Below, one piece after another: positions 1 through 64,000 of a stretch of 64,000 nucleotides of DNA (position 1 is its first letter; every line of letters starts with the position of its first letter). This DNA is from Kocuria rosea (GTDB lineage: Bacteria > Actinomycetota > Actinomycetes > Actinomycetales > Micrococcaceae), in the NCBI RefSeq assembly GCF_023715525.1, contig NZ_JAMBOG010000002.1:1-64000 (forward strand), read 5' to 3'. The notes under the pieces are model-generated. The model did no database searches, was not told the origin of the DNA, and saw nothing but the letters and a program-made list of their open reading frames with translations. The position numbers were made by a program, and so were the translations under genes.

Positions 1-81
1 CCGGGCGAAGTTGCGGGCCAGGTTCGCCCCCATCACCGCAAGGCCGGTGACACCGATCTGAGCTTTCTGTTCAACAGGCAT
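1..81 (-). CDS. gnd: 6-phosphogluconate dehydrogenase, N-terminus only
   Basis: Only the first 27 codons are inside the window; the gene continues past base 1. The visible peptide starts MPVEQKAQIGVTGLAVMGAN, which matches the N-terminal Rossmann motif of 6-phosphogluconate dehydrogenase (GLAVMGxNLARN). That enzyme is the NADP-dependent oxidative decarboxylase of the pentose phosphate pathway that yields ribulose 5-phosphate. The ATG is the only start in this stretch. The assignment rests on this short but characteristic motif, so the exact subfamily cannot be judged. Confidence 0.82.
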   Translation of the reverse strand, partial: MPVEQKAQIGVTGLAVMGANLARNFAR

Positions 82-156
82 GCCCCCAGCCTATCGAGCC
101 CCCCGGCGGGCAGGACCGAGCAGCGGGGCCCGTGGTGCCTTACCGGCGGGTGTGAC

Positions 157-197
157 GGCGACGGCGGGGCGGACCGGTGGTCCGCCCCGCCGTCGCC
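157..197 (-). terminator. Hairpin terminator after the alcohol dehydrogenase gene
   Basis: A perfect 19-bp stem (157-175 with 179-197) closes a 3-nt loop. It lies just past the stop of the dehydrogenase gene on the minus strand and ahead of gnd. There is no U-tract, which is usual for hairpin terminators in very GC-rich actinobacteria. Confidence 0.75.
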
Positions 198-203
198 GCC
201 GGA

Positions 204-1253
204 TCAGGCCGGGATGGTCGCCGTGTCGATGACGAAGCGGTAGCGCACGTCGCTGCCGACGACGCGGTCGTAGGCGGCGGTGACGTCGTCCGCGCCGATG
301 AGCTCGATCTCCGCCCCGATGCCGTGCTCGGCGCAGAAGTCGAGCATCTCCTGGGTCTCGCGGATGCCGCCGATGTTGGACCCGGCCAGGCTGCGGCGCC
401 CGCCCACCAGGGAGAACACCCCGAAGGACTGCGCGTTCTCCGGCAGCCCGACGTAGACGAGCGCGCCGTTCACGCGCAGCAGTCCCAGGTAGGCGTCGAC
501 GTCGAGGTCCGCCGAGACGGTGTTGAGGACGAGGTCGAAGCTGCCGCGCAGCTCCTGGAAGGTCGCCTCGTCCTTCGTGGCGTAGTAGTGGTCGGCGCCG
601 AAGCGCAGGCCGTCCTCCTGCTTGGACAGCGACTGGCTGAGCACCGTGACCTCCGCGCCCATGGCGTGGGCGATCTTCACGGCCAGGTGGCCCAGCCCGC
701 CCATGCCCACCACGGCGACCTTCCGGCCCCGGCCGGCCCCCCAGTGCTTGAGCGGGGAGTACGTGGTGATGCCCGCGCACAGCAGGGGCGCGGCGACGTC
801 GAGGTCGAGGCCCTCCGGGATGCGCAGCACGTAGTTCTCGTCGGCCACGATCCGGGTGCTGTAGCCGCCGTAGGTGGGCTCGCCGGAGTACTGGCGGCCG
901 TTGTAGGTGGCCACCATGCCGCGCACGCAGAACTGCTCGTCGCCGGCGAGGCAGTTCTCGCACTCCCGGCACGAGTCCACGAAGCAGCCGATGCCGACCC
1001 GGTCGCCCACGGCGTGGGCGGTGACCTCCTCCCCCACGGCCGCGACCACGCCGGCGATCTCGTGGCCGGGGACCATCGGGAAGATCGCCCGCCCCCACTC
1101 CTGCCGGACCTGGTGGATGTCGGAGTGGCAGACGCCGGCGTAGGCGATGTCGATCAGCACGTCGTGCGGACCGAGGTCGCGGCGCTCGATGGTGCCGCGC
1201 TCGAAGGGAGCGCCGGCGGTGGGGGCGAGCAGGGCGGGAACGGACGTGGGCAC
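204..1253 (-). CDS. Zinc-dependent NAD(P) alcohol dehydrogenase (MDR superfamily, YahK/AdhC type)
   Basis: 349 aa. Catalytic-zinc ligands C42, H64 and E65 lie in the usual contexts (AGVCHSD and PGHEIAG). Structural-zinc cysteines C95, C98, C101 and C109 form the lobe loop. The nucleotide motif [11 protein letters not shown] lies around residue 180. The family reversibly reduces aldehydes to alcohols in the cytoplasm, usually with NADPH and broad substrate range. The start is a GTG preceded by a strong AGGAGG at 6 nt; longer reading upstream lacks a ribosome site. It follows an old-yellow-enzyme gene by 59 nt, so the two are probably co-transcribed. The substrate cannot be told from sequence; the pairing suggests removal of reactive unsaturated aldehydes or ketones. 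Confidence 0.88.
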
Positions 1254-1312
1254 AGGGTCCTCCTGAGGACGGGGTCGGGGTGGCGGGGCGGGTGGTGGAG
1301 TGCGGGGAGCGC

Positions 1313-2401
1313 TCAGAGGGCGTACTCGTACTGGACGGGCACGCGGGCCGGGGCGTCGAGGGCGGCGGCGGCACGGTGGGCCCAGTAGGGGTCGCGCAGC
1401 AGCTCCCGGCCCAGCAGCACGGCGTCGGCCCGGCCCCCGGAGACGACGGCCTCCGCCTGCGCCGGGTCGGTGATCAGCCCGACCGCACCCGTGGGCAGTC
1501 CGGTGGACGCGCGCACGGCCTCGGCGAAGGGCACCTGGTAGCCGGGCCCGACGGGGATCCGCACCCGCGGGGCCATGCCGCCGGTGGAGGTGTCGAGCAG
1601 GTCCACGCCGTGCTCCTGCAGGGCGGCGGCCAGGCGCACGGTGTCCTCGCCGGTCCAGGCCTCGGCCCCCCCGGCCTCCTGCACCCAGTCGGTGGCCGAG
1701 ACCCGGAAGAACACCGGCAGCTCCTCCGGCCACACGGCGCGGACCGCGTCGACGATCTCCAGGGCGAAGCGGGCGCGGTGGTCGAACGGGCCGCCGTAGG
1801 CGTCGGTGCGCCGGTTCGCCACCGGGGAGAGGAACGAGTGGATCAGGTACCCGTGGGCGCCGTGGATCTCCACCACCCGGAACCCGGCCGCCAGGGCACG
1901 GCGGGCTGCGGCGGCGAAGTCCTGCACCAGGTCACGGATCTCCTCGACGCCGAGCTCCTGCGGGGCGGGCAGGTCGCCGAAGGCCTCCGCGCTGGGGGCC
2001 ACGGCGGACCAGCCGCCCTCGGCCTCGGGCACCCCGCCGCCGCCGCGCCAGGGGCGGTCGGTGGAGGCCTTGCGCCCGGCGTGGCCGAGCTGGATCGCGG
2101 GCACCGCCCCGTGCTCGGCGATCGCGGCCGTGATCCGTGTGAACGCCTGCTGCTGCGCCTCGTTCCACAGCCCGAGGTCCCAGGGGGTGATCCGGCCGTC
2201 GGGGCGCACGGCGGTCGCCTCCACCATGACCAGCCCGACCCCGCCGGCCGCCCGGCTCGCCAGGTGCTGGAGGTGGAAGTCGGTGGGGACCCCGGCCCGG
2301 GGACCGGAGGCCTCGGCCGAGTACATGCACATCGGGGACATCCACACGCGGTTCGGCACGGTCAGCGACCGCAGGGTCATCGGCTCGAACAAAGCGCTCA
2401 A
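1313..2401 (-). CDS. Old yellow enzyme family NADH:flavin oxidoreductase (NamA/YqjM-like)
   Basis: 362 aa. The N-terminus [20 protein letters not shown] and the core [11 protein letters not shown] are typical of the YqjM/NamA class of FMN ene-reductases. Further on, the active-site region [14 protein letters not shown] and the phosphate-binding segment near [10 protein letters not shown] are present. These TIM-barrel enzymes use NADPH to reduce electrophilic alkenes such as enals, enones and nitro compounds. The start is a TTG with GGAAGGAG 5 nt ahead; no ATG fits. It heads a two-gene unit with the alcohol dehydrogenase and is divergent from an ArsR-type regulator. The palindrome at 2454-2475 lies in the shared promoter region, so electrophile-responsive control is likely but inferred. 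Confidence 0.9.
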
Positions 2402-2453
2402 GGGCGCTCCTTCCGGAGGTCGGCGGGAGGGGGCGCACGGGCGCCACCGGTTC

Positions 2454-2475
2454 TAGTACGACAATCACCGTACTA
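2454..2475. promoter_or_regulatory. Candidate operator: TAGTACG-N8-CGTACTA
   Basis: Perfect 7-bp inverted repeat with an 8-nt spacer in the 138-bp gap between the divergent OYE and ArsR-type genes. It is the only AT-rich element in the gap. Size and position fit an operator of a small winged-helix dimer. That it is bound by the neighbouring regulator is inference. Confidence 0.55.
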
Positions 2476-2539
2476 CGCCCGGCGAGCCCTGTGCAGACCC
2501 TCGTAGAATGGGGGCGCCACGACGACGAGAAGGATCCCG

Positions 2540-2899
2540 GTGCCCACGCCCACCACGCCGCCGCTCCCCCGGGCCATCGCCCACCCCGCCCGGGAGGAGA
2601 TCACCCTGGAGTCCGTGCTGGCGGCCCTGGCGGACCCGGTGCGCCTGAGCATCGTGCGGGACCTCGCCGCCGGCCGCTCCGCGATGGCCTGCAGCGCCTT
2701 CCGCCTGCCGGTCACCAAGTCGACCGGCACCCACCACTTCCGCGTGCTGCGCGAAGCCGGGGTCATCCGCCAGTCCTACCGGGGCACCGCCCGCCTGAAC
2801 GCCCTGCGCGAGGAGGACCTCGAGGTGCTGTTCCCGGGCCTGCTCGCCACCGTGCTCGCCGCGGCCGCACGCCGCGACGGGCGTCCACCCCGGGACTGA
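2540..2899 (+). CDS. ArsR-family winged-helix transcriptional regulator
   Basis: 119 aa, the usual size for the family. Residues 20-85 fit the ArsR winged helix: an opening helix (LESVLAALADPVRLSIVRDL), a recognition-helix region around TKSTGTHHFRVLREAGVI, and a wing. There is no obvious metal-binding CxC motif, so it is probably not a metal sensor of the classic type. The GTG start is preceded by AGAAGGA, and a -10-like TAGAAT lies at 2504-2509. It is divergent from the OYE/alcohol dehydrogenase pair with a clean palindrome between them, so it most likely represses that pair and itself. The inducer is unknown. Confidence 0.85.
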   Translation: MPTPTTPPLPRAIAHPAREEITLESVLAALADPVRLSIVRDLAAGRSAMACSAFRLPVTKSTGTHHFRVLREAGVIRQSYRGTARLNALREEDLEVLFPGLLATVLAAAARRDGRPPRD

Positions 2900-2923
2900 G
2901 CGCCACCGGGACCGAGTCACTCC

Positions 2924-2955
2924 GGGATCGAGGCGCCCCGGGATCGAGGCGCCCC
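2924..2955. repeat. 16-bp unit repeated twice in tandem
   Basis: Two exact copies of GGGATCGAGGCGCCCC lie directly after the arsR-type gene. No coding frame is evident. It may be a small slippage product; no function is visible. Confidence 0.7.
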
Positions 2956-3003
2956 GGGCCACGACGGGGTGGATCGAGGGGGACCGGCACGGGCGGGGCA
3001 ACG

Positions 3004-3022
3004 CCGGCGTCGAGCACGCCGG
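3004..3022. terminator. Possible terminator hairpin
   Basis: A 7-bp stem CCGGCGT/ACGCCGG with a 5-nt loop lies between the arsR-type gene and the 3' end of the tRNA on the opposite strand. It could stop either transcript. The stem is short, so confidence is modest. Confidence 0.4.
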
Positions 3023-3079
3023 GGCCCGGAGTCCGGGGCCGGAACGCCGCGCCCCTCGGGGCGGGCGTCGCACGAGGGG

Positions 3080-3152
3080 TGGGTCCTACCGGGATCGAAC
3101 CGATGACATCCACGGTGTAAACGTGGCGCTCTACCAGCTGAGCTAAAGACCC
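3080..3152 (-). tRNA. tRNA-Val (anticodon TAC)
   Basis: The minus strand folds into a full cloverleaf. The acceptor pairs GGGTCTT with AGGACCC, the D-arm is AGCTCAGCTGGTAGAGC, and the anticodon stem CCACG/CGTGG encloses loop TTTACAC (anticodon TAC). The T-arm carries the invariant TTCGATC. The discriminator base is A and the 3' CCA is not encoded in the DNA. It stands alone between the sirtuin gene and the arsR-type gene. Confidence 0.96.
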
Positions 3153-3283
3153 TTGACAACCGGGTGGACGGTTTGCGCAACCGCCAGCACCCGGTTCCCG
3201 AACAGGCTACTAGCTGTTACCCACCAGTAACCCCACGGTCGGGGTGCCCTCCGAGTGACGTTCACCACACCCGGGCTCCCAGT

Positions 3284-4186
3284 CTACGGACTCCGCAACG
3301 CCTGTTCGAGCCGCGTCAGGAACTCCGTGGCCCGGGCGTCGATCTTCAGCCGGGCGGCGGCGTCCCCGCGGGTCCGGCCGTGGTTGACGATCACCACGGG
3401 CCGGTCCCCCCGCACGGCGTGGCGCACGAAGCGCCGGCCCGAGTTGACGGTCAGGGAGGACCCCACGACCAGCAGGGCGTCCGCGGCCTCGACCATGCGC
3501 AGGGACCGCAGCACCCGGTGCCGCGGGGCGTTCTCCCCGAAGAACACGACGTCGGGCTTGAGCACGCCGCCGCAGACGGGGCAGTCGGGGACCCGGAAGC
3601 CGGCGGTCCGCGGGATCACGGCGTCGGCGTCCGGGGCGAACTCGATGTCCTCCGGGGAGGAGAGGGAGTCGTAGAAGCCGGGATTGAGCTCGTCGAGCAC
3701 GTCGGAGAGCACGGCCCGCGGGATCCGGGTCCCGCACTGCATGCACCGCACGAGCGAGTAGCGGCCGTGCAGGTCCACCACGTTGACGGACCCGGCGGCC
3801 TGGTGCAGCCGGTCGATGTTCTGGGTGACGACCCCCGTGACGGCCCGGGCCTCCTCGAGCCGGGCCAGCGCCTCGTGACCGGCGTTGGGGCGGGCCTCGG
3901 CGAGGTGTCGCCAGCCGTACTGGTTGCGCGCCCAGTAGTGGCTGCGCTTCGCGGCGCTGCCCATGAACTCCTGGAACGTCATGGGGGTGCGCGGGGCGGA
4001 GCCGGGGCCCCGGTAGTCCGGGATCCCGGAGTCGGTGCTGATGCCGGCGCCGGTGAGCACGGCGGTGCGGCGCCCGCGCAGCAGCTCGAGGGCGGCGGCG
4101 AGCCCGGTGGCAAGATCGGCGGCGTCGGGGTCGGGGAACTGGTCGGGGGTGCCGGGGGCGCCGTACCCGGCGCGGACGGTGGGCAT
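3284..4186 (-). CDS. Sir2-family NAD-dependent protein deacylase
   Basis: 300 aa. The sirtuin core begins with GAGISTDSGIPDYRG (about 46-60), followed by TQNIDRLH and the catalytic histidine in VDLHG. Two CxxC pairs (CMQC and CPVC) form the structural zinc site, then KPDVVFFGE and VVGSSLTVNSG. Sirtuins remove acyl groups from lysines using NAD+, linking protein activity to redox and acetyl-CoA state. The GAGIS/PDYRG pattern resembles the class II (SIRT4-like) branch, but this is a reading by eye. It starts 23 nt after the peroxiredoxin gene, so they are probably co-transcribed with DUF3052 upstream. No good Shine-Dalgarno precedes the ATG. Confidence 0.9.
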   Translation of the reverse strand: MPTVRAGYGAPGTPDQFPDPDAADLATGLAAALELLRGRRTAVLTGAGISTDSGIPDYRGPGSAPRTPMTFQEFMGSAAKRSHYWARNQYGWRHLAEARPNAGHEALARLEEARAVTGVVTQNIDRLHQAAGSVNVVDLHGRYSLVRCMQCGTRIPRAVLSDVLDELNPGFYDSLSSPEDIEFAPDADAVIPRTAGFRVPDCPVCGGVLKPDVVFFGENAPRHRVLRSLRMVEAADALLVVGSSLTVNSGRRFVRHAVRGDRPVVIVNHGRTRGDAAARLKIDARATEFLTRLEQALRSP

Positions 4187-4209
4187 CGGGGAACGGTGCG
4201 CGGCGGCGG

Positions 4210-4668
4210 TCAGCGGGGCAGCTTGGCCAGGGCCGCGCGGTACGTCTCCAGCTCCCGCGCGGTGCCGCGCTCGGCGCGGAAGGCGTCGACGACCACCCCG
4301 TCGGCGTCCAGCACGAACGTGGCGCGCTCGGCCATGCCCGAGACCGGGTCGAAGACGCCGTAGCGCTGGGCGACGGCTCCGTGGGGCCAGAAGTCGGCGA
4401 GCAGGTCGAAGTCGAAGGACTCCTCGCGGGCGAACGCGCGCAGGGCGTACTTCGAGTCCACGGACACCGCGAGCAGCTTCACGCGGGCGTCCTCGAACAC
4501 GGAGAGGCTGTCCTGGAGCCGGCAGAGCTCACCGGTGCAGACCCCGGAGAAGGCGAACGGGAAGAACACCAGCGCCACGGGCCGGCCCCGCAGCCCGCTG
4601 AGGGCGACGGGCTCGCCGAACTGGTTCTCGAGCGTGAAGTCCGGGGCCGGGCGGCCGATCTCGGGCAT
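4210..4668 (-). CDS. ahpE: AhpE-type 1-Cys peroxiredoxin
   Basis: 152 aa, the normal size for AhpE. The peroxidatic cysteine sits in PFAFSGVCTGELC at about residue 44, with the Thr/Cys/Arg environment of the thioredoxin fold. A second cysteine follows five residues later, which is unlike a classic resolving cysteine position. The family reduces hydroperoxides and peroxynitrite in the cytoplasm and was characterised in Mycobacterium tuberculosis. AGGAGT lies ahead of the ATG. It sits between DUF3052 (82 nt upstream) and the sirtuin gene, all on the minus strand. Confidence 0.88.
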   Translation of the reverse strand: MPEIGRPAPDFTLENQFGEPVALSGLRGRPVALVFFPFAFSGVCTGELCRLQDSLSVFEDARVKLLAVSVDSKYALRAFAREESFDFDLLADFWPHGAVAQRYGVFDPVSGMAERATFVLDADGVVVDAFRAERGTARELETYRAALAKLPR

Positions 4669-4750
4669 GGTGGGTACTCCTGTGGTCCGGGAACGGCCCC
4701 GCCCGGGACCGGGCGCGGGAAGCCGTCGGGGCGGGGGCCGGGACGGCGGC

Positions 4751-5167
4751 TCAGATGTTGCGCTTGGGCATCAGGCGGGTGGCGGCCCAGTCGGCGCTCA
4801 CGCGGGCCGTGGTGGTCACGTGCAGCCCGGCGGTGGGCGCGGCGTCCTGCACGTCCGAGGGCGGCACGTAGCCGTCGCGGCCGGCCTTCGGGGTGAGCAA
4901 CCACACCACCCCGCCCTCGTCCAGGGTCGTCTGCACGTCCACCAGGGTGTCCACGAGGTCGCCGTCGCCCTCGCGGAACCACAGCAGCACGGCGTCCACG
5001 ACCTCCTGGTCCTCCTCGTCCAGCAGGTCCGACCCGATCAGGTCCTCGATCCCGTCCCGCAGGTCGAAGTCGACGTCCTCGTCATATCCGAATTCCTGGA
5101 TGTAGTCGCCATCCTTGAAACCGAGCTGGACTACCGCGTCACCCGCGGTGGTCTTGGCCTCGCTCAC
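4751..5167 (-). CDS. DUF3052 family protein
   Basis: 138 aa, acidic. The sequence has the actinobacterial DUF3052 pattern: an N-terminal VVQLGFKDGDYIQEFGYDED stretch, an acidic middle and a C-terminal WLLTPKAGRDGYVPPSDV segment. No biochemical function is established that I can name. The family often lies beside aceE in actinobacteria, and here it is divergent from aceE across a 432-bp gap. The GTG start has AGAAGGAG 7 nt ahead. It heads a unit with ahpE and the sirtuin gene. Linkage to pyruvate dehydrogenase control is only suggested by position. Confidence 0.85.
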   Translation of the reverse strand: MSEAKTTAGDAVVQLGFKDGDYIQEFGYDEDVDFDLRDGIEDLIGSDLLDEEDQEVVDAVLLWFREGDGDLVDTLVDVQTTLDEGGVVWLLTPKAGRDGYVPPSDVQDAAPTAGLHVTTTARVSADWAATRLMPKRNI

Positions 5168-5599
5168 TTCTTGCTCCTTCTGGATCGGGCCGACCGTCGA
5201 CGACCTCGCACTGCGTACCGGTGCGGGGTCCGCCCGCCCGAGGTGGACCGCGGGGCACGGTGGCGGGCCGGAAACCGGCTTCGAGGTCCAGACAACACCG
5301 GATCAGGGTTGCTTTCAAGCTCCGGCCCGTGGTTCGGCCCGCCGAATTGCCCGCCGGGGCGGCGTATGACGGGCCGTCCCGGGTGTGGAAACATGGTTCC
5401 GACAGACATCCCGTGCGCCGGACAGCCCGTCGGCGCGATCCGCTCGGCGCAGCGGGTGCCCGGGTGACCGCCCTCACCGGCGGTGCACCGGGTTCCCGGA
5501 CCGGAGCACGGGTAGCTTGAGACCGTCGGTGGCCCGGCCGCGCCTGCGCGCGCGCACCCGCCCGGGACCATCGGACAGTCCCACGAAGAGAGGTAGATC
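5168..5599. other. 432-bp divergent intergenic region (DUF3052 / aceE)
   Basis: No gene is supported here. It must hold the promoters of DUF3052 (minus) and aceE (plus). Visible elements are a -10-like TAGCTT near 5514 ahead of aceE and a small hairpin GCCGG-AAA-CCGGC at 5267-5279. An imperfect dyad, GGAAACATGGTTCC, lies at 5387-5400. None is strong enough to assign a regulator. Confidence 0.5.
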
Positions 5600-8338
<2,739 letters not shown>

Positions 8339-8428
8339 GCCGGCCCCTCCGGTGCACCACGGCGCCCCGGTCACCCCGCGCGGGTGGCCGGGGCGCCGTC
8401 GCCGTCCGGGCCGGTGCGCCCGGTGCTC

Positions 8429-8434
8429 TAAGCT
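8429..8434 (+). promoter_or_regulatory. -10-like hexamer TAAGCT, leaderless layout
   Basis: TAAGCT ends 7 nt before the ATG of the fasR-type gene, which has no purine-rich ribosome site. A transcript from this hexamer would start at or next to the initiation codon. The same layout recurs at six other genes in the window. Confidence 0.55.
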
Positions 8435-8441
8435 CGGGGGC

Positions 8442-9731
8442 ATGGCCGGACAGGACGGGAATTCCACCACGCGCTGGTTGCGCGCCCCCCGCAAGCGCCC
8501 CGGGGGGACCGCGGAGAAGGTCCGCGCCCGCCCCGCCGCACCCCCGCACCCCCGGACCCTGGAGAACCTGAAGGCGAACCTGGGCACGATCTCGACGGTC
8601 GCGACCCGCCGCCTCGAGACGGACCTGCCGTGGTTCCAGCAGCTGCGCGCCGACGAGCGCTCCGAGCTCGGGCTGGTGGCGCAGCGGGGCATCTCCTCCT
8701 TCGTGCGCTGGTACGAGGACCCGGAGGAGCCCCTGTGGGTGCTCACCCAGGTCTTCCGCAACGCCCCCACCGAGCTCACCCGCTCCATCTCCCTGCAGCA
8801 CGCCCTGCAGCTGCTGCGGATCGTCGTCGACGTCGTCGAGGAGATGGTCCCGGAGCTCGCGAAGCACCACGACGAGGCCGCCCTGCGGGAGGCCGTCCTG
8901 CGCTACTCCCGGGAGATCGCGTTCGCGGCCGCCGACGTCTACGCCCGCGCGGCCGAGAACCGGGGCTCGTGGGACGCGCGCCTGGAGTCGCTGGTCGTCG
9001 ACGGGATCCTGCGCGGCGAGCACTCGGACTCCCTGCGCTCCCGGATCGCCGCGCTGGGGTGGGCCTCGACCGGACCCGTCACGGTGCTCACGGGGTCCGC
9101 GCCGGAGGCGACCGGCCCCTCCACGGTGGCCCGGCTGCGCCGGCTGGCCTGCCGCTACGCCCAGGACTCGCTGGTCTCCATCCAGGGCGACCGGCTCATC
9201 CTCGTCCTCGGCGGCGTGGCCGACCGCGACCTCGCCCTGGAGAAGCTCACCGCCGCCTTCGGCCCCGGCGCCGTGGTGCACGGGCCCGAGGCGCCCACGA
9301 TCTTCGAGGCCGGACGCTCGGCCCGGCTCGCGCACGCCGCCCTGTCCGTGGCGCCGGCCTGGCCCGCCGCGCCCCGGCCGGTCCACTCCGAGGACCTGTG
9401 GCCCGAGCGGGCCATGGCCGGGGACGAGGCCGCGCGCACCGCGATGGTCGAGTCGATCTACCGTCCGCTGACGCGCTCGGCCACCGGGCTGGTGGAGACC
9501 CTGTCCACGTACGTGTCCGTGGGCCACTCCCTCGAGGCCACGGCCCGGGAGCTGTTCGTGCACGCCAACACCGTGCGCTACCGGCTGCGCCGGATCTGCG
9601 ACCTCACCGGGTGGGACCCACTGGTCCCCCGCGACGCGTTCGTGCTGCACTGCGCCCTCGTGGCCGGCCGGCTGGCCGACTCCTGCCCGCCGATCGACAC
9701 CTCAGCGCCCCCCGCCCCGCCCGTCTTGTAG
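8442..9731 (+). CDS. fasR: PucR-family regulator, FasR-like activator of fatty acid synthesis genes
   Basis: 429 aa. The C-terminus (about 370-410) carries the PucR helix-turn-helix, VGHSLEATARELFVHANTVR followed by YRLRRICDLTGWD. Upstream is the GGDEF-like/CdaR-type middle region. In Streptomyces coelicolor, FasR is a PucR-like protein encoded immediately upstream of fabDHPF and activates that operon; the gene order here is identical. The ATG at 8442 was chosen because TAAGCT ends 7 nt before it and coding character begins there; reading could extend to 8352 but without support. The palindrome at 9726-9742, overlapping its stop codon, is a candidate target. The symbol rests on synteny. Confidence 0.8.
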   Translation: MAGQDGNSTTRWLRAPRKRPGGTAEKVRARPAAPPHPRTLENLKANLGTISTVATRRLETDLPWFQQLRADERSELGLVAQRGISSFVRWYEDPEEPLWVLTQVFRNAPTELTRSISLQHALQLLRIVVDVVEEMVPELAKHHDEAALREAVLRYSREIAFAAADVYARAAENRGSWDARLESLVVDGILRGEHSDSLRSRIAALGWASTGPVTVLTGSAPEATGPSTVARLRRLACRYAQDSLVSIQGDRLILVLGGVADRDLALEKLTAAFGPGAVVHGPEAPTIFEAGRSARLAHAALSVAPAWPAAPRPVHSEDLWPERAMAGDEAARTAMVESIYRPLTRSATGLVETLSTYVSVGHSLEATARELFVHANTVRYRLRRICDLTGWDPLVPRDAFVLHCALVAGRLADSCPPIDTSAPPAPPVL

Positions 9732-9742
9732 CTTCCCTACAA
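9726..9742. promoter_or_regulatory. Candidate FasR operator: TTGTAG-CTTCC-CTACAA
   Basis: Perfect 6-bp inverted repeat with a 5-nt spacer. It overlaps the stop codon of the fasR-type gene and lies 68 bp before the fabD start. It is an AT-containing island in very GC-rich DNA and sits where an activator of fabD transcription would bind. Binding is inferred. Confidence 0.5.
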
Positions 9743-9809
9743 ACAGCGCCGTGCGGGTTGGTGGCCTCCGCGCCGCGTGTCCGGGACGGGTTCTTGCCAA
9801 GCTGGGACG

Positions 9810-10724
9810 GTGATTGCGATCCTCTGCCCCGGACAGGGCTCCCAGAAACCCGGCTTCCTCACCGAATGGCTCGCGCTCGACGGCGTGCGCGAGCACCTGG
9901 AGCAGCTGAGCGAGGCCGCCGGCCTGGACCTGGTCCACTACGGGACCGAGGCCGACGAGGAGACGATCAAGGACACCGCCGTCGCGCAGCCCCTGATCGT
10001 GGCCGCGGGTCTGGTGGCCGGGCGCCTGCTGGGCGACCGGCTGGGCCCCGGGCGCGACGACCTGGTCTTCGCCGGCCACTCCGTCGGCGAGATCACCGCC
10101 TCGGCCCTGGCCGGTGCGCTCACCGAGGCCGACGCCATGGCCTTCGTCCGCACCCGCGCCAACGCCATGGCCGCGGCCGCGGCGGCCGTCCCGACCGGGA
10201 TGAGCGCGGTGCTCGGCGGCAAGGAGGACGAGGTCCTCGCCGCGATCGCCGCCGCGGGGCTCACCCCGGCCAACGCCAACGGCGGCGGGCAGACCGTGGC
10301 CGCCGGCACCCTCGAGCAGCTCGCGGCCCTCGCCGAGCACCCGCCCGCCCGCGCACGGGTGGTCCCCCTCAAGGTCGCCGGCGCCTTCCACACCGAGCAC
10401 ATGGCGCCCGCCCTGGAGCCCCTGCGCGCCCTGGTCCCGCAGCTCGCCCCGGCGGAGCCCGTGCACCCCCTGCTCTCCAACGCCGACGGCGCGCCCGTCG
10501 CCTCGGGCGCGGCGAACCTCGACGCACTGGTGGCCCAGGTCTGCCGGCCCGTGCGCTGGGACCTGTGCATGCAGACCCTGCTCGAGCGCGGCGTCGAGCA
10601 GCTGGTCGAGCTGCCCCCGGCCGGCACGCTCGTGGGCCTCGCCAAGCGCGGCATGAAGGGCGTCCCGGCCCTCGCCGTCAACTCCGCCGAGGAGCTGGCG
10701 CAGGCCAGGAGTATCCTTGACTGA
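9810..10724 (+). CDS. fabD: Malonyl-CoA:ACP transacylase
   Basis: 304 aa. The N-terminal CPGQGSQKPGFL and the nucleophile elbow GHSVGEITA (Ser91) are diagnostic of FabD. The catalytic His lies in the AFHTEHMAPA segment. It loads malonate from malonyl-CoA onto ACP for FAS-II. The chosen GTG at 9810 gives the family-typical N-terminus VIAILCPGQG; an in-frame GTG at 9777 would add 11 uncharacteristic residues. Ahead of 9810 is CAAGCT 6 nt upstream and no good ribosome site, so this start may also be leaderless. fabH, acpP and fabF follow in the same direction. Confidence 0.95.
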   Translation: MIAILCPGQGSQKPGFLTEWLALDGVREHLEQLSEAAGLDLVHYGTEADEETIKDTAVAQPLIVAAGLVAGRLLGDRLGPGRDDLVFAGHSVGEITASALAGALTEADAMAFVRTRANAMAAAAAAVPTGMSAVLGGKEDEVLAAIAAAGLTPANANGGGQTVAAGTLEQLAALAEHPPARARVVPLKVAGAFHTEHMAPALEPLRALVPQLAPAEPVHPLLSNADGAPVASGAANLDALVAQVCRPVRWDLCMQTLLERGVEQLVELPPAGTLVGLAKRGMKGVPALAVNSAEELAQARSILD

Positions 10725-10838
10725 CGTCCACGCGCGCGTCTCCGCGCGCCCCGCCCCGGGACCGGACCAGCCGAACGCCGCCCGCCCCCCGTGGGGCCGC
10801 CCCGCCGCGCCCGGCCACACGAAGGAGCAACGACACCT

Positions 10839-11906
10839 GTGGTGACCCTGAAGCAGAACCAGCCCAACGCCCACTCCCGGATCCTCGGCCTCGGCGCCTA
10901 CCGCCCGGACGTGGTCGTGACCAACGACGACGTCTGCCAGTGGATCGAGTCCTCCGACGAGTGGATCCAGCAGCGCACCGGGATCAGGACCCGCCACCGC
11001 GCTTCCGCGGACGTGGACGTGCTGGAGATGTCCGAGCACGCCGCCCGCGAGGCGCTGGCCGCGGCCGGCATCGAGGCGTCCCAGCTCGGCGCGGTGATCC
11101 TCTCCACGATCTCCTTCCCGTACCTGACCCCCTCCGCGGCGGCCGCGCTGGCCGACCGCCTGGGGGCCACCCCCGCCGCCGCCTACGACATCTCCGCGGC
11201 CTGCGCCGGCTACTGCTACGGCATCGCGCAGGCGGACGCCCTGGTGCGCTCCGGCGCGGCGGACTACGTGCTGGTCATCGGCGTGGAGAAGCTCTCCGAC
11301 GTGATCGACAACAGCGAGCGCAGCATCTCGTTCCTGCTCGGCGACGGCGCCGGCGCGGCCGTGGTGGGCCCCTCGGAGACCCCCGGCATCGGCCCCTCCG
11401 TCTGGGGCTCCGACGGGTCCAAGTGGGACGCGATCCGCATGACCCACCCGCTCACCGACGTCCGGGCCGTGGACGAGGGCCGGTCCCGCACCGACGCCCC
11501 TGACCTCCACGACAAGGAGACCGGCGAGATGCGCGAGGACGCCCCGCTGTGGCCGACGCTGCGCCAGGACGGCCAGACGGTGTTCCGGTGGGCGTCGTGG
11601 GAGGTCGCCAAGCGGGCGCAGGAGGCCATGGACGTGGCCGGCGTCGCCCCGGAGGACATCGCCGCGTTCATCCCCCACCAGGCGAACATGCGCATCATCG
11701 ACCAGATGGCCAAGACCCTCAAGCTCCCGGAGTCGGTGGTGATCGCCCGCGACATCGCCGACGCCGGCAACACCTCCGCCGCGTCCGTGCCGCTGGCGAC
11801 CCACCGGCTGCTGGCCGAGCACCCGGAGCTCTCCGGCCGGCTCGCCCTGCAGATCGGCTTCGGCGCCGGGCTCGTCTACGGCGCGCAGGTCGTCGTCCTG
11901 CCCTGA
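10839..11906 (+). CDS. fabH: 3-oxoacyl-ACP synthase III
   Basis: 355 aa. The condensing-enzyme triad is visible: Cys122 in DISAACAGYCYG, His in FIPHQANMRII and Asn in ADAGNTSAAS. FabH starts fatty acid synthesis by condensing an acyl-CoA primer with malonyl-ACP. In actinobacteria with branched fatty acids it prefers iso/anteiso primers, which cannot be confirmed here. The start is GTG with GAAGGAG 11 nt ahead; the directly following GTG is an alternative three bases on. It lies between fabD and acpP. Confidence 0.95.
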   Translation: MVTLKQNQPNAHSRILGLGAYRPDVVVTNDDVCQWIESSDEWIQQRTGIRTRHRASADVDVLEMSEHAAREALAAAGIEASQLGAVILSTISFPYLTPSAAAALADRLGATPAAAYDISAACAGYCYGIAQADALVRSGAADYVLVIGVEKLSDVIDNSERSISFLLGDGAGAAVVGPSETPGIGPSVWGSDGSKWDAIRMTHPLTDVRAVDEGRSRTDAPDLHDKETGEMREDAPLWPTLRQDGQTVFRWASWEVAKRAQEAMDVAGVAPEDIAAFIPHQANMRIIDQMAKTLKLPESVVIARDIADAGNTSAASVPLATHRLLAEHPELSGRLALQIGFGAGLVYGAQVVVLP

Positions 11907-12104
11907 CCCCGTCGCGGGCTCCGGCCCGCCCCTGCGCGTCCGTCCCGTGATCGAGGGCCCCGGACTCGTCGTAGGGTTGAACCGCACACCCCGTTGTCCC
12001 CCCGGTCCGGCCCTCCGCCTGGCCGGGACCGATGCACCCCGGCACCGCCCGGGGGCGCCCGTCACCACCGGCTGCTCCGGCAGCCGCAGAGAAAGGAAGC
12101 CACC

Positions 12105-12350
12105 ATGGCGAGCAAAGAGGAAATCCTGACCGGCCTGGCCGAGATCGTCAACGAGGAGACCGGGCTCGAGACCGAGGCCGTCCAGCTGGACAAGTCCTTC
12201 ACCGAGGACCTCGACATCGACTCGATCTCGATGATGACGATCGTCGTCAACGCCGAGGAGAAGTTCGACGTGACCATCCCCGACGAGGAGGTCAAGAACC
12301 TCAAGACCGTCGAGGACGCCGTCAACTTCATCGACAACGCCCAGGCCTGA
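12105..12350 (+). CDS. acpP: Acyl carrier protein
   Basis: 81 aa, acidic. The phosphopantetheine attachment serine lies in DLDIDSISMMT, where the usual DSL is DSI. The four-helix ACP pattern is complete (FTEDLDIDS, EEKFDVTIPDEEV). The start ATG is preceded by GAAAGGAAG. It carries the growing acyl chain for the FabD, FabH and FabF enzymes encoded around it. A 198-bp gap upstream contains TAGGGT at 11972-11977, which could give acpP-fabF its own promoter. Confidence 0.95.
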   Translation: MASKEEILTGLAEIVNEETGLETEAVQLDKSFTEDLDIDSISMMTIVVNAEEKFDVTIPDEEVKNLKTVEDAVNFIDNAQA

Positions 12351-12432
12351 GCCGGCCGGTCGCCGCGCCCCGCCGACCGCAGCAGGGCGGGTCGCCCGCC
12401 GCATCATCCCCAGGACACGAGGAAGTGCAGTT

Positions 12433-13692
12433 ATGTCCCGCAAAGTAGTCGTCACCGGACTCGGTGCCACCACGCCCATCGGCGGCACCGTCCCCGAGCT
12501 GTGGCGCAACGCCACCACGGGCGTCTCCGGTGTCCGAGCCATCGAGCACGACTGGGTCGAGACCTACGATCTGCCGGTGCGGATCGCCGCCCCGGTCTCG
12601 ACCCCCGCGAGCGAGGTCCTCACCCGCGTCGAGGCCAAGCGCCTGGACCCGTCCGGGCAGCTGTCCGTCATCGCCGCCCGCGAGGCCTGGGCGGACGCGG
12701 GCTTCTCCGCCGCCAACGCCGACGACGCCGCGGAGGTCGACCCCGACCGGTTCGCGGTCGCCTTCGGCACGGGCATCGGCGGGATCTGGACCCTGCTCGA
12801 CGCCTACGACACGCTCCGCGAGAAGGGCGCGCGCCGCGTCATGCCGCTCACGGTGCCCATGCTCATGCCCAACGGCAACGCCGCGGCCGTCGGCATGGAC
12901 CTCCGGGCCCGCGCCGCGTCCATCACCCCTGTCTCGGCGTGCGCGTCCGGGACCGAGGCCTTCTACCAGGGCATGCACCTGATCCGCTCGGGCAAGGCCG
13001 ACATCGTGGTGGTCGGCGGCGCCGAGTCCACCATCCACCCTGTCACCATCGCGGCGTTCGCGTCGATGCAGGCGCTGTCCAAGCGCAACGACGAGCCCGA
13101 GCGCGCCTCCCGGCCCTACGACACGGCCCGCGACGGCTTCGTCATGGGCGAGGGCGCCGGGGCCGTGGTGCTGGAGGCGGAGGAGTTCGCCCGGGCCCGC
13201 GGGGCGCGCGTCTACGCGGAGCTCGCCGGGGCCGGCCTGACTTCCGACGCGTTCCACATCACCGCGCCCGACGAGCAGGGCCGCGGCGCCGCCCGCGCCC
13301 TGCAGGAGGCGATGGACCTCGGGGACTTCGCCCCCTCGGACGTCAGGCACGTCAACGCCCACGCGACGTCGACCCCCAAGGGCGACGCCCCGGAGGCCGG
13401 TGCGCTGCGCCGGGCGTTCGGTTCCGCCGTGGACGACATGTGCGTGTCCGCGACGAAGTCCATGACCGGCCACGTCCTGGGCGGGTCCGGCGCCGTGGAG
13501 GCCGTGCTCACGGTGCTCGCCGTCCACCACCGGCTCGCCCCGTGCACGATCAACCTCGAGAACCAGGACCCGGAGATCGACCTCGACGTCGTCACCGACG
13601 CCCGGGAGCTGCCCTCGGGCGACTTCGTGGCGGTGTCCAACTCGTTCGGCTTCGGCGGGCACAACGCCGTCGCCGCGTTCCGCACCGTGTGA
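12433..13692 (+). CDS. fabF: 3-oxoacyl-ACP synthase II
   Basis: 419 aa. KAS II motifs are complete: Cys170 in TPVSACASGTEAF, His in NAHATSTPKGD and the second His after SMTGHVLGGSG, and C-terminal NSFGFGGHNA. It elongates acyl-ACP by two carbons per cycle. GAGGAAG lies 6-7 nt ahead of the ATG. It is the last gene of the fabD-fabH-acpP-fabF run and is followed by a strong terminator hairpin at 13740-13781. Confidence 0.96.
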   Translation: MSRKVVVTGLGATTPIGGTVPELWRNATTGVSGVRAIEHDWVETYDLPVRIAAPVSTPASEVLTRVEAKRLDPSGQLSVIAAREAWADAGFSAANADDAAEVDPDRFAVAFGTGIGGIWTLLDAYDTLREKGARRVMPLTVPMLMPNGNAAAVGMDLRARAASITPVSACASGTEAFYQGMHLIRSGKADIVVVGGAESTIHPVTIAAFASMQALSKRNDEPERASRPYDTARDGFVMGEGAGAVVLEAEEFARARGARVYAELAGAGLTSDAFHITAPDEQGRGAARALQEAMDLGDFAPSDVRHVNAHATSTPKGDAPEAGALRRAFGSAVDDMCVSATKSMTGHVLGGSGAVEAVLTVLAVHHRLAPCTINLENQDPEIDLDVVTDARELPSGDFVAVSNSFGFGGHNAVAAFRTV

Positions 13693-13739
13693 GCCGGACG
13701 GACCCGGCGCCCGCGGCGCCGGCCGACCGACTCGGCACC

Positions 13740-13781
13740 GGCGAGAGGGCCGCCCCGCAGCGGGGGGGCGGCCCTCTCGCC
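13740..13781. terminator. Bidirectional terminator between fabF and DUF3145
   Basis: A 17-bp perfect stem (13740-13756 with 13765-13781) and an 8-nt loop lie between the convergent ends of fabF and the DUF3145 gene. It can serve both transcripts. Confidence 0.85.
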
Positions 13782-13825
13782 GTGGGGAGCCCGCGCCCCC
13801 GGAGGCGGGACGGGGCTCCGGCGGG

Positions 13826-14329
13826 TCAGCTCACACGGTGCAGCCAGCGCACCGGCGCGCCCTCGGCGGCGTGCCGGAAGGGCTCGAGCTCCTCGTCCCA
13901 GGCCTCGCCGAGCGCCACGGAGAGCTCGTTGATGACGAGCAGCGGGTTACCCGCGGCGGACTCGTAGGCGAAGCGGATGCGGTCCTCGGAGATCATGATG
14001 TTGCCGGCCGCGTCGGTCGTGGCGTGGAAGATGCCGAGGTCGGGGGTGAAGGACCAGCGGGCGCCGTCGTGGCCGCGGGAGGGGTTCTCGGTCACCTCGA
14101 AGCGGATCCGGCCCATCGTGCGCAGCGCGGACGCGAGCAGGGCGCCGGTGCCGGCGGGGCCCGACCACTCCAGCTCCGCCCGGACGGAACCGGGCTCGGC
14201 GTTCTGCGGGGTCCACTCGAGCTCCGTGCGCTGGCGCGCCACGGACTCCAGGGCCCACTGGATGTGCGGGCACAGGGCTCGCGGCGCGGAGTGCACGTAG
14301 AGCACTCCGCGCGTGCTGGGTGAAGACAT
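13826..14329 (-). CDS. DUF3145 family protein
   Basis: 167 aa. The sequence begins MSSPSTRGVLYVHSAPRALC and carries a conserved CPHIQWALE segment and a C-terminal WDEELEPFRHAAEG block, which I recognise as the actinobacterial DUF3145 pattern. A DUF3145 gene also follows fabF in Streptomyces, so the neighbourhood is conserved. Its function is not known to me; the link to fatty acid synthesis is positional. GGAGGAG precedes the ATG. It is convergent with fabF. Confidence 0.85.
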   Translation of the reverse strand: MSSPSTRGVLYVHSAPRALCPHIQWALESVARQRTELEWTPQNAEPGSVRAELEWSGPAGTGALLASALRTMGRIRFEVTENPSRGHDGARWSFTPDLGIFHATTDAAGNIMISEDRIRFAYESAAGNPLLVINELSVALGEAWDEELEPFRHAAEGAPVRWLHRVS

Positions 14330-14669
14330 GACCTGCTCCTCCGTCGTGTAGGTACGTCTTCCCCAACGCCCTGCCCGGAGGCGGTCCACCCGCCGGGCCG
14401 CGGCCGCTCGGCCGCCGCCCGTGATGCAGTTGTGCCGGGCGCCCGCCGCGCCGCGGGGATTCGAGGCCCGCGCGGCGCCCGGTCGCTCCGGGCGGCGCAC
14501 CCCGCGTCCGGTGCGGGCGGCGGGGGTCCTGCCGCGACCGGAACACTGAGTGCAGTCCGCAACTCATTCTTCTGCAAGCTTCCGGCGGGCGTCAACCCGT
14601 TCCGCCACCGGTCCGCACCGTGACGGGCGGGGCAGGGCGCGCGGGGACGCCGGGCGCCGGGCAGCGGGA
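14330..14669. other. 340-bp region without a gene
   Basis: Lies between the start of the DUF3145 gene and the end of the dprA remnant. It must contain the DUF3145 promoter on the minus strand. I see no ORF with coding character, no RNA gene and no clear repeat; a stretch near 14555-14600 is somewhat less GC-rich than its surroundings. Confidence 0.5.
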
Positions 14670-15742
14670 TCAGCGGCGCCGCCAGCCCTCCCCCGTGCCG
14701 TCGGCCAGCCCGCGCTCCTGGAGGCGGAGCAGCCCGCCGAGCACCTCCCGCGGGGACAGCCCCGCGGTCCGGGCGAGGCGGTTCGGACCGCTGCGCACCG
14801 TCAGCGGCAGGGCGTCGAGCAGCCGCCGGTCGGGCGCCGAGAGCCCGTCGACGGCGGCGGCGGGGGCGGTGCGCTCCGGCGCCGGGGCGGCAACGAGGGG
14901 CTGGACGAGCTCGAGCACCTGGTCGACGTCGGTGACCAGCACGGCGGTGCCCTCCCGGACCAGCCGGTGGCAGCCGGCCGACGTGCCCGTGTGGACGCTG
15001 CCCGGCACGGCGCCCACGGGACGGCTGAGGCCGTCCGCGTGGTGGGCGGTGTTCCGGGCCCCCGACCGCCACCGGGCCTCCACGACGACGGTGCTGGCCG
15101 CGAGGGCCGCGATGATCCGGTTGCGCTGCAGGAACCGGTACCGGCTCGGCGTGCCGCCGGGGGCGACCTCCGACAGCAGCAGTCCTGCCGCCTCGATGCG
15201 GGCAAGCAGCGCGTCGTTGCCGCGCGGGTGGAAGCGGTCGATCCCGCCGGCCATGACGGAGACCATGGGCGGGGCGGCGGCGTGCGCGGCGTGGTCGATG
15301 CCGTGGGCGCCGCCGGAGACGACCGTCCAGCCCCGTGCGGCGAGCCCTCCGGCGAGGTCCATGGCGACCTGGCTCCCGTACGCGGAGCAGTCGCGGGAGC
15401 CCACCACGGCGACGGAGCGCGAGACGGGGAACGGCAGCCCCCGGCGGTGCCCGCGGCCCCACAGGCCGACGGGCGCGGCGAGGCCCAGGCCGTCGAGGGC
15501 CGGCGGCCAGTCGGGCTCCTCCGGAACGGCGAACCAGCCCCCGCACGCGGCCGCCGCCTCGAGGTCGCGGACGGGGTCGAGGAGCCCCGCACGAACGCCG
15601 CGTGCTCCACGGGCCCGAGCACGGCCAGCAGCAGCATCGCGACCGGGTTGGTCGGCTCCACGAGGCGGGACAGCCCCGCCCGGGCAAGACGCACCCGGTG
15701 CGGGTCGGCGGGGGCGGCGGGAGCGGTCGGTGCGGGGTCCAC
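14670..15742 (-). pseudogene. dprA: DNA processing protein DprA, one frame break
   Basis: The Rossmann-like DprA core is clear: VAVVGSRDCSAYG, VVSGGAHGIDHAAH, GGIDRFHPRGN, LLSEVAPGGTPSRYRFLQRN and a C-terminal winged-helix-like tail. The N-terminal part starts at a GTG with AGGAGG 6 nt ahead and reads LARAGLSRLVEPTNPVAM up to AAFVR. It then shifts into a different frame. Adding one base in the GGGG run (plus-strand CCCC at 15585-15588) restores one 357-codon frame (RGLLDPVRDLE). DprA loads RecA on incoming single-stranded DNA during transformation. As read here it would be truncated. Either real decay or a homopolymer read error is possible; the broken comM next door favours decay. Confidence 0.8.
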
Positions 15743-15788
15743 GGGCGGTCCTCCTGGACGGGTCGGGCGGATGACGTGCGGAGCGGGC

Positions 15789-16359
15789 TCAGGGGGGGCA
15801 CGAGCGAGCGGAACCACAGGGCGGCGCCCACGTCCTCCGTGCTCGGTGCGCAGCGCCCGTCGAGATCGGCGAGGGTCCAGGCGACCCGCAGCACCCGCTG
15901 GTGGCCGAGGGCGGTGAGCGTGCCCCGGTCCATGGTCCGCTCCAGCAGGGCCGTCACGGACCGGGGCGGGCGCAGGGCGCCGTGCAGCAGCCGTCCGCCG
16001 AGCTCGGCGTTGGTGCGCACGCCCACCGGGCCGAGCCGCTCGGCCTGGGCCGTCCGCGCCCGGGCAACCCGGCGGGCGACGTCCGCGGTCGAATCCCCTG
16101 TCCGGCCCCGGCGGCGAGCTCGCCGTAGGAGACGGGGGCACGGCGAGCTGCAGACCACCCGGTCCAGCAACGGGCCGCTGAGCTTGCCGAAGTACGACCG
16201 GCGCTCCCGCGGGGTGCAGGTGCACTCGGCCCCGCGCCCGCTCCCCCGCCCGCACGGGCAGGGATTGGCGGCGAGCACGAGCTGGAAGCGTGCCGGGCAG
16301 GTGGCCGAGGCGAGGGAGCGGTCGATCGTCACCGCGCCGCACTCGAGCGGCTGGCGGAG
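15789..16359 (-). pseudogene. comM: ComM/YifB (Mg-chelatase-like ATPase), C-terminal remnant
   Basis: This piece encodes the last part of ComM. It begins LRQPLECGAVTIDR, followed by PARFQLVLAANPCPCG, SYFGKLSGPLLDRV, a RTNAELGG segment and ALTALGHQRVLRVAWTLADL. Between 16095 and 16156 three single bases appear to be missing, which together cost one codon and scramble about 25 residues (intact frames read LQLAVPP and SYGELAAGAG). A C7 run at 15792-15798 (G on plus) carries one extra base that hides the natural TGA at 15789. ComM is a hexameric helicase that aids branch migration in transformation. The 5' side ends abruptly at an IS relic. Confidence 0.82.
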
Positions 16360-16774
16360 GGCCGAGCTGGGCTTCGGCTCCGGAATCACCTGCTGGCGCC
16401 GGCTACGGGCCTGGCAAGAGGCTGGCGTGTGGGAAAAGCTACACCACGCCGTGCTCGAGAAGCTCGGGCAGGATGGGGCGCTCGACTGCTCCCGGGCCTG
16501 CCTGGACTCGGTGAGCGTGCGGGCCAAAGGGTGGGTGAGCTGACCGGGCCCAACCCCACCGACCGCGGCAAGGCCGGCACCAAGCACCACTTGCTGGTTA
16601 CGGCCGACGGGTTGCCGTTGGCGGTTGCGGTGACCGGGGCCAACCGGCACGACTCCATGCTGGTGGAGCCGATCCTGGACGGATTGGTCCCGGTCAGTAC
16701 ACCTAGGGCCGGGACTCCCGAGACGCCGGCCGGTCAAGTTGCACGCGGACAAGGCCTACGACAACAGCGGGGTC
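16360..16774 (+). mobile_element. IS5-family transposase relic inside comM
   Basis: On the plus strand three frames together spell an IS5-type DDE transposase middle part: ELGFGSGITCWRRLRAWQ, DCSRACLDSVSVRAK, then GELTGPNPTDRGKAGTKHHL, AVAVTGANRHDSM and finally RRRPVKLHADKAYDN. At least two frame breaks occur, near 16530 and near 16710. The transposase N-terminus (roughly 60 residues) and the C-terminal part with the last catalytic Glu are absent, as are recognisable terminal inverted repeats. It sits exactly between the two parts of comM and is an immobile fragment. Confidence 0.8.
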
Positions 16775-16891
16775 GGGCAGGCCGACGGTCGAAAACGCCG
16801 CCAGGGCCTGGCCGATGTCGGCCTCGACCTCGACCATCGACCCGTCGAGCCCCACGAGGGTCACCGCCCACGTGCGGGCGAACCCGTTCAT
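16775..16891 (-). pseudogene. comM: ComM/YifB N-terminal remnant
   Basis: About 39 codons starting MNGFARTWAVTLVGLDGSMV and ending IGQALAAFSTVGLPD, which is the conserved ComM N-terminus (VEVEADI..GLPD). Directly after GLPD the sequence turns into the IS relic. Compared with a normal ComM of about 510 residues, roughly 280 residues of the middle, including the Walker A region, are missing. The insertion was therefore accompanied or followed by a deletion. Confidence 0.8.
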
Positions 16892-16970
16892 GGGGCGGCC
16901 GCCCGGGCGACAGCAGGGTGGTCACCCACCCGGGCGGGGAGGACGGGAACGGGGGCGCAGTGGCGCCGGT

Positions 16971-17023
16971 GCATGGGAACCTCCCGTTCCCATGCTCCGC
17001 GGCCGTCCCGGGGAACGGGACGG
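16971..17023 (-). terminator. Two tandem hairpins after the repeat-rich lipoprotein gene
   Basis: Stem GCATGGGAAC/GTTCCCATGC (16971-16995) and stem CCGTCCC/GGGACGG (17003-17023) follow each other between the stop of the lipoprotein gene and the comM remnant. They probably end the minus-strand transcript. Confidence 0.6.
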
Positions 17024-17055
17024 TCCGGAGCGCGTCTGTGGAGAACTCCCCCGGT

Positions 17056-18369
17056 TCAGGCCTCGTCGCGCAGGACGGGGAGCGAGGCCGCCGGGGAGGA
17101 GGAGGTGGCCGGGGAGGAGGAGGTGGCCGGGGAGGGTGAGGTCGTCGGTGCCGCCTCAGGATCAGTCGCCTCAGGACCGGTGGTGCTCCCGGCGCTCGCG
17201 GTGGGGGTCGGCGCGCCGGCCACCGGCGCCGGCGGCCACGGCCGGCGCGTGGCCGCCGCGGTGGGCGAGACCGTGGGCGCAACCGGGATCGTCGCCGCCG
17301 CCGTGGGCGTGCCTGTGGGCGTGGGCGCAGGCGTGGGGTTGCCGGCCGTCCCGACCGGGCCGGGCACGGTCGGTGACGGGGTCGGCTGGACCGGGGGCGT
17401 CGTCGGGGCCGGCTCGACCGGCAGCGGAGGTGCGGTGGTCGGCTCCGCCGTGGGCGGCTCGAGCGGTTTGGCGGGCGGCGGCGCGGGCTTCGCGGGCGGT
17501 GGCGCGGGCGGCAGGGTCGGCACGGGCTCCACCGGCTTCGGGGCCGGCTCGGGCTTCACGGGCGCCGGGGCGGGGGCGGGCTCCGCCGGCGCCGGGGCCG
17601 GCTCCGCCGGCGCGGGGACGGGAGCGGGCTCCGCCGGTTCCGGAGCCTCCTGGGTGGGCTGCTCCTCCCGGTACTGGAGCTCCTCGGGGCCGTGCCCGAC
17701 GGGCGCCGGACCGAGCGCCCGCTCGTGCAGGTAGGGCGTGAGCTCGACGTCGTCGAAGGTCTGCGGCAGGTGGTCGAACTCGCCGATCATCAGCTCCCGG
17801 CCCGTGCCGCCTGCCGGCACGACGCCGGTGTACCGGTCGATGAGCTCGTGTGTACGGGCGTCGAGCGCGGCGCCCTCCTGCAGGTTCGGGGACGATCCGT
17901 CGGCGCGCCAGTATCCGCCGAGGGCGGAGCGGTTGGGGTCCCACTCCCCCAGGACCTCGGCGGCGGTCTCGAACGGGAAGAGCCCGCCCTCGTGGCTGAT
18001 CACCTTCAGATCCTTGATCTCGACGGGCCGGGTGCCCTTGGAGTTGTCGATGTGCACCTGGACGTAGGTGACGGGCTCGACCCGGAGGTCGCGCCGGAGG
18101 CGTTCGACGTGCTTGTCGGGCGCGGGCGCGGTGGGCAGGTCGAAGGTGATGACGGCGCCGTCCTCGGTCTGGAGGGCGTAGGCGCCCTGGCTCAGGCCGG
18201 TCGGTGCCGGGGTGACCGTGCCCGGTTGCGCGACCGCCTCGGTCTCGGGCCGGTTCAGCAGGCCGCACCCCGTGGCGGCGAGGGCCACGACCCCGGACAC
18301 GCCGGCGATCAGGGCTGCGGTGAGCGCCGGCGCACGGCGTGATGCCGCGATCGGTCCGCATGCCGCCAA
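17056..18369 (-). CDS. Predicted lipoprotein with long Pro/Ala/Glu and Ser/Thr-rich C-terminal tail, unknown function
   Basis: 437 aa from a TTG that has ACGGAGG 7-8 nt ahead; an in-frame GTG at 18417 would add 16 Arg-rich residues. The N-terminus is a signal peptide with hydrophobic LTAALIAGVSGVVALAA and lipobox ATGC. Residues about 45-200 form a folded-looking domain (QTEDGAVITFDLP, YVQVHIDNSKGTRPVEIKDL, GEFDHLPQTFDDVELTPYL). The remaining half is low complexity: EPAPAPAEP-type repeats, then Pro/Thr-rich sequence and a near-exact PATSSS repeat. The tail may span or bind the cell wall. I do not recognise the family. It lies between yraN and the comM remnant, genes that are usually adjacent. 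Confidence 0.7.
   Translation of the reverse strand: MAACGPIAASRRAPALTAALIAGVSGVVALAATGCGLLNRPETEAVAQPGTVTPAPTGLSQGAYALQTEDGAVITFDLPTAPAPDKHVERLRRDLRVEPVTYVQVHIDNSKGTRPVEIKDLKVISHEGGLFPFETAAEVLGEWDPNRSALGGYWRADGSSPNLQEGAALDARTHELIDRYTGVVPAGGTGRELMIGEFDHLPQTFDDVELTPYLHERALGPAPVGHGPEELQYREEQPTQEAPEPAEPAPVPAPAEPAPAPAEPAPAPAPVKPEPAPKPVEPVPTLPPAPPPAKPAPPPAKPLEPPTAEPTTAPPLPVEPAPTTPPVQPTPSPTVPGPVGTAGNPTPAPTPTGTPTAAATIPVAPTVSPTAAATRRPWPPAPVAGAPTPTASAGSTTGPEATDPEAAPTTSPSPATSSSPATSSSPAASLPVLRDEA
17088..17136. repeat. 18-bp tandem repeat coding for PATSSS units
   Basis: The unit GCCGGGGAGGAGGAGGTG (plus strand) occurs about two and a half times, in frame, at the C-terminus of the lipoprotein gene. Length variation between strains is likely because the unit is a multiple of three. 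Confidence 0.7.
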
Positions 18370-18458
18370 GGCGCACCTCCGTCGTTTCCCCGGTCGTCGA
18401 CGGTTCCACAGTGGCACGTCCTACGGGGCATGTCACGCCGCCACTCGAGGGGCGCGTC

Positions 18459-18842
18459 TCAATGAATCCGGGTCAGCACCTCGATGCAGGGCGGCGTCCC
18501 GGGCAGGGCCGTCACGGCCACGGCGTCGACCCTGATCAGACGGGGGTCGCGGTCGTGCAGACGGGCCCACGCGACCGCCAGGCGGTGCAGGCGCACCGCC
18601 TTGGGCGGCGTAATGGACTCGAACGGATGGCCGTAACGAAAGCTCGAACGGGTCTTCACCTCCACCACGACCAGCCACCCGTCGTGCTCGGCGACGAGGT
18701 CGGCCTCACCCCGGACACCGTCCCGGACGGGGTCCGCACGCCAGTTGCGCGCCAGGATCCGGTAGTCCCGCTGCGCCAGGTGCTCGGCGGCGAGCTCCTC
18801 ACCGTGCCGTCCCAGCGCCCCGGCCGCGCTTGCACGACCCAC
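18459..18842 (-). CDS. yraN: YraN/UPF0102 family nuclease-like protein
   Basis: 127 aa from a GTG with GGGAGG 6 nt ahead; a longer reading to 18905 lacks a ribosome site. The endonuclease-like fold motifs are present: GRHGEELAAEHL, a GEADLVAEH segment and VVVEVKTRSS (the E-x-K signature), then HRLAVAWA. The family is related to Holliday-junction resolvases, but its role is not settled. Its usual neighbours are rnhB on one side and comM/dprA on the other; here a lipoprotein gene intervenes on the comM side. Confidence 0.88.
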   Translation of the reverse strand: MGRASAAGALGRHGEELAAEHLAQRDYRILARNWRADPVRDGVRGEADLVAEHDGWLVVVEVKTRSSFRYGHPFESITPPKAVRLHRLAVAWARLHDRDPRLIRVDAVAVTALPGTPPCIEVLTRIH

Positions 18843-18986
18843 GCGGCACCTCCCTGGTCGGCCGGCGGCACGGGGCTTTCCGGTGCCGGGCCCGTCGTGC
18901 CGCACCCCCGCGGCGGGTCGCTGCGCCGCCGCCCGCCTGTGCAGTGCCGGTGTCCCCGGAGCGGGTCCGGGATCGGCGCGGCCCGC

Positions 18987-19331
18987 TCAGGAGCCGGCCG
19001 GCCCTCCGGCCGCGGGTCCTGCCGCTCCCGGCACGCTGAAGGGGTCGGCGTGGGCGAGCTCCTCCACGTTGACGTCCTTGAAGCTCATGACGTGGACGTG
19101 CTTGACGAAGCGGGCGGAGCGGTAGACGTCCCACACCCACGCGTCCTTGAGCTCCACGTCGAAGTACAGCCCGTTGCTGGTCTCCACCGGCTCGATCTTC
19201 ACGGAGTTGGCCAGGTAGAACCGGCGGTCGGTCTCGACGACGTACTGGAACAGCCCGGCGACGTCCCGGTACTCGCGGTAGAGCTGCAGCTCCAGGTCCG
19301 TTTCGAAGTTCTCGAGTTCTTCGGCGCTCAT
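18987..19331 (-). CDS. DUF2469 family protein
   Basis: 114 aa. The N-terminus MSAEELENFETDLELQLYRE and core YREYRDVAGLFQYVVETDRR and KDVNVEELA are those of the conserved actinobacterial DUF2469 protein that accompanies rnhB and yraN. Function is unknown to me. The start ATG overlaps the stop of rnhB (ATGA), which implies translational coupling. A C-terminal Ala/Gly/Pro-rich tail is probably disordered. Confidence 0.9.
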   Translation of the reverse strand: MSAEELENFETDLELQLYREYRDVAGLFQYVVETDRRFYLANSVKIEPVETSNGLYFDVELKDAWVWDVYRSARFVKHVHVMSFKDVNVEELAHADPFSVPGAAGPAAGGPAGS

Positions 19332-20116
19332 GTCGTCTCGTCTCTGCTCGTGCTCTGTGGGGTCGTGCCCGGAGCGGTCGGGACCGGTGGCCGGGTCAGC
19401 CGCCAGCTCAGCCGGTGGTGCGGCGTGGGTCCCCGCTCCTCGAGGGCCCGGCGGTGCCCCCCGGCACCGTAGCCTTTGTTGCTGTCCCAACCGTACTGCG
19501 GCCACTCCCCGGAGAGCTCCTCCATGATCCGGTCCCGCTCGACCTTGGCGAGCACGCTGGCCGCCGCCACGCTCGCGCACGTGAGGTCCGCCTTGATCCG
19601 GGTGACGACCTTTCCCGACCAGCCGGCGGGGGCGCCGGGCGGGCCGGCCGGCGCGACGGAGTCGAACAGGGAGGCGGCCGGCTCCGAGAGCCAGTCGTGC
19701 CTGCCGTCGAGGAGCACCACGTCTGGTGCGGGCGCGCCCCCGCCGGCGGCGGCCGTGAGGGCCCGGCGCCCGGCCAGGCGCAGGGCCCCGGTCAGCCCCA
19801 GCGCGTCGATCTCCCCGGGAGAGGCGTGGCCCACGCCACCGGCGGCGCACCAGCGGAGCACGCGCGGGACGAGGGCCGCGCGCTGGGCCGGGTTCAGCAG
19901 CTTGCTGTCGCGCAGCCCCGGCAGGCCGCGCTCCGTGCCAGGGTGCAGCACGACGACGCCGACCGTGACCGGGCCGGCGAGGGCGCCGCGGCCGACCTCG
20001 TCCATGCCGCCGACGTGCCGGGCACCGGCCTCCTCGAGGGACCGTTCCACGGCCAGCCCGGGGGCCGCGCCGCGGACGGTCGCGGCGCGCCGGGCCGGGC
20101 GGGGATCAGGAGCCAC
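19328..20116 (-). CDS. rnhB: Ribonuclease HII
   Basis: 262 aa. The RNase HII signature GGMDEVGRGALAGPVTVGVV gives the first catalytic acidic pair (Asp-Glu). Further motifs are LRDSKLLNPAQR, LLDGRHDW and VAAASVLAKVERD with the third Asp, then YGWDSNKGYG. It removes ribonucleotides misincorporated in DNA and nicks RNA in RNA/DNA hybrids. The chosen GTG at 20116 overlaps the end of lepB by 11 nt; no clear ribosome site is seen, so the exact start is uncertain. Its stop overlaps the DUF2469 start. Confidence 0.93.
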   Translation of the reverse strand: MAPDPRPARRAATVRGAAPGLAVERSLEEAGARHVGGMDEVGRGALAGPVTVGVVVLHPGTERGLPGLRDSKLLNPAQRAALVPRVLRWCAAGGVGHASPGEIDALGLTGALRLAGRRALTAAAGGGAPAPDVVLLDGRHDWLSEPAASLFDSVAPAGPPGAPAGWSGKVVTRIKADLTCASVAAASVLAKVERDRIMEELSGEWPQYGWDSNKGYGAGGHRRALEERGPTPHHRLSWRLTRPPVPTAPGTTPQSTSRDETT

Positions 20117-21059
20117 CGGTGGAGGGGTCGGGGACGGTCCCGAAGACGTCGCCGGGGTTCTGCAGCCACTCGAACCGGTTGAGCGGCCAGGCGATGACGA
20201 AGGCGGTGCCCACGACGTCGTCGTGGCTGATGAACGCGCTGTCCTCCGACGGCTCCTGGAGGTGGACGCGGGAGTCGGCGGACGCGTTGCGGTGGTCGCC
20301 CAGCACGAAGTAGTGGTCCTCGGGCACGACGACGTCGAAGGGGATCTCAGACGGCTCCGCCCCCGCGTAGAGGTAGGCGTCGCGCTCCTCGAGGGCCTGA
20401 CCGTTGACCGTGACCCGGCCGGAGCCGTCGCAGCACACGACGTGGTCGCCGCCCACCCCGACCACGCGCTTGATGAGGTGCTGGTCGGTGCGGTCGGGCA
20501 GCACGCCCACGAACGCCAGGGCGTCGTAGACGGCGTCGGAGGGCCCGGCGCCGTCGTCCGGCTGCTCGGGGAGCCAGCCCTTGGCGTCCTCGAAGACGAC
20601 GATGTCGCCCCGCTCCAGGGGGCCGAGCGTCGGCTCGACGACGTTGACGAAGATCCGGTCGTTGAGCTGCAGGGTGTTCTCCATGGACCCGGACGGGATG
20701 TAGAAGCCGCGCACGAGCAGGCTCTTGACGACGAAGGCGATGAGCACGGCCCACAGCAGGACCAGGAGGATCTCCCGGGCCGAGCCCCAGAACGTGTCCG
20801 GGCGCTGCTTGCGGGCCCGGCCGTTGCGCCGGCGGGCGCGCCGCGTGGCCGGCTCCGCGCCGGGTGAGGCGCCGGGCCCGTCGTGCGCCCTGCTGCCGGT
20901 GGCGGCATCGGCCGTGCCGGTGGCGGCGCCGGTCGTGCCGGGGGCCGCGGCGCCGTCGGCGGGGGCGTCGGACAGCGGTGCGGGAGGGATGCCGCGCCCG
21001 GCGGGGCCGCTGTCCTCGTGCGGTGCGCCGTCGCCGGCGGGGAACGTCCTGTCGGCCAC
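20106..21059 (-). CDS. lepB: Signal peptidase I (first of two)
   Basis: 317 aa from a GTG with AGGAAGGA ahead. The first about 90 residues are a Pro/Ala/Gly-rich cytoplasmic extension ending in a basic cluster (RRARRRNGRARK). One membrane segment follows (about 97-115). The catalytic Ser125 is in IPSGSMENTL and the Lys197 in HLIKRVVGVGGD; box E reads LGDHRNASADSR. It cleaves signal peptides on the outer face of the membrane. A second, shorter lepB lies 62 nt upstream. The long N-terminal extension is unusual and unlike that paralogue. Confidence 0.94.
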   Translation of the reverse strand: MADRTFPAGDGAPHEDSGPAGRGIPPAPLSDAPADGAAAPGTTGAATGTADAATGSRAHDGPGASPGAEPATRRARRRNGRARKQRPDTFWGSAREILLVLLWAVLIAFVVKSLLVRGFYIPSGSMENTLQLNDRIFVNVVEPTLGPLERGDIVVFEDAKGWLPEQPDDGAGPSDAVYDALAFVGVLPDRTDQHLIKRVVGVGGDHVVCCDGSGRVTVNGQALEERDAYLYAGAEPSEIPFDVVVPEDHYFVLGDHRNASADSRVHLQEPSEDSAFISHDDVVGTAFVIAWPLNRFEWLQNPGDVFGTVPDPSTGGS

Positions 21060-21121
21060 TGCTCTCGTCCTTCCTGGGCGGGCGCCTGTGCGCGTCCGGG
21101 TCCGGATCCCTCGGGATCGCG

Positions 21122-21802
21122 TCACAGCTGTCCGGCCCGGTCGAGGGGCCACAGGACAGCAACGGGTACTCCGATGACCTTATCCGCTCGGACCAGTCCG
21201 CCGCCGGGCGCGCCGAGAAGACTGCGCGAGTCGACCGACACGGACCGGTGGTCCCCCATCAGCCAGAGCCGGCCCTCGGGCACCACGGCGGTGAACTCCA
21301 CGGTGCTCGGCCGGTCGTCGGGGTGGATGTAGGCCTCGGTAGTCTCCTGGCCGTTGACCAGCAGCTTCCCCGAGGGCCCGCAGCACTGGACCGTGTCCCC
21401 GGGCACGCCGATCACCCGCTTGAGGTAGACGGTGTCGGAGCCGGCGAGGCCGCTCCACCGGCCCAGGGCCTGCAGGACCTGCACGGGCCACGGGTCGTCG
21501 CTGCGCAGCGGGGCGAAGCTGCCCCGGCCGTCGAAGACCACCAGGTCGCCGCGCCGGGGCTCGCTCTCGTCGAGGAGCTTGCCGACGAGCACCCGGTCCC
21601 CCGGTTCCACGGTCGGCTGCATGGAGTCCGAGCCGATCCAGTACACGTCCACGAGGAACGCGCGCAGCAGCCCGGTGAGGACCACGGCGATCAGCAGGGC
21701 GAGGACGACGGAACGCCAGCCCCGGGTGCGGGACTGGCGTTCTCGCCGTACGGCGTGGGACCCGGTGGTGTGCGGGTCCCGCGCCCGGATCTCGGTGGGC
21801 AC
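21122..21802 (-). CDS. lepB: Signal peptidase I (second of two)
   Basis: 226 aa. A short cytoplasmic head is followed by a single membrane helix (about 31-50), Ser60 in WIGSDSMQPTV, Lys128 in VYLKRVIGVPGD and box E in MGDHRSVSVDSRS. The GTG start follows the rplS stop by 16 nt, with GTAGGACGG upstream. Two adjacent signal peptidases are common in actinobacteria after rplS. The two enzymes share motifs but differ in N-terminal length and inserts, so different substrate preference or regulation is possible. Confidence 0.93.
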   Translation of the reverse strand: MPTEIRARDPHTTGSHAVRRERQSRTRGWRSVVLALLIAVVLTGLLRAFLVDVYWIGSDSMQPTVEPGDRVLVGKLLDESEPRRGDLVVFDGRGSFAPLRSDDPWPVQVLQALGRWSGLAGSDTVYLKRVIGVPGDTVQCCGPSGKLLVNGQETTEAYIHPDDRPSTVEFTAVVPEGRLWLMGDHRSVSVDSRSLLGAPGGGLVRADKVIGVPVAVLWPLDRAGQL

Positions 21803-21818
21803 CGAAGCGCGGGCCGTC

Positions 21819-22202
21819 CTACTTGCCGGACTTGGCCGACTTGCCCGCGGCAACGGTGTTGTCCCGCTTCTCGCGGATGCGGGCGGCCTTGCCGTGGCGG
21901 TCGCGCATGTAGTAGAGCTTCGCGCGGCGGACGTCACCGCGGGTGACCACCTCGATCTTGTCGATGACCGGGGAGTGCACCGGGAAGGTGCGCTCCACGC
22001 CGACGCCGAAGGAGACCTTGCGGACGGTGAACGTCTCGTGGACGCCCGCGCCCTGGCGGCCCAGGACGAAGCCCTTGAAGACCTGCACGCGGGAGCGGTT
22101 GCCCTCGACGATGTTGACGTGGACGTTGAGGGTGTCGCCCGGGCGGAAGTCGGGGACGTCGTCGCGCAGGGACTTGGCGTCGAGCTGGTCGAGGATGTTC
22201 AT
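21819..22202 (-). CDS. rplS: Ribosomal protein bL19
   Basis: 127 aa. It begins [19 protein letters not shown] and contains the conserved [21 protein letters not shown] and [13 protein letters not shown] blocks and the [11 protein letters not shown]-terminal core. It sits at the 30S-50S interface. AGGAGGAAC precedes the ATG. A 198-nt gap separates it from trmD, and an extended -10 (22400-22408) overlaps the trmD stop, so it probably has its own promoter and a structured leader. Confidence 0.97.
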
Positions 22203-22399
22203 GGTGTTCCTCCTGGTGAACGCCGCAGGCCGCTCACGTGGATCGGCGCGGACCCGTGGTGCGCACCGGGTGGTCCCCGGAGCGGGTGCGGAGTCCGCAA
22301 GACGTGGTGTCCGGGGCCCCCGGCGGGGCTCCCGGGCGTCGGCTGTTGGTCGCTCATCCCCCTGCGGCGGGGGCGTGCCCAGCAGACGCACAGCTGACC

Positions 22400-22408
22400 A
22401 TTATGCCA
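22400..22408 (-). promoter_or_regulatory. Extended -10 promoter for rplS (TGGCATAAT)
   Basis: On the minus strand TGGCATAAT overlaps the TAA stop of trmD and points toward rplS. No convincing -35 is seen, but a TGn extension can replace it. The transcript would have a leader of about 190 nt with several GC hairpins. Confidence 0.45.
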
Positions 22409-23225
22409 CAGGTGCGCCGGGCGCGCCGTCCGCGGCGCGCCCGAGGCGCCCGCCGTCGACCCGCCAGCCCGCCTCCGCGAGCACGGCTCGGTCGGCGCGG
22501 TCCAGGGCCGCCGGGTCGAGGGCCGCCACGAGGTCGGGGCGGCGGGCGGCGGTGCGCTGCAGCTGCCGGTCCCGCCGCCAGCGGGCGATCCTGCCGTGGT
22601 GCCCGGAGAGCAGGACCTCCGGGACGGGCCGGTCCCGCCACAGCGCGGGCTTGGTGTAGACGGGGTACTCGAGCAGGCCGTCCGAGTGGGACTCCTCGAC
22701 GAGGGACTCGGGGTTGCCGATCACCCCGGGCACGAGCCGGCCGATCGCCTCGACCATGGCGAGCACGGCGACCTCTCCCCCGTTGAGGACGTAGTCGCCG
22801 AGGCTCATGGGGCGGACCTCGAAGTGCTCGCGGGACCAGTCGACGACGCGCTCGTCGATGCCCTCGTAGCGCCCGCACGCGAAGACGAGGTGCTCCCGGT
22901 CGGCGAGCTCCCGGGCGGTGGCCTGGGTGAAGACCTCCCCCGCCGGTGACGGGACGACCAGCACGGGCCGCTCCCCCGGCATCCCGGCGACCGGGCCCCG
23001 CCCGAGGGCGGCCTCGAGCGCCTGCGCCCACGGCTCCGGCTTCATCACCATCCCGGCGCCGCCGCCGTAGGGGGTGTCGTCGACCGTGCGGTGCCGGTCG
23101 GTCGCGTACTGGCGCAGGTCGGTCACGGTGAGCTCCAGCAGTCCCTGCTGCCGGGCCTTGCCGATGAGCGAGAGGTCCAGGGCGGCGAGGTACTCCGGGA
23201 AGATGCTGACGACGTCGATCCGCAT
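22401..23225 (-). CDS. trmD: tRNA (guanine-N1)-methyltransferase
   Basis: 274 aa. The SPOUT trefoil-knot motifs are clear: [53 protein letters not shown] and [15 protein letters not shown], then [20 protein letters not shown]. It methylates G37 in tRNAs reading CNN codons and prevents +1 frameshifting. It overlaps the stop of rimM by one base (TGATG). The C-terminal tail of about 40 residues is Arg/Ala-rich. Confidence 0.97.
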
Positions 23226-23821
23226 CAGCGCCCGCCCTCCGCCCCGGGGGCCTCGTGCGGATCGTCCGCGCCGGTGTCCGCGTCGTCGCGGCCGAGCTCC
23301 AGCAGGCCGGGCGGCGGGGTCACCACGACGAACCCGGCCTCGGGGTCGACCACCGGGACGATCTCCTCGACGAACGGCAGCACGGCTGTCCGGCCGTCCT
23401 CGTCGAGCTCGACCTCGAGCAGGTCCTGGACGGGCATGGTCACCAGCCCGGTGACCACGCCGATGCGGGGCCCGGTGCCGTCCTCGGGGCCGGTGCGCGC
23501 CTCGAGGCCGACCAGCTCGTGCTCGTACCAGGCCTCGTCGTCCTCGTCGTCCTCCTGCGCCTCCGTGAAGAGCCGGCACCCGCGCAGCGTCTCGGCGCCG
23601 TTGCGGTCGGGGACCTCCTCGAGCCCGACGACGAGCACGGCCTTGTTCCAGCGCGCGGAGCGGACCGTGACGGTGCCGTCGGGGGCGAGCGCGGGCACGG
23701 GCTCGACCAGCAGCCGGGCGCCGGGGGCGAAGCGCTCCTCCGGGGCGTCGGTGTACAGCTGCACGGTGACCTCCCCGCGGATGCCGTGCGGCTTGCCGAT
23801 GCGGGCGACCTGGACCTTCAT
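23225..23821 (-). CDS. rimM: Ribosome maturation factor RimM
   Basis: 198 aa. The N-terminal RimM domain begins [18 protein letters not shown], and the C-terminal PRC-barrel domain includes [29 protein letters not shown] and [20 protein letters not shown]. It assists late 30S assembly by binding S19. Between the domains is an acidic insert (EDDEDDE). It starts 154 nt after the KH-protein gene with a strong hairpin in between and is coupled to trmD by stop/start overlap. Confidence 0.95.
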
Positions 23822-23899
23822 GGTGCTCCTGAGGGGATTCGACGGGTGCGCGCGGGTCCGCGCGACAGGGGGTGCGCCCGGCGGGCGGGCCGGGAAAGC

Positions 23900-23938
23900 G
23901 CACGGTCCCCGCATCCGGTGCGGATGCGGGGACCGTGC
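23900..23938 (-). terminator. 17-bp perfect hairpin inside the rpsP-rimM-trmD gene group
   Basis: Stem 23900-23916 pairs without mismatch with 23922-23938 around a 5-nt loop, between the KH-protein stop and the rimM start. It could partly terminate rpsP-KH transcripts or protect their 3' ends, lowering rimM-trmD relative to ribosomal protein expression. Confidence 0.6.
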
Positions 23939-23975
23939 GGGTGGCGGGGCCGGCCGCTGAGGCGCCGGGCCCGCC

Positions 23976-24221
23976 TCAGCGGGTGCGGCGGTCGGTGTCG
24001 ACGACGTCGATCCGGACCGGCTCGCCCTGGGCGAGCGCGCCGATCACGGTGCGCAGCGCCTTGGCGGTGCGGCCCTGGCGGCCGATGACGCGGCCGAGGT
24101 CGTCCGGGTGGACGCGGACCTCGAGCGTCTCCGAGCGGCGCCCGTTCTTGAGCCGGACGTCGACGTCATCGGGGCTGTCCACGATGCCGCGGACCAGGTG
24201 CTCCAACGCGCCGGCGAGCAC
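23976..24221 (-). CDS. khpA: KH-domain RNA-binding protein (KhpA/YlqC type)
   Basis: 81 aa from a GTG 2 nt after the rpsP stop. The KH core includes DVDVRLKNGRRSETLEVRV, HPDDLGRVIGRQGRTAKAL with the GxxG loop variant (GRQG), and RTVIGALAQGEPVRIDVVD. KhpA-type proteins bind RNA, often with a partner KhpB/Jag. Its place between rpsP and rimM is conserved widely in Gram-positive bacteria. Confidence 0.93.
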   Translation of the reverse strand: MLAGALEHLVRGIVDSPDDVDVRLKNGRRSETLEVRVHPDDLGRVIGRQGRTAKALRTVIGALAQGEPVRIDVVDTDRRTR

Positions 24222-24223
24222 GA

Positions 24224-24658
24224 CTACTCGGCCTTCTCGGTGTCAGCCGCGGGGGCGTCGTCGGACTGGGCGCCCGGGGTCTCGGCCTCGGCCTTCTCGG
24301 CCTTCGGGGTGATCGCCTCGGGGATGATCACGGAGCCCTTGTCCGGGGTGACGAACTCGGCCTTGGCCGCGGGCTGCTGGAGAGTGCCCTCGGCGCCCTC
24401 CAGGCCCTTGAAGCGCTGCCAGTCACCGGTCACCTTGAGGATCGCGGCGACGGCCTCGGACGGCTGGGCGCCGACGCCGAGCCAGTACTGGGCCCGGTCC
24501 GAGACGACCTCGATGTAGGAGGGGTGCTCGGTGGGGTGGTACTTGCCGATCTCCTCGATGACGCGGCCGTCGCGCTTCTTGCGGGAGTCGACGACGACGA
24601 CGCGGTAACGGGGATCGCGCATCTTGCCCATGCGCTTGAGACGGATCTTAACAGCCAC
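24224..24658 (-). CDS. rpsP: Ribosomal protein bS16
   Basis: 144 aa. The conserved core begins [20 protein letters not shown] and includes [18 protein letters not shown] and the [13 protein letters not shown] block. The C-terminal 55 residues are an Ala/Glu/Lys-rich extension, common in actinobacterial S16 proteins and probably disordered. The GTG start has AGGAGAG 10 nt ahead. It heads the rpsP-KH-(hairpin)-rimM-trmD group. Confidence 0.96.
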
Positions 24659-24894
24659 TGGTGTGGACTCTCCTGGTTCTTGGATGAGGTGAACGCCCTG
24701 GTCTCGCTCCCGTGGGGCGGGCCGGTCGCAGGGGTTCGGTGGACACGAGAAACGTGCGGCGAGAGGGACCGCACGCATCGAGTACCCGTCCAGTATGCCA
24801 GACGCGGTCAAGTCGGGCGCGCCCGACCCGCCGGTCCCCGGTCCTGGGGGCGGGGCCGGCGGGCGGGAGCGACCGGGGGCGTGCGGTCGCGGCC

Positions 24895-26211
24895 TCAGCC
24901 CAGGCCGAAGAACCGGCGCAGCCGGGCCCGGGAGCCGGACGGGACGGGAGCGGGGACCGCCGCGTCGGCGGGCACCACAGGCTCCTCGGGCTCGGGGGTC
25001 GCGGTGCGCCCGGGGCGCTGCCGGCGGGCGCTGCGCAGGGCGGCGTAGTAGGCGCTCTCGGCGGCGGCGTCGGCCAGCAGCGCCGCGGAGAGGGTGCCGA
25101 GCACGCGCGCGCCGGCCCTGCCGCGGCGGGCGGCCCCGGCGAGGCCCACGCCAAGCGCGGTCTCGGTCCCGGCGATGGCCAGCAGCAGCTCGGGGCGGCG
25201 GACGAGGGCCCGCTGGTAGCGGGCGAACAGTCCGTCCCCGGTGGGGGCGATGGTCATCCCCCGCAGCACGGCCGGGCCCACGGCCGTGGGCTCGTAGTGC
25301 TCCGCGTCCTCGAGCTCGGCCGGCGTGCGCCGGCCCTCCACGATCTTGGCGGCGAGCACGGGCAGGCCCACCAGCTGGAGCACGGACTCCAGCACGAGGT
25401 CGGTGGAGCCGCCGCGCACGTAGTTGCGCAGCCGGTTCGTCTCGGCCGGGTCGAGGTCGAAGACGGAGGCGACGGACTCGAGCTGCAGCTCGGAGGTCCG
25501 GCTCCTGCACAGCTGCACGAGCTCGTGCTCGAAGCGGGCGGCGGGGGTGTCCTCCGCCCCGGCGGCCAGCCCGCCCGCCGGGTGCCACTCGGGCCCCCAC
25601 TCGAGCACGCACACCGCGTCGGCCGCCTCGAGGTCGGTGACGGACGCCGGGTCCTCCCCCGCGAGCAGGACCTCGAGGGAGCGGGTCGCCCCGTCCGAGG
25701 ACAGCACCACGGCGGTCTCGGCGAGCCCCGTGCGCACGGCCCAGAAGTCGACCTCGTCGTCGAAGACCACGACGGACCACCCGTGCCGGGAGACGGCGGT
25801 GAACCCGGTGCCGGACAGGGCCGCCAGCACGGGCAGCTCCGGGGCGTCGAGGCGCACCAGCAGCACGCGGCGCAGGGAGGGGTGCTCCGGCTGCAGCTGC
25901 TGCCCGGTCGCCCGGGACAGGTCCGCGGCGAGCTCGTCGAGGGTGCACCCGGGCTCCACGCCGCCGTCCTCGGCGGCGCGGGCCAGGCGGCCCCCGGCGT
26001 CCGCGAGGAACATCAGCTGCGTGGCGCGGGGCCCCTCGGCGCAGGCGCCGATCAGGCGGTGCCGGGCGATGGTCCCGCGCACCCCCTCGTGCGGGGGCCG
26101 CGGCCCGGGGGTGTCCGGGGCGGCGGCCTCCTCCGCGCAGAGCACCGTGGCGGGGACCAGGTCCCACGCGGAGGCGGGGGAGGCGACGTCGTCGGCGGGC
26201 AGAGAGGTCAT
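24895..26211 (-). CDS. Unidentified 438-aa protein
   Basis: I do not recognise this protein. It starts [20 protein letters not shown]; the ATG at 26211 was chosen because a TAGCAT hexamer ends 7 nt before it, in the leaderless layout, rather than the ATG nine bases upstream that lies within that hexamer. Residues about 95-310 look soluble and mixed alpha/beta ([40 protein letters not shown]). A later part is Ala/Gly-rich and could be membrane-associated ([34 protein letters not shown]). The basic C-terminus reads [11 protein letters not shown]. It lies downstream of a Nudix gene and upstream of rpsP, with its own apparent promoter. Confidence 0.7.
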
Positions 26212-26218
26212 GGCGTCC

Positions 26219-26224
26219 ATGCTA
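26219..26224 (-). promoter_or_regulatory. -10-like hexamer TAGCAT, leaderless layout
   Basis: TAGCAT on the minus strand ends 7 nt before the ATG at 26211. No ribosome site is present. It lies in the 40-nt gap after the Nudix gene. Confidence 0.5.
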
Positions 26225-26251
26225 CGCCGTCGCCCCGGCCCGCCCGGGGGC

Positions 26252-26737
26252 TCAGCCGGCGTCGTTGACGGTCTCGGCGACGGTGCCGTCCTCGAGGGCG
26301 GCCAGGGCCAGGCGCAGGCGCCGGGCCAGGCCGGGGCGCAGGTACCCGTCCAGCTCCTCGGGCGCCGTCCAGCGGTGGCTGAGCAGCTCCTCCTCCTGCA
26401 CGGTGATGGGCGTGTCGGCGTCGATCACCCCGCCGTCGTAGACGAACGAGACGGAGTCCCCCCAGATGCCCATCGCCACGCCGTGGGCCACGGCCAGCAG
26501 CCGCCCGGGCGGCAGGTCCAGGCCGACCTCCTCGGCGACCTCCCGGAAGCACCCGGTGCGGGGGTCCTCCCCCGCCTCCACGGTCCCGCCGGGCACGGTC
26601 CAGTCGGACTTGTAGTTGGGCTCGACGAGCAGCACCCGGCCCTGCGGGTCCCGGATGAGCGCCTCGGCGGCGAGCCGTCGGGTGGGCAGGGAGTCGACGA
26701 ACTTCTTCAGCTCGGCCTCGGAGAGGTAGGACGTCAC
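26252..26737 (-). CDS. Nudix hydrolase
   Basis: 161 aa. A full Nudix box is present: GGTVEAGEDPRTGCFREVAE followed by EVGL, matching GX5EX7REUXEEXGU. The N-terminus starts MTSYLSEAELKKFVDSLP; the strand before the box is LVEPNYKSDWTVPGG. Such enzymes hydrolyse nucleoside diphosphates linked to another moiety; the substrate cannot be predicted. The start is GTG with GGGAAG upstream, 7 nt after the ffh stop, so it is likely co-transcribed with ffh. Confidence 0.88.
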   Translation of the reverse strand: MTSYLSEAELKKFVDSLPTRRLAAEALIRDPQGRVLLVEPNYKSDWTVPGGTVEAGEDPRTGCFREVAEEVGLDLPPGRLLAVAHGVAMGIWGDSVSFVYDGGVIDADTPITVQEEELLSHRWTAPEELDGYLRPGLARRLRLALAALEDGTVAETVNDAG

Positions 26738-26744
26738 GGCCGGG

Positions 26745-28337
26745 TCACTTCCCCAGGAACTTCTCGAAGCCCTTGGGCAGGTTGAGGTCTGCCGGGTCGA
26801 GCTCCTGCTGCGGGGTGCCGAAGGCCGAGCCCACGGGCGCCTTCTGCTTGCGCTGCTGCTCCAGGGCGGCGTTCTCCTGCGCCCGCTTGGCCGGGTTGCC
26901 CGAGCGGGAGCCGGCCTTCTTCGCGGAGCCCTTGCCCTTGCCCTTCTTGCCGCCGCCCGCGCCGGCGCCGGCGCCGGGCATGCCGGGGATGCCCCCGGGC
27001 AGGCCGGGCACGCCCTTGCCCTGGGCCAGGCGCTTCATCATCTTCTGCGCCTGGGCGAAGCGCTCCATGAGCTGGTTGACCTCGGAGACGGTCACGCCCG
27101 AGCCCTTGGCGATGCGGGCGCGGCGGGAGCCGTTGATGATCTTCGGGGCGACGCGCTCGTGGGGGGTCATGGAGCGGACGATGGCCTCGACACGGTCGAT
27201 CTCCCGCTCGTCGAAGTTCTCGAGCTGCTCGCGCATGCCGGCGGCGCCGGGCATCATCATGAGCATCTTCTTCATCGAGCCCATCTTGCGCAGCTGCTGC
27301 ATCTGCGCGAGGAAGTCCTCGAAGGTGAAGTCCTCCTGGTCGGTGAACTTCCGGGCCATCTTCTCGGCCTCGGCGCGGTCCCACTGCTTCTCGGCCTGCT
27401 CGATCAGGGTGAGGACGTCGCCCATGTCGAGGATGCGGGACGCCATGCGGTCCGGGTGGAACTGCTCGAAGTCGCCGACGTTCTCACCGGTCGAGGCGAA
27501 CATGATCGGCTTGCCGGTCACCGACGCCACGGACAGGGCCGCGCCGCCGCGGGCGTCGCCGTCGAGCTTGGAGAGCACGACGCCGGTGAAGTCCACGCCC
27601 TCGTTGAACGCCTGCGCGGTGTTGACGGCGTCCTGGCCGACCATCGCGTCGATGACGAAGAGCACCTCGTCGGGCTGGACGGCGTCGCGGATGTCCCGCG
27701 CCTGGGCCATCAGGGCCTCGTCGATGCCGAGCCGGCCGGCGGTGTCCACGATGACGACGTCGTGCAGCCGGGCGCGCGCCTGGGCCACGCCGTCGCGGGC
27801 CACCTGCACGGGGTCGCCCGTGGGGTCGTCGAACTCGGAGGTGGTGCCGGGGTGGGGCGCGAACACGGGCACCCCGGCGCGCTCGCCCACGACCTTCAGC
27901 TGGGTGACCGCGTTGGGCCGCTGCAGGTCGGAGGCCACGAGCAGGGGCCGGTGCCCCTGGTCCTTGAGCCACTTGCCGAGCTTGCCGGCCAGGGTGGTCT
28001 TGCCGGCGCCCTGGAGGCCGGCGAGCATGATGATCGTGGGGCCGGTCTTGGCCATCCGGATCCGGCGGGTCTGCCCGCCGAGGATGTTCTGCAGCTCCTC
28101 GTTGACGATCTTCACGACCTGCTGGCCCGGGTTGAGCGCCTCGGAGACCTCGATCCCGAGGGCGCGCTCCTTGACCGCCGCGGTGAACTCGCGCACGACC
28201 GGGACGGCGACGTCGGCGTCGAGCAGGGCGCGGCGGATCTCCCGCACGGTGGCGTCGACGTCGGCCTCGGTGAGGCGGCCCTTGCCGCGCAGGTTCTTGA
28301 AGGTGGCGGTCAACCGGTCGGACAGTGAATTGAACAC
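26745..28337 (-). CDS. ffh: Signal recognition particle protein Ffh
   Basis: 530 aa. The N domain begins VFNSLSDRLTATFKNLRGKG. G-domain motifs are MLAGLQGAGKTTLAGKLGKW (P-loop), DLQRPNAVTQL, VDTAGRLG and SKLDGDARGG. The methionine-rich M domain (MKKMLMMMPGAAGMREQLE, QLMERFAQAQKMMKRLAQG) binds the 4.5S RNA and signal sequences. It targets nascent membrane proteins to FtsY, which is encoded 2.2 kb upstream. The GTG start lacks an obvious ribosome site; a palindrome CGAAAGCAGCTTTCG lies just ahead. The C-terminal tail is Gly/Lys-rich. Confidence 0.97.
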   Translation of the reverse strand: MFNSLSDRLTATFKNLRGKGRLTEADVDATVREIRRALLDADVAVPVVREFTAAVKERALGIEVSEALNPGQQVVKIVNEELQNILGGQTRRIRMAKTGPTIIMLAGLQGAGKTTLAGKLGKWLKDQGHRPLLVASDLQRPNAVTQLKVVGERAGVPVFAPHPGTTSEFDDPTGDPVQVARDGVAQARARLHDVVIVDTAGRLGIDEALMAQARDIRDAVQPDEVLFVIDAMVGQDAVNTAQAFNEGVDFTGVVLSKLDGDARGGAALSVASVTGKPIMFASTGENVGDFEQFHPDRMASRILDMGDVLTLIEQAEKQWDRAEAEKMARKFTDQEDFTFEDFLAQMQQLRKMGSMKKMLMMMPGAAGMREQLENFDEREIDRVEAIVRSMTPHERVAPKIINGSRRARIAKGSGVTVSEVNQLMERFAQAQKMMKRLAQGKGVPGLPGGIPGMPGAGAGAGGGKKGKGKGSAKKAGSRSGNPAKRAQENAALEQQRKQKAPVGSAFGTPQQELDPADLNLPKGFEKFLGK

Positions 28338-28482
28338 GGGTCGAAAGCTGCTTTCGTCGAGGGAGGCGGCCGGCGCGCCGCGGTCTGCACCGCGCCGGCG
28401 CCCGGCCCGATACGCCGGGTCAGTCTCCAAGGTTACCAACTCCGGGCGGTGCTGCCCCATGGGCGGCGCCGCCCGGGGACGA

Positions 28483-28524
28483 CGACGGCCGGTCCGCCGC
28501 CGGGAAGCGGTGGACCGGCCGTCG
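28483..28524 (-). terminator. Hairpin terminator after glnB
   Basis: Stem GACGGCCGGTCC/GGACCGGCCGTC (12-13 bp) with a loop of about 16 nt lies 14 nt past the glnB stop and ahead of ffh. It should end the amt-glnB transcript. Confidence 0.75.
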
Positions 28525-28537
28525 CGGGCCGCGGGTG

Positions 28538-28876
28538 CTACAGGGCGGTCTCGTCGCGCTCGCCCGTGCGCACGCGCACCGCCTCGGCGACGTCGACGAC
28601 CCACACCTTGCCGTCGCCGGCGCGGCCGGTGTTGGCGGAGGAGACGATGACGTCCACGATGTCGGTCGCCTGGTCGTTGTCGACGAGGATCTCGATCCGG
28701 ACCTTCTCGAGCAGGTCCACGGTGTACTCGGCGCCGCGGTAGACCTCGGTGTGGCCGCGCTGCTGGCCGTAGCCGTAGACGTTCTGCACGGTCATGCCCT
28801 GGATGCCGTAGGACTCGAGCGCGGACTTGATGTCCTTGAACTTGTCCGGGCGCACGATCGCGGTGACGAGTTTCAT
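28538..28876 (-). CDS. glnB: Nitrogen regulatory protein PII
   Basis: 112 aa, the canonical PII length. The start MKLVTAIVRPDKF and the T-loop VYRGAEYTVDLL, with the modifiable Tyr51, are present. The B-loop and C-terminal signature follow (TGRAGDGKVWVVDVAEAVRV). PII integrates 2-oxoglutarate, ATP/ADP and nitrogen status. In actinobacteria Tyr51 is adenylylated by GlnD-type enzymes. It follows amt by 52 nt, so by context it is the GlnK-like partner that gates the ammonium channel. GAAAGG precedes the ATG. Confidence 0.96.
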   Translation of the reverse strand: MKLVTAIVRPDKFKDIKSALESYGIQGMTVQNVYGYGQQRGHTEVYRGAEYTVDLLEKVRIEILVDNDQATDIVDVIVSSANTGRAGDGKVWVVDVAEAVRVRTGERDETAL

Positions 28877-28928
28877 GGAGAAGCTGCCTTTCGTGGGATG
28901 TGGGTGGCGCACGCGGGGAACGAGCCGG

Positions 28929-30278
28929 TCAGCCGGGCACGCGCTCGGAGCGGGCGGGCTCGGCGCCGGCGGCGCTCCCGGCCTCCGCGCCGGCGGGCAC
29001 GAACGCGGCCGTCTCCGCCGCGGCGTGGCGGCCCGGGGTGAAGGAGCCGGTGGCGTCGCCGGAGAGGGAGTACCCGGTCTCGGCGTGCTGCGTGATGTCG
29101 ATGCCGTCGATCTCCTCCCGCTCGGTGATGCGGAAGCCGACGGTCTTGTCGATCACGAAGGCGATCACGAAGGTCAGCACGGCGCAGTAGGCCACGGAGA
29201 CGACCACGGCCACGACCTGGGTGAGCAGCAGCCCGAAGCCGCCGCCGTAGAACAGCCCCGCGGTGCCCTCGGAGGGCAGGGCCACGAAGCCCAGGGCCAC
29301 GGTGCCGACGACGCCGGAGACCAGGTGCACGCCGATGACGTCCAGCGAGTCGTCCATCTTCATCCTGTACTTCAGGCCCACGGCGAGCGCGGAGGCGATG
29401 CCGGCCACGAAGCCGAGCACGATGGCCCACACCGGGGAGACGTTCGCGCACGCCGGGGTGATGGCCACGAGGCCCGCCACGGCGCCGGAGGCGGCGCCCA
29501 GGGACGTCGGGTGGCCGTCGCGGATCCGCTCGGTGAACAGCCAGCCGAGCATGGCGGCGGAGGGCGCCACGAGGGTGTTGATCCAGATCAGCCCGCCCTG
29601 CTCCGCGGTGCCCGCGGCGCCGGCGTTGAAGCCGAACCAGCCGAACCACAGGATCGCGGCGCCGAGCATCACCAGCGGCAGGTTGTGCGGGCGCTGGCTC
29701 GGGTCCTGGCCGAAGCCCTTGCGGGCCCCGACGATGGAGATGAGGATCAGGGCGGCGACGCCGGCGTTGATGTGCACCACGAGCCCGCCGGCGAAGTCGA
29801 TGGCCTCGCCGAGCGCGGCGCCGATGGCTCCGTCCTCGGTCAGGAGGCCCCCGCCCCAGACCATGTAGGCGAGCGGGGCGTAGACGAGGGTGGCCCAGAC
29901 CGGGACGAACAGGGCCCACGCGCCGAACTTGGCGCGGTCGGCGATCGCCCCCGAGATCAGGGCGACGGTGATGATGGCGAAGGTCCCGCCGTAGGCGGCG
30001 CCGAGCAGGTCCTCGGTGCCCATGATGCTGCCCAGGGCGAAGGACGGGACGGGGCTGCCCGTGATCCCGCCCAGGAGCGGGTCCCCGCCGCTCATGGAGT
30101 AGCCCCACAGCACCCACACGACGGAGACGAACCCGATCGCGATGAAGCTCATCATCATCATGTTGAGCACGCCCTTGGCGCGGGTCATGCCTCCGTAGAA
30201 CAGGGCCAGGCCAGGGGTCATGAAGAAGACCATGGCGGCTGCGACGATCGTCCAGACGTGTCCGGCGGTGATTTCCAC
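28929..30278 (-). CDS. amt: Ammonium transporter
   Basis: 449 aa. The AmtB fold is evident, with about 11 hydrophobic segments. Signatures are FFMTPGLALFYGGMTRAKGV, the twin-His residues in DFAGGLVVHINAG and VIGVHLVSGVVG, and WFGWFGFNAGA. The C-terminal cytoplasmic tail (VGFRITEREEIDGIDITQHAETGY) is the PII-contact region, followed by an extra Ala/Glu-rich stretch. I prefer the GTG at 30278, which is 8 nt after GAGAGG, over the GTG at 30287, which abuts it. It is followed by glnB. Confidence 0.95.
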   Translation of the reverse strand: MEITAGHVWTIVAAAMVFFMTPGLALFYGGMTRAKGVLNMMMMSFIAIGFVSVVWVLWGYSMSGGDPLLGGITGSPVPSFALGSIMGTEDLLGAAYGGTFAIITVALISGAIADRAKFGAWALFVPVWATLVYAPLAYMVWGGGLLTEDGAIGAALGEAIDFAGGLVVHINAGVAALILISIVGARKGFGQDPSQRPHNLPLVMLGAAILWFGWFGFNAGAAGTAEQGGLIWINTLVAPSAAMLGWLFTERIRDGHPTSLGAASGAVAGLVAITPACANVSPVWAIVLGFVAGIASALAVGLKYRMKMDDSLDVIGVHLVSGVVGTVALGFVALPSEGTAGLFYGGGFGLLLTQVVAVVVSVAYCAVLTFVIAFVIDKTVGFRITEREEIDGIDITQHAETGYSLSGDATGSFTPGRHAAAETAAFVPAGAEAGSAAGAEPARSERVPG

Positions 30279-30461
30279 GATCTGCACCTCTCTTCTCTTT
30301 CAGGTTGGTCGTTCACCGGTGCCACTGGCCCGCTCCCCATGGGGCCGTCCGGTGCTCACCGTTTCCTTCGAGTCTCCGAGAGAGATGTTTCCGTTGCGCC
30401 CGTGCTGCGTTGCCGCCGTGTTTCATGGGTGCCGCAGGGGTTACGGCGGCGTTAAACCGGC

Positions 30462-30520
30462 GTGGGGGAGCGCGGGAGGGCCACCGGGACGCGCCCGGTG
30501 GCCCTCCTGCGCTCCCCCAC
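30462..30520 (-). terminator. Long hairpin terminator after ftsY
   Basis: A long stem pairs GTGGGGGAGCGC and AGGGCCACCGGG with their complements around ACGCG, interrupted only by a small internal mismatch. It begins 18 nt past the ftsY stop. Confidence 0.8.
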
Positions 30521-30538
30521 GGCGGGGCGCGTGCCGCG

Positions 30539-31684
30539 CTAGTCGAGGAGCGCGTCCACGAAGCTCCCGGGCTCGAAGGGCGCGAGGTCGTCGGGGCCCT
30601 CCCCCAGGCCGATGAGCTTGACGGGCACGCCGAGGCTCTGCTGGATGGCGACGACGATGCCGCCCTTGGCGGTGCCGTCGAGCTTGGTCAGGACGATGCC
30701 GGTGACGTCGACGGCCTCGGAGAACACCCGCGCCTGGGTCATGCCGTTCTGGCCGGTGGTGGCGTCGATGACGAGCAGCACCTCGTCCACCTCCGCGGCC
30801 TTCTCGACGACGCGCTTGATCTTGCCGAGCTGGTCCATCAGCCCCGCCTTGTTCTGCAGCCGCCCGGCGGTGTCGATGAGCACGACGTCCGCCTCCTGCT
30901 CGATGCCGGCGACCACGGCGTCGTAGGCGACGGAGGCGGGGTCGGCGCCCTCCGTCGCCGAGCGCACCGTGGGCACGCCCACGCGGGCGCCCCACGTGGC
31001 GAGCTGGTCCGCGGCGGCGGCGCGGAACGTGTCCGCGGCCCCGAGCATGACCTCCTTGTCCTCGGCCACGAGCACGCGGGCGAGCTTGCCCACGGTCGTC
31101 GTCTTGCCGACGCCGTTGACGCCCACCACGAGCACGACGGCGGGGAGGGGGCCCTTGCGCCCGACGGCCAGGGAGCGGTCCATCGACGGGTCGACCAGCG
31201 CGACGAGCTCCTCCCGCAGCATGGCCTTCACGTGGGCGGGGTCGTCGGCGCCCTCGACCTTCACGCGCCGCTGCAGGGCCTCGACGAGGCGCAGGGAGGC
31301 GTCCGTGCCGAGGTCGGCGAGCAGCAGCGTCTCCTCGATCTCGTCCCACACGTCCTGGTCGATGCGGTCGCGGGAGAGCAGGGACAGTAGGCCCTTGCCG
31401 AAGACGTTGTTGGACTTGGCCAGCCGCCCGCGCAGCCGCGCCATCCGGGAGGCCGCCGACTCGGGCCGGTCCAGGCGCGGGCGCGTGTCCTCCGGGGCGG
31501 TCTCCGTGGTGCCCGCCCGCATCTCGCCGGGGGCCTGCACGGGGTCGCCGCCGAGGTCGTCGGGGTCGCGCGTGGAGGCGTAGCCGCCGCGGGGCGCCTT
31601 CGGCCCGCGCAGCAGCACCAGACCGAGCAGACCCAGGACCACGACGGCGATGAGCACGTAAACAATGACCGGTATCGAATCCAC
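30539..31684 (-). CDS. ftsY: Signal recognition particle receptor FtsY
   Basis: 381 aa. An N-terminal hydrophobic segment (VIVYVLIAVVVLGLLGLVLL, about 5-24) anchors the protein, a feature of many actinobacterial FtsY proteins. An acidic linker follows, then the NG domain: GVNGVGKTTTVGKLARVL, DTFRAAAADQL, VLIDTAGRLQNKA and LTKLDGTAKGG. It receives the Ffh-ribosome complex at the membrane. The GTG start is very close to GGGGGAC. It is divergent from an MFS transporter with 72 nt between them. Confidence 0.96.
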   Translation of the reverse strand: MDSIPVIVYVLIAVVVLGLLGLVLLRGPKAPRGGYASTRDPDDLGGDPVQAPGEMRAGTTETAPEDTRPRLDRPESAASRMARLRGRLAKSNNVFGKGLLSLLSRDRIDQDVWDEIEETLLLADLGTDASLRLVEALQRRVKVEGADDPAHVKAMLREELVALVDPSMDRSLAVGRKGPLPAVVLVVGVNGVGKTTTVGKLARVLVAEDKEVMLGAADTFRAAAADQLATWGARVGVPTVRSATEGADPASVAYDAVVAGIEQEADVVLIDTAGRLQNKAGLMDQLGKIKRVVEKAAEVDEVLLVIDATTGQNGMTQARVFSEAVDVTGIVLTKLDGTAKGGIVVAIQQSLGVPVKLIGLGEGPDDLAPFEPGSFVDALLD

Positions 31685-31744
31685 GTCCCCCAGCTTCTCA
31701 CACCGCCCTGCCCCGCCGACCGGGCCGCGGTCGGCCCGGGGTCC

Positions 31745-31750
31745 TAGACT
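31745..31750 (+). promoter_or_regulatory. -10-like hexamer TAGACT, leaderless layout
   Basis: TAGACT ends 6 nt before the GTG of the MFS gene. There is no Shine-Dalgarno, so transcription would begin at the start codon. Confidence 0.6.
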
Positions 31751-31756
31751 CGTCGG

Positions 31757-33019
31757 GTGCCCGCTCAGCCTCCCGCCCCCGCGCCCGGCCCGGCCAGCGA
31801 CCCCGGTCGTGACCGCGTGCCGCAGCAGATCACGGTGCTCGTCGCCGCCGCCTTCGTCATCGCCATCGGCTACGGCATCGTGGCCCCGGTGCTGCCCCAG
31901 TTCGCCTCGACCTTCGGCGTCGGGGTGGCCGCAGCCTCCGCCGTGGTCAGCGCGTTCGCCCTCGCCCGCCTGCTCTTCGCGCCCGCGGGCGGGCGGATCG
32001 TCAACCGCATCGGCGAGCGCCCCACGTACGTGGTCGGGGTGCTGGTGGTGGCGCTGTCCTCGGCGGCCACGGCGTTCGCGCAGACCTACTGGCAGCTGCT
32101 GCTGTTCCGGGGGCTGGGCGGGATCGGCTCCGTGATGTTCACGATCTCCGCGATGGGCCTGATCGTGCGCCTGGCGCCGCCGCAGATGCGCGGGCGGGTC
32201 TCGGGCTACTACGCCTCGGCGTTCCTCGTCGGCGGGGTGCTCGGGCCGGTGGTCGGCGGGCTGCTCGCCGGGCTCGGCATGCAGGCCCCGTTCCTGATCT
32301 ACGCCGGCGCGCTGGTGGTGGCCGTGGCCGTGGTGCACTTCCGGCTCAAGGACGAGGTCCTGGGCGCCGGCCGCGGGGGCTCGGCCCAGCCGGTGATGAC
32401 CGTGGCCGAGGCCTGGTCGGTGGGCGCCTACCGTTCGGCCGTCGTGTCGAACTTCGCCAACGGCTGGACCTCCTACGGCATCCGCGTGGCCCTCGTGCCG
32501 CTGCTCGCGGTGGCCGTGCTGGGGGCGGGCCCCGAGGTGGCAGGCCTCGCCCTCGCGGTGTTCGCCGCGGGCAACGCCCTGGCCCTGACGGTCACGGGCC
32601 GGCTCACCGACCGGTTCGGGCGCAGGCCGCTGGTGCTCGTGGGGCTCGTGGTCAACGGGCTCGCGACGATGGCCCTGGGCCTCGCCCAGGACGTGCCGTG
32701 GTTCGTGGTGCTCTCCCTCGTCGCGGGCATGGGCTCGGGGACGATGAACCCCGGCCAGCAGGCCGCCGTGGCCGACGTCATCGGCCCCGGGCGGGCGGGC
32801 GGGCCCGTGCTGGCCCGGTACCAGATGAGCGCGGACACCGGGCAGATCCTCGGCCCCGTCGTCGCCGGGGCGCTCGCCGACGCCGCCGGCTTCGGCTGGG
32901 CCTTCGGCGTCTCGGGGGCGCTGCTGCTCGTGGCGGCCCTGGCGTGGCTGCCGGTCCGGGACACGCTGGAGCGCCCCGGCGCCGTCCCCGTGCCCACGGA
33001 CGACCCGGGCGGCCGGTAG
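31757..33019 (+). CDS. MFS transporter, probable drug/metabolite exporter
   Basis: 420 aa with about 12 hydrophobic segments. The loop 2-3 motif is weak (RIVNRIGERPTYVVG), and its counterpart in the second half is clear (GRLTDRFGRRPLVLVG). The motif GSVMFTISAMGLIVRLAPPQ and the C-terminal GMGSGTMNPGQQAAVADVI fit the DHA1-like drug:proton antiporter group. The substrate is not predictable. The gene is leaderless in appearance. It is convergent with smc. Confidence 0.87.
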   Translation: MPAQPPAPAPGPASDPGRDRVPQQITVLVAAAFVIAIGYGIVAPVLPQFASTFGVGVAAASAVVSAFALARLLFAPAGGRIVNRIGERPTYVVGVLVVALSSAATAFAQTYWQLLLFRGLGGIGSVMFTISAMGLIVRLAPPQMRGRVSGYYASAFLVGGVLGPVVGGLLAGLGMQAPFLIYAGALVVAVAVVHFRLKDEVLGAGRGGSAQPVMTVAEAWSVGAYRSAVVSNFANGWTSYGIRVALVPLLAVAVLGAGPEVAGLALAVFAAGNALALTVTGRLTDRFGRRPLVLVGLVVNGLATMALGLAQDVPWFVVLSLVAGMGSGTMNPGQQAAVADVIGPGRAGGPVLARYQMSADTGQILGPVVAGALADAAGFGWAFGVSGALLLVAALAWLPVRDTLERPGAVPVPTDDPGGR

Positions 33020-33022
33020 CGC

Positions 33023-33046
33023 GCTGCGCCACCCCCGCGGCGCAGC
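33023..33046. terminator. Short hairpin between convergent MFS and smc genes
   Basis: An 8-bp stem GCTGCGCC/GGCGCAGC closes an 8-nt loop in the 42-nt gap between the two stop codons. Confidence 0.5.
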
Positions 33047-33061
33047 TCGCCCCGGCACCCC

Positions 33062-36000
33062 TCAGCGCAGCTCGGCGAGGCGCTGCCCGACCACCGTGGT
33101 GACGCCGTCGCCGCGCATCGAGACCCCGTAGAGGACGTCGGCGATCTCCATGGTGCGCTTGTGGTGCGTGATGATGATCAGCTGCGAGGTCTCCTGCAGC
33201 TGCCGGAAGACCGTCAGCAGCCGCCCGAGGTTGCGGTCGTCGAGGGCGGCCTCAACCTCGTCCATCACGTAGAACGGCGAGGGGCGGGCCTTGAAGATGG
33301 CCACGAGCAGCGCGATGGCCGTCAGCGACCGCTCCCCGCCGGAGAGCAGGGACAGCCGCTTGACCTTCTTCCCGGCGGGCCGGGCCTCCACCTCGATGCC
33401 GGTGGTGAGCATGTCCGTGGGGTCCGTCAGCCGCAGCCGGCCCTCCCCGCCGGGGAAGAGCGCGGCGAAGACGTCCTCGAACTGCCGGGCGGTGTCGGCG
33501 TAGGCCTGCGTGAACACGCGCTCGACGTGGTCGTCGACGTCCCGGATGATGCTGCGCAGGTCCTGCCGGGAGCGCTTGAGGTCCTCGAGCTGCTCGGCCA
33601 GGAAGCGGTGGCGCTCCTCGAGGGCGGCGAACTCCTCGAGCGCCAGCGGGTTGACCCGCCCCAGGGAGGCCAGCTCCCTCTCGGCGCGGCGCAGCCGCTT
33701 CTCCTGCTCCGCCCGCACGTACGGGCTGCCCTGCGCGGTCCCGGACAGGCCGCCCTGCCCGTCGCCGGCGGGCGGCGGCGCGTCCGGACCGTCCTGCGCG
33801 CCGGCGGCGTCCGCGGCGTCCGCGACCGGCTCGGGGACCGGCAGGTGCGGGCCGTAGTGCTCCACGAGCGCGTCCGGGGTCAGCCCCAGCTCCTCCCGGG
33901 AGCGGGCCTCGAGGGCCTCGATGCGGGCGCGGTGCTGGGCCCGGGCCAGCTCGTCGCGGTGCACGGAGTCGGTGAGCTGCGCGAGCCGGGCCGCGAGCCG
34001 GTCGTCGGCCGCGCGCAGGTCGGCGAGCTCCGCGTCGAGGCCGGCGCGCACGGCCTCGGCCCGGTCGCGCTCGTGGGCGGCGGCGGCCACGGAGGCGCCG
34101 ACGTGCGCGAGCAGCTGCTCGGCGGCGTCGAGCACGGCCTCGGCGGTGCGGGCCTGGAGGCGCCGGCGCCGGGCCCGGCGCTCGGCCTCCTCCCGGGCCC
34201 GGCGCTCGGCCGCGGCGGCCCGCTCCTGGGACGCGGCCCGGGTGCCCACGGCGCGGGCCTGCTCCTCGAGCGAGCGCAGCACCAGCCGGGCCTCGGTCTC
34301 CGCGGAGCGGGCGTCCGTGGCGGCGCGCTGGAGCGCGTCGCGGCGGGCCGCGGCCTCCAGCTGCGCGGCCTCGGTGTCCTGCGCGCCGAGGTCCTCGGCG
34401 GCCGCGAGGCGCTCGGCGGCCTCCCGCAGGCGCTGCTGCTCGCGCGCGAGGTGCGTGCGCGCGGCGGCGAGCTGGTCGTCGAGGCGCCCGGTCTCGGCCT
34501 CGGCGGAGTCCAGGACGGCACGGACCCGGGACAGCTCCGCCGCCGCCCGGTCGGCGGAGCGCTCCGCGGCGCGCAGGGCGGCGGCGGCCTCCTCGGCGCG
34601 GGCGCGGGCGGCGTCGCGCGCCGCGCCCGCCGTGCGGGCCCCCGCGCGGGCCGCGTCCAGGGACGCGGCGAGCCGGGCGCGCTCCGCCTCGGCGCGCTCG
34701 GCGCCCGCGCGGGTCTCGAGCGTGCCCGCGGCCTCGGCGGCCCCGCCCCGGGCGCTGGAGGCCGTGAAGACGTCGCCGTCGCGGGTCACGGCCGTGAGCC
34801 CCGGCTCGGCGGCGGCGAGCTGCGCCGCGGTGGCGGGGTCCTCGGTGAGCACGGTCCGGGCGAGCGCGGCCCGCACGGCCGCGGCACCCGCCGCGGCGCC
34901 GTCGTCGCCGGTGTGGTCGCCGGTGTGGTCGCCGGTGTGGTTGCCGGTGCCGCCGGCGGTGCCGGGGCGCAGGACCGAGGCCGCGGCCCGGGTGCCGGGG
35001 CGGTCAAGGACGGCCGCGGGCAGCGCGGGCTCCCCCGGGGCGGCGCCGGCCACGAGCAGGTGCACGCGGCCCTCTCCCCCGGCGCGCAGGGACTCGAGCA
35101 CGGCGAGCGCGGCGTCGTGGGAGCGCACGGCGAGGGCGTCGGCGAGGGGTCCGAGGGCGGCGCTCACGGCCCGCTCCCACCCGGGCTCGACGCCGACGAG
35201 GTCCGCGACGGCGCCCACCACGGCCTCGGCGTGCAGCGTGCGCACGGCGCCGGAGCCGTCGGGCTGGCGCAGGGCGGCGTGCAGGGTCTCGGCGCGGGCG
35301 GCCTGGGCGTCGTGGGCGCGCAGCAGCTCCTGGGCGGCCGCCTCGGCCTCCCGGGCGGCGGTCCGCGCGCCGGCGTGGGCGGCGGCGGCCCGGTCGTGCT
35401 CGGCGCGGGCCCGCCCGGCCGCCGTGCGCGCGTCCTGGGCGGCGAGGGCCAGGCGCCCGGCCTCGGCGCCGGCCTGCTCCCGGCGGGCGCCGGCCTCGGC
35501 GTGGGTGGCGTGCAGCCGGGCCAGCTCGTCCTCGGCGGCCTCCACCCGGGAGCGGGCGGCGGCCACGGAGCCCGTGAGCCGGGCCGCGCCCTCGCGGCGG
35601 TCGGCGGCCGAGCGCAGCAGCCCGGTGACGACCGCCTCCTGGGCGCGGGCGGCGGCCTCGGCGGCCTCCCGGTCCTCGACGGCGGCGGAGAGGGCTGCGG
35701 TGGCGTCCTCGGCCTGCTCCACCAGCCGGGCCTGCTCCTGGCGGGTGCGGGCCGCCTGGGCGGCGAGCCGGTCCGGGTCCCGCCCGGGGTCGGCCGGCTC
35801 CTCCGCGGTGCCGAGCAGCCGGCGCCGCTCGGCGGCCAGCGAGGCGAGCGAGCGGTAGCGCTCCTGCACGGCGGCGAGCCGGTACCAGGTGTCCCGGGCG
35901 GCGGTGAGGGCGGGGGTGGCCTGCGCGGCGCGCGCCTCGACGTCGGCGCGGCGGGCGCGGCCGGCGTCGAGGGCGCGCTCGGCCTCCGCCTTCTCGGCGC

Positions 36001-36754
36001 GCAGCCGGCGTTCGAGGTCCTCGTCGACCGCGAGCGTGGTGCGGGCCTGCACGAGGTCGTCGGCGAGCAGCCGCGCGCGGGCGTCGCGCACGTCGTACTG
36101 GATGCGCTGGGCGCGGCGGGCGGTCCGCGCCTGCCGGCCCAGGGGGGTGAGCTGGCGGCGCAGCTCGGCCGTGAGGTCCTCGAGGCGGTCGAGGTTGGCC
36201 TGCATCGCCTCCAGCTTGCGCAGCGTGCGCTCCTTGCGGCGGCGGTGCTTGAGGATGCCCGAGGCCTCCTCCACGAACCCGCGGCGCTCCTCCGGGGTGG
36301 CGTGCAGGACGCGGTCCAGCTGGCCCTGGCCCACGATGACGTGCATCTCCCGGCCGAGCCCGGAGTCGGAGAGCAGCTCCTGGATGTCGAGCAGCCGGCA
36401 GGCGCGGCCGTTGATCGCGTACTCGGAGCCGCCGGTGCGGAAGAGGGTCCGGGAGATCGTCACCTCGGAGTACTCGATCGGCAGGGCGCCGTCGGCGTTG
36501 TCGATGGTGAGGGACACGTGCGCGCGCCCGAGCGGCGCCCTCCCGGAGGTCCCGGCGAAGATCACGTCCTCCATCTTCCCGCCGCGCAGGGACTTCGCCC
36601 CCTGCTCCCCCATCACCCAGGACAGGGCGTCCACCACGTTGGACTTGCCCGAGCCGTTGGGGCCCACGACGGCGGTGACCCCCGGCTCGAACTCGAACGT
36701 GGTCGCGGAGGCGAAGGACTTGAACCCGCGCACGGTGAGGGTCTTCAGGTGCAC
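33062..36754 (-). CDS. smc: Chromosome segregation ATPase SMC
   Basis: 1230 aa, the usual SMC length. The N-terminal head starts VHLKTLTVRGFKSFASATTF with Walker A GPNGSGKSNVVDAL. Two long Ala/Glu/Arg-rich coiled coils flank a hinge near residues 500-660. The C-terminal head has the ABC signature LSGGERSLTA and Walker B FYVMDEVEAALDD, then the H-loop region IIITHHKRTME. SMC with ScpA/ScpB organises and separates the chromosome. The GTG start has AGGAGAC ahead; a -10 TAGAAT lies at 36797-36802 on the minus strand. The hinge holds a short GDHT repeat (12-bp DNA units at 34907-34942). Confidence 0.97.
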   Translation of the reverse strand: MHLKTLTVRGFKSFASATTFEFEPGVTAVVGPNGSGKSNVVDALSWVMGEQGAKSLRGGKMEDVIFAGTSGRAPLGRAHVSLTIDNADGALPIEYSEVTISRTLFRTGGSEYAINGRACRLLDIQELLSDSGLGREMHVIVGQGQLDRVLHATPEERRGFVEEASGILKHRRRKERTLRKLEAMQANLDRLEDLTAELRRQLTPLGRQARTARRAQRIQYDVRDARARLLADDLVQARTTLAVDEDLERRLRAEKAEAERALDAGRARRADVEARAAQATPALTAARDTWYRLAAVQERYRSLASLAAERRRLLGTAEEPADPGRDPDRLAAQAARTRQEQARLVEQAEDATAALSAAVEDREAAEAAARAQEAVVTGLLRSAADRREGAARLTGSVAAARSRVEAAEDELARLHATHAEAGARREQAGAEAGRLALAAQDARTAAGRARAEHDRAAAAHAGARTAAREAEAAAQELLRAHDAQAARAETLHAALRQPDGSGAVRTLHAEAVVGAVADLVGVEPGWERAVSAALGPLADALAVRSHDAALAVLESLRAGGEGRVHLLVAGAAPGEPALPAAVLDRPGTRAAASVLRPGTAGGTGNHTGDHTGDHTGDDGAAAGAAAVRAALARTVLTEDPATAAQLAAAEPGLTAVTRDGDVFTASSARGGAAEAAGTLETRAGAERAEAERARLAASLDAARAGARTAGAARDAARARAEEAAAALRAAERSADRAAAELSRVRAVLDSAEAETGRLDDQLAAARTHLAREQQRLREAAERLAAAEDLGAQDTEAAQLEAAARRDALQRAATDARSAETEARLVLRSLEEQARAVGTRAASQERAAAAERRAREEAERRARRRRLQARTAEAVLDAAEQLLAHVGASVAAAAHERDRAEAVRAGLDAELADLRAADDRLAARLAQLTDSVHRDELARAQHRARIEALEARSREELGLTPDALVEHYGPHLPVPEPVADAADAAGAQDGPDAPPPAGDGQGGLSGTAQGSPYVRAEQEKRLRRAERELASLGRVNPLALEEFAALEERHRFLAEQLEDLKRSRQDLRSIIRDVDDHVERVFTQAYADTARQFEDVFAALFPGGEGRLRLTDPTDMLTTGIEVEARPAGKKVKRLSLLSGGERSLTAIALLVAIFKARPSPFYVMDEVEAALDDRNLGRLLTVFRQLQETSQLIIITHHKRTMEIADVLYGVSMRGDGVTTVVGQRLAELR
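34907..34942. repeat. 12-bp tandem repeat in the smc hinge
   Basis: Three copies of GCCGGTGTGGTC (the last with one change) encode a GDHT/GNHT tetrapeptide repeat in a surface loop of the SMC hinge region. It is in frame and probably slippage-prone. Confidence 0.75.
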
Positions 36755-36983
36755 GGGGGAAGCAGTCTCCTGGGGCGGGGTCGGGCGGGCCCCTCGATTC
36801 TATCCGCGGGCCGGAGCCCGCCCGCGAGACGGTAAGCCTGCAGAGAAACCGGGCGGGGGGACCGGCTGCCCCGTGACCGGCGACTAGACTGACCGCGACC
36901 AGCACCACCCGTCCGCCCTCCGCCGCGGTGCCCTCCACCGGCGGGCCGGACCGTCGACGAGCCCCGAACGAAAGCCAGAGACC

Positions 36984-38009
36984 TTGACCGGTAACTCCAC
37001 GATCCGCCACCGCAACGCCGCTCTGCTCGCCATCACGAAGGTGGAGGCGGACGAGGTGGTCCCCTCCTCCCGCGCCGACGAGATCCTCTCGGACACGTTC
37101 GCGCGGCTGAAGATGCCGAAGGGGCTGCTGGTACGGCTCGCGGGCGTCAAGGAGCGGCGCGAGTGGGCCCCGGGACGCCACTTCACCGACGGCGCCGTGG
37201 AGGCCGGCCAGGCCGCCCTGGACCAGGCCGGCATCCGCCCGGACCAGGTGGGGCTGCTGATCAACGCCTCGGTGACCCGAGACGGCTACGAGCCGGCGGT
37301 GGCCGTGTCCGTGCACCACCGCCTCGGCCTGGCCCCCTCCGCCCTGACCTTCGACGTGACCAACGCGTGCCTGGGCTTCGTCAACGCCCTCACGATCGCC
37401 TCCACGATGATCGACTCGGGCGCCGTCGAGTACGCCGTCGTGATCGCCGGGGAGGACCCGAGCCCCTGGCACCGGGAGACCTACGAGCGGCTCCAGGCCC
37501 CGGACGTGACCCGCGACCAGGTGGTGCGCGAGTTCGCCACCCTCACGCTGGGCGCGGGCGCGGCCGCGGCCGTCGTCGGCCCGGCCGAGCGGCACCCCGA
37601 GGGCCACCGCATCGTGGGCTCCGTGGCCCGCTCCGCCACGGAGCACCACGGCCTGTGCATCGGCGGCTTCGACGGCATGTACACCGATGCCACGGGGCTG
37701 CTCAAGCACGGCGTGGGCCTGCTCGTGGACGCCTGGCACGACGCGCACGCCGACGGCTGGGACTGGACGGACATGGACCGCTACATCGCCCACCAGGTCT
37801 CGACGTCCCACACGAACAAGCTGCTGGACGACGTCGGGATCGACCCCGGGCGCTTCCCGCTGACGTTCCCGTTCTGGGGCAACGTGGCCGCCGCCGCGCT
37901 GCCGATGACCCTCGCCCTGGAGGCCGAGCGGCTCGAGGCCGGCCAGCGCGTCCTGTGCCTGGGCGTCGGCTCGGGGCTGAACTCGACGTACATGGAGATC
38001 GAGTGGTGA
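36984..38009 (+). CDS. oleA: OleA, acyl-CoA head-to-head (Claisen) condensing enzyme
   Basis: 341 aa, thiolase superfamily. The nucleophile Cys129 lies in DVTNACLGFVN and the catalytic His in YIAHQVSTSH; the Asn region reads FPFWGNVAAAA. Glu103 in TRDGYEP is 26 residues before the Cys, as for the general base Glu117 of Xanthomonas OleA. OleA joins two fatty acyl-CoAs into a beta-keto acid, the first step of long-chain olefin synthesis. The start is a TTG with only a weak purine stretch ahead. A TAGACT -10-like hexamer lies at 36885-36890, giving a leader of about 85 nt. oleBC follows 85 nt on. Confidence 0.92.
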   Translation: MTGNSTIRHRNAALLAITKVEADEVVPSSRADEILSDTFARLKMPKGLLVRLAGVKERREWAPGRHFTDGAVEAGQAALDQAGIRPDQVGLLINASVTRDGYEPAVAVSVHHRLGLAPSALTFDVTNACLGFVNALTIASTMIDSGAVEYAVVIAGEDPSPWHRETYERLQAPDVTRDQVVREFATLTLGAGAAAAVVGPAERHPEGHRIVGSVARSATEHHGLCIGGFDGMYTDATGLLKHGVGLLVDAWHDAHADGWDWTDMDRYIAHQVSTSHTNKLLDDVGIDPGRFPLTFPFWGNVAAAALPMTLALEAERLEAGQRVLCLGVGSGLNSTYMEIEW

Positions 38010-38094
38010 GCCCGCGGCGCTGAGCACCGCACGCCGCACGACCGCCCCGCCCGACCTCCCCCGCTCGACCGCACCCGTGAGGAGCACCACGCCC

Positions 38095-40815
38095 ATGGCC
38101 CGTCCACGACCGTCCACGACCGCGCAGCAGGAGGGGCCGGGGCCGGCCCGGCTGCCCATGACGGAGGTGCCGCTGCCGGGCGTGGACCCGGCGTGGTCCC
38201 GCATCCTCTCCGTGCCCTCCACGGCCCCCGTCGAGCCGGTCCCGGGCCGGCCCCGGAGCTGGCACCTGCTGGACAACGCCGCCTCGCTCGAGGCGGCCGG
38301 GCTCACGCCCCGCGGCACCGTCCTGGCGGTGCACGGCAACCCGACGTGGTCGTACCTGTGGCGCACCGTCCTGGCCGCCGGGGTGGACCCCGCCAACCCG
38401 TGGCGCGTGGTCGCCGTGGACCAGCTGGACATGGGCTTCTCCGAGCGCACCGGGCTGACCCGGCGCCTGGACGACCGCGTGCGGGACCTCGCGGACCTCA
38501 CCGCGGCCCTGGGCCTCGACGACGGCCCCGGCCCCGTCGTGACGCTCGCCCACGACTGGGGCGGGCTGATCTCCTCCGGGTGGGCCCTCGAGCACCCGCA
38601 GGTGCACCGGGGCACGATCCTCACCAACACCGCCGTCCACCACGACGGCGCCGAGCAGATCCCCGCCGCCCTGCGCCTGGCCCTGGCCCCCGCCGCCCAC
38701 GGGCTGCTGACGGAGACGACCACGGCGTTCCTCGACGTGACCCTGCGGCTGGCCGACCCGCCCCTGAGCCCGGAGGTCCGCCGGGCCTACCTCGCGCCCT
38801 ACGCCACCCGGGAGCGCCGCGCGGCGATCCGCACGTTCGTGGCCGACATCCCCGTCCCGGCCGACCACCCCTCCCACGCCCGGTTCGAGCAGATCGCCGC
38901 CGGCGTGGCCGGGCTGCAGGTCCCGGCCCTGTTCCTGTGGGGCATCGGGGACCCCGTGTTCCAGGAGCGCTACCTCACCGACCTGGTGCGCCGGGTCCCG
39001 CACGCCGACGTGCACCGCTTCGAGGGCGCCAGCCACCTCGTGGCCGAGTCCCGGGACATCGCCACCCCGGTCATGGCCTGGCTGGCCGACCGCTTCGGCC
39101 CCGGCCCCACCCGCCGCGAGCTGCACCAGCAGCGCCGCGCCCACGCCGAGGACCCGCACGTCCCGTTCCACGCCCAGCTCGCCGAGCGCCGGGCCGACCC
39201 GGGCCTCGCCGTCGTCGACATGGCGCCCTCCCCGCAGGACCCCGGCGCGGGCGCGCGCGTGCCCCCGGTGCGGGCGAGCCTGAACTGGTCCGAGCTCGCC
39301 GAGCGGGTGGACCGGCTCGCGGCCGGGCTCGCGGCCGCGGGGGTGCGCCCCGGCGACCGCGTGAACCTCATGGTCCCGCCCGGCTCCGAGCTCACCGCGC
39401 TGATCTACGCCTGCCTGCGGATCGGGGCCGTGATCGTCGTGGCCGACACCGGCCTGGGCGCCAAGGGCCTCACCCGGGCCCTCAAGGGGGCGACCCCCGC
39501 GTGGCTCGTGGGCATCCGCAAGGCCCTCGTCGCCGGGCGCGCCCTGGGCTGGCCGGGCACCCGGATCTCCCTGGAGGCCCTCGACCCCGTGACCCGCCGG
39601 GCGCTCGGCGTCGCGCACACCGTCCCCCGGCTGCTGGAGACCGCCCCCCGCGCGGACCTGCCGGCCCCCGCCCCGGACGCGGACGCGGCGATCCTGTTCA
39701 CCTCCGGGTCCACCGGCCCCGCCAAGGGCGTCGTGTACACCCACCGCCAGCTCTCGGCCATGCGGGACGCGGTGCGCGGGACGTACGGCCTCGCCGCCGG
39801 CACCGGGCTCGTGGCCGGCTTCGCGCCCTTCGCCCTGCTCGGCCCCGCCCTCGGGGCCACCTCCGTGACCCCCGACATGGACGTCACCGCGCCGAAGACC
39901 CTCACCGCCCGGGCCCTGGCCGACGCGGCCGCCGCGATCCGGGCGACCGCGGTCTTCCTCTCCCCGGCGGCCATCGCCAACGTCCTGGCCACCCAGGGCG
40001 AGCTCGACCCCGGGCAGCGCAGCGCGCTGGGCTCCGTCGAGCTGATGCTCTCCGCCGGCGCCCCGCTGCCGGAGCCCCTCCTGGCGCAGCTGCAGGAGCT
40101 GATGCCCGCCGCGGCACTGCACACCCCCTACGGCATGACGGAGGCCCTGCCGCTGACCGACGTCACGCTCGGGACGATCCGCCGGGCCGGCACCGGCAAC
40201 GGCGTGTGCGTGGGCACCGCGGTGCACGGGGCCGCGCTGGGGGTGACCCCCCTGCGCCCGGACGGGACCCCCACGGACGAGGTCACCACCGAGGCCGGGA
40301 CCACCGGCGAGATCGTGGCCCGCGCCCCGCACGTGAAGGACCGCTACGACCGCCTGTGGTTCACCGAGCACCGCAGCACCGAGCTCGCGGGGTGGCACCG
40401 CACGGGCGACGTGGGGCACTTCGACGCGGCCGGCCGGCTGTGGGTGGAGGGCCGCCTCGCCCACGTGATCGTGGCCTCGCAGGGCGTGCTCACGCCCGTC
40501 GCCTCGGAGCACGCGGCCCGGACGGTGCCCGGCGTCGGCCGCGTCGCCGTCGTGGGGGTGGGCCCGGCCGGGGCGCAGGTGCCCGTCGCCGTCGCCGAGA
40601 CCGTCCCGCCCGCCCCCCGGCCCGGCCTCGCCGACCCCCTGCTCGCCGGCGCCGTGCGCGAGGCCGTGCGGCAGGCCACCGGGCTGGACCTCGCGGCCGT
40701 GCTCGTGCTCCCCGAGCACCCCACCGACATCCGGCACAACTCCAAGATCGACCGGACCCTGCTGGCCGGGTGGGCCGACGCCGCCCTGGCCGGAGGAAGG
40801 ATCAGGAACCCGTGA
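38095..40815 (+). CDS. oleBC: OleB-OleC fusion: beta-lactone decarboxylase plus beta-lactone synthetase
   Basis: 906 aa. Residues about 25-335 are an alpha/beta hydrolase of the haloalkane-dehalogenase type: oxyanion motif HGNPTW at 80-85, nucleophile Asp154 in LAHDWGG and His314 in EGASHLV (OleB). Residues about 350-906 are an acyl-adenylate-forming enzyme: P-loop TSGSTGPAKG at 536-545, TPYGMTEALP, and WHRTGDVGHFD with HNSKIDR near the end (OleC). OleC closes the beta-hydroxy acid to a beta-lactone and OleB removes CO2 to give the olefin. The fused form is known in actinobacteria such as Micrococcus. GAGGAG precedes the ATG. oleD overlaps its stop. Confidence 0.93.
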   Translation: MARPRPSTTAQQEGPGPARLPMTEVPLPGVDPAWSRILSVPSTAPVEPVPGRPRSWHLLDNAASLEAAGLTPRGTVLAVHGNPTWSYLWRTVLAAGVDPANPWRVVAVDQLDMGFSERTGLTRRLDDRVRDLADLTAALGLDDGPGPVVTLAHDWGGLISSGWALEHPQVHRGTILTNTAVHHDGAEQIPAALRLALAPAAHGLLTETTTAFLDVTLRLADPPLSPEVRRAYLAPYATRERRAAIRTFVADIPVPADHPSHARFEQIAAGVAGLQVPALFLWGIGDPVFQERYLTDLVRRVPHADVHRFEGASHLVAESRDIATPVMAWLADRFGPGPTRRELHQQRRAHAEDPHVPFHAQLAERRADPGLAVVDMAPSPQDPGAGARVPPVRASLNWSELAERVDRLAAGLAAAGVRPGDRVNLMVPPGSELTALIYACLRIGAVIVVADTGLGAKGLTRALKGATPAWLVGIRKALVAGRALGWPGTRISLEALDPVTRRALGVAHTVPRLLETAPRADLPAPAPDADAAILFTSGSTGPAKGVVYTHRQLSAMRDAVRGTYGLAAGTGLVAGFAPFALLGPALGATSVTPDMDVTAPKTLTARALADAAAAIRATAVFLSPAAIANVLATQGELDPGQRSALGSVELMLSAGAPLPEPLLAQLQELMPAAALHTPYGMTEALPLTDVTLGTIRRAGTGNGVCVGTAVHGAALGVTPLRPDGTPTDEVTTEAGTTGEIVARAPHVKDRYDRLWFTEHRSTELAGWHRTGDVGHFDAAGRLWVEGRLAHVIVASQGVLTPVASEHAARTVPGVGRVAVVGVGPAGAQVPVAVAETVPPAPRPGLADPLLAGAVREAVRQATGLDLAAVLVLPEHPTDIRHNSKIDRTLLAGWADAALAGGRIRNP

Positions 40816-41990
40816 ACGCCAAGCACCGCAAGAGCCCCGCGCACGACGAGGTCCCCGCCTACGACGCCACGGTCGTGGAGGGCGCCCCCCGTACGGACAC
40901 GGGCAGCCACGAGGTCGAGCGGGGGCCCCGGGAGCTGACCGGCGAGGGGCGCACGGTCCTCGTCACCGGCGCCTCCGGGATGCTCGGCGAGCACGTGGCC
41001 CGCCGGCTCGCGGCCCGCGGCTGGACGGTGCGGCTGCTGCAGCGCCGGCACGCGCCCCTGGCCGACCAGCCCAACGTCGAGGAGGTCCTGGGCTCCGTCG
41101 CGGACCCCGACGCCGTCGCGCGGGCCCTGGAGGGCGTCGACGACGTCGTCCACCTCGCCGCGAAGGTCTCCTTCGCGGGGCACTGGGACGAGTTCGTGAC
41201 GACCAACGTCACCGGCACCCGGGTGATCCTGGAGACCGCGAAGCGGGCCGGCGCCCAGAACGTCGTGTTCGTGTCCTCCCCCTCCGTGGCCCACGCCGGG
41301 GTCTCCATCGTGGGCGAGCCCGCCCGCCCCGCCGACCCGCAGCACGCCCGCGGCGACTACGCCCGGTCCAAGGCCGCGGCGGAGCTGCTGGCGCTCGAGG
41401 CGGACGGCCGGGACCTGCGCGTGACGGCCGTGCGCCCGCACATCGTGTGGGGCCCCGGCGACACCCAGCTCGTCGAGCGGGTGCTCGACCGCGCGGGCCG
41501 GGGCCGGATGCCGCTGCTCGACCACGGCGCCGCGCTGATCGACACGACCTACATCGACAACGCCGCCGAGGCGGTCGTGCGGGCGCTCGAGCGGATCGAG
41601 TGGGCCCACGGGCAGGCGCTGGTGGTCACCAACGGCCAGCCGCGCACCGTGGCGGAGATCCTCACCGGCATGTGCCGCGCCGGCGGCGTGGAGCCGCCGA
41701 CCCGCCGGGTGCCGGGCGGACTGGCGCGGTTCGCCGGGAAGGTCATCGAGAGGATCTGGGCCCTGCGCCCGGGCCAGGACGAGCCGCCCATGACCGCGTT
41801 CCTCGCCGAGCAGCTGTCCACGGCGCACTGGTTCGACCAGCAGCACACCCGCGAGGTCCTGGACTGGGCCCCCTCCGTGACCGTCGAGGAGGGCATGCAG
41901 CGGCTCGCCGAGTACTACCGGACGCACCCGCTGGGCGCGCACGCCGCCCCGGTGCCGGCCACGGGCTCCACGGCGGCGGACCGCGCCTGA
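40812..41990 (+). CDS. oleD: OleD, NADPH-dependent beta-keto acid reductase
   Basis: 392 aa. An extended short-chain dehydrogenase/reductase. After an unusual hydrophilic N-terminal stretch of about 50 residues come VLVTGASGMLGEHVARRLAA (dinucleotide site), VVHLAAKVSF, FVSSPSVAHAG and the catalytic YARSKAA. The 3-beta-HSD-like C-terminal half includes YIDNAAEAVVRAL. OleD reduces the OleA product to the 2-alkyl-3-hydroxy acid. The GTG start overlaps the oleBC stop (GTGA), implying translational coupling, with GGAGGAAGGATCAGGAA upstream. Confidence 0.92.
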   Translation: MNAKHRKSPAHDEVPAYDATVVEGAPRTDTGSHEVERGPRELTGEGRTVLVTGASGMLGEHVARRLAARGWTVRLLQRRHAPLADQPNVEEVLGSVADPDAVARALEGVDDVVHLAAKVSFAGHWDEFVTTNVTGTRVILETAKRAGAQNVVFVSSPSVAHAGVSIVGEPARPADPQHARGDYARSKAAAELLALEADGRDLRVTAVRPHIVWGPGDTQLVERVLDRAGRGRMPLLDHGAALIDTTYIDNAAEAVVRALERIEWAHGQALVVTNGQPRTVAEILTGMCRAGGVEPPTRRVPGGLARFAGKVIERIWALRPGQDEPPMTAFLAEQLSTAHWFDQQHTREVLDWAPSVTVEEGMQRLAEYYRTHPLGAHAAPVPATGSTAADRA

Positions 41991-42018
41991 GCCGGGGCCC
42001 GCACCCGGCCCCGGCTCA
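41988..42018. terminator. Palindrome overlapping the stop codons of oleD and mutM
   Basis: A 12-bp perfect stem, TGAGCCGGGGCC with GGCCCCGGCTCA, and a 7-nt loop. The left arm begins with the TGA of oleD (plus) and the right arm ends with the TGA of mutM (minus). One dyad therefore acts as terminator for both convergent genes. Confidence 0.85.
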
Positions 42019-42957
42019 GAACCGGGCGTTGCGCGGGGTGCGCTGGCAGTGCGGGCAGCGGTAGGACGAGCGGTTCATGAACTGCTCCCGCACGATCAGC
42101 GCGGTGCGCCCCTCGGCCGCGCAGCGCGGGCACGGCCGGCCCGCCTGCCCGTAGGCGTTGAGGGAGCGGGAGAAGTACCCGGACTCGCCGTTGACGTTGA
42201 CGTAGAGGGAGTCGAAGCTCGTCCCGCCGGCCGCGAGGGCCCGCTCCATCACAGCGCGGGCCGCGTCGAGCACCCGGTGCGTCTCGGTCCGGCGCAGGGT
42301 GTCCGTGGGCCGGGCCCAGTGCAGGCGCGCCTGCCACAGCGCCTCGTCGGCGTAGATGTTGCCGATCCCGGAGACCAGCGACTGGTCCAGCAGCGCCCGC
42401 TTGAGCCCGGTGCGGCGCCGGCGCAGCCGGTCGTGGAGGCCGTCGGCGTCGAACGCGGGGTCCAGGGGGTCGCGGCCGATGTGCGCGGCGCGCGCCGGCA
42501 CGAGGGGCACGTCCGTGGCGCAGCGGCCGCCGGGGGCGCCGTCGCCGGTGGGCACCAGCGCGTCCAGGACCATGCCGCCGAAGATCCGCTGGTCCACGAA
42601 GCGCAGCTCGGACGGCGTGCCGGGGCGCTCGGACAGGCTCAGCCGCACCTTCAGGTGCTTCTCGTCGGGCAACCCGGGGTCCTTGACCAGCAGCTGCCCG
42701 CTCATCCCGAGGTGGACGAGCAGCGCCTCCTGCGGGGTCCGCCCGGCGGCCCCGGTGAGCGGCAGCCACAGGAACTTGCCGCGGCGCACCGCGTCGGCGA
42801 CCACGGCGCCGTCGAGCTCCTGGGCGAAGGAGACGGGGCCGGCCTCGTGGCGGCGCACGGAGCGGGGATCGAGCACCTGCACGGCCTTGATCCGGCGGCC
42901 CACCACCCAGCGCTCCACACCGCGGCGGACGACCTCCACCTCGGGCAGCTCAGGCAC
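42016..42957 (-). CDS. mutM: Formamidopyrimidine-DNA glycosylase
   Basis: 313 aa. After the initiator codon the N-terminal proline nucleophile is in [12 protein letters not shown]. The helix-two-turn-helix includes [20 protein letters not shown], and the C-terminal zinc finger has four cysteines (CPRC and CPHC) around [11 protein letters not shown]. It excises 8-oxoguanine and Fapy lesions and nicks the DNA. GTG start with GGAGGA 4 nt ahead. It ends the coaD-side series rpmF-rnc-mutM on the minus strand. Confidence 0.96.
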
Positions 42958-42983
42958 GGGTCCTCCGGGGCCCGGGGGCGGGC

Positions 42984-43682
42984 TCAGACACCGCTGCGGG
43001 CGGCCAGCGCCGCGTAGGCCTGCGCGGCGGCGGAGCGCTCGGCCTCCTTCTTCGTGGTCCCGGTGCCGGTGCCGTAGTCCTGGCCGCTGATCAGCAGGTG
43101 GGCCTCGTAGCGCCGGTCGTGGTCGGGGCCGGTGCCCTCCACGTCGTAGCGGACGCCGCCGAGGCCGCGGGCCGCGGCGAGCTCTTGGATCTCGGTCTTC
43201 CAGTCCCGGCCCTCGGTGACGACGAAGCCGTCCTCGAGCAGCGGCACCACCAGGCGCAGCACGAACGCGCGGGCGGGCTCCAGGCCCGAGCACACGTAGA
43301 CGGCGCCGATCAGGGCCTCCATGGTGTCGGCCAGGATCGAGGCCTTCTCGTGGCCGTGGGTCCGGACCTCGCCCTTGCCCAGGCGGATGTGCGGGCCGAC
43401 GCCGAGGGAGCGGGCGAGCTCCGCGAGCGTGCGGGTGCTCACCACGGCCGAGCGGATCTTCGCGAGGCTGCCCTCGGAGTCGTCCGGGTACCGGTGGAAG
43501 ATCTCGTCGGTGACGGCCAGGCCGAGCACCGAGTCGCCGAGGAACTCCAGGCGCTCGTTGTGGCCCTGCCCCTCGTGCTCGTAGGCGTAGGAGCGGTGCG
43601 TGAGGGCAAGACGGAGCGTCTCGGCGTCGATGTCGACGCCGAGACGCTCCAGCAGCTCCTGAGGGTTCGCGGTGGGGTTCAC
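42984..43682 (-). CDS. rnc: Ribonuclease III
   Basis: 232 aa. The RNase III signature is [20 protein letters not shown], and the second acidic site is [13 protein letters not shown]. The C-terminal double-stranded RNA binding domain spans about 160-228 ([38 protein letters not shown]). It processes rRNA precursors and other structured RNAs. The GTG start lies 5 nt after the rpmF stop. The rpmF-rnc-mutM order is conserved in actinobacteria. Confidence 0.96.
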
Positions 43683-43687
43683 CGTGG

Positions 43688-43891
43688 TCAGGCGTCGGCC
43701 ACCTTGCGGCCCTTGTACTCCAGGAACAGCGCGGTCCCGGCGGAGTCGGTCACGACCTTGGCCTGGTGCGGCAGGCTGTAGGTGACCTTGCCGTTCTCGA
43801 CGGTCTTGACCAGCTTCGGCGCGGTCGCCTTCCACTGGGAACGGCGTGCACGGGTGTTGGCACGGGACATCTTCCGCTTGGGAACAGCCAC
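43688..43891 (-). CDS. rpmF: Ribosomal protein bL32
   Basis: 67 aa. It begins [20 protein letters not shown], the typical bL32 N-terminus. The zinc-binding cysteine pairs of the C+ form are absent, so this is the zinc-independent (C-) form. The GTG start has AGAGAAGAGAG ahead. It follows the DUF177 gene by 2 nt and is coupled to rnc. Confidence 0.95.
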
Positions 43892-43893
43892 GG

Positions 43894-44508
43894 CTATCTC
43901 TCTTCTCTCGGTTCGGTCGTCTCGGTCGAGGTGTCCTGCTCGAGCAGCCCGGACAGGGCGCTCCAGCGAGGATCGAGCACCTCGTGGTGGTGTTCCGGGT
44001 CGTCCTCCAGGCGCGCGCCGCACTGGGCGCACAACCCCTGGCAGTCCTCCCGGCACACCGGTTGGAACGGCAGCTGGGTGATCACTGCGTCCCGAAGCAT
44101 GGGTTCGAGGTCGATCGTCTCGTCCTGAACTTCATACATCTGGTCGTCCTCGACGGTCTCCCCACCAACGGTGGTGGCGTCGAAGAGGTAGAGCTCTTGC
44201 ACGTCGACGTCCACATCGTAGTCGATCGGGTCGAGGCACCGGCTGCACTCGCCGTGGATGGCGACGACAGCGGTGCCGGAGACCAGGATCCCGTCGTGGA
44301 CGGACTCCAGCCGGAGGTTCAGATCGATGTCGGAGCCCTCCGGGGCGCCGATGAGTGCGTTGCCGAAGTTCTTCGGCGCGGGCACAACTCCGTCCAGGGT
44401 TCGCATGGTCCCCGGGCGGTGCTCGAGGTCCCTGACACCGATGATGAGGGGCGAACTGTTCTCGCGGCTGATGACAAACTCCTGGTGAAATTCTGACCGA
44501 CAGACCAT
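43894..44508 (-). CDS. YceD/DUF177 family protein, start uncertain
   Basis: Up to 204 aa. The DUF177 core is clear: [40 protein letters not shown] and the C-terminal cysteine block [18 protein letters not shown]. YceD proteins are linked to 23S rRNA maturation and always precede rpmF. The only upstream ATG (44508) lies inside the -10 of a good promoter (44507-44536), so it is unlikely to be on the mRNA. The Shine-Dalgarno CCAGGAG at 44479-44485 is followed 6 nt later, in frame, by ATC (44470-44472). That would give 192 aa. The coordinates keep the longest reading. Confidence 0.85.
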
Positions 44509-44536
44509 GTTAGCGCGCCGCCCCTCCCCTACTCAA
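44507..44536 (-). promoter_or_regulatory. Promoter of the DUF177-rpmF-rnc-mutM unit
   Basis: On the minus strand TTGAGT (-35) and TAACAT (-10) are separated by 18 bp. It is the most consensus-like promoter seen in the window. Transcription would start near 44499. Confidence 0.65.
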
Positions 44537-44577
44537 ACGGGCCCGGCCCCGGGCGCGCCGGGGCGCCCCGGCGGGGC

Positions 44578-45045
44578 TCAGCCCCCGAGGGCCCGCAGCA
44601 CGGGGGCCGGCACGAACGGCGCGACGTCCCCGCCCAGGCCCTGGACCTCCTTGACCAGGGTCGAGGACACGTGCAGGAAGCGGGGGTCCCCCGGCAGGAA
44701 GACGGTCTCCACGCCGCTGAGGTGGCGGTTCATGGTGGACATGGGCACCTCGTAGGCGTAGTCCTCACCCGAGCGCAGGCCCTTGACGAGCGCCACGGCC
44801 CCGCGGCGCGCCGCGTACTCCGCGAGCAGCCCCTCCCCCATGGGCTCGACGACGACTCCCGCGATCCCGGCGAGGCTCTCCTCGGCCAGGGCCAGGCGCT
44901 GGCGCTGGTCGAAGCGGTAGCGCTTGTGCGGGTTCGTCGAGACGGCGACCACGACCTCGTCGAACAGGGCCGCCGCGCGCGCGACGACCTCCACGTGGCC
45001 GTGGTGGATGGGGTCGAAGGAGCCGGGGCAGATGGCGCGGTGCAT
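44578..45045 (-). CDS. coaD: Phosphopantetheine adenylyltransferase
   Basis: 155 aa. Nucleotidyltransferase motifs are CPGSFDPIHHGHVEVVARAA (T/HxGH) and VSTNPHKRY, then VALVKGLRSGEDYAYE and the C-terminal VSSTLVKEVQGLGGDV. It converts 4'-phosphopantetheine to dephospho-CoA, the penultimate step of CoA synthesis. No ribosome site precedes the ATG; TAGGAT ends 7 nt before it. Its usual partner rsmD is not adjacent but 4 kb away, beyond four unrelated genes. Confidence 0.95.
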   Translation of the reverse strand: MHRAICPGSFDPIHHGHVEVVARAAALFDEVVVAVSTNPHKRYRFDQRQRLALAEESLAGIAGVVVEPMGEGLLAEYAARRGAVALVKGLRSGEDYAYEVPMSTMNRHLSGVETVFLPGDPRFLHVSSTLVKEVQGLGGDVAPFVPAPVLRALGG

Positions 45046-45052
45046 GCGCCCC

Positions 45053-45058
45053 ATCCTA
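45053..45058 (-). promoter_or_regulatory. -10-like hexamer TAGGAT, leaderless layout (coaD)
   Basis: TAGGAT on the minus strand ends 7 nt before the coaD ATG, which has no Shine-Dalgarno. Confidence 0.55.
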
Positions 45059-45096
45059 GGGGCGCGGCCGCCGCGCCCCGCCCGGGGGCCGCGGCC

Positions 45097-45102
45097 TAGA
45101 CT
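45097..45102 (+). promoter_or_regulatory. -10-like hexamer TAGACT, leaderless layout (aminotransferase)
   Basis: TAGACT ends 7 nt before the aminotransferase ATG. With the coaD hexamer it makes a 64-bp divergent pair of apparently leaderless genes. Confidence 0.6.
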
Positions 45103-45109
45103 GGCCCGC

Positions 45110-46339
45110 ATGGACGCCCGCGACACCACCGCCGCCCCGGACCTCGCCCGCCTCCCCTGGGAGCGCATCGCCCACGGCGGCGGGCTGCTCGACAGCGCCG
45201 GGGTGCCGTCCTCGACGATCTTCGAGGAGATGTCCGTGCTCGCCGGGCGCACGGGGGCGATCAACCTCGGCCAGGGCTTCCCCGACGTGGACGGTCCGCC
45301 GGAGATGCTCGACGCCGCGGCCGCCGCCCTGCGCGGGGGCGGCAACCAGTACACCCCCGTGGCGGGCCTGCCCGCCCTGCGGGAGGCCGTCGCCGAGCAC
45401 CAGCGCCGCTTCTACGGCATCGAGCTGGACCCCGCCACCGACGTCGTCGTCACCGTGGGCGCGTCGGAGGGCCTGGCCGCGAGCCTGCTCGCGTTCCTGC
45501 GCCCCGGCGACGAGGTCGTGACGTTCGAGCCGTGCTACGACCTCTACGGCGCGGTCGTGGAGTTCGCCGGCGCCCGGCTGGTCACGGTCCCGCTCGAGCC
45601 CCCGCACTTCACCCCCGACCCGGACCGCCTCGCGGCGGCCTTCGGCCCCCGCACCCGCATGGTGCTCCTCAACGACCCGCACAACCCCACGGGCACCGTC
45701 CTCGACGACGCCGTGCTCGCCCGCGTGGCCGCGCTCGCCGCGGAGCACGACTGCCTGGTGGTCACCGACGAGGTCTACGAGCACCTGCGCTACACGGGCC
45801 GCCACCGCCCCCTGGCCGCCCTGCCCGGCGCGGCGGAGCGCACCCTGACCGTCTCCTCGGTGGGCAAGACGTTCTCGGCCACGGGCTGGCGGGTCGGGTG
45901 GGTGACGGGCCCCGCGGAGCTGGTCCGGGCGGTGCGGGCCACGAAGGGCTACCTCACCTACAGCGCGCCCACGCCCCTGCAGACCGGCACGGCCGCGGCC
46001 CTGCGCCTGCCCGACGCCTTCTACGACGGGCTGCGCGAGGACTACCGGCGGCGCCGCGACGTGCTGCTCGAGGGCCTGGCCGCGGCGGGGGCCCACGCGT
46101 ACGAGCCGCAGGGCAGCTTCTTCGTCGTGGCCGACGTCGGCGGGCTGTGCGCGCGCCACGGCGTGGCGGACGCGGCGGCGCTCGCCCCGCTGCTCGCCGA
46201 GCGGGCCGGCGTGGTCGGCATCCCCGTCACGGCCCTGTGCTCGCCCGGGCAGCGGGAGATGTACGCCCCGTGGATGCGCTTCTCGTTCTGCAAGCGCACC
46301 GAGGTCCTCGAGCAGGCCGCGGGCCGCCTGCGGGCCTGA
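45110..46339 (+). CDS. PLP-dependent class I/II aminotransferase
   Basis: 409 aa. Fold type I signatures: TGAINLGQGFPDVDGPPEML, TVGASEGLAASLLAF, LNDPHNPTGTVL, VTDEVYEHL and the PLP lysine in SSVGKTFSATGWRVGW. A C-terminal Arg (WMRFSFCKR) binds the substrate carboxylate. The INLGQGFPD and SSxGKTFxxTGW patterns resemble kynurenine/methionine aminotransferases (YbdL, KAT type) and the N-succinyldiaminopimelate aminotransferase of actinobacteria, so the substrate is open. Divergent from coaD. Confidence 0.88.
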   Translation: MDARDTTAAPDLARLPWERIAHGGGLLDSAGVPSSTIFEEMSVLAGRTGAINLGQGFPDVDGPPEMLDAAAAALRGGGNQYTPVAGLPALREAVAEHQRRFYGIELDPATDVVVTVGASEGLAASLLAFLRPGDEVVTFEPCYDLYGAVVEFAGARLVTVPLEPPHFTPDPDRLAAAFGPRTRMVLLNDPHNPTGTVLDDAVLARVAALAAEHDCLVVTDEVYEHLRYTGRHRPLAALPGAAERTLTVSSVGKTFSATGWRVGWVTGPAELVRAVRATKGYLTYSAPTPLQTGTAAALRLPDAFYDGLREDYRRRRDVLLEGLAAAGAHAYEPQGSFFVVADVGGLCARHGVADAAALAPLLAERAGVVGIPVTALCSPGQREMYAPWMRFSFCKRTEVLEQAAGRLRA

Positions 46340-46369
46340 GCCCGCACCGCCGGGCCCGGCGGTGCGGGC
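46340..46369 (+). terminator. Palindromic terminator after the aminotransferase
   Basis: CCCGCACCGCCGGG is followed directly by its reverse complement, one base past the stop codon. In RNA this forms a long GC stem. Confidence 0.75.
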
Positions 46370-46586
46370 CCGCGCCCGTCACACACCGTAAGCACCGCCG
46401 GCACCGTTGGCACGGGCGGGGCCGGTGGCTAGCGTGAGGCTCACCCGCGGCGGGCGAGGAAGCGGCGCACCGGTGCGGGCGGGCGGTCCCGCGGGGCCGC
46501 CCTCGACAGCCGAGGCGGCAGCGCGGACCCGGTCCTCCGGGCGCGGGCCCGGCCTCGGACAGGGGGCACTTTCCGAAGGAGGCATC

Positions 46587-46832
46587 ATGCCGGCCGGTCA
46601 GGGCAAGAACATCCGCCGGGTCACGAACGTGGACGTGATCCGCAGCAGCACGGGGGACGGGGACTCGGGGGCGTACACGTTCGAGCTCACCCTCGACGAC
46701 GGCGTGGAGGAGTACCTGCTCGTCGTCCCGGAGAGCGAGGCCAGCACCGTGGCCCGCCTCATCCAGCACAGCAGCTCCATGCAGCTGGACAAGAACACCG
46801 ACGACCTAATCTTCGAGCACTACGGGGACTGA
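46587..46832 (+). CDS. Small acidic protein of unknown function
   Basis: 81 aa, starting MPAGQGKNIRRVTNVDVIRS, with an ideal GAAGGAGG ahead of the ATG. The middle reads YTFELTLDDGVEEYLLVVPE and the end NTDDLIFEHYGD. It looks like a compact beta-rich fold with a helix. I do not recognise a family. Coding character and the ribosome site make it a real gene. It lies between the aminotransferase and a convergent flavin reductase gene. Confidence 0.75.
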   Translation: MPAGQGKNIRRVTNVDVIRSSTGDGDSGAYTFELTLDDGVEEYLLVVPESEASTVARLIQHSSSMQLDKNTDDLIFEHYGD

Positions 46833-46843
46833 GGCCCGGGTCG

Positions 46844-46884
46844 CCCGGCGGGGCCGGCCGCGCAGCGCGCCCGGCCCCGCCGGG
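46844..46884. terminator. Convergent terminator hairpin
   Basis: A 14-bp stem, CCCGGCGGGGCCGG/CCGGCCCCGCCGGG, with a 13-nt loop lies between the 81-aa gene (plus) and the FMN reductase gene (minus). Confidence 0.7.
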
Positions 46885-46913
46885 CCCGCGGGGGAGATCG
46901 GCCCGCGGGAGTG

Positions 46914-47555
46914 TCAGCGCGGGGAGACGTTGGCGAGGAGCTGCTCGAAGGGCAGCGACTCCCCCACGGTGTCGACCCGGCGGGCCGGGCCGCGCCGGAG
47001 CATCAGCTCCGCCAGCTCCGTCCCCGCCCGCCGCGCCCGCTCCTGCAGGGCGCCCTCCGGCCCGCGGCCCCGGCCCCAGTCGTCCGGGGCCGCGTAGACC
47101 GCCGTGGGCGCGGTCTGCAGGCCGAGGTAGGAGAACAGGGGCCGCACGGCGTGCTCGAGCACCAGCGAGTGCCGCTCCGTGCCGCCGGTCGCGCCGGCGA
47201 GCGCGGGCTTGCCGGCGAGCGCCCGGTGCTCCACGACGTCGAAGAAGGACTTGAACAGCCCCGAGTACGAGGCGCTGAACACCGGGGTCACGGCCACGAG
47301 CCCGTCGGCGTCCAGCACCGTCCCGAGCGCGTCCTGCAGCGCGGGGGCCGGGAAGCCGGTGACGAAGGCGTGGGCGATGTCCACCGCCCGCTCCCGCAGC
47401 TCGACGACCTCGGTCCGCACGCGGTGGCCGCGCTCGCGCAGCGCGTCCGCGGTCGCGGCGGCGAGGACGTCGGCGAGCATGCGGGTGCTCGAGGGCTCCC
47501 CGAGCCCCGCGCTCAGCACGGCGAGGGTGTAGGTGTGCTCCGCTGTCCGGTCCAT
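46914..47555 (-). CDS. NAD(P)H-dependent FMN reductase (CE1759 type)
   Basis: 213 aa, flavodoxin-like fold. Motifs: YTLAVLSAGLGEPSSTRMLA (phosphate loop), TPVFSASYSGLFKSFFDVVE and LVLEHAVRPLFSYLGLQTAP. It matches the flavin reductases that often serve flavin-dependent monooxygenases in actinobacteria. The ATG at 47555 is preferred, 8 nt after GGAAAGG, over the GTG at 47561. A clean palindrome lies in its promoter region (47619-47634). No monooxygenase partner is adjacent. Confidence 0.85.
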   Translation of the reverse strand: MDRTAEHTYTLAVLSAGLGEPSSTRMLADVLAAATADALRERGHRVRTEVVELRERAVDIAHAFVTGFPAPALQDALGTVLDADGLVAVTPVFSASYSGLFKSFFDVVEHRALAGKPALAGATGGTERHSLVLEHAVRPLFSYLGLQTAPTAVYAAPDDWGRGRGPEGALQERARRAGTELAELMLRRGPARRVDTVGESLPFEQLLANVSPR

Positions 47556-47618
47556 GACCACTGCCTTTCCGGGAGGGGCCGCCGCCCGCGGCGGGTGCCC
47601 GGGCGGCGGCGCGACGAC

Positions 47619-47634
47619 TGATGTTGATACATCA
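47619..47634. promoter_or_regulatory. Candidate operator: TGATGT-TGAT-ACATCA
   Basis: Perfect 6-bp inverted repeat with a 4-nt spacer upstream of the FMN reductase gene, beside a -35-like TTGAAC (minus strand). It is AT-rich against the background. The regulator is not encoded next to it. Confidence 0.5.
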
Positions 47635-47696
47635 CCGACCCGTTCAAGGCGGAGCCGGCCCGTCCTATTCCCGGCCGCCGCGGGGACCCCGGCGGC

Positions 47697-49022
47697 TCAG
47701 GCGGGCACCGCGCGGCGGCCCAGCGCCCGGTAGGTGAAGCCGGCGGCCTCCCAGCGCTCCGGGCACAGGACGTTGCGCCCGTCGAGGATCTGGGGGGCGG
47801 CCACGAGCGGGTCCAGCTGCTCGGGGGTCATCGCCTTGAACTCGGCCCACTCCGTGAGCAGCACGACGACCTCCGCGCCCGTGACGGCGGCCTCCAGCGA
47901 GTCGACGTAGTCCAGGCGCGGGTAGCGCTGGGCCGCGTTGGCGTTCGCCTTCGGGTCGTACACGGCGACCTCGGCCCCGATCGAGTGCAGGCGTGCGGCG
48001 ATGTCCAGGGCCGGGGAGTCGCGCACGTCGTCGGAGTCCGGCTTGAAGGCGGCCCCGAGCACGGCCACGTGCTTGCCGACCACGGAGCCGCCGAGCATCG
48101 TGGTGACGGCCTGGACGGTGGCCTCGCGGCGTCGGACGTTGACGTCGTCGACCTCGGCGAGGAAGCGCACCGACTGCTCCACGCCCAGCTCGGCGGCCCG
48201 CGCGCGCAGCGCCCGGATGTCCTTGGGCAGGCAGCCGCCGCCGAAGCCGACGCCGGCGTTGAGGAACTTCCGCCCGATCCGGTCGTCGAGGCCGATGGCG
48301 TCGGCCAGCGTGCGGATGTCCCCGCCGACGACCTCGGTGAGCTCCGACAGGGCGTTGATGAAGGAGATCTTCGTGGCCAGGAACGCGTTGGCGGCGACCT
48401 TGACCAGCTCGGCGGTCTCGTAGTCGGTGACGATCAGCGGCACGCCCGCGCCGAGCTGGCGCGAGTAGACCTGGCGCATCACGGCCTCCCCCGCGCCGCC
48501 GTCCACGCCGAGCACCATCCGGTCCGGGGAGAGGGTGTCCTCCACGGCGTAGCCCTCGCGCAGGAACTCGGGGTTCCACACGAGGTCCACGTTCACGCCC
48601 TCGCGGGCCGAGGCCTTCGCGAGGTCGGCCAGGCGCCGGGCGGAGCCGACGGGGACCGTGGACTTGCCCGCGATCACGCAGTCCTTCGTGGCGGCGGCGG
48701 CGATCGAGCCGACGGCGGCGTCCACGTAGCGCATGTCCGCGGCGAACCCGCCGGGGCGCTGCGGGGTGCCCACGCCCACGAAGTGGACGTCGCCGAAGGC
48801 CCCGGCCTCCTCGTAGCTCGTGGTGAAGCGCAGCCGGCCGGTGCCGACGTGCTTGCGCAGCAGCTCGCCCAGACCCGGCTCGTGGAACGGCAGCTCGCCG
48901 CGGGACAGCGCGTCGACCTTCGCCGGGTCGACGTCCAGCCCCAGCACCTCGAAGCCCATCTCCGCCATCGACGCGGCGTGCGTGGCCCCCAGGTAGCCCG
49001 TGCCCAGAACCGTGATCTTCAT
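47697..49022 (-). CDS. ugd: UDP-glucose 6-dehydrogenase
   Basis: 441 aa. NAD-binding MKITVLGTGYLGATHAASMA, the STVPVGSA and NPEFLREG blocks and the catalytic Cys264 in GFGGGCLPKD define the UDP-glucose/GDP-mannose dehydrogenase family. The C-terminal domain includes VLGAAFKPDSDDVRDSPAL. It makes UDP-glucuronate for polysaccharides. GGAGACAAGG precedes the ATG. It lies between the FMN reductase gene and rsmD, with no polysaccharide cluster nearby. Confidence 0.93.
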   Translation of the reverse strand: MKITVLGTGYLGATHAASMAEMGFEVLGLDVDPAKVDALSRGELPFHEPGLGELLRKHVGTGRLRFTTSYEEAGAFGDVHFVGVGTPQRPGGFAADMRYVDAAVGSIAAAATKDCVIAGKSTVPVGSARRLADLAKASAREGVNVDLVWNPEFLREGYAVEDTLSPDRMVLGVDGGAGEAVMRQVYSRQLGAGVPLIVTDYETAELVKVAANAFLATKISFINALSELTEVVGGDIRTLADAIGLDDRIGRKFLNAGVGFGGGCLPKDIRALRARAAELGVEQSVRFLAEVDDVNVRRREATVQAVTTMLGGSVVGKHVAVLGAAFKPDSDDVRDSPALDIAARLHSIGAEVAVYDPKANANAAQRYPRLDYVDSLEAAVTGAEVVVLLTEWAEFKAMTPEQLDPLVAAPQILDGRNVLCPERWEAAGFTYRALGRRAVPA

Positions 49023-49101
49023 GAACCTTGTCTCCGTTCGTTCGGTGTGCGGTATTCAGTGTGCCGGGTCGGCGTGCGGCCTCCCCGCAGCCGGCCCCGG
49101 C

Positions 49102-49707
49102 TCAGCCGGCCGTGTCGCCGCCCTCGTCGCCCGGGTCGGCCTCGTCGGGCTCGGCGAACCACGTGGTCGTCTCGCCGTGGCGCCGGTGCTCGAAGCGGCG
49201 CAGCCCCGGGGGCCAGGCCGGCTCCGGGGAGCGGGAGGAGCGCTCGACGACGACGACGCCCCCCTCCCGCAGCCGCCCGGCCAGCAGCGCGAGCGTCTGC
49301 GCGAGCTCGGGCTCGGGCAGCGGGTAGGGCGGGTCGGCGAGCACGAGGTCCCACGGGCCCTCGCCGGGCTCGGCCAGGTAGCCCCGGACGGAGCCCTGCC
49401 GGACCGCCACCACGCCGTCGCGCCCCAGCGCCCGGTGGACCACCGCGGCGTTGGCCCGGCAGACCCGCACCGCCGGGGCGTGGCGCTCCACGAGGGTCAC
49501 GGCGGCGGCGCCGCGGCTCGCGGCCTCGCAGCCCAGGGCCCCCGAGCCCGCGAAGAGGTCGAGGACCCGGGTGCCCTCGAGCATGCCCCAGGCCTCGAGC
49601 CGGGCGAAGAGCGACTCCTTGACGCGGTCGGTGGTGGGCCGGGTGCCCTGGCCCGGCACGGACTGCAGCCGCAGTCCGCCGGCGGCCCCGGCGACGATCC
49701 TGCTCAC
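49102..49707 (-). CDS. rsmD: 16S rRNA (guanine966-N2)-methyltransferase RsmD
   Basis: 201 aa. The N-terminus SRIVAGAAGGLRLQSVPGQG and TDRVKESLFARLEAW, the SAM motif VLDLFAGSGALGCEA and the catalytic DPPYPL are all present. It methylates G966 in 16S rRNA. GTG start with GAGGAG ahead, 22 nt after recG. It is normally followed by coaD, which is displaced here. Confidence 0.94.
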   Translation of the reverse strand: MSRIVAGAAGGLRLQSVPGQGTRPTTDRVKESLFARLEAWGMLEGTRVLDLFAGSGALGCEAASRGAAAVTLVERHAPAVRVCRANAAVVHRALGRDGVVAVRQGSVRGYLAEPGEGPWDLVLADPPYPLPEPELAQTLALLAGRLREGGVVVVERSSRSPEPAWPPGLRRFEHRRHGETTTWFAEPDEADPGDEGGDTAG

Positions 49708-49729
49708 GGTGCGGCTCCTCTCATCCCCG

Positions 49730-52024
49730 TCATCCCCGGTCCAGGAACGCCTCGGCGTCCGGGTCGAGGTAGCGCTCGATGGCCTCGGCGAGCTCGGGGT
49801 GCTCCAGCAGCTGCGGGTCCTCGCCGAGGATCGTCACGGCGTCCCGGCGGGCGCGTTCGATGAGCTCGGCGTCGTCGAGGGCCCGCAGCAGCCGCAGGGT
49901 CGAGCGGCCCCCGGACTGCGCGGCGCCCAGGATGTCGCCCTCCCGGCGCAGCTCGAGGTCCGCGCGGGCGAGCTCGAAGCCGTCGGTGGACCCGGCCACC
50001 ACGTCGATCCGCTCCCGGGACGGGTGCTCCGCCGGGCGGCGGGTGACGAGCAGGCACGTCCCCGCGTGGCCGCCGCGCCCGATCCGCCCGCGCAGCTGGT
50101 GCAGCTGGGAGATCCCGAAGCGGTCGGCGTCGACGATGACCATCAGCGTGGCGTTCGGGACGTCGACGCCCACCTCGACCACCGTGGTGCACACGAGCAG
50201 CTGGACGGCGCCGTCCGCGAACTCCTGCATCACCCGGGACTTCTCGGCGGGGTCGAGGCGCCCGTGCAGGACCTCGGCCCGGACGCCCTGCAGGGCCGGC
50301 TCGTGCGCGACGAGCTCGGCGAGCCAGGTCACGGAGGCCATCGCCGCCTCGGCCTCGTCCTCGGTCGCGGCCGCGAGGGCGGACTCGGCGAGGGAGGAGA
50401 ACGGGGCGGGCTCGTCGTCGTCGCCGATCTTGGGGGCCACGACGTAGACCTGCCGGCCGGCGTCGATCTCCTCCCGGGCGCGGCGCCACAGCCGCTGCTC
50501 CCACCCGGGGTGCTCGACGAGGCCCACCGTGTGGGTCGTGATCGGCTGCCGCCCGGCGGGGAGCTGGTCGAGGACCGAGACGTCGAGGTCCCCGAAGACG
50601 GTCATGGCCACGGTGCGCGGGATGGGTGTGGCGGTCATCACCAGCAGGTGCGGCGGGCGCCCGGCCTTGTCCCGCAGCCGGTCCCGCTGCTCGACGCCGA
50701 AGCGGTGCTGCTCGTCCACGACCACCAGGCCGAGGTCCGCGAACTGCACGACCTCGGAGAGCAGGGCGTGGGTGCCGATGACGATCCCGGCCTCGCCGGA
50801 GGCGATCTGCAGCAGCGCGCGCTTGCGGGCGGCGGCGCCCATGGATCCCGTGAGGAGCACGACCTGGGTGCCGTCGGGGTCGCCGTCCAGCTGTCCGCCG
50901 CGGCCGAGGGGACCCAGCGAGCGCAGCACGGAGCCGTGGTGCTGGGCGGCGAGCACCTCGGTGGGCGCGAGCAGCGCGGCCTGCGCGCCCGAGTCCACGA
51001 CCTGGAGCATGGCCCGCAGCGCCACGAGGGTCTTGCCCGCGCCGACGTCGCCCTGCAGCAGCCGGTTCATGGGGTGGGTGCCGGCGAGCTCGGCCGCGAG
51101 CTCCGCGCCCACGGCGCGCTGGCCGGCGGTGAGCTCGAACGGCAGGGCGGCGTCGAACCGGCCCAGCAGCCCGCCGGGGGCCCCGGGGCGGGCCGTGGTG
51201 GGGTGGGCGGCGAGCTCGATCCGGCGGCGGGCGAGCGCGCACTGGAGCAGGAACGCCTCCTGGTAGCGGAAGCGGCGGCGCGCCTCGCCGTGGGCGCGGG
51301 TGTCGCGCGGGCGGTGGATCTGCCGGTAGGCCTCCTCGAGGCCCATCAGCCGCTCCCGCGCCCGGATGTCCTCCGGGAGGGGGTCCGGGACGGCGCCGAA
51401 GTCCACGACCGGCAGCAGGGAGTGCACGGCGCGGGCGATCTTGTCCGTGGTCAGCTTGGCGGTGGCCGGGTAGATCGGGATGGGCCGGCCCGCCCGCTCC
51501 TCGGCGGACTCCCCCGCCTCGGGGGCGTCCGGGTCGAGGATGGCGTAGTGCGGGTTGGTCATGGTGACGGAGCCGTTGTAGAGCCCGACCTTCCCGGAGA
51601 ACAGGGCGTGCGTGCCCGGGGGCAGGTCCTTGGCGGCGGTCCACGCGTTGAAGAAGCTCAGCCGCATGGTCCGTCCCGGGCCGGGGTCCCCGTCCTCGAA
51701 GAGGCGGTGGGGGTCGGAGGAGGCGCGGTCGGTGATCACGACGTCGGTGATGGACCCGCGCCGGGAGCGCATCTGGCGGGTGGACGCGTGGACGACCTCG
51801 GCCACGATGGTCACCTGCTGGTCGATGCGCAGCTCCGCGAAGGGGGTGAGCTCGCCGCGGGGCATGTACTTGCGCGGGAAGTAGTCGAGCAGCTGGCCGA
51901 TCGTGCTCACGCCGAGCTGCCGGGCGAGCTGGTCGGCCGTGGACCGGCCCAGCAGCCGGGCCAGCGGCTGGTCGAGCTCGGAGAGGGGGCCGGGGAACGC
52001 CCCGGCGCCGGGGGACCGGGTCAT
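49730..52024 (-). CDS. recG: ATP-dependent DNA helicase RecG
   Basis: 764 aa. The N-terminal wedge/OB domain (about 60-190) precedes the helicase core: LLQGDVGAGKTLVALRAM (Walker A), DEQHRFGVEQRD (DEQH box), MTATPIPRTVAMTVFGD, and motifs V and VI (VVEVGVDVPNATLMVIVDAD, QLRGRIGRGG). RecG regresses stalled forks and acts on Holliday junctions. It begins 12 nt after the DAK2 gene and is followed by rsmD, the usual thiL-DAK2-recG-rsmD order. Confidence 0.96.
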   Translation of the reverse strand: MTRSPGAGAFPGPLSELDQPLARLLGRSTADQLARQLGVSTIGQLLDYFPRKYMPRGELTPFAELRIDQQVTIVAEVVHASTRQMRSRRGSITDVVITDRASSDPHRLFEDGDPGPGRTMRLSFFNAWTAAKDLPPGTHALFSGKVGLYNGSVTMTNPHYAILDPDAPEAGESAEERAGRPIPIYPATAKLTTDKIARAVHSLLPVVDFGAVPDPLPEDIRARERLMGLEEAYRQIHRPRDTRAHGEARRRFRYQEAFLLQCALARRRIELAAHPTTARPGAPGGLLGRFDAALPFELTAGQRAVGAELAAELAGTHPMNRLLQGDVGAGKTLVALRAMLQVVDSGAQAALLAPTEVLAAQHHGSVLRSLGPLGRGGQLDGDPDGTQVVLLTGSMGAAARKRALLQIASGEAGIVIGTHALLSEVVQFADLGLVVVDEQHRFGVEQRDRLRDKAGRPPHLLVMTATPIPRTVAMTVFGDLDVSVLDQLPAGRQPITTHTVGLVEHPGWEQRLWRRAREEIDAGRQVYVVAPKIGDDDEPAPFSSLAESALAAATEDEAEAAMASVTWLAELVAHEPALQGVRAEVLHGRLDPAEKSRVMQEFADGAVQLLVCTTVVEVGVDVPNATLMVIVDADRFGISQLHQLRGRIGRGGHAGTCLLVTRRPAEHPSRERIDVVAGSTDGFELARADLELRREGDILGAAQSGGRSTLRLLRALDDAELIERARRDAVTILGEDPQLLEHPELAEAIERYLDPDAEAFLDRG

Positions 52025-52036
52025 CTCAGCCGGACC

Positions 52037-53032
52037 TCATCCCGCGCGGCCGTCGGCCCGCGACGTCCCGGACGGCTGGGACGGCTCGGACAGGGACGTC
52101 ACCGACAGGTTGAGGGGCTCGCCCCGGGCGCCGATCACGGCCAGCGCGTCCTCCGGGCGCTCGACGTGCACGTGCACGCGCCAGCGGTAGGCGTCCCCGG
52201 ACTCGGTCACGGCGCTCATGATCACGCTGGTGCCCACCTCGCTGAGCTCGTGGCGCAGCTCGGCGGCGTCCAGCGGGGACAGCTCGACGGTGCACATCAC
52301 CTCGACGCCCCCGTGCACCGCGTGCGGGGCGTCGAGGGGGCGCAGGGTCTGCGCGGCGGCGGAGGCGAGCAGCCGGTCCAGCGCGGCGGCGTCCTCGGGG
52401 TCGTCGCCGCCCACGGTGCGCGCGAGGGTGTCGAAGACGATGAGCATGCCCAGGGCCCCGGCGTCGACCGTGCCGGTCTCGCGCAGGACCTCCAGCTGCT
52501 CCGGGGTGGCGAGCACCGCGGCGCGGGCGGCGCCGTCGACCGCGTGCAGGAAGTCCTTGAGCTGCTGGTTGGACCCGGCCTCGACCTCCGCGGGCACGGG
52601 CACGGCGGCGACCGCCTCGAGCACGGAGAGCAGGGTCCCGCCCACCGGGTCGGAGAGCACGCTCCAGGCGCGCACGTGGCCGGCGTGCAGGGCGAGCCGG
52701 ACCGTCTCGGCGGTCAGCCGCGTCTGCCCCTCGAGGGACTTGCCGACGGCTGTGAGGAACACGGAGAAGAGGCTGCCGGAGTTGCCGCGGGCCTCCTCCA
52801 TCGCCGCCTGGCCGGCGAGGGCGAGCAGCTCCCCGACGTCGCCCGTCTCGATCACCGCGGCGGCCTCGGCGGCGGCGCGCACGGTGGCGGACAGGTTCGT
52901 CCCGGTGTCGGAGTCCGCGACCGGGAAGACGTTGAGGGCGTCGAGGACGGGGCTGTGCCGCACGAGCTCGCGGTGGGCCAGGTCGAGCCACCGCCGCATG
53001 ACGACCGCGTTCGAGCCGATCCTATGGTGCAA
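52037..53032 (-). CDS. DAK2-domain protein (FakA/YloV-like)
   Basis: About 331 aa from a TTG at 53032; an ATG at 52999 is the alternative and matches the usual family start more closely. The DAK phosphatase/kinase signature LDALNVFPVADSDTGTNLSA provides the metal-binding aspartates, followed by ARGNSGSLFSVFL and GTVDAGALGML. FakA-type proteins phosphorylate fatty acids bound to FakB, but many actinobacterial versions are uncharacterised and shorter than FakA (about 550 aa), lacking the C-terminal half. It overlaps the thiL stop. Position next to recG is conserved. Confidence 0.82.
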   Translation of the reverse strand: MHHRIGSNAVVMRRWLDLAHRELVRHSPVLDALNVFPVADSDTGTNLSATVRAAAEAAAVIETGDVGELLALAGQAAMEEARGNSGSLFSVFLTAVGKSLEGQTRLTAETVRLALHAGHVRAWSVLSDPVGGTLLSVLEAVAAVPVPAEVEAGSNQQLKDFLHAVDGAARAAVLATPEQLEVLRETGTVDAGALGMLIVFDTLARTVGGDDPEDAAALDRLLASAAAQTLRPLDAPHAVHGGVEVMCTVELSPLDAAELRHELSEVGTSVIMSAVTESGDAYRWRVHVHVERPEDALAVIGARGEPLNLSVTSLSEPSQPSGTSRADGRAG

Positions 53033-54116
53033 AGTGATCCCATCCTTCGCCGATCCGGCGCCCGAGGGCGAGGTCAGGCGCTCGTCCGTCGAGCAGCACC
53101 CGGGGATGGGGGCCGTCGTGCGCGGGAGGCGCGGGCGCACACGAGCCTATCGCACGGAACCCCTCCGGCAGCGGGGTGGCCTGTGGAAACACCGCGAGCA
53201 GCCCGTGGTCCTCGCCCCCCGTCAGCGCCCAGGTCCGCGGGTCCGTGCCCAGCAGCCGGGCGGCCGGGCGCAGCGGCTCGGCGAGCGCGGCCACGGCCGC
53301 GCCGTCGAGGTCGACGACGACGCCGCTCGCGGCGCCGATCCGCCCGGCGTCGCGCAGCAGGCCGTCGGAGAGGTCGATCATGGCCGCGGCCCCCGCGCGG
53401 GCGGCCGCGGGACCGGCGGGCACGGGCGGGCAGGGCCGCAGCTGCGCCCGGGCGAGCTCGTCGAGTGCGGAATCGGCGCCGGGGCGGTAGCGGGGGTCGT
53501 CGAGCAGCGCCACGCCGGCCGCCGCGCGGCCCGTGGACCCGGCGAGGGCGAGCACCCCGCCCGCGCCCGCCCCGGAGCGGCGCACGGGCTCCCGCCCCTC
53601 GAGGTCCCCCGTCACGGTCGCGGTGACGGACAGCTCGCGGCCGGCGCCGAGGTCCCCGCCGACCACGGAGCAGCGGTCCGCCCCCATGGCCGCGAACCCG
53701 GCGGTGAGGCCGCGGGCGAAGTCCTCGGGCCAGGACACGGGGGTCTCCGGCGGCAGGGTGAGGGAGACGACGACGGCCGTGGGCACCGCGCCCATCGCCG
53801 CGACGTCGGCGAGGTTCTGGGCCGCGCACTTCACCCCGGTGTCGAAGCCGGTCGTGACCACGCCGCTGGGCCAGGACAGGCGGAAGTCCTGGTCCTGGAC
53901 CTGGGTGTCGGTGGTGACGACGAAGCGCCCGTCGGGGGCGGCGACCACCGCGCAGTCGTCCCCGGGCCCGAGCAGCACGTGCCGGTCGGCGGGGCGCACG
54001 AGCAGGGGCAGCACCCGCTCCAGCAGCTCGGCCTCCGAGAGGTCCCCGACGGTGGCGGCCGCGCTCGCGTCGCGGGACGGGGACGGCGGGGGCGGGTCCG
54101 CTGGGGGTCGGATCAT
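53022..54116 (-). CDS. thiL: Thiamine-monophosphate kinase
   Basis: 364 aa. PurM/ThiL fold: VLLGPGDDCAVVAAPDGRFV with metal-binding Asps, TTDTQVQDQDFR, AAQNLADVAAMGA, SVVGGDLGAG, MIDLSDGLLRD and TGGEDHGLLAVF. It phosphorylates thiamine monophosphate to the active diphosphate. A Pro-rich N-terminal extension of about 20 residues is unusual. No ribosome site precedes the ATG; TAGGAT ends 6 nt before it. No TPP riboswitch was seen. Confidence 0.94.
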   Translation of the reverse strand: MIRPPADPPPPSPSRDASAAATVGDLSEAELLERVLPLLVRPADRHVLLGPGDDCAVVAAPDGRFVVTTDTQVQDQDFRLSWPSGVVTTGFDTGVKCAAQNLADVAAMGAVPTAVVVSLTLPPETPVSWPEDFARGLTAGFAAMGADRCSVVGGDLGAGRELSVTATVTGDLEGREPVRRSGAGAGGVLALAGSTGRAAAGVALLDDPRYRPGADSALDELARAQLRPCPPVPAGPAAARAGAAAMIDLSDGLLRDAGRIGAASGVVVDLDGAAVAALAEPLRPAARLLGTDPRTWALTGGEDHGLLAVFPQATPLPEGFRAIGSCAPAPPAHDGPHPRVLLDGRAPDLALGRRIGEGWDHFAP

Positions 54117-54122
54117 GGCGCC

Positions 54123-54128
54123 ATCCTA
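54123..54128 (-). promoter_or_regulatory. -10-like hexamer TAGGAT, leaderless layout (thiL)
   Basis: TAGGAT on the minus strand ends 6 nt before the thiL ATG; no Shine-Dalgarno. Confidence 0.55.
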
Positions 54129-54168
54129 ACGAGGGCCCCGGACGCGGTACGGGGGTCCGGGCCCGGAT

Positions 54169-54174
54169 TACGCT
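54169..54174 (+). promoter_or_regulatory. -10-like hexamer TACGCT, leaderless layout (DUF3515)
   Basis: TACGCT ends 6 nt before the ATG of the DUF3515 gene; no Shine-Dalgarno. It is paired back to back with the thiL hexamer. Confidence 0.5.
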
Positions 54175-54180
54175 GGGGGC

Positions 54181-54675
54181 ATGCCCTCGCACCCCCTCCC
54201 CCGCCCTGCCCACGCCCTGCTCGCCGCGGGCGCCCTGGCCGCCGTCCTCACCGGCTGCACCCCCGCCGTGACCGTGGATCCCGCCGAGAACGCCGCCGAC
54301 CCCGGGTGCGCGGCGGCGATGGTGGCGATGCCCGAGGTCGTCGGCGAGCACGGGCAGCGGGAGACCACGAGCCAGGGCACGACGGCCTACGGGGAGCCCA
54401 CCGCGGCGGTCGTGCGCTGCGGGGTCGCCCCGCCCGGACCGACCACGGACCCGTGCTCGTCCGTGAACGGTGTGGACTGGCTGATCCGCCAGGACGAGGA
54501 GGGCGGGGCCACCTGGACGGCGACGACCTTCGGGCGGGACCCCGCGGTCGAGGTGGTCTTCGACAGCGACGCGGTCGCCTCCTCGACCCTGCTGGTGGAG
54601 CTCGGCTCGGCCGTGGAGCAGATCCCGGCCGAGCGGCAGTGCCTCGACCTGCAGGACACCCTCGAGGGGCTCTGA
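54181..54675 (+). CDS. DUF3515 family lipoprotein
   Basis: 164 aa. An N-terminal signal (HALLAAGALAAVLTGC) ends in lipobox LTGC, so the mature protein is probably lipid-anchored outside the membrane. The DUF3515 pattern includes GCAAAMVAMPEVVGEHGQRE, VVRCGVAPPGPTTDPC and VNGVDWLIRQDE, with several conserved cysteines. Function is unknown. The gene is divergent from thiL, its usual neighbour in actinobacteria. Confidence 0.85.
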   Translation: MPSHPLPRPAHALLAAGALAAVLTGCTPAVTVDPAENAADPGCAAAMVAMPEVVGEHGQRETTSQGTTAYGEPTAAVVRCGVAPPGPTTDPCSSVNGVDWLIRQDEEGGATWTATTFGRDPAVEVVFDSDAVASSTLLVELGSAVEQIPAERQCLDLQDTLEGL

Positions 54676-54726
54676 CGCGGTGCCCGCGCCCGGGTCACGG
54701 CCGGACACCCCCGCGGGACCGCCCGC

Positions 54727-55071
54727 TCACGCCGGCGCCCATCCCGGGGCCCGCAGGTGGTGGGTGATCCGGGCCGGCGCGGGCGGGTGGTCGGGCAGCC
54801 CGGTCGGGGTGAGCAGCTCCACCGGGCTGGCCCCCTCCATGCCGGCGTCGTGGTCGACCGCCCAGCGGAGCAGGTCCACCGCGATCGCCTCCACGTGCTC
54901 GGCGGCGGTGAGGTCCACGCTGACCGTCACCGGGGGGATCAGCGTCCTGGCGCGGCGGATCAGGGGGTAGAGAGCGTGCTGGTTGACCTCGGTCAGGCAT
55001 CCGGTGACGAACAGGCGCACGTCGTGGCCCTCGAGGTCGACCTGGACGAGCACGGAGAGCTTGTGGTCCAT
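54727..55071 (-). CDS. Small STAS-like protein, unknown role
   Basis: 114 aa, starting MDHKLSVLVQVDLEGHDVRL with AAGGATG before the ATG. The pattern VRLFVTGCLTEVNQHALYPL followed by VTVSVDLTAAEHVEAIAVDL resembles a STAS (anti-sigma antagonist-like) fold, with the usual phospho-serine position replaced by Ala/Glu. The C-terminal 35 residues are Pro-rich. I cannot name a partner; no kinase or sigma factor is adjacent. The family call is tentative. Confidence 0.6.
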   Translation of the reverse strand: MDHKLSVLVQVDLEGHDVRLFVTGCLTEVNQHALYPLIRRARTLIPPVTVSVDLTAAEHVEAIAVDLLRWAVDHDAGMEGASPVELLTPTGLPDHPPAPARITHHLRAPGWAPA

Positions 55072-55219
55072 GAGAGCATCCTTCGTCGCATGCGGTGTCC
55101 CACGGCCCCTGCTCGACCTCCGTCCACGATACGCGCGTCCCGCCACACCGGCCAGGGCCCCGGCGGGCGGCGCCGAGCACCGGTCCTCCCGGCCGGCGGC
55201 ACCCGCCGGCGCCGGCCGG

Positions 55220-56368
55220 TCAGCGCAGGCCGACCGGCCGCTCCAGGGCGAGGGTGAGCAGCTCGTCGATCAGCTGCCCGTAGGCGAGGCCGGACTCCGC
55301 CCACATCCGCGGGTACATCGAGATCGGGGTGAACCCGGGCATCGTGTTCACCTCGTTGATCACCACGCGCCCGTCGGGGGTGTAGAAGAAGTCGGCGCGG
55401 CACAGGCCCTCGCCGTCGAGCGCCTCGAAGGCGGTGACCGCGTCGGCGCGGATGGCGTCGACGGCCTCCTGGGGCAGCTCCGCGGGGCAGCTGAGCTTCG
55501 CGGAGGCCTGGGAGACGTACTTCGCCTCGAAGTCGTAGAAGGCGTGCTCGTCGACGATCTCGATCTCCCCGGGCATCGAGGTGCGGGCCGGGTCCGTGCC
55601 GCGGCCCTGGAGCACGGAGCACTCGATCTCCCGGCCCGGGATGCCGGCCTCGACCACGAGCTTCCGGTCGTGCTCGCGCGCGGCGTCGATCGCGGCGTCG
55701 AGGCCCTCGGGCCCGTCCACCTTGGTGATCCCGAACGAGGACCCGGCGCGGGCGGGCTTGACGAACACCGGGAAGCCGAGCGCCGCGATCCGGGCGCGCA
55801 CGTCCTCGGGGTCGCGCCGCCACTGGCGGTCGGTGACAACGGCGTAGGGCCCGACCGTCAGGCCGGCGGCCTCGAAGGCGAGCTTCATGAAGTGCTTGTC
55901 CATGCCCATCGCCGAGGCGGTGACCCCGCAGCCGACGTAGCGCAGGTCGGCGAGCTCGAGCAGGCCCTGCAGGGTGCCGTCCTCGCCGAAGGGCCCGTGC
56001 AGCAGGGGCAGGACCACGTCGATGTGCCGGTCGCGGGTGACCGTCTCCCCGCAGGGGCCGGCCTGGCGGACGAGCAGCTCGCTCTCCCCCACCTCCAGGG
56101 GCAGGCTCACGCGCTCCTCGCCCACGGGCAGCTCCGCGATCGGGCTCTGCTCGAGCAGCCGCTCGAGCTCCTCCTGCGGGTACAGGAACCACTCCCCGGA
56201 GGTGGCGATGCCCACGGTGACGACGTCCCACTTCCGCCGGTCGATGGCCTGGAGCACGCCGCGGGCCGTGATGAGGGAGATGGAGTGCTCGCTGGAGCGC
56301 CCGCCGAAGAGCACGGCGACGCAGGGGCGGGCGGCGGTGTCCGGCACCGGGGAGGTGTGGGGGGTCAT
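55220..56368 (-). CDS. ddl: D-alanine-D-alanine ligase
   Basis: 382 aa, ATP-grasp fold. Key blocks: VAVLFGGRSSEHSISLITAR, LLHGPFGEDGTLQGLLE, FPVFVKPARAGSSFGITKV (ATP lysine and P-loop-like strand), ECSVLQGR and INEVNTMPGFTPISMYP with metal ligands. It makes the D-Ala-D-Ala dipeptide for peptidoglycan. The start ATG overlaps the gpsA stop (ATGA). It ends the run murA, plsC, gpsA, ddl on the minus strand. Confidence 0.96.
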   Translation of the reverse strand: MTPHTSPVPDTAARPCVAVLFGGRSSEHSISLITARGVLQAIDRRKWDVVTVGIATSGEWFLYPQEELERLLEQSPIAELPVGEERVSLPLEVGESELLVRQAGPCGETVTRDRHIDVVLPLLHGPFGEDGTLQGLLELADLRYVGCGVTASAMGMDKHFMKLAFEAAGLTVGPYAVVTDRQWRRDPEDVRARIAALGFPVFVKPARAGSSFGITKVDGPEGLDAAIDAAREHDRKLVVEAGIPGREIECSVLQGRGTDPARTSMPGEIEIVDEHAFYDFEAKYVSQASAKLSCPAELPQEAVDAIRADAVTAFEALDGEGLCRADFFYTPDGRVVINEVNTMPGFTPISMYPRMWAESGLAYGQLIDELLTLALERPVGLR

Positions 56369-57489
56369 GAATCGGTTCCTTCGGCTTTGAGTTCGCGGCC
56401 CAGCAGCAGCGGGGCCAGGTCGTCGACGTCGATCTCCTCCCGCAGGACCGCGACCACGGCCTCGGTGATGGGCATGTCGACGCCGTGCCCGCGGGCCAGG
56501 GCGAGCACGGCGGGCGCGGACTTGATGCCCTCCGCGGTCTGGGTCATCTCCTCCTCCACCTCGGCCATCGTCTTGCCGAGGCCCAGCAGCCGGCCCGCGG
56601 TGCGGTTGCGGGACAGCGGGGAGGAGCACGTGGCCACGAGGTCCCCCATCCCGGCCAGCCCGGAGAGGGTCTCCAGCCGGCCACCGAGGGCCAGGGCGAG
56701 GCGGGTGGTCTCGGCGAGCCCGCGGGTGATGATGGACGCCTTCGAGTTCTCCCCGAAGTGGCGGCCGTCGGCGATGCCCACGGCCAGGCCGATGACGTTC
56801 TTCACCACGCCGCCGACCTCCGTGCCCACCACGTCGGTGTTGGTGTACGGGCGGAAGTAGCGGGTGCGGCAGGCGCGGGCCACCCAGGCGGCGAGGGCGG
56901 GGTCGGAGGCGGCCACGACGGAGGCCGTGGGCTGCTCCTCGGCGATCTCCATGGCCAGGTTCGGCCCGGAGAGCACGCCCGTGCGCGCCCGCCAGTGCTC
57001 GGCGCCCAGGCCCGTGTCCCGCCCGAGCTCCTCGGCGATGACCTCGCTCATCCGCAGCCCGGTGTCCCGTTCGAGGCCCTTGGCCAGCGACAGGACGACG
57101 GCGTCCGGGTCGATGAGCGCTGCCACGGCCGGCAGCTGGGCGCGCAGCGACTGGGCGGGCACGGCGAGGACCACGAGGTCCGCGCCCCGCACCGCGGCGG
57201 CGAGGTCCCCCGTGACGGCCAGCCGCTCGGGCAGCCGGATCCCGGGGACGTAGCGGTCGTTGACGTGGGTGCGCGCGACGTGGTCCATGGCGGCGGCGTC
57301 GCGGCCCCAGAGCACCACGGTGCGCGCGAGCGGCTCGTGGCGGGCGTGGGCGGTCTCCCGCGCGCTGTCGGCGAGCAGCTTCGCGAAGGTGGTCCCCCAG
57401 GAGCCGGCGCCCAGGACGGCGGCCTTCCGGGGGCCGGCGGCGGACCGGGCGGCCGGCGGGGTGCCGGGCACGGCGCCGGCCCCGGTCAC
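56365..57489 (-). CDS. gpsA: Glycerol-3-phosphate dehydrogenase [NAD(P)+]
   Basis: 374 aa. The Rossmann motif AAVLGAGSWGTTFAKLL follows a 20-residue Ala/Pro-rich head. Other signatures are SLAKGLERDT, VLSGPNLAMEIAE, the catalytic lysine in VGGVVKNVIGLAVGIADG and SRNRTAGRLLG. It makes sn-glycerol 3-phosphate for phospholipids, matching the acyltransferase gene just upstream. The GTG start overlaps that gene's stop (GTGA), with GGAGGACGACT ahead. Confidence 0.95.
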   Translation of the reverse strand: MTGAGAVPGTPPAARSAAGPRKAAVLGAGSWGTTFAKLLADSARETAHARHEPLARTVVLWGRDAAAMDHVARTHVNDRYVPGIRLPERLAVTGDLAAAVRGADLVVLAVPAQSLRAQLPAVAALIDPDAVVLSLAKGLERDTGLRMSEVIAEELGRDTGLGAEHWRARTGVLSGPNLAMEIAEEQPTASVVAASDPALAAWVARACRTRYFRPYTNTDVVGTEVGGVVKNVIGLAVGIADGRHFGENSKASIITRGLAETTRLALALGGRLETLSGLAGMGDLVATCSSPLSRNRTAGRLLGLGKTMAEVEEEMTQTAEGIKSAPAVLALARGHGVDMPITEAVVAVLREEIDVDDLAPLLLGRELKAEGTDS

Positions 57490-58232
57490 AGTCGTCCTCC
57501 TCGGCGGCGGTCCCACGGCCGGGGCGGGGCCTCGGCGCCGCGCAGCACGGCGAGCTCGGCGGTGACGGCGCGCATGATCGCCTCGGTGGCGTCCTCCAGC
57601 CGGGCGCGGTCGGTCCCCGCGGGGTGCTCCAGCTCCGGGACGTCGTCGCGCCACGGGGACAGGTCCACGGGCGGACCGATCCGCACCCGCACCTCCCGGC
57701 GGGGGAACAGGCGCACGGAGCGCTTCCCCGAGGGGTCGCGGCCGAGCACCTCCTGGTCGCCCCAGTGCGCGACGGGCACGACCGGCAGGCCCGTGGCGAG
57801 GGCCAGGCGCGCCGCCCCGGTGCGCCCGGCCATCGGCCACTGCTCGGGGTCGAGGGTCAGGGTGCCCTCAGGGTAGACGACGACCGCCCCGCCGGACTCG
57901 AGCTCCGCCCGGGCGGCCGTGAGCGCGGCCGCGGCGTCGGCGGTGCCGCGCAGCACCGGCACCTGGCCGGTCGCCCGCAGCACCGTCCCGAGCACGGGGG
58001 CGCGGAACAGCGACTCCTTCGCGAGGAACCGGGGCATGATCCCGTTGTCGTAGAGGGTCAGGGCGAGCGTGAGGGGGTCCAGCTCGGTGAGGTGGTTGGC
58101 CACCACGACGAACCCGCCCTCCGCGGGGAAGTGCTCCTCCCCCGTCCAGCTGATCCGGGCGACCAGCCGGTACACCGGCTTCACCACGCCGGCCAGGACG
58201 CGGAAGAGGCTGCGGTCGGAGGTGCGGCTCAT
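57486..58232 (-). CDS. plsC: 1-acyl-sn-glycerol-3-phosphate acyltransferase
   Basis: 248 aa. The acyltransferase motif VVVANHLTELDP (H-X4-D) and the substrate motif VVVYPEGTLT are present, with ALATGLPVVPVAHWG as motif IV. It adds the second acyl chain to lysophosphatidate at the membrane; actinobacterial genomes have several paralogues, so the exact acceptor is not certain. It lies between murA (13 nt) and gpsA (overlap), so it is in a cell-envelope operon. Confidence 0.9.
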   Translation of the reverse strand: MSRTSDRSLFRVLAGVVKPVYRLVARISWTGEEHFPAEGGFVVVANHLTELDPLTLALTLYDNGIMPRFLAKESLFRAPVLGTVLRATGQVPVLRGTADAAAALTAARAELESGGAVVVYPEGTLTLDPEQWPMAGRTGAARLALATGLPVVPVAHWGDQEVLGRDPSGKRSVRLFPRREVRVRIGPPVDLSPWRDDVPELEHPAGTDRARLEDATEAIMRAVTAELAVLRGAEAPPRPWDRRRGGRL

Positions 58233-58245
58233 CGGCGGGACCGGC

Positions 58246-59562
58246 TCACTCGCCGTCGAGCTCGAACGACGCCCCGAGCCCCGTCAGCTTGTCGGTGAAG
58301 TGCTCGTAGCCGCGCTTGATGAGCTCCACGCCGGTCACGTGGGAGGTGCCCGCGGCGGCCATGGCCGCGATGAGGTGCGAGAAGCCGCCGCGCAGGTCGG
58401 GGATGTTGATCTCGGAGGCCCGCAGCGGGGTGGGCCCGGAGATCACGGCGGAGTGCACGAAGTTGCGCTGCCCGAACCGGCAGGGCACGGAGCCCAGGCA
58501 CTCGCGGTGCAGCTGGATGGTGGCGCCCATCCGGTTGAGCGCCCCGGTGAAGCCGAAGCGGTTCTCGTAGACCGTCTCGTGGACGATGGACACGCCCTTG
58601 GCCTGGGTCAGGGCGACGACGAGGGGCTGCTGCCAGTCGGTCATGAAGCCGGGGTGGACGTCGGTCTCCACGATCAGCGGGTTGAGGTCCCCGCCGGGGT
58701 GGAAGAAGCGGATGCCGTCCTCGGTGATGTCGAGGCCGCCGCCGATCTTCCGGAAGGTGTTGAGGAAGGTCATCATGTCGGACTGCCGGGCGCCGGCGAC
58801 GAAGATGTCGCCGCCGGTGGCGAGGGCCGCGGAGCCCCAGGAGGCCGCCTCGATCCGGTCGGGCATCGCCCGGTGGCGGTAGCCGGTGAGCTCGGGCACG
58901 CCCTCGATCCGGATCACCCGGTCGGTCTGCACGGTGATGATGGCGCCCATCTTCTGCAGGATGGCGATGAGGTCCATGATCTCGGGCTCGGTGGCCGCGC
59001 CGCGCAGCTCGGTGTGGCCCTCCGCGCGGGTCGCGGTGAGCAGCACCTGCTCGGTCGCGCCGACGGAGGGGTAGGGCAGCTCGACCTTGGCGCCGGTGAG
59101 CCCGTGGGGGGCGCTCATCCGGATGCCGTTGGCGAGCTTCTCGACCCGGGCGCCGAAGTGGCGCAGCACGTCGAGGTGGTAGTTGATCGGCCGGTCGCCG
59201 ATCTTGCAGCCGCCGAGGTCGGGGATGAACGCCTCGCCGAGGGCGTGCAGCAGGGGCCCGCACAGCAGGATCGGGATCCGGGAGTCCCCGGCGTGGGCGT
59301 CGATGTCCGCGTGCCGCGCCGTGGTGACGTTCGAGGGGTCGAGGGTGAGGACGCCGTCCTCCCGGCCCACCTCCACGCCGTGCAGCGACAGCAGGTTGGT
59401 GACGACCTGGACGTCCTTGATCTCCGGCACGTTGGCCAGGGTGGAGGGCGTCGATCCCAGGAGGGCGGCCACCATGGCCTTGGGAACGAGGTTCTTGGCA
59501 CCTCGCACGGTGACCTGTCCGGAGAGGGGGACCCCGCCCGTGATGTGCAGTGCGCTGCTCAT
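58246..59562 (-). CDS. murA: UDP-N-acetylglucosamine 1-carboxyvinyltransferase
   Basis: 438 aa. EPSP-synthase fold. The start is MSSALHITGGVPLSGQVTVR and GAKNLVPKAMVAALL. The catalytic Cys119 is in LGGCKIGDRPINYHL, where fosfomycin-resistant enzymes have Asp. Later blocks include ATEPEIMDLIAILQKMGA and FTDKLTGLGASFE. It commits UDP-GlcNAc to peptidoglycan with phosphoenolpyruvate. A -10-like TACACT lies at 59618-59623 (minus). Confidence 0.95.
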   Translation of the reverse strand: MSSALHITGGVPLSGQVTVRGAKNLVPKAMVAALLGSTPSTLANVPEIKDVQVVTNLLSLHGVEVGREDGVLTLDPSNVTTARHADIDAHAGDSRIPILLCGPLLHALGEAFIPDLGGCKIGDRPINYHLDVLRHFGARVEKLANGIRMSAPHGLTGAKVELPYPSVGATEQVLLTATRAEGHTELRGAATEPEIMDLIAILQKMGAIITVQTDRVIRIEGVPELTGYRHRAMPDRIEAASWGSAALATGGDIFVAGARQSDMMTFLNTFRKIGGGLDITEDGIRFFHPGGDLNPLIVETDVHPGFMTDWQQPLVVALTQAKGVSIVHETVYENRFGFTGALNRMGATIQLHRECLGSVPCRFGQRNFVHSAVISGPTPLRASEINIPDLRGGFSHLIAAMAAAGTSHVTGVELIKRGYEHFTDKLTGLGASFELDGE

Positions 59563-59654
59563 GACCTTCCGATCTGCTGTTGCCGGTCCGCCCCCCGAGC
59601 GGAGGCGGCACCCGTACAGTGTAGTTTCCCCACGGAGCGCCCCCGGACACGGCC

Positions 59655-59695
59655 GGGGCCGCCGGGTCCGGAACAGCGCACGGCCCGGCGGCCCC
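59655..59695 (-). terminator. Hairpin terminator after leuD
   Basis: Stem GGGGCCGCCGGG/CCCGGCGGCCCC with a loop of about 17 nt lies past the leuD stop and before murA. Confidence 0.65.
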
Positions 59696-59731
59696 GAAGG
59701 GCTGCGCCGGGCCGGGGCTCCGCCGTGGGGC

Positions 59732-60331
59732 TCAGGTGCGCGCGGGCAGCGTGGTGGGCTTGAACGCGGGGCGGGCCGCCTCGAACGCGGTGATCTCGTC
59801 CTCGTGCTGGAGGGTCAGCCCGATGTCGTCGAGGCCCTCCGTCAGGCGCCAGCGCGTGTAGTCGTCGATGGAGAACGGCACGGTCACCGTGTCGCACGTC
59901 ACGGTGCGGGACTCGAGGTCCACCTCGATCTCGGTGCCGGGGTGCTCCTCGATCAGCTTCCACAGCAGCTCGACGTCGGCCTGGTCCACCTGCGCGGCCA
60001 GCAGGCCCTGCTTGCCGGAGTTGCCGCGGAAGATGTCGGCGAAGCGCGAGGAGATCACGACCTTGAACCCGTAGTCGCGCAGCGCCCACACCGCGTGCTC
60101 GCGCGAGGAGCCGGTGCCGAAGTCGGGCCCGGCCACCAGCACGGAGCCGTGGCGGTACGGCTCCCGGTTGAGCACGAAGTCCTCGTTCTTGCGCCAGGCC
60201 GCGAAGAGGGCGTCGTCGAAGCCGGTCTTGGTGATCCGCTTGAGGTAGACGGCGGGGATGATCTGGTCGGTGTCCACGTTGGACTGCTTCAGCGGGACGC
60301 CGACGCCCCGGTGGGTGGTGAACTTCTCCAT
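59732..60331 (-). CDS. leuD: 3-isopropylmalate dehydratase, small subunit
   Basis: 199 aa. The N-terminus [20 protein letters not shown] and [13 protein letters not shown], then [20 protein letters not shown] and [20 protein letters not shown], are the aconitase swivel-domain signatures of LeuD. With LeuC it isomerises 2-isopropylmalate to 3-isopropylmalate in leucine synthesis. GGAGACCTCCC precedes the ATG, 28 nt after leuC. Confidence 0.96.
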
Positions 60332-60359
60332 GGGAGGTCTCCTTCGGGTGGGGCGCCGG

Positions 60360-61838
60360 TCAGGCGGAGGCCAGGTCGGACGGGGAGGACAGCGTGCCGC
60401 GCACGGCGGTCGCGGCGGCCACGACCGGCGAGACGAGGTGCGTGCGCCCGCCCTTGCCCTGGCGGCCCTCGAAGTTGCGGTTCGACGTCGAGGCGCACCG
60501 CTCCCCGGGGGCGAGCTGGTCGGGGTTCATGCCCAGGCACATCGAGCACCCGGCGAAGCGCCAGTCGGCGCCGAACGCGGTGAAGACCTTGTCCAGGCCC
60601 TCGGCCTCGGCCTGCAGGCGCACCTTCGCGGAGCCGGGGACCACCATCATGCGGACGTTCTGCGCCTTCGTGCGGCCCTTGACGATCTCGGCCGCGGCGC
60701 GCAGGTCCTCGATCCGGGAGTTGGTGCAGGAGCCCAGGAAGACGGTGTCCACCGGGATCTCCTTCATGGGCGTGCCCGCGGTCAGGCCCATGTACTCCAG
60801 GGCCCGCAGGGCGTTGGCCTTGTCGTTCTCGTCGCCGAGCTGCTCGGGGTCCGGCACCGCCTGGGACAGCGGCACGCCCTGGCCCGGGTTGGTGCCCCAC
60901 GTGACGAACGGCTCGAGCTCGTCGGCGTCGAGGAACACCTCGGCGTCGAAGACGGCGTCGTCGTCGCTGCGCAGGGTGCGCCAGTACTCGACGGCCGCGT
61001 CCCAGTCGGCGCCCTCGGGGGCGTGCGGGCGGCCCTTGACGTAGTCGAACGTCGTCTCGTCGGGGGCGATCATCCCGGCCCGGGCCCCGGCCTCGATGGA
61101 CATGTTGCAGATGGTCATCCGCGCCTCCATCGACAGGGACCGGATCGCGGAGCCGCGGTACTCCAGGACGTAGCCCTGCCCGCCGCCGGTGCCGATCTTC
61201 GCGATCACGGCCAGGATGACGTCCTTCGCCGAGACCCCGGGGCGCAGCGTGCCCTCGACGTTGACGGCCATGGTGCGGAACGGCGCGAGCGGCAGGGTCT
61301 GGGTGGCCATGACGTGCTCGACCTCGGAGGTGCCGATGCCGAAGGCCAGGGCGCCGAACGCGCCGTGGGTGGAGGTGTGGGAGTCGCCGCACACCACGGT
61401 CATCCCGGGCTGGGTCAGGCCCAGCTGCGGGCCCACCACGTGCACGATGCCCTGCTCGGCGTCGCCCAGCGAGTGCAGGCGCACGCCGAACTCCGCGCAG
61501 TTGGCGCGCAGGGTCTCGATCTGCTTGCGGGAGGTGTCGTCGGCGATGCGGGAGAAGATGTCCTGCGTGGGGGTGTTGTGGTCCTCGGTGGCGATGGTCA
61601 GGTCCGTGCGCCGCAGCCCCCGGCCGGCCAGCCGCAGCCCCTCGAAGGCCTGCGGGGAGGTCACCTCGTGCAGCAGGTGGAGGTCGATGTAGAGGAGGTC
61701 CGGCTGCCCGTCCTCACCCTTGCGCACGAGGTGGTCCGCCCAGACCTTCTCGGCGAGGGTGCGTCCGGGCGCCGGGGCGGCGGAGGGCGCGGACGTCGCG
61801 GAGATCGGGGAGGGGGTCGTGGACTGGGTGTCCGGCAT
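60360..61838 (-). CDS. leuC: 3-isopropylmalate dehydratase, large subunit
   Basis: 492 aa. Aconitase-family signatures: [20 protein letters not shown], the cluster cysteines in [14 protein letters not shown] and [15 protein letters not shown], and [20 protein letters not shown]. It carries a 4Fe-4S cluster. A Ser/Thr/Pro-rich head of about 25 residues precedes the conserved [12 protein letters not shown]. The ATG has GGAAGGATCC ahead. It is divergent from an IclR regulator, the arrangement known for NdgR/LtbR control of leuCD. Confidence 0.96.
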
Positions 61839-61951
61839 GGCGGATCCTTCCGTGCTGCCTGGGGCCGCGCCGGATGGGCGCGCCGCCTGAGGAACGTGGT
61901 GCTCCCATGGTCCGTGCCGACGTCGCCCGCAGACCAGCTTTTCGGCTTGCT

Positions 61952-61966
61952 TCTCACATGCTGAGA
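61952..61966. promoter_or_regulatory. Candidate IclR-type operator: TCTCA-CATGC-TGAGA
   Basis: Perfect 5-bp inverted repeat with a 5-nt spacer, within an AT-richer stretch between leuC and the divergent IclR gene, about 15 bp before the chosen IclR start. The position fits autoregulation and leuCD control. Confidence 0.5.
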
Positions 61967-61981
61967 CGCCAGTATCAGCAC

Positions 61982-62794
61982 ATGGACACATCTGGACACA
62001 TGGACCCGTCCGGCGCGCCCCTGGGCAGTCCCCTGGGCGGGGTGGGCAGCGGCGAGGGCCTCGACCTGCCGGCCGGCTCCTCGCCCAGCGGTGTGGGCGT
62101 GGTCGACAAGGCGTCGATGATCCTCGACGCCCTCGAGGCGGGCCCTGCCACGCTGGCCCAGCTGGTGACCGCCACGGGCCTGGCCCGCCCGACGGTCCAC
62201 CGCCTGGCCGTGGCCCTCGCCCACCACCGCTTCGTGGGCCGCGACATCCAGGGCCGGTTCGTGCTGGGCACGCGGCTCGTGGAGCTGGCCTCCGCCGCGG
62301 GCGAGGACCGGCTCATCGCCGCCGCCGGGCCCGTGCTGGTCCAGCTGCGCGACGCCACCGGGGAGTCCGCGCAGATCTTCCGCCGGCAGGGCGACTGGCG
62401 TGTGTGCGTCGCCTCGGCCGAGCGGCCCATCGGCCTGCGGGACACGATCCCCGTGGGCACGCAGCTGTCGATGAAGGCGGGCTCCGCCGCCCAGGTCCTC
62501 GTGGCGTGGGAGGACCACGACCGCCTGCTCGAGGGGCTGCGGCACGCGCGCTTCTCCGCCACGGTCCTGGCGGGGGTCCGCCGCCGCGGCTGGGCCCAGT
62601 CGCTGGGCGAGCGCGAGCCGGGGATCGCGTCGGTGTCGGCGCCGGTGCGGGGGCCGTCGGGGCGCGTGATCGCCGCCGTGTCCATCTCCGGGCCGATCGA
62701 GCGGCTCACCCGCCAGCCCGGGCGCCTGCACGCCGAGGTCGTGGTGCAGGCGGCCCGCCAGCTCACGGAGGCGGTGCGGGCCGCCGCGCAGTAG
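61982..62794 (+). CDS. IclR-family regulator (NdgR/LtbR-like), likely controls leuCD
   Basis: 270 aa from the ATG at 61982; an ATG at 62000 is an alternative, and no ribosome site is evident for either. After a Gly/Ser-rich head, the winged helix-turn-helix is [20 protein letters not shown] and [13 protein letters not shown], followed by the effector domain ([34 protein letters not shown]). In Streptomyces (NdgR) and Corynebacterium (LtbR) such regulators are encoded divergently from leuCD and control leucine and other amino acid genes. The same role is inferred here. Confidence 0.88.
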
Positions 62795-62908
62795 CGCCGG
62801 GACCGTGCCTGCGAGCGCCGGGGCCCGCAGAGCTCCTCTTGCGCCCCGGATTCCCGCGCGAGTAGCGTGAACGCCATCCGGCCAGGAACCCGCCCGGAGG
62901 TGGCGGCC

Positions 62909-64000
62909 ATGGATGACTCGGCTCCGGTCATGCTGCTCGCGACCAAGGACCCGGTCTCCCGGGCAATCCTGGGAGATGAGCTGCGCCGGCGCTACGGCGC
63001 CGACTACGAGGTCGTGGTCTGCGGCGACCACGCCCATGCCCGGGCGGTGCTCGAGGGGCTCCGCCGCTGGCATCGCGCGGTGGCCCTCATCGTCGGGTGC
63101 TACGGTCCTGCCGACCGCGACGGGCTGGACTTCCTGCGGCGCGCCTACGTCGACCACCCGGCCGCCAAACGGGCCGTCGCGGTGACCTGGGGCGACTTCG
63201 CCAGCGCCCCCGCCGTGCTCGGGGCCGTCGCCCGGGGCCACGCCGACCTGCTCGTCCTGCGCCCCGAGGGCCCCCGCGACGAGGAGTTCCACGGCGCGAT
63301 CACCGACGCCCTCGACGACTGGCACCTCGCCCAGGGCGGAGGGTTCGAGGCGGTCCGGCTGATCGGGGAGCAGCGCGACGGACGGACCCACTCGCTGCGC
63401 GACATCCTCGGTCGCAACCACATCCCCGTGGGCTTCCACCCGGTCGGGTCCGCGGCGACGCAGCGGATGCTGGCGGGCCTGGGCCTGCACGAGCCCGAGC
63501 TGCCGGTCCTGGTGCTGGAGTTCACCTCCCCGCCGACCGTCCTCGTGAACCCCAGCAACCTGGAGATCGCCGACGCGTTCGGGCTGAACCGGCCCCCGCC
63601 GACGGACAAGGTCTTCGACGTCGTCGTCGTCGGCGCCGGCCCCGCCGGACTCGCCGCGGCGGTGTACGCCTCGTCCGAGGGGCTCTCCACGATGGTCGTG
63701 GAGCAGCAGGCCGTGGGGGGCCAGGCCGGCACCAGTTCGCTGATCCGCAACTACCCGGGCTTCTCCCGCGGCGTGAGCGGGGCCCACCTGGCCTACCGGT
63801 CCTTCCAGCAGGCCTGGGTCTTCGGCACCGACTTCCTGTTCATGCGCCAGGTGGAGGGCCTCGGGGCCGACGGGGCCGTGCGCACGGTGACGACGTCCGA
63901 CGGCGGGGTCGTGCGGGGCCGCACGGTCGTGGTGGCCACGGGCGTGGACTACCGCCGCCTCGGCGTGCCCCGGCTGGAGGAGCTGGTCGGCAGGGGCGTC
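62909..64000 (+). CDS. Pseudo-receiver plus thioredoxin-reductase-like flavoprotein, C-terminus outside window
   Basis: 364 codons visible, open at the window end. Residues 5-130 resemble a response-regulator receiver (VMLLATKDPVSRAILGDELR) but the phospho-acceptor Asp after the third strand is absent (ALIVGCYGPADRDG). Residues 150-228 look like a glutaredoxin-type redox domain (VLVLEFTSPPTVLVNPSNLE). From about 235 the FAD site VVVGAGPAGLAAAVYASSEG and GGQAGTSSLIRNYPGF define a thioredoxin-reductase-like module. Whether the CxxC is present lies beyond the window. GGAGG precedes the ATG. Such three-part proteins are known in actinobacteria; the natural partner is unclear. Confidence 0.87.
   Translation, partial: MDDSAPVMLLATKDPVSRAILGDELRRRYGADYEVVVCGDHAHARAVLEGLRRWHRAVALIVGCYGPADRDGLDFLRRAYVDHPAAKRAVAVTWGDFASAPAVLGAVARGHADLLVLRPEGPRDEEFHGAITDALDDWHLAQGGGFEAVRLIGEQRDGRTHSLRDILGRNHIPVGFHPVGSAATQRMLAGLGLHEPELPVLVLEFTSPPTVLVNPSNLEIADAFGLNRPPPTDKVFDVVVVGAGPAGLAAAVYASSEGLSTMVVEQQAVGGQAGTSSLIRNYPGFSRGVSGAHLAYRSFQQAWVFGTDFLFMRQVEGLGADGAVRTVTTSDGGVVRGRTVVVATGVDYRRLGVPRLEELVGRGV

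Follow-up and report, generated by a model that had tools for sequence, protein, structure and literature searches.

A split comM gene among damaged natural transformation genes in a Kocuria genome

The comM gene in the Kocuria DNA analysed here is a pseudogene, and it is highly probable that its loss belongs to a wider breakdown, specific to this lineage, of the natural transformation pathway of the Micrococcus type. The stretch under study, hereafter the window, is 64,000 nucleotides long and comprises positions 1–64000 of contig C12 (259,849 bp) in a high-GC draft genome (G000) of 3.64 Mb and 73 contigs that is rated 99.99% complete. Four genes are damaged in this genome, namely comM, dprA, comEA and comEC, and two tad ATPase loci of its congeners are absent at their expected places. 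Judged from gene content, natural transformation has very probably been lost in this species, most of whose sister species keep the genes.

The comM gene is split and lacks its middle

The window carries lepB, rnhB, yraN, a proline-rich open reading frame (ORF), comM and dprA in a minus-strand order that matches three relatives, and comM keeps its position between yraN and dprA as it does in those relatives. By dprA protein identity, the nearest named relatives are Kocuria dechangensis (79%), K. polaris (75%) and a Kocuria MAG (75%). The edges of the damage to comM were placed by blastn against three Kocuria loci: L061 (K. dechangensis), L062 and L063. With all three, the match on the C-terminal side ends at 16362 and that on the N-terminal side begins at 16772, which leaves a foreign block of 409 bp at positions 16363–16771.

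An earlier note on this DNA had described a comM gene that is split, with its middle lost and a plus-strand IS5-type fragment in between. This arrangement is confirmed by blastn to the three relatives and by Pfam, although the block is slightly shorter than the 415 bp or so first given. The part absent from comM corresponds to L061 positions 6069–6911, which amounts to 843 bp or 281 codons (codons 40–320) and agrees with the original estimate of roughly 280 codons. This part includes the Walker A motif (GPPGSGKT, residue 224), as had been noticed, and also the Walker B motif (LFLDE stretch, residue 306).

Two remnants of the gene are left on the minus strand, and alignment to the comM genes of the relatives identifies them as codons 1–39 and codon 321 to the end, in the numbering of L061. 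The N-terminal remnant (16772–16891) falls below the Pfam cut-off for the ChlI domain (E = 0.19), but it shares 79–83% protein identity with the relatives and its place and strand fit. The description of this piece as a perfect ComM N-terminus does not hold, as it carries several substitutions. The C-terminal remnant (15789–16362) reaches the ancestral stop and retains strong domain matches (PF01078 and PF13335; Mg_chelatase, E = 1.3e-23, and Mg_chelatase_C, E = 3.2e-21). This piece, previously taken to end at 16359, is present but not undamaged: three single bases have been deleted from a stretch of about 55 bp, and the stop is out of frame. The profile for the whole protein, TIGR00368 (ComM/YifB), scores 114.6 bits against a cut-off of 362.4 and covers only positions 313–490 of 499.

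The same profile reveals no second comM in G000, where its sole match is the C-terminal remnant, and the other intact copy whose existence the earlier note had left open was not found. Across the genus, TIGR00368 exceeds its cut-off in 24 of 27 genomes, with G000 counted among the 27. The three genomes without a full-scoring comM are G000, G021 and G001, the last being a 79%-complete genome with two comM pieces 122 bp apart. Because no intact copy was found in a 99.99%-complete genome and other genes of the pathway are also broken, the loss of ComM from this lineage is supported at the genome level. The earlier suggestion that the lineage has lost a transformation helicase stands as far as ComM is concerned. 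The helicase role in this monoderm would hold by extension, since the available part of one source (PMC11472951) states a key role of ComM in transformation for diderms.

The counts of substitutions by codon position give no clear sign of relaxation in comM or dprA relative to intact genes of G000, and the intact genes of the window lineage likewise carry many first- and second-position changes.

Between yraN and comM lies a 453-aa ORF (17056–18417, minus strand) with a long proline-rich tail. The ORF has no Pfam match at E = 1 and can be aligned to relatives over its first 231–236 residues only; its N-terminal half is common to the Kocuria relatives.

An internal transposase fragment fills the gap

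The block at 16363–16771 (plus strand) matches the transposase domain DDE_Tnp_1 (PF01609) with E = 2.6e-5 and 24.5 bits, against a cut-off of 23, and is colinear with annotated IS5 family transposase genes. The best match with that annotation comes from Pseudonocardia alni (69.4% identity over 99%), where the fragment corresponds to approximately nucleotides 192–600 of an 828-nt coding sequence and is wholly internal to the transposase gene. Among plasmid records, 270 match the fragment, 40 of them across 80% or more of its length; a K. rosea plasmid gives the best match, with 77.4% identity over 98%. In the alignment, comM sequence directly flanks the fragment on both sides. Neither IS end and no whole transposase gene is present at the locus, and the junctions with comM share only a few bases, which point to no particular mechanism.

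A plain IS insertion was rejected as a sufficient cause of this structure because both IS ends are absent. An internal fragment without its ends requires either at least two further deletions or the capture of a DNA fragment. Most simply, the fragment would derive from an IS5 element that inserted here and was cut back on either side by subsequent deletions, or from DNA captured as filler during break repair. An account in which an IS5 element transposed into comM, killed the gene and deleted the neighbouring part of it, with the other losses coming afterwards, is possible but rather unlikely. IS5-type sequence does lie exactly in the comM gap, but both IS ends are missing and no close donor copy was found in G000, the longest other match reaching 73% over about 230 bases. 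On these grounds, the IS5 element cannot be identified as the initial lesion. Of the earlier proposal that the element caused the deletion, there remains the observation that IS5-type sequence fills the gap; a causal role in the loss of comM is unproven, and the gene may have been either still functional or already dead when the fragment arrived.

The adjacent dprA gene is disrupted

Immediately beyond comM, dprA (14670–15742, minus strand) also carries lesions, as established by alignment to three relatives and by its reading frames. Deletions of 45 and 76 bp in the N-terminal part and of 21 bp in the Rossmann part are private to the window and shared by none of the three relatives. With a private 3-bp insertion that is also found in the N-terminal part, the net result is that this part is out of frame with the Rossmann part. 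The gene scores 183 bits with TIGR00732, against a cut-off of 191.15; the dprA of one congener, G023, also falls just under this cut-off (189.9). The frame of the DprA core (Rossmann) is open from 15788 to 14670, with a Pfam E value of 2.2e-49, and on this basis a shortened DprA product could be made.

It is exceedingly improbable that errors of sequencing or assembly made these lesions. The genome is a high-GC draft and some of the lesions are one-base gaps in runs of G or C, as such errors would predict, but the large lesions are of another kind: the replacement of 843 bp by 409 bp in comM, the dprA deletions of 45, 76 and 21 bp and the loss of 5.5 kb at a tad locus described below. Furthermore, all 23 of the reference ORFs aligned as controls, which represent about 15 genes (several of the ORFs being overlapping or antisense) and most of which had passed a filter for GC3 above 0.93, applied to those from L061, L063 and L226, show no frame break, and the genome is 99.99% complete. 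Even lepB and yraN, whose alignments contain window-private gaps not divisible by three, each stay in one frame.

Damage to comEA and comEC

The comEA–comEC locus of G000 lies within C45:149500–155500. In the six congeners examined (G005, G021, G003, G014, G006 and G023), comEA has a conserved upstream part, which we take to be SLBB-like, in one frame with its HhH part. In G000, these two parts are in different frames. Similarly, comEC forms a single continuous match to the G003 protein in all five congeners examined (G005, G021, G014, G006 and G023), whereas the G000 gene matches in three separate pieces that occupy two reading frames, and the frame of its N-terminal part contains five premature stops. 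The comEC core of G000 still scores above the PF03772 cut-off, with a match to part of the domain, but the channel core and the C-terminal part are never in one reading frame.

In another congener (G010:C1), comEC is also in two pieces (L238 and L239, at about 129 kb and 163 kb), split near residue 293 and about 34 kb apart.

Two tad loci are missing from their expected places

TadA, as recognized by TIGR03819, exceeds its cut-off in 26 of the 27 genus genomes, and the exception is G000. In G005, the main tad operon encodes Ssd/CpaE (TIGR03815), TadA (TIGR03819) and two TadE proteins, and is bordered by a DECH helicase gene on one side and a DNA-polymerase-like gene on the other. In G000, only 71 bp of a single contig (C8, near 38500) separate these flanks; a deletion has removed about 5.5 kb, and a 72-base stretch of a tadE gene still matches.

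A 13-kb stretch of G021 served as the query for a second tad locus. Its positions 2541–2692 and 7366–7606 have matches that abut at C12:203957/203958, and the ATPase of this locus (query 6318–7295) is absent from the expected place. The left flank is a match of 152 bases with nothing matching further left, and query positions 7644–8716 match another contig; a single clean deletion at this locus is not proved. Assigned by bit score rather than by tree or synteny, the ATPase of this second kind is near full length in 18 of the 27 genomes, truncated in five, present as fragments in G005 and missing from G000, G007 and G015.

The sole remaining tad-type ATPase of G000 (C8:7505–8482, L227) is of a third kind and scores 361.6 bits, below the TIGR03819 cut-off. 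By score, ATPases of this kind are present in some congeners only.

Probable loss of the pathway as the common explanation

In Micrococcus luteus, transformation is abolished when comEC is lost and requires both tad clusters, tadB excepted, according to the part of the published account available (PMC4322843). Set against this model, G000 lacks intact comEA, comEC and dprA as well as two tad loci, which may correspond to the two M. luteus clusters. Because comEA, comEC, dprA and comM are damaged and two tad loci are absent while unrelated genes are intact, the loss of transformation followed by decay of its dedicated genes is the simplest explanation of these findings.

The presence of the genes in congeners points to a transformable ancestor. 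After transformation had ceased to be of benefit, or one of its steps had failed, selection on the dedicated genes would have been lifted, and each would then have decayed through mutations of its own. The outcome would be a cell without a functional uptake channel, a competence pilus of a known kind or a ComM helicase, and thus without natural transformation. The order of the lesions is not recorded in the sequence.

Several observations count against a loss of the pathway: one tad-type ATPase is left, the core frame of DprA is open, comEC partly passes PF03772, and the codon-position counts show no clear relaxation of comM or dprA. We consider it very unlikely that this species is still transformable by means of a shortened DprA and the one tad locus left to it, in the absence of ComM. 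The open DprA frame from 15788 to 14670 and the remaining TadA-type ATPase would fit with persistence, but no single reading frame of comEC covers the channel core together with the C-terminal part.

Decay of the whole pathway, the reading that we favour, makes this species a natural example of an actinobacterium with damage to, or loss of, every known dedicated transformation gene, in a genus most of whose members retain these genes, and the contrast offers a ready comparison for what transformation does in the genus. That ComM was lost along with the pathway also suggests that it belongs to this pathway in a monoderm, a setting in which the function of ComM is less well established.

comM as a target of mobile elements

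In the congener G021, comM is split at codon 308–310, the Walker B site, by a 42-kb insert (L150–L152; C5:134055–176044) with a GC content of about 55%, compared with 72–76% in its flanks. Of ten insert ORFs searched, one encodes a large serine integrase (phrog_95, E = 8.3e-103), and matches to portal, terminase, head protease, tape measure and distal tail proteins among the rest identify the insert as a predicted prophage. A search for repeats near the G021 junction found nothing of use. Among 395 genomes of the family, the three next-best matches to this integrase share 52–55% identity with it (L184 in G214, L185 in G378 and L186/L215 in G080). They come from three other genera of the family, and all adjoin a comM gene cut at the same residue as in G021.

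In total, 4 of 30 integrase loci examined lie at this one comM site. The other 26 include G118, in which the integrase is at comM residue 79–86, and G220, in which it stands beside a nearly whole comM.

The possibility that the window scar is exactly that of a G021-type prophage is not supported, given that its break points (codons 39 and 321) differ from codon 308–310. A broader version holds that a larger element entered comM at the ATPase-motif site, as the G021 prophage did, and was later deleted together with its comM flanks to leave one IS fragment. We regard this as unlikely. The integrases of G021 and its three relatives do sit at codon 308–310, a site that the lost codons 40–320 span, and such targeting is common in the part of PMC10083194 available. 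Against this, the edges of the scar do not coincide with the site, the locus has no phage gene and no large serine integrase, and the best match in G000 to the G021 integrase reaches only E = 3.9e-7.

A still more far-reaching proposal, which we hold to be similarly doubtful, is that the scar is the end stage of a mobile-element invasion at the comM ATPase-motif site, after which transformation failed and dprA, comEA, comEC and the two tad loci collapsed. If this were true, element targeting would drive whole lineages of the genus out of natural transformation, through mobile elements in comM, in a tadA gene and probably in comEC.

Targeting of comM by serine integrases has already been published, and the present cases are further instances. 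In the portion of their study available, Durrant et al. report that 12.4% of predicted site-specific integrases target homologs of magnesium chelatase/ATP-dependent protease, and that integrase targets are enriched for competence genes (PMC10083194). G021 and its three relatives at one comM site resemble these large serine integrase systems, as far as that source describes them, and add actinobacterial examples to the published targeting of competence genes by mobile elements. The window differs from them in having no integrase and in its break points. In Acinetobacter baumannii, the available parts of two sources (PMC11472951; PMC7508600) describe inactivation of comM by AbaR islands and other mobile elements, where foreign DNA interrupts comM as it does here and is linked to low transformation. 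Those cases involve whole islands in many strains with measured rates, whereas the present one involves an IS fragment, the loss of 281 codons and breaks in other pathway genes, from which the loss of transformation is predicted. The comEC gene of Piscirickettsia salmonis, according to the available part of PMC12955456, likewise combines decay of a dedicated transformation gene with transposable elements, although in a different phylum and with the elements in comEC rather than comM.

No paper turned up in a literature search that combined comM, attB and Arthrobacter, and among the ten listed of 236 matches for any two of Kocuria, natural competence and comEA, none was relevant. The part of PMC6907783 available contains nothing on comM.

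A near-full comM is missing in 10 of 80 named loci. Three of these are cut by contig ends (L095, L107 and L121), five are truncated inside a contig (L075, L105, L106, L108 and L135) and two have no comM near dprA (L087 and L100). In three Arthrobacter/Pseudarthrobacter loci (L105:6646, L108:6708 and L135:6703), comM begins only at residue 219–226, next to Walker A and inside the contig.

Serine integrases also occur beside tad genes of the genus. Those of L240 (G026), L241 (G016), L245 (G024) and L195 (G005) directly adjoin a truncated tadA-type ATPase gene, which is cut near residue 60 of the compared fragment, or near residue 158 in G005. The same arrangement of integrase and tadA-type gene is found at G013:C1:1005932–1008109, as judged from coordinates alone.
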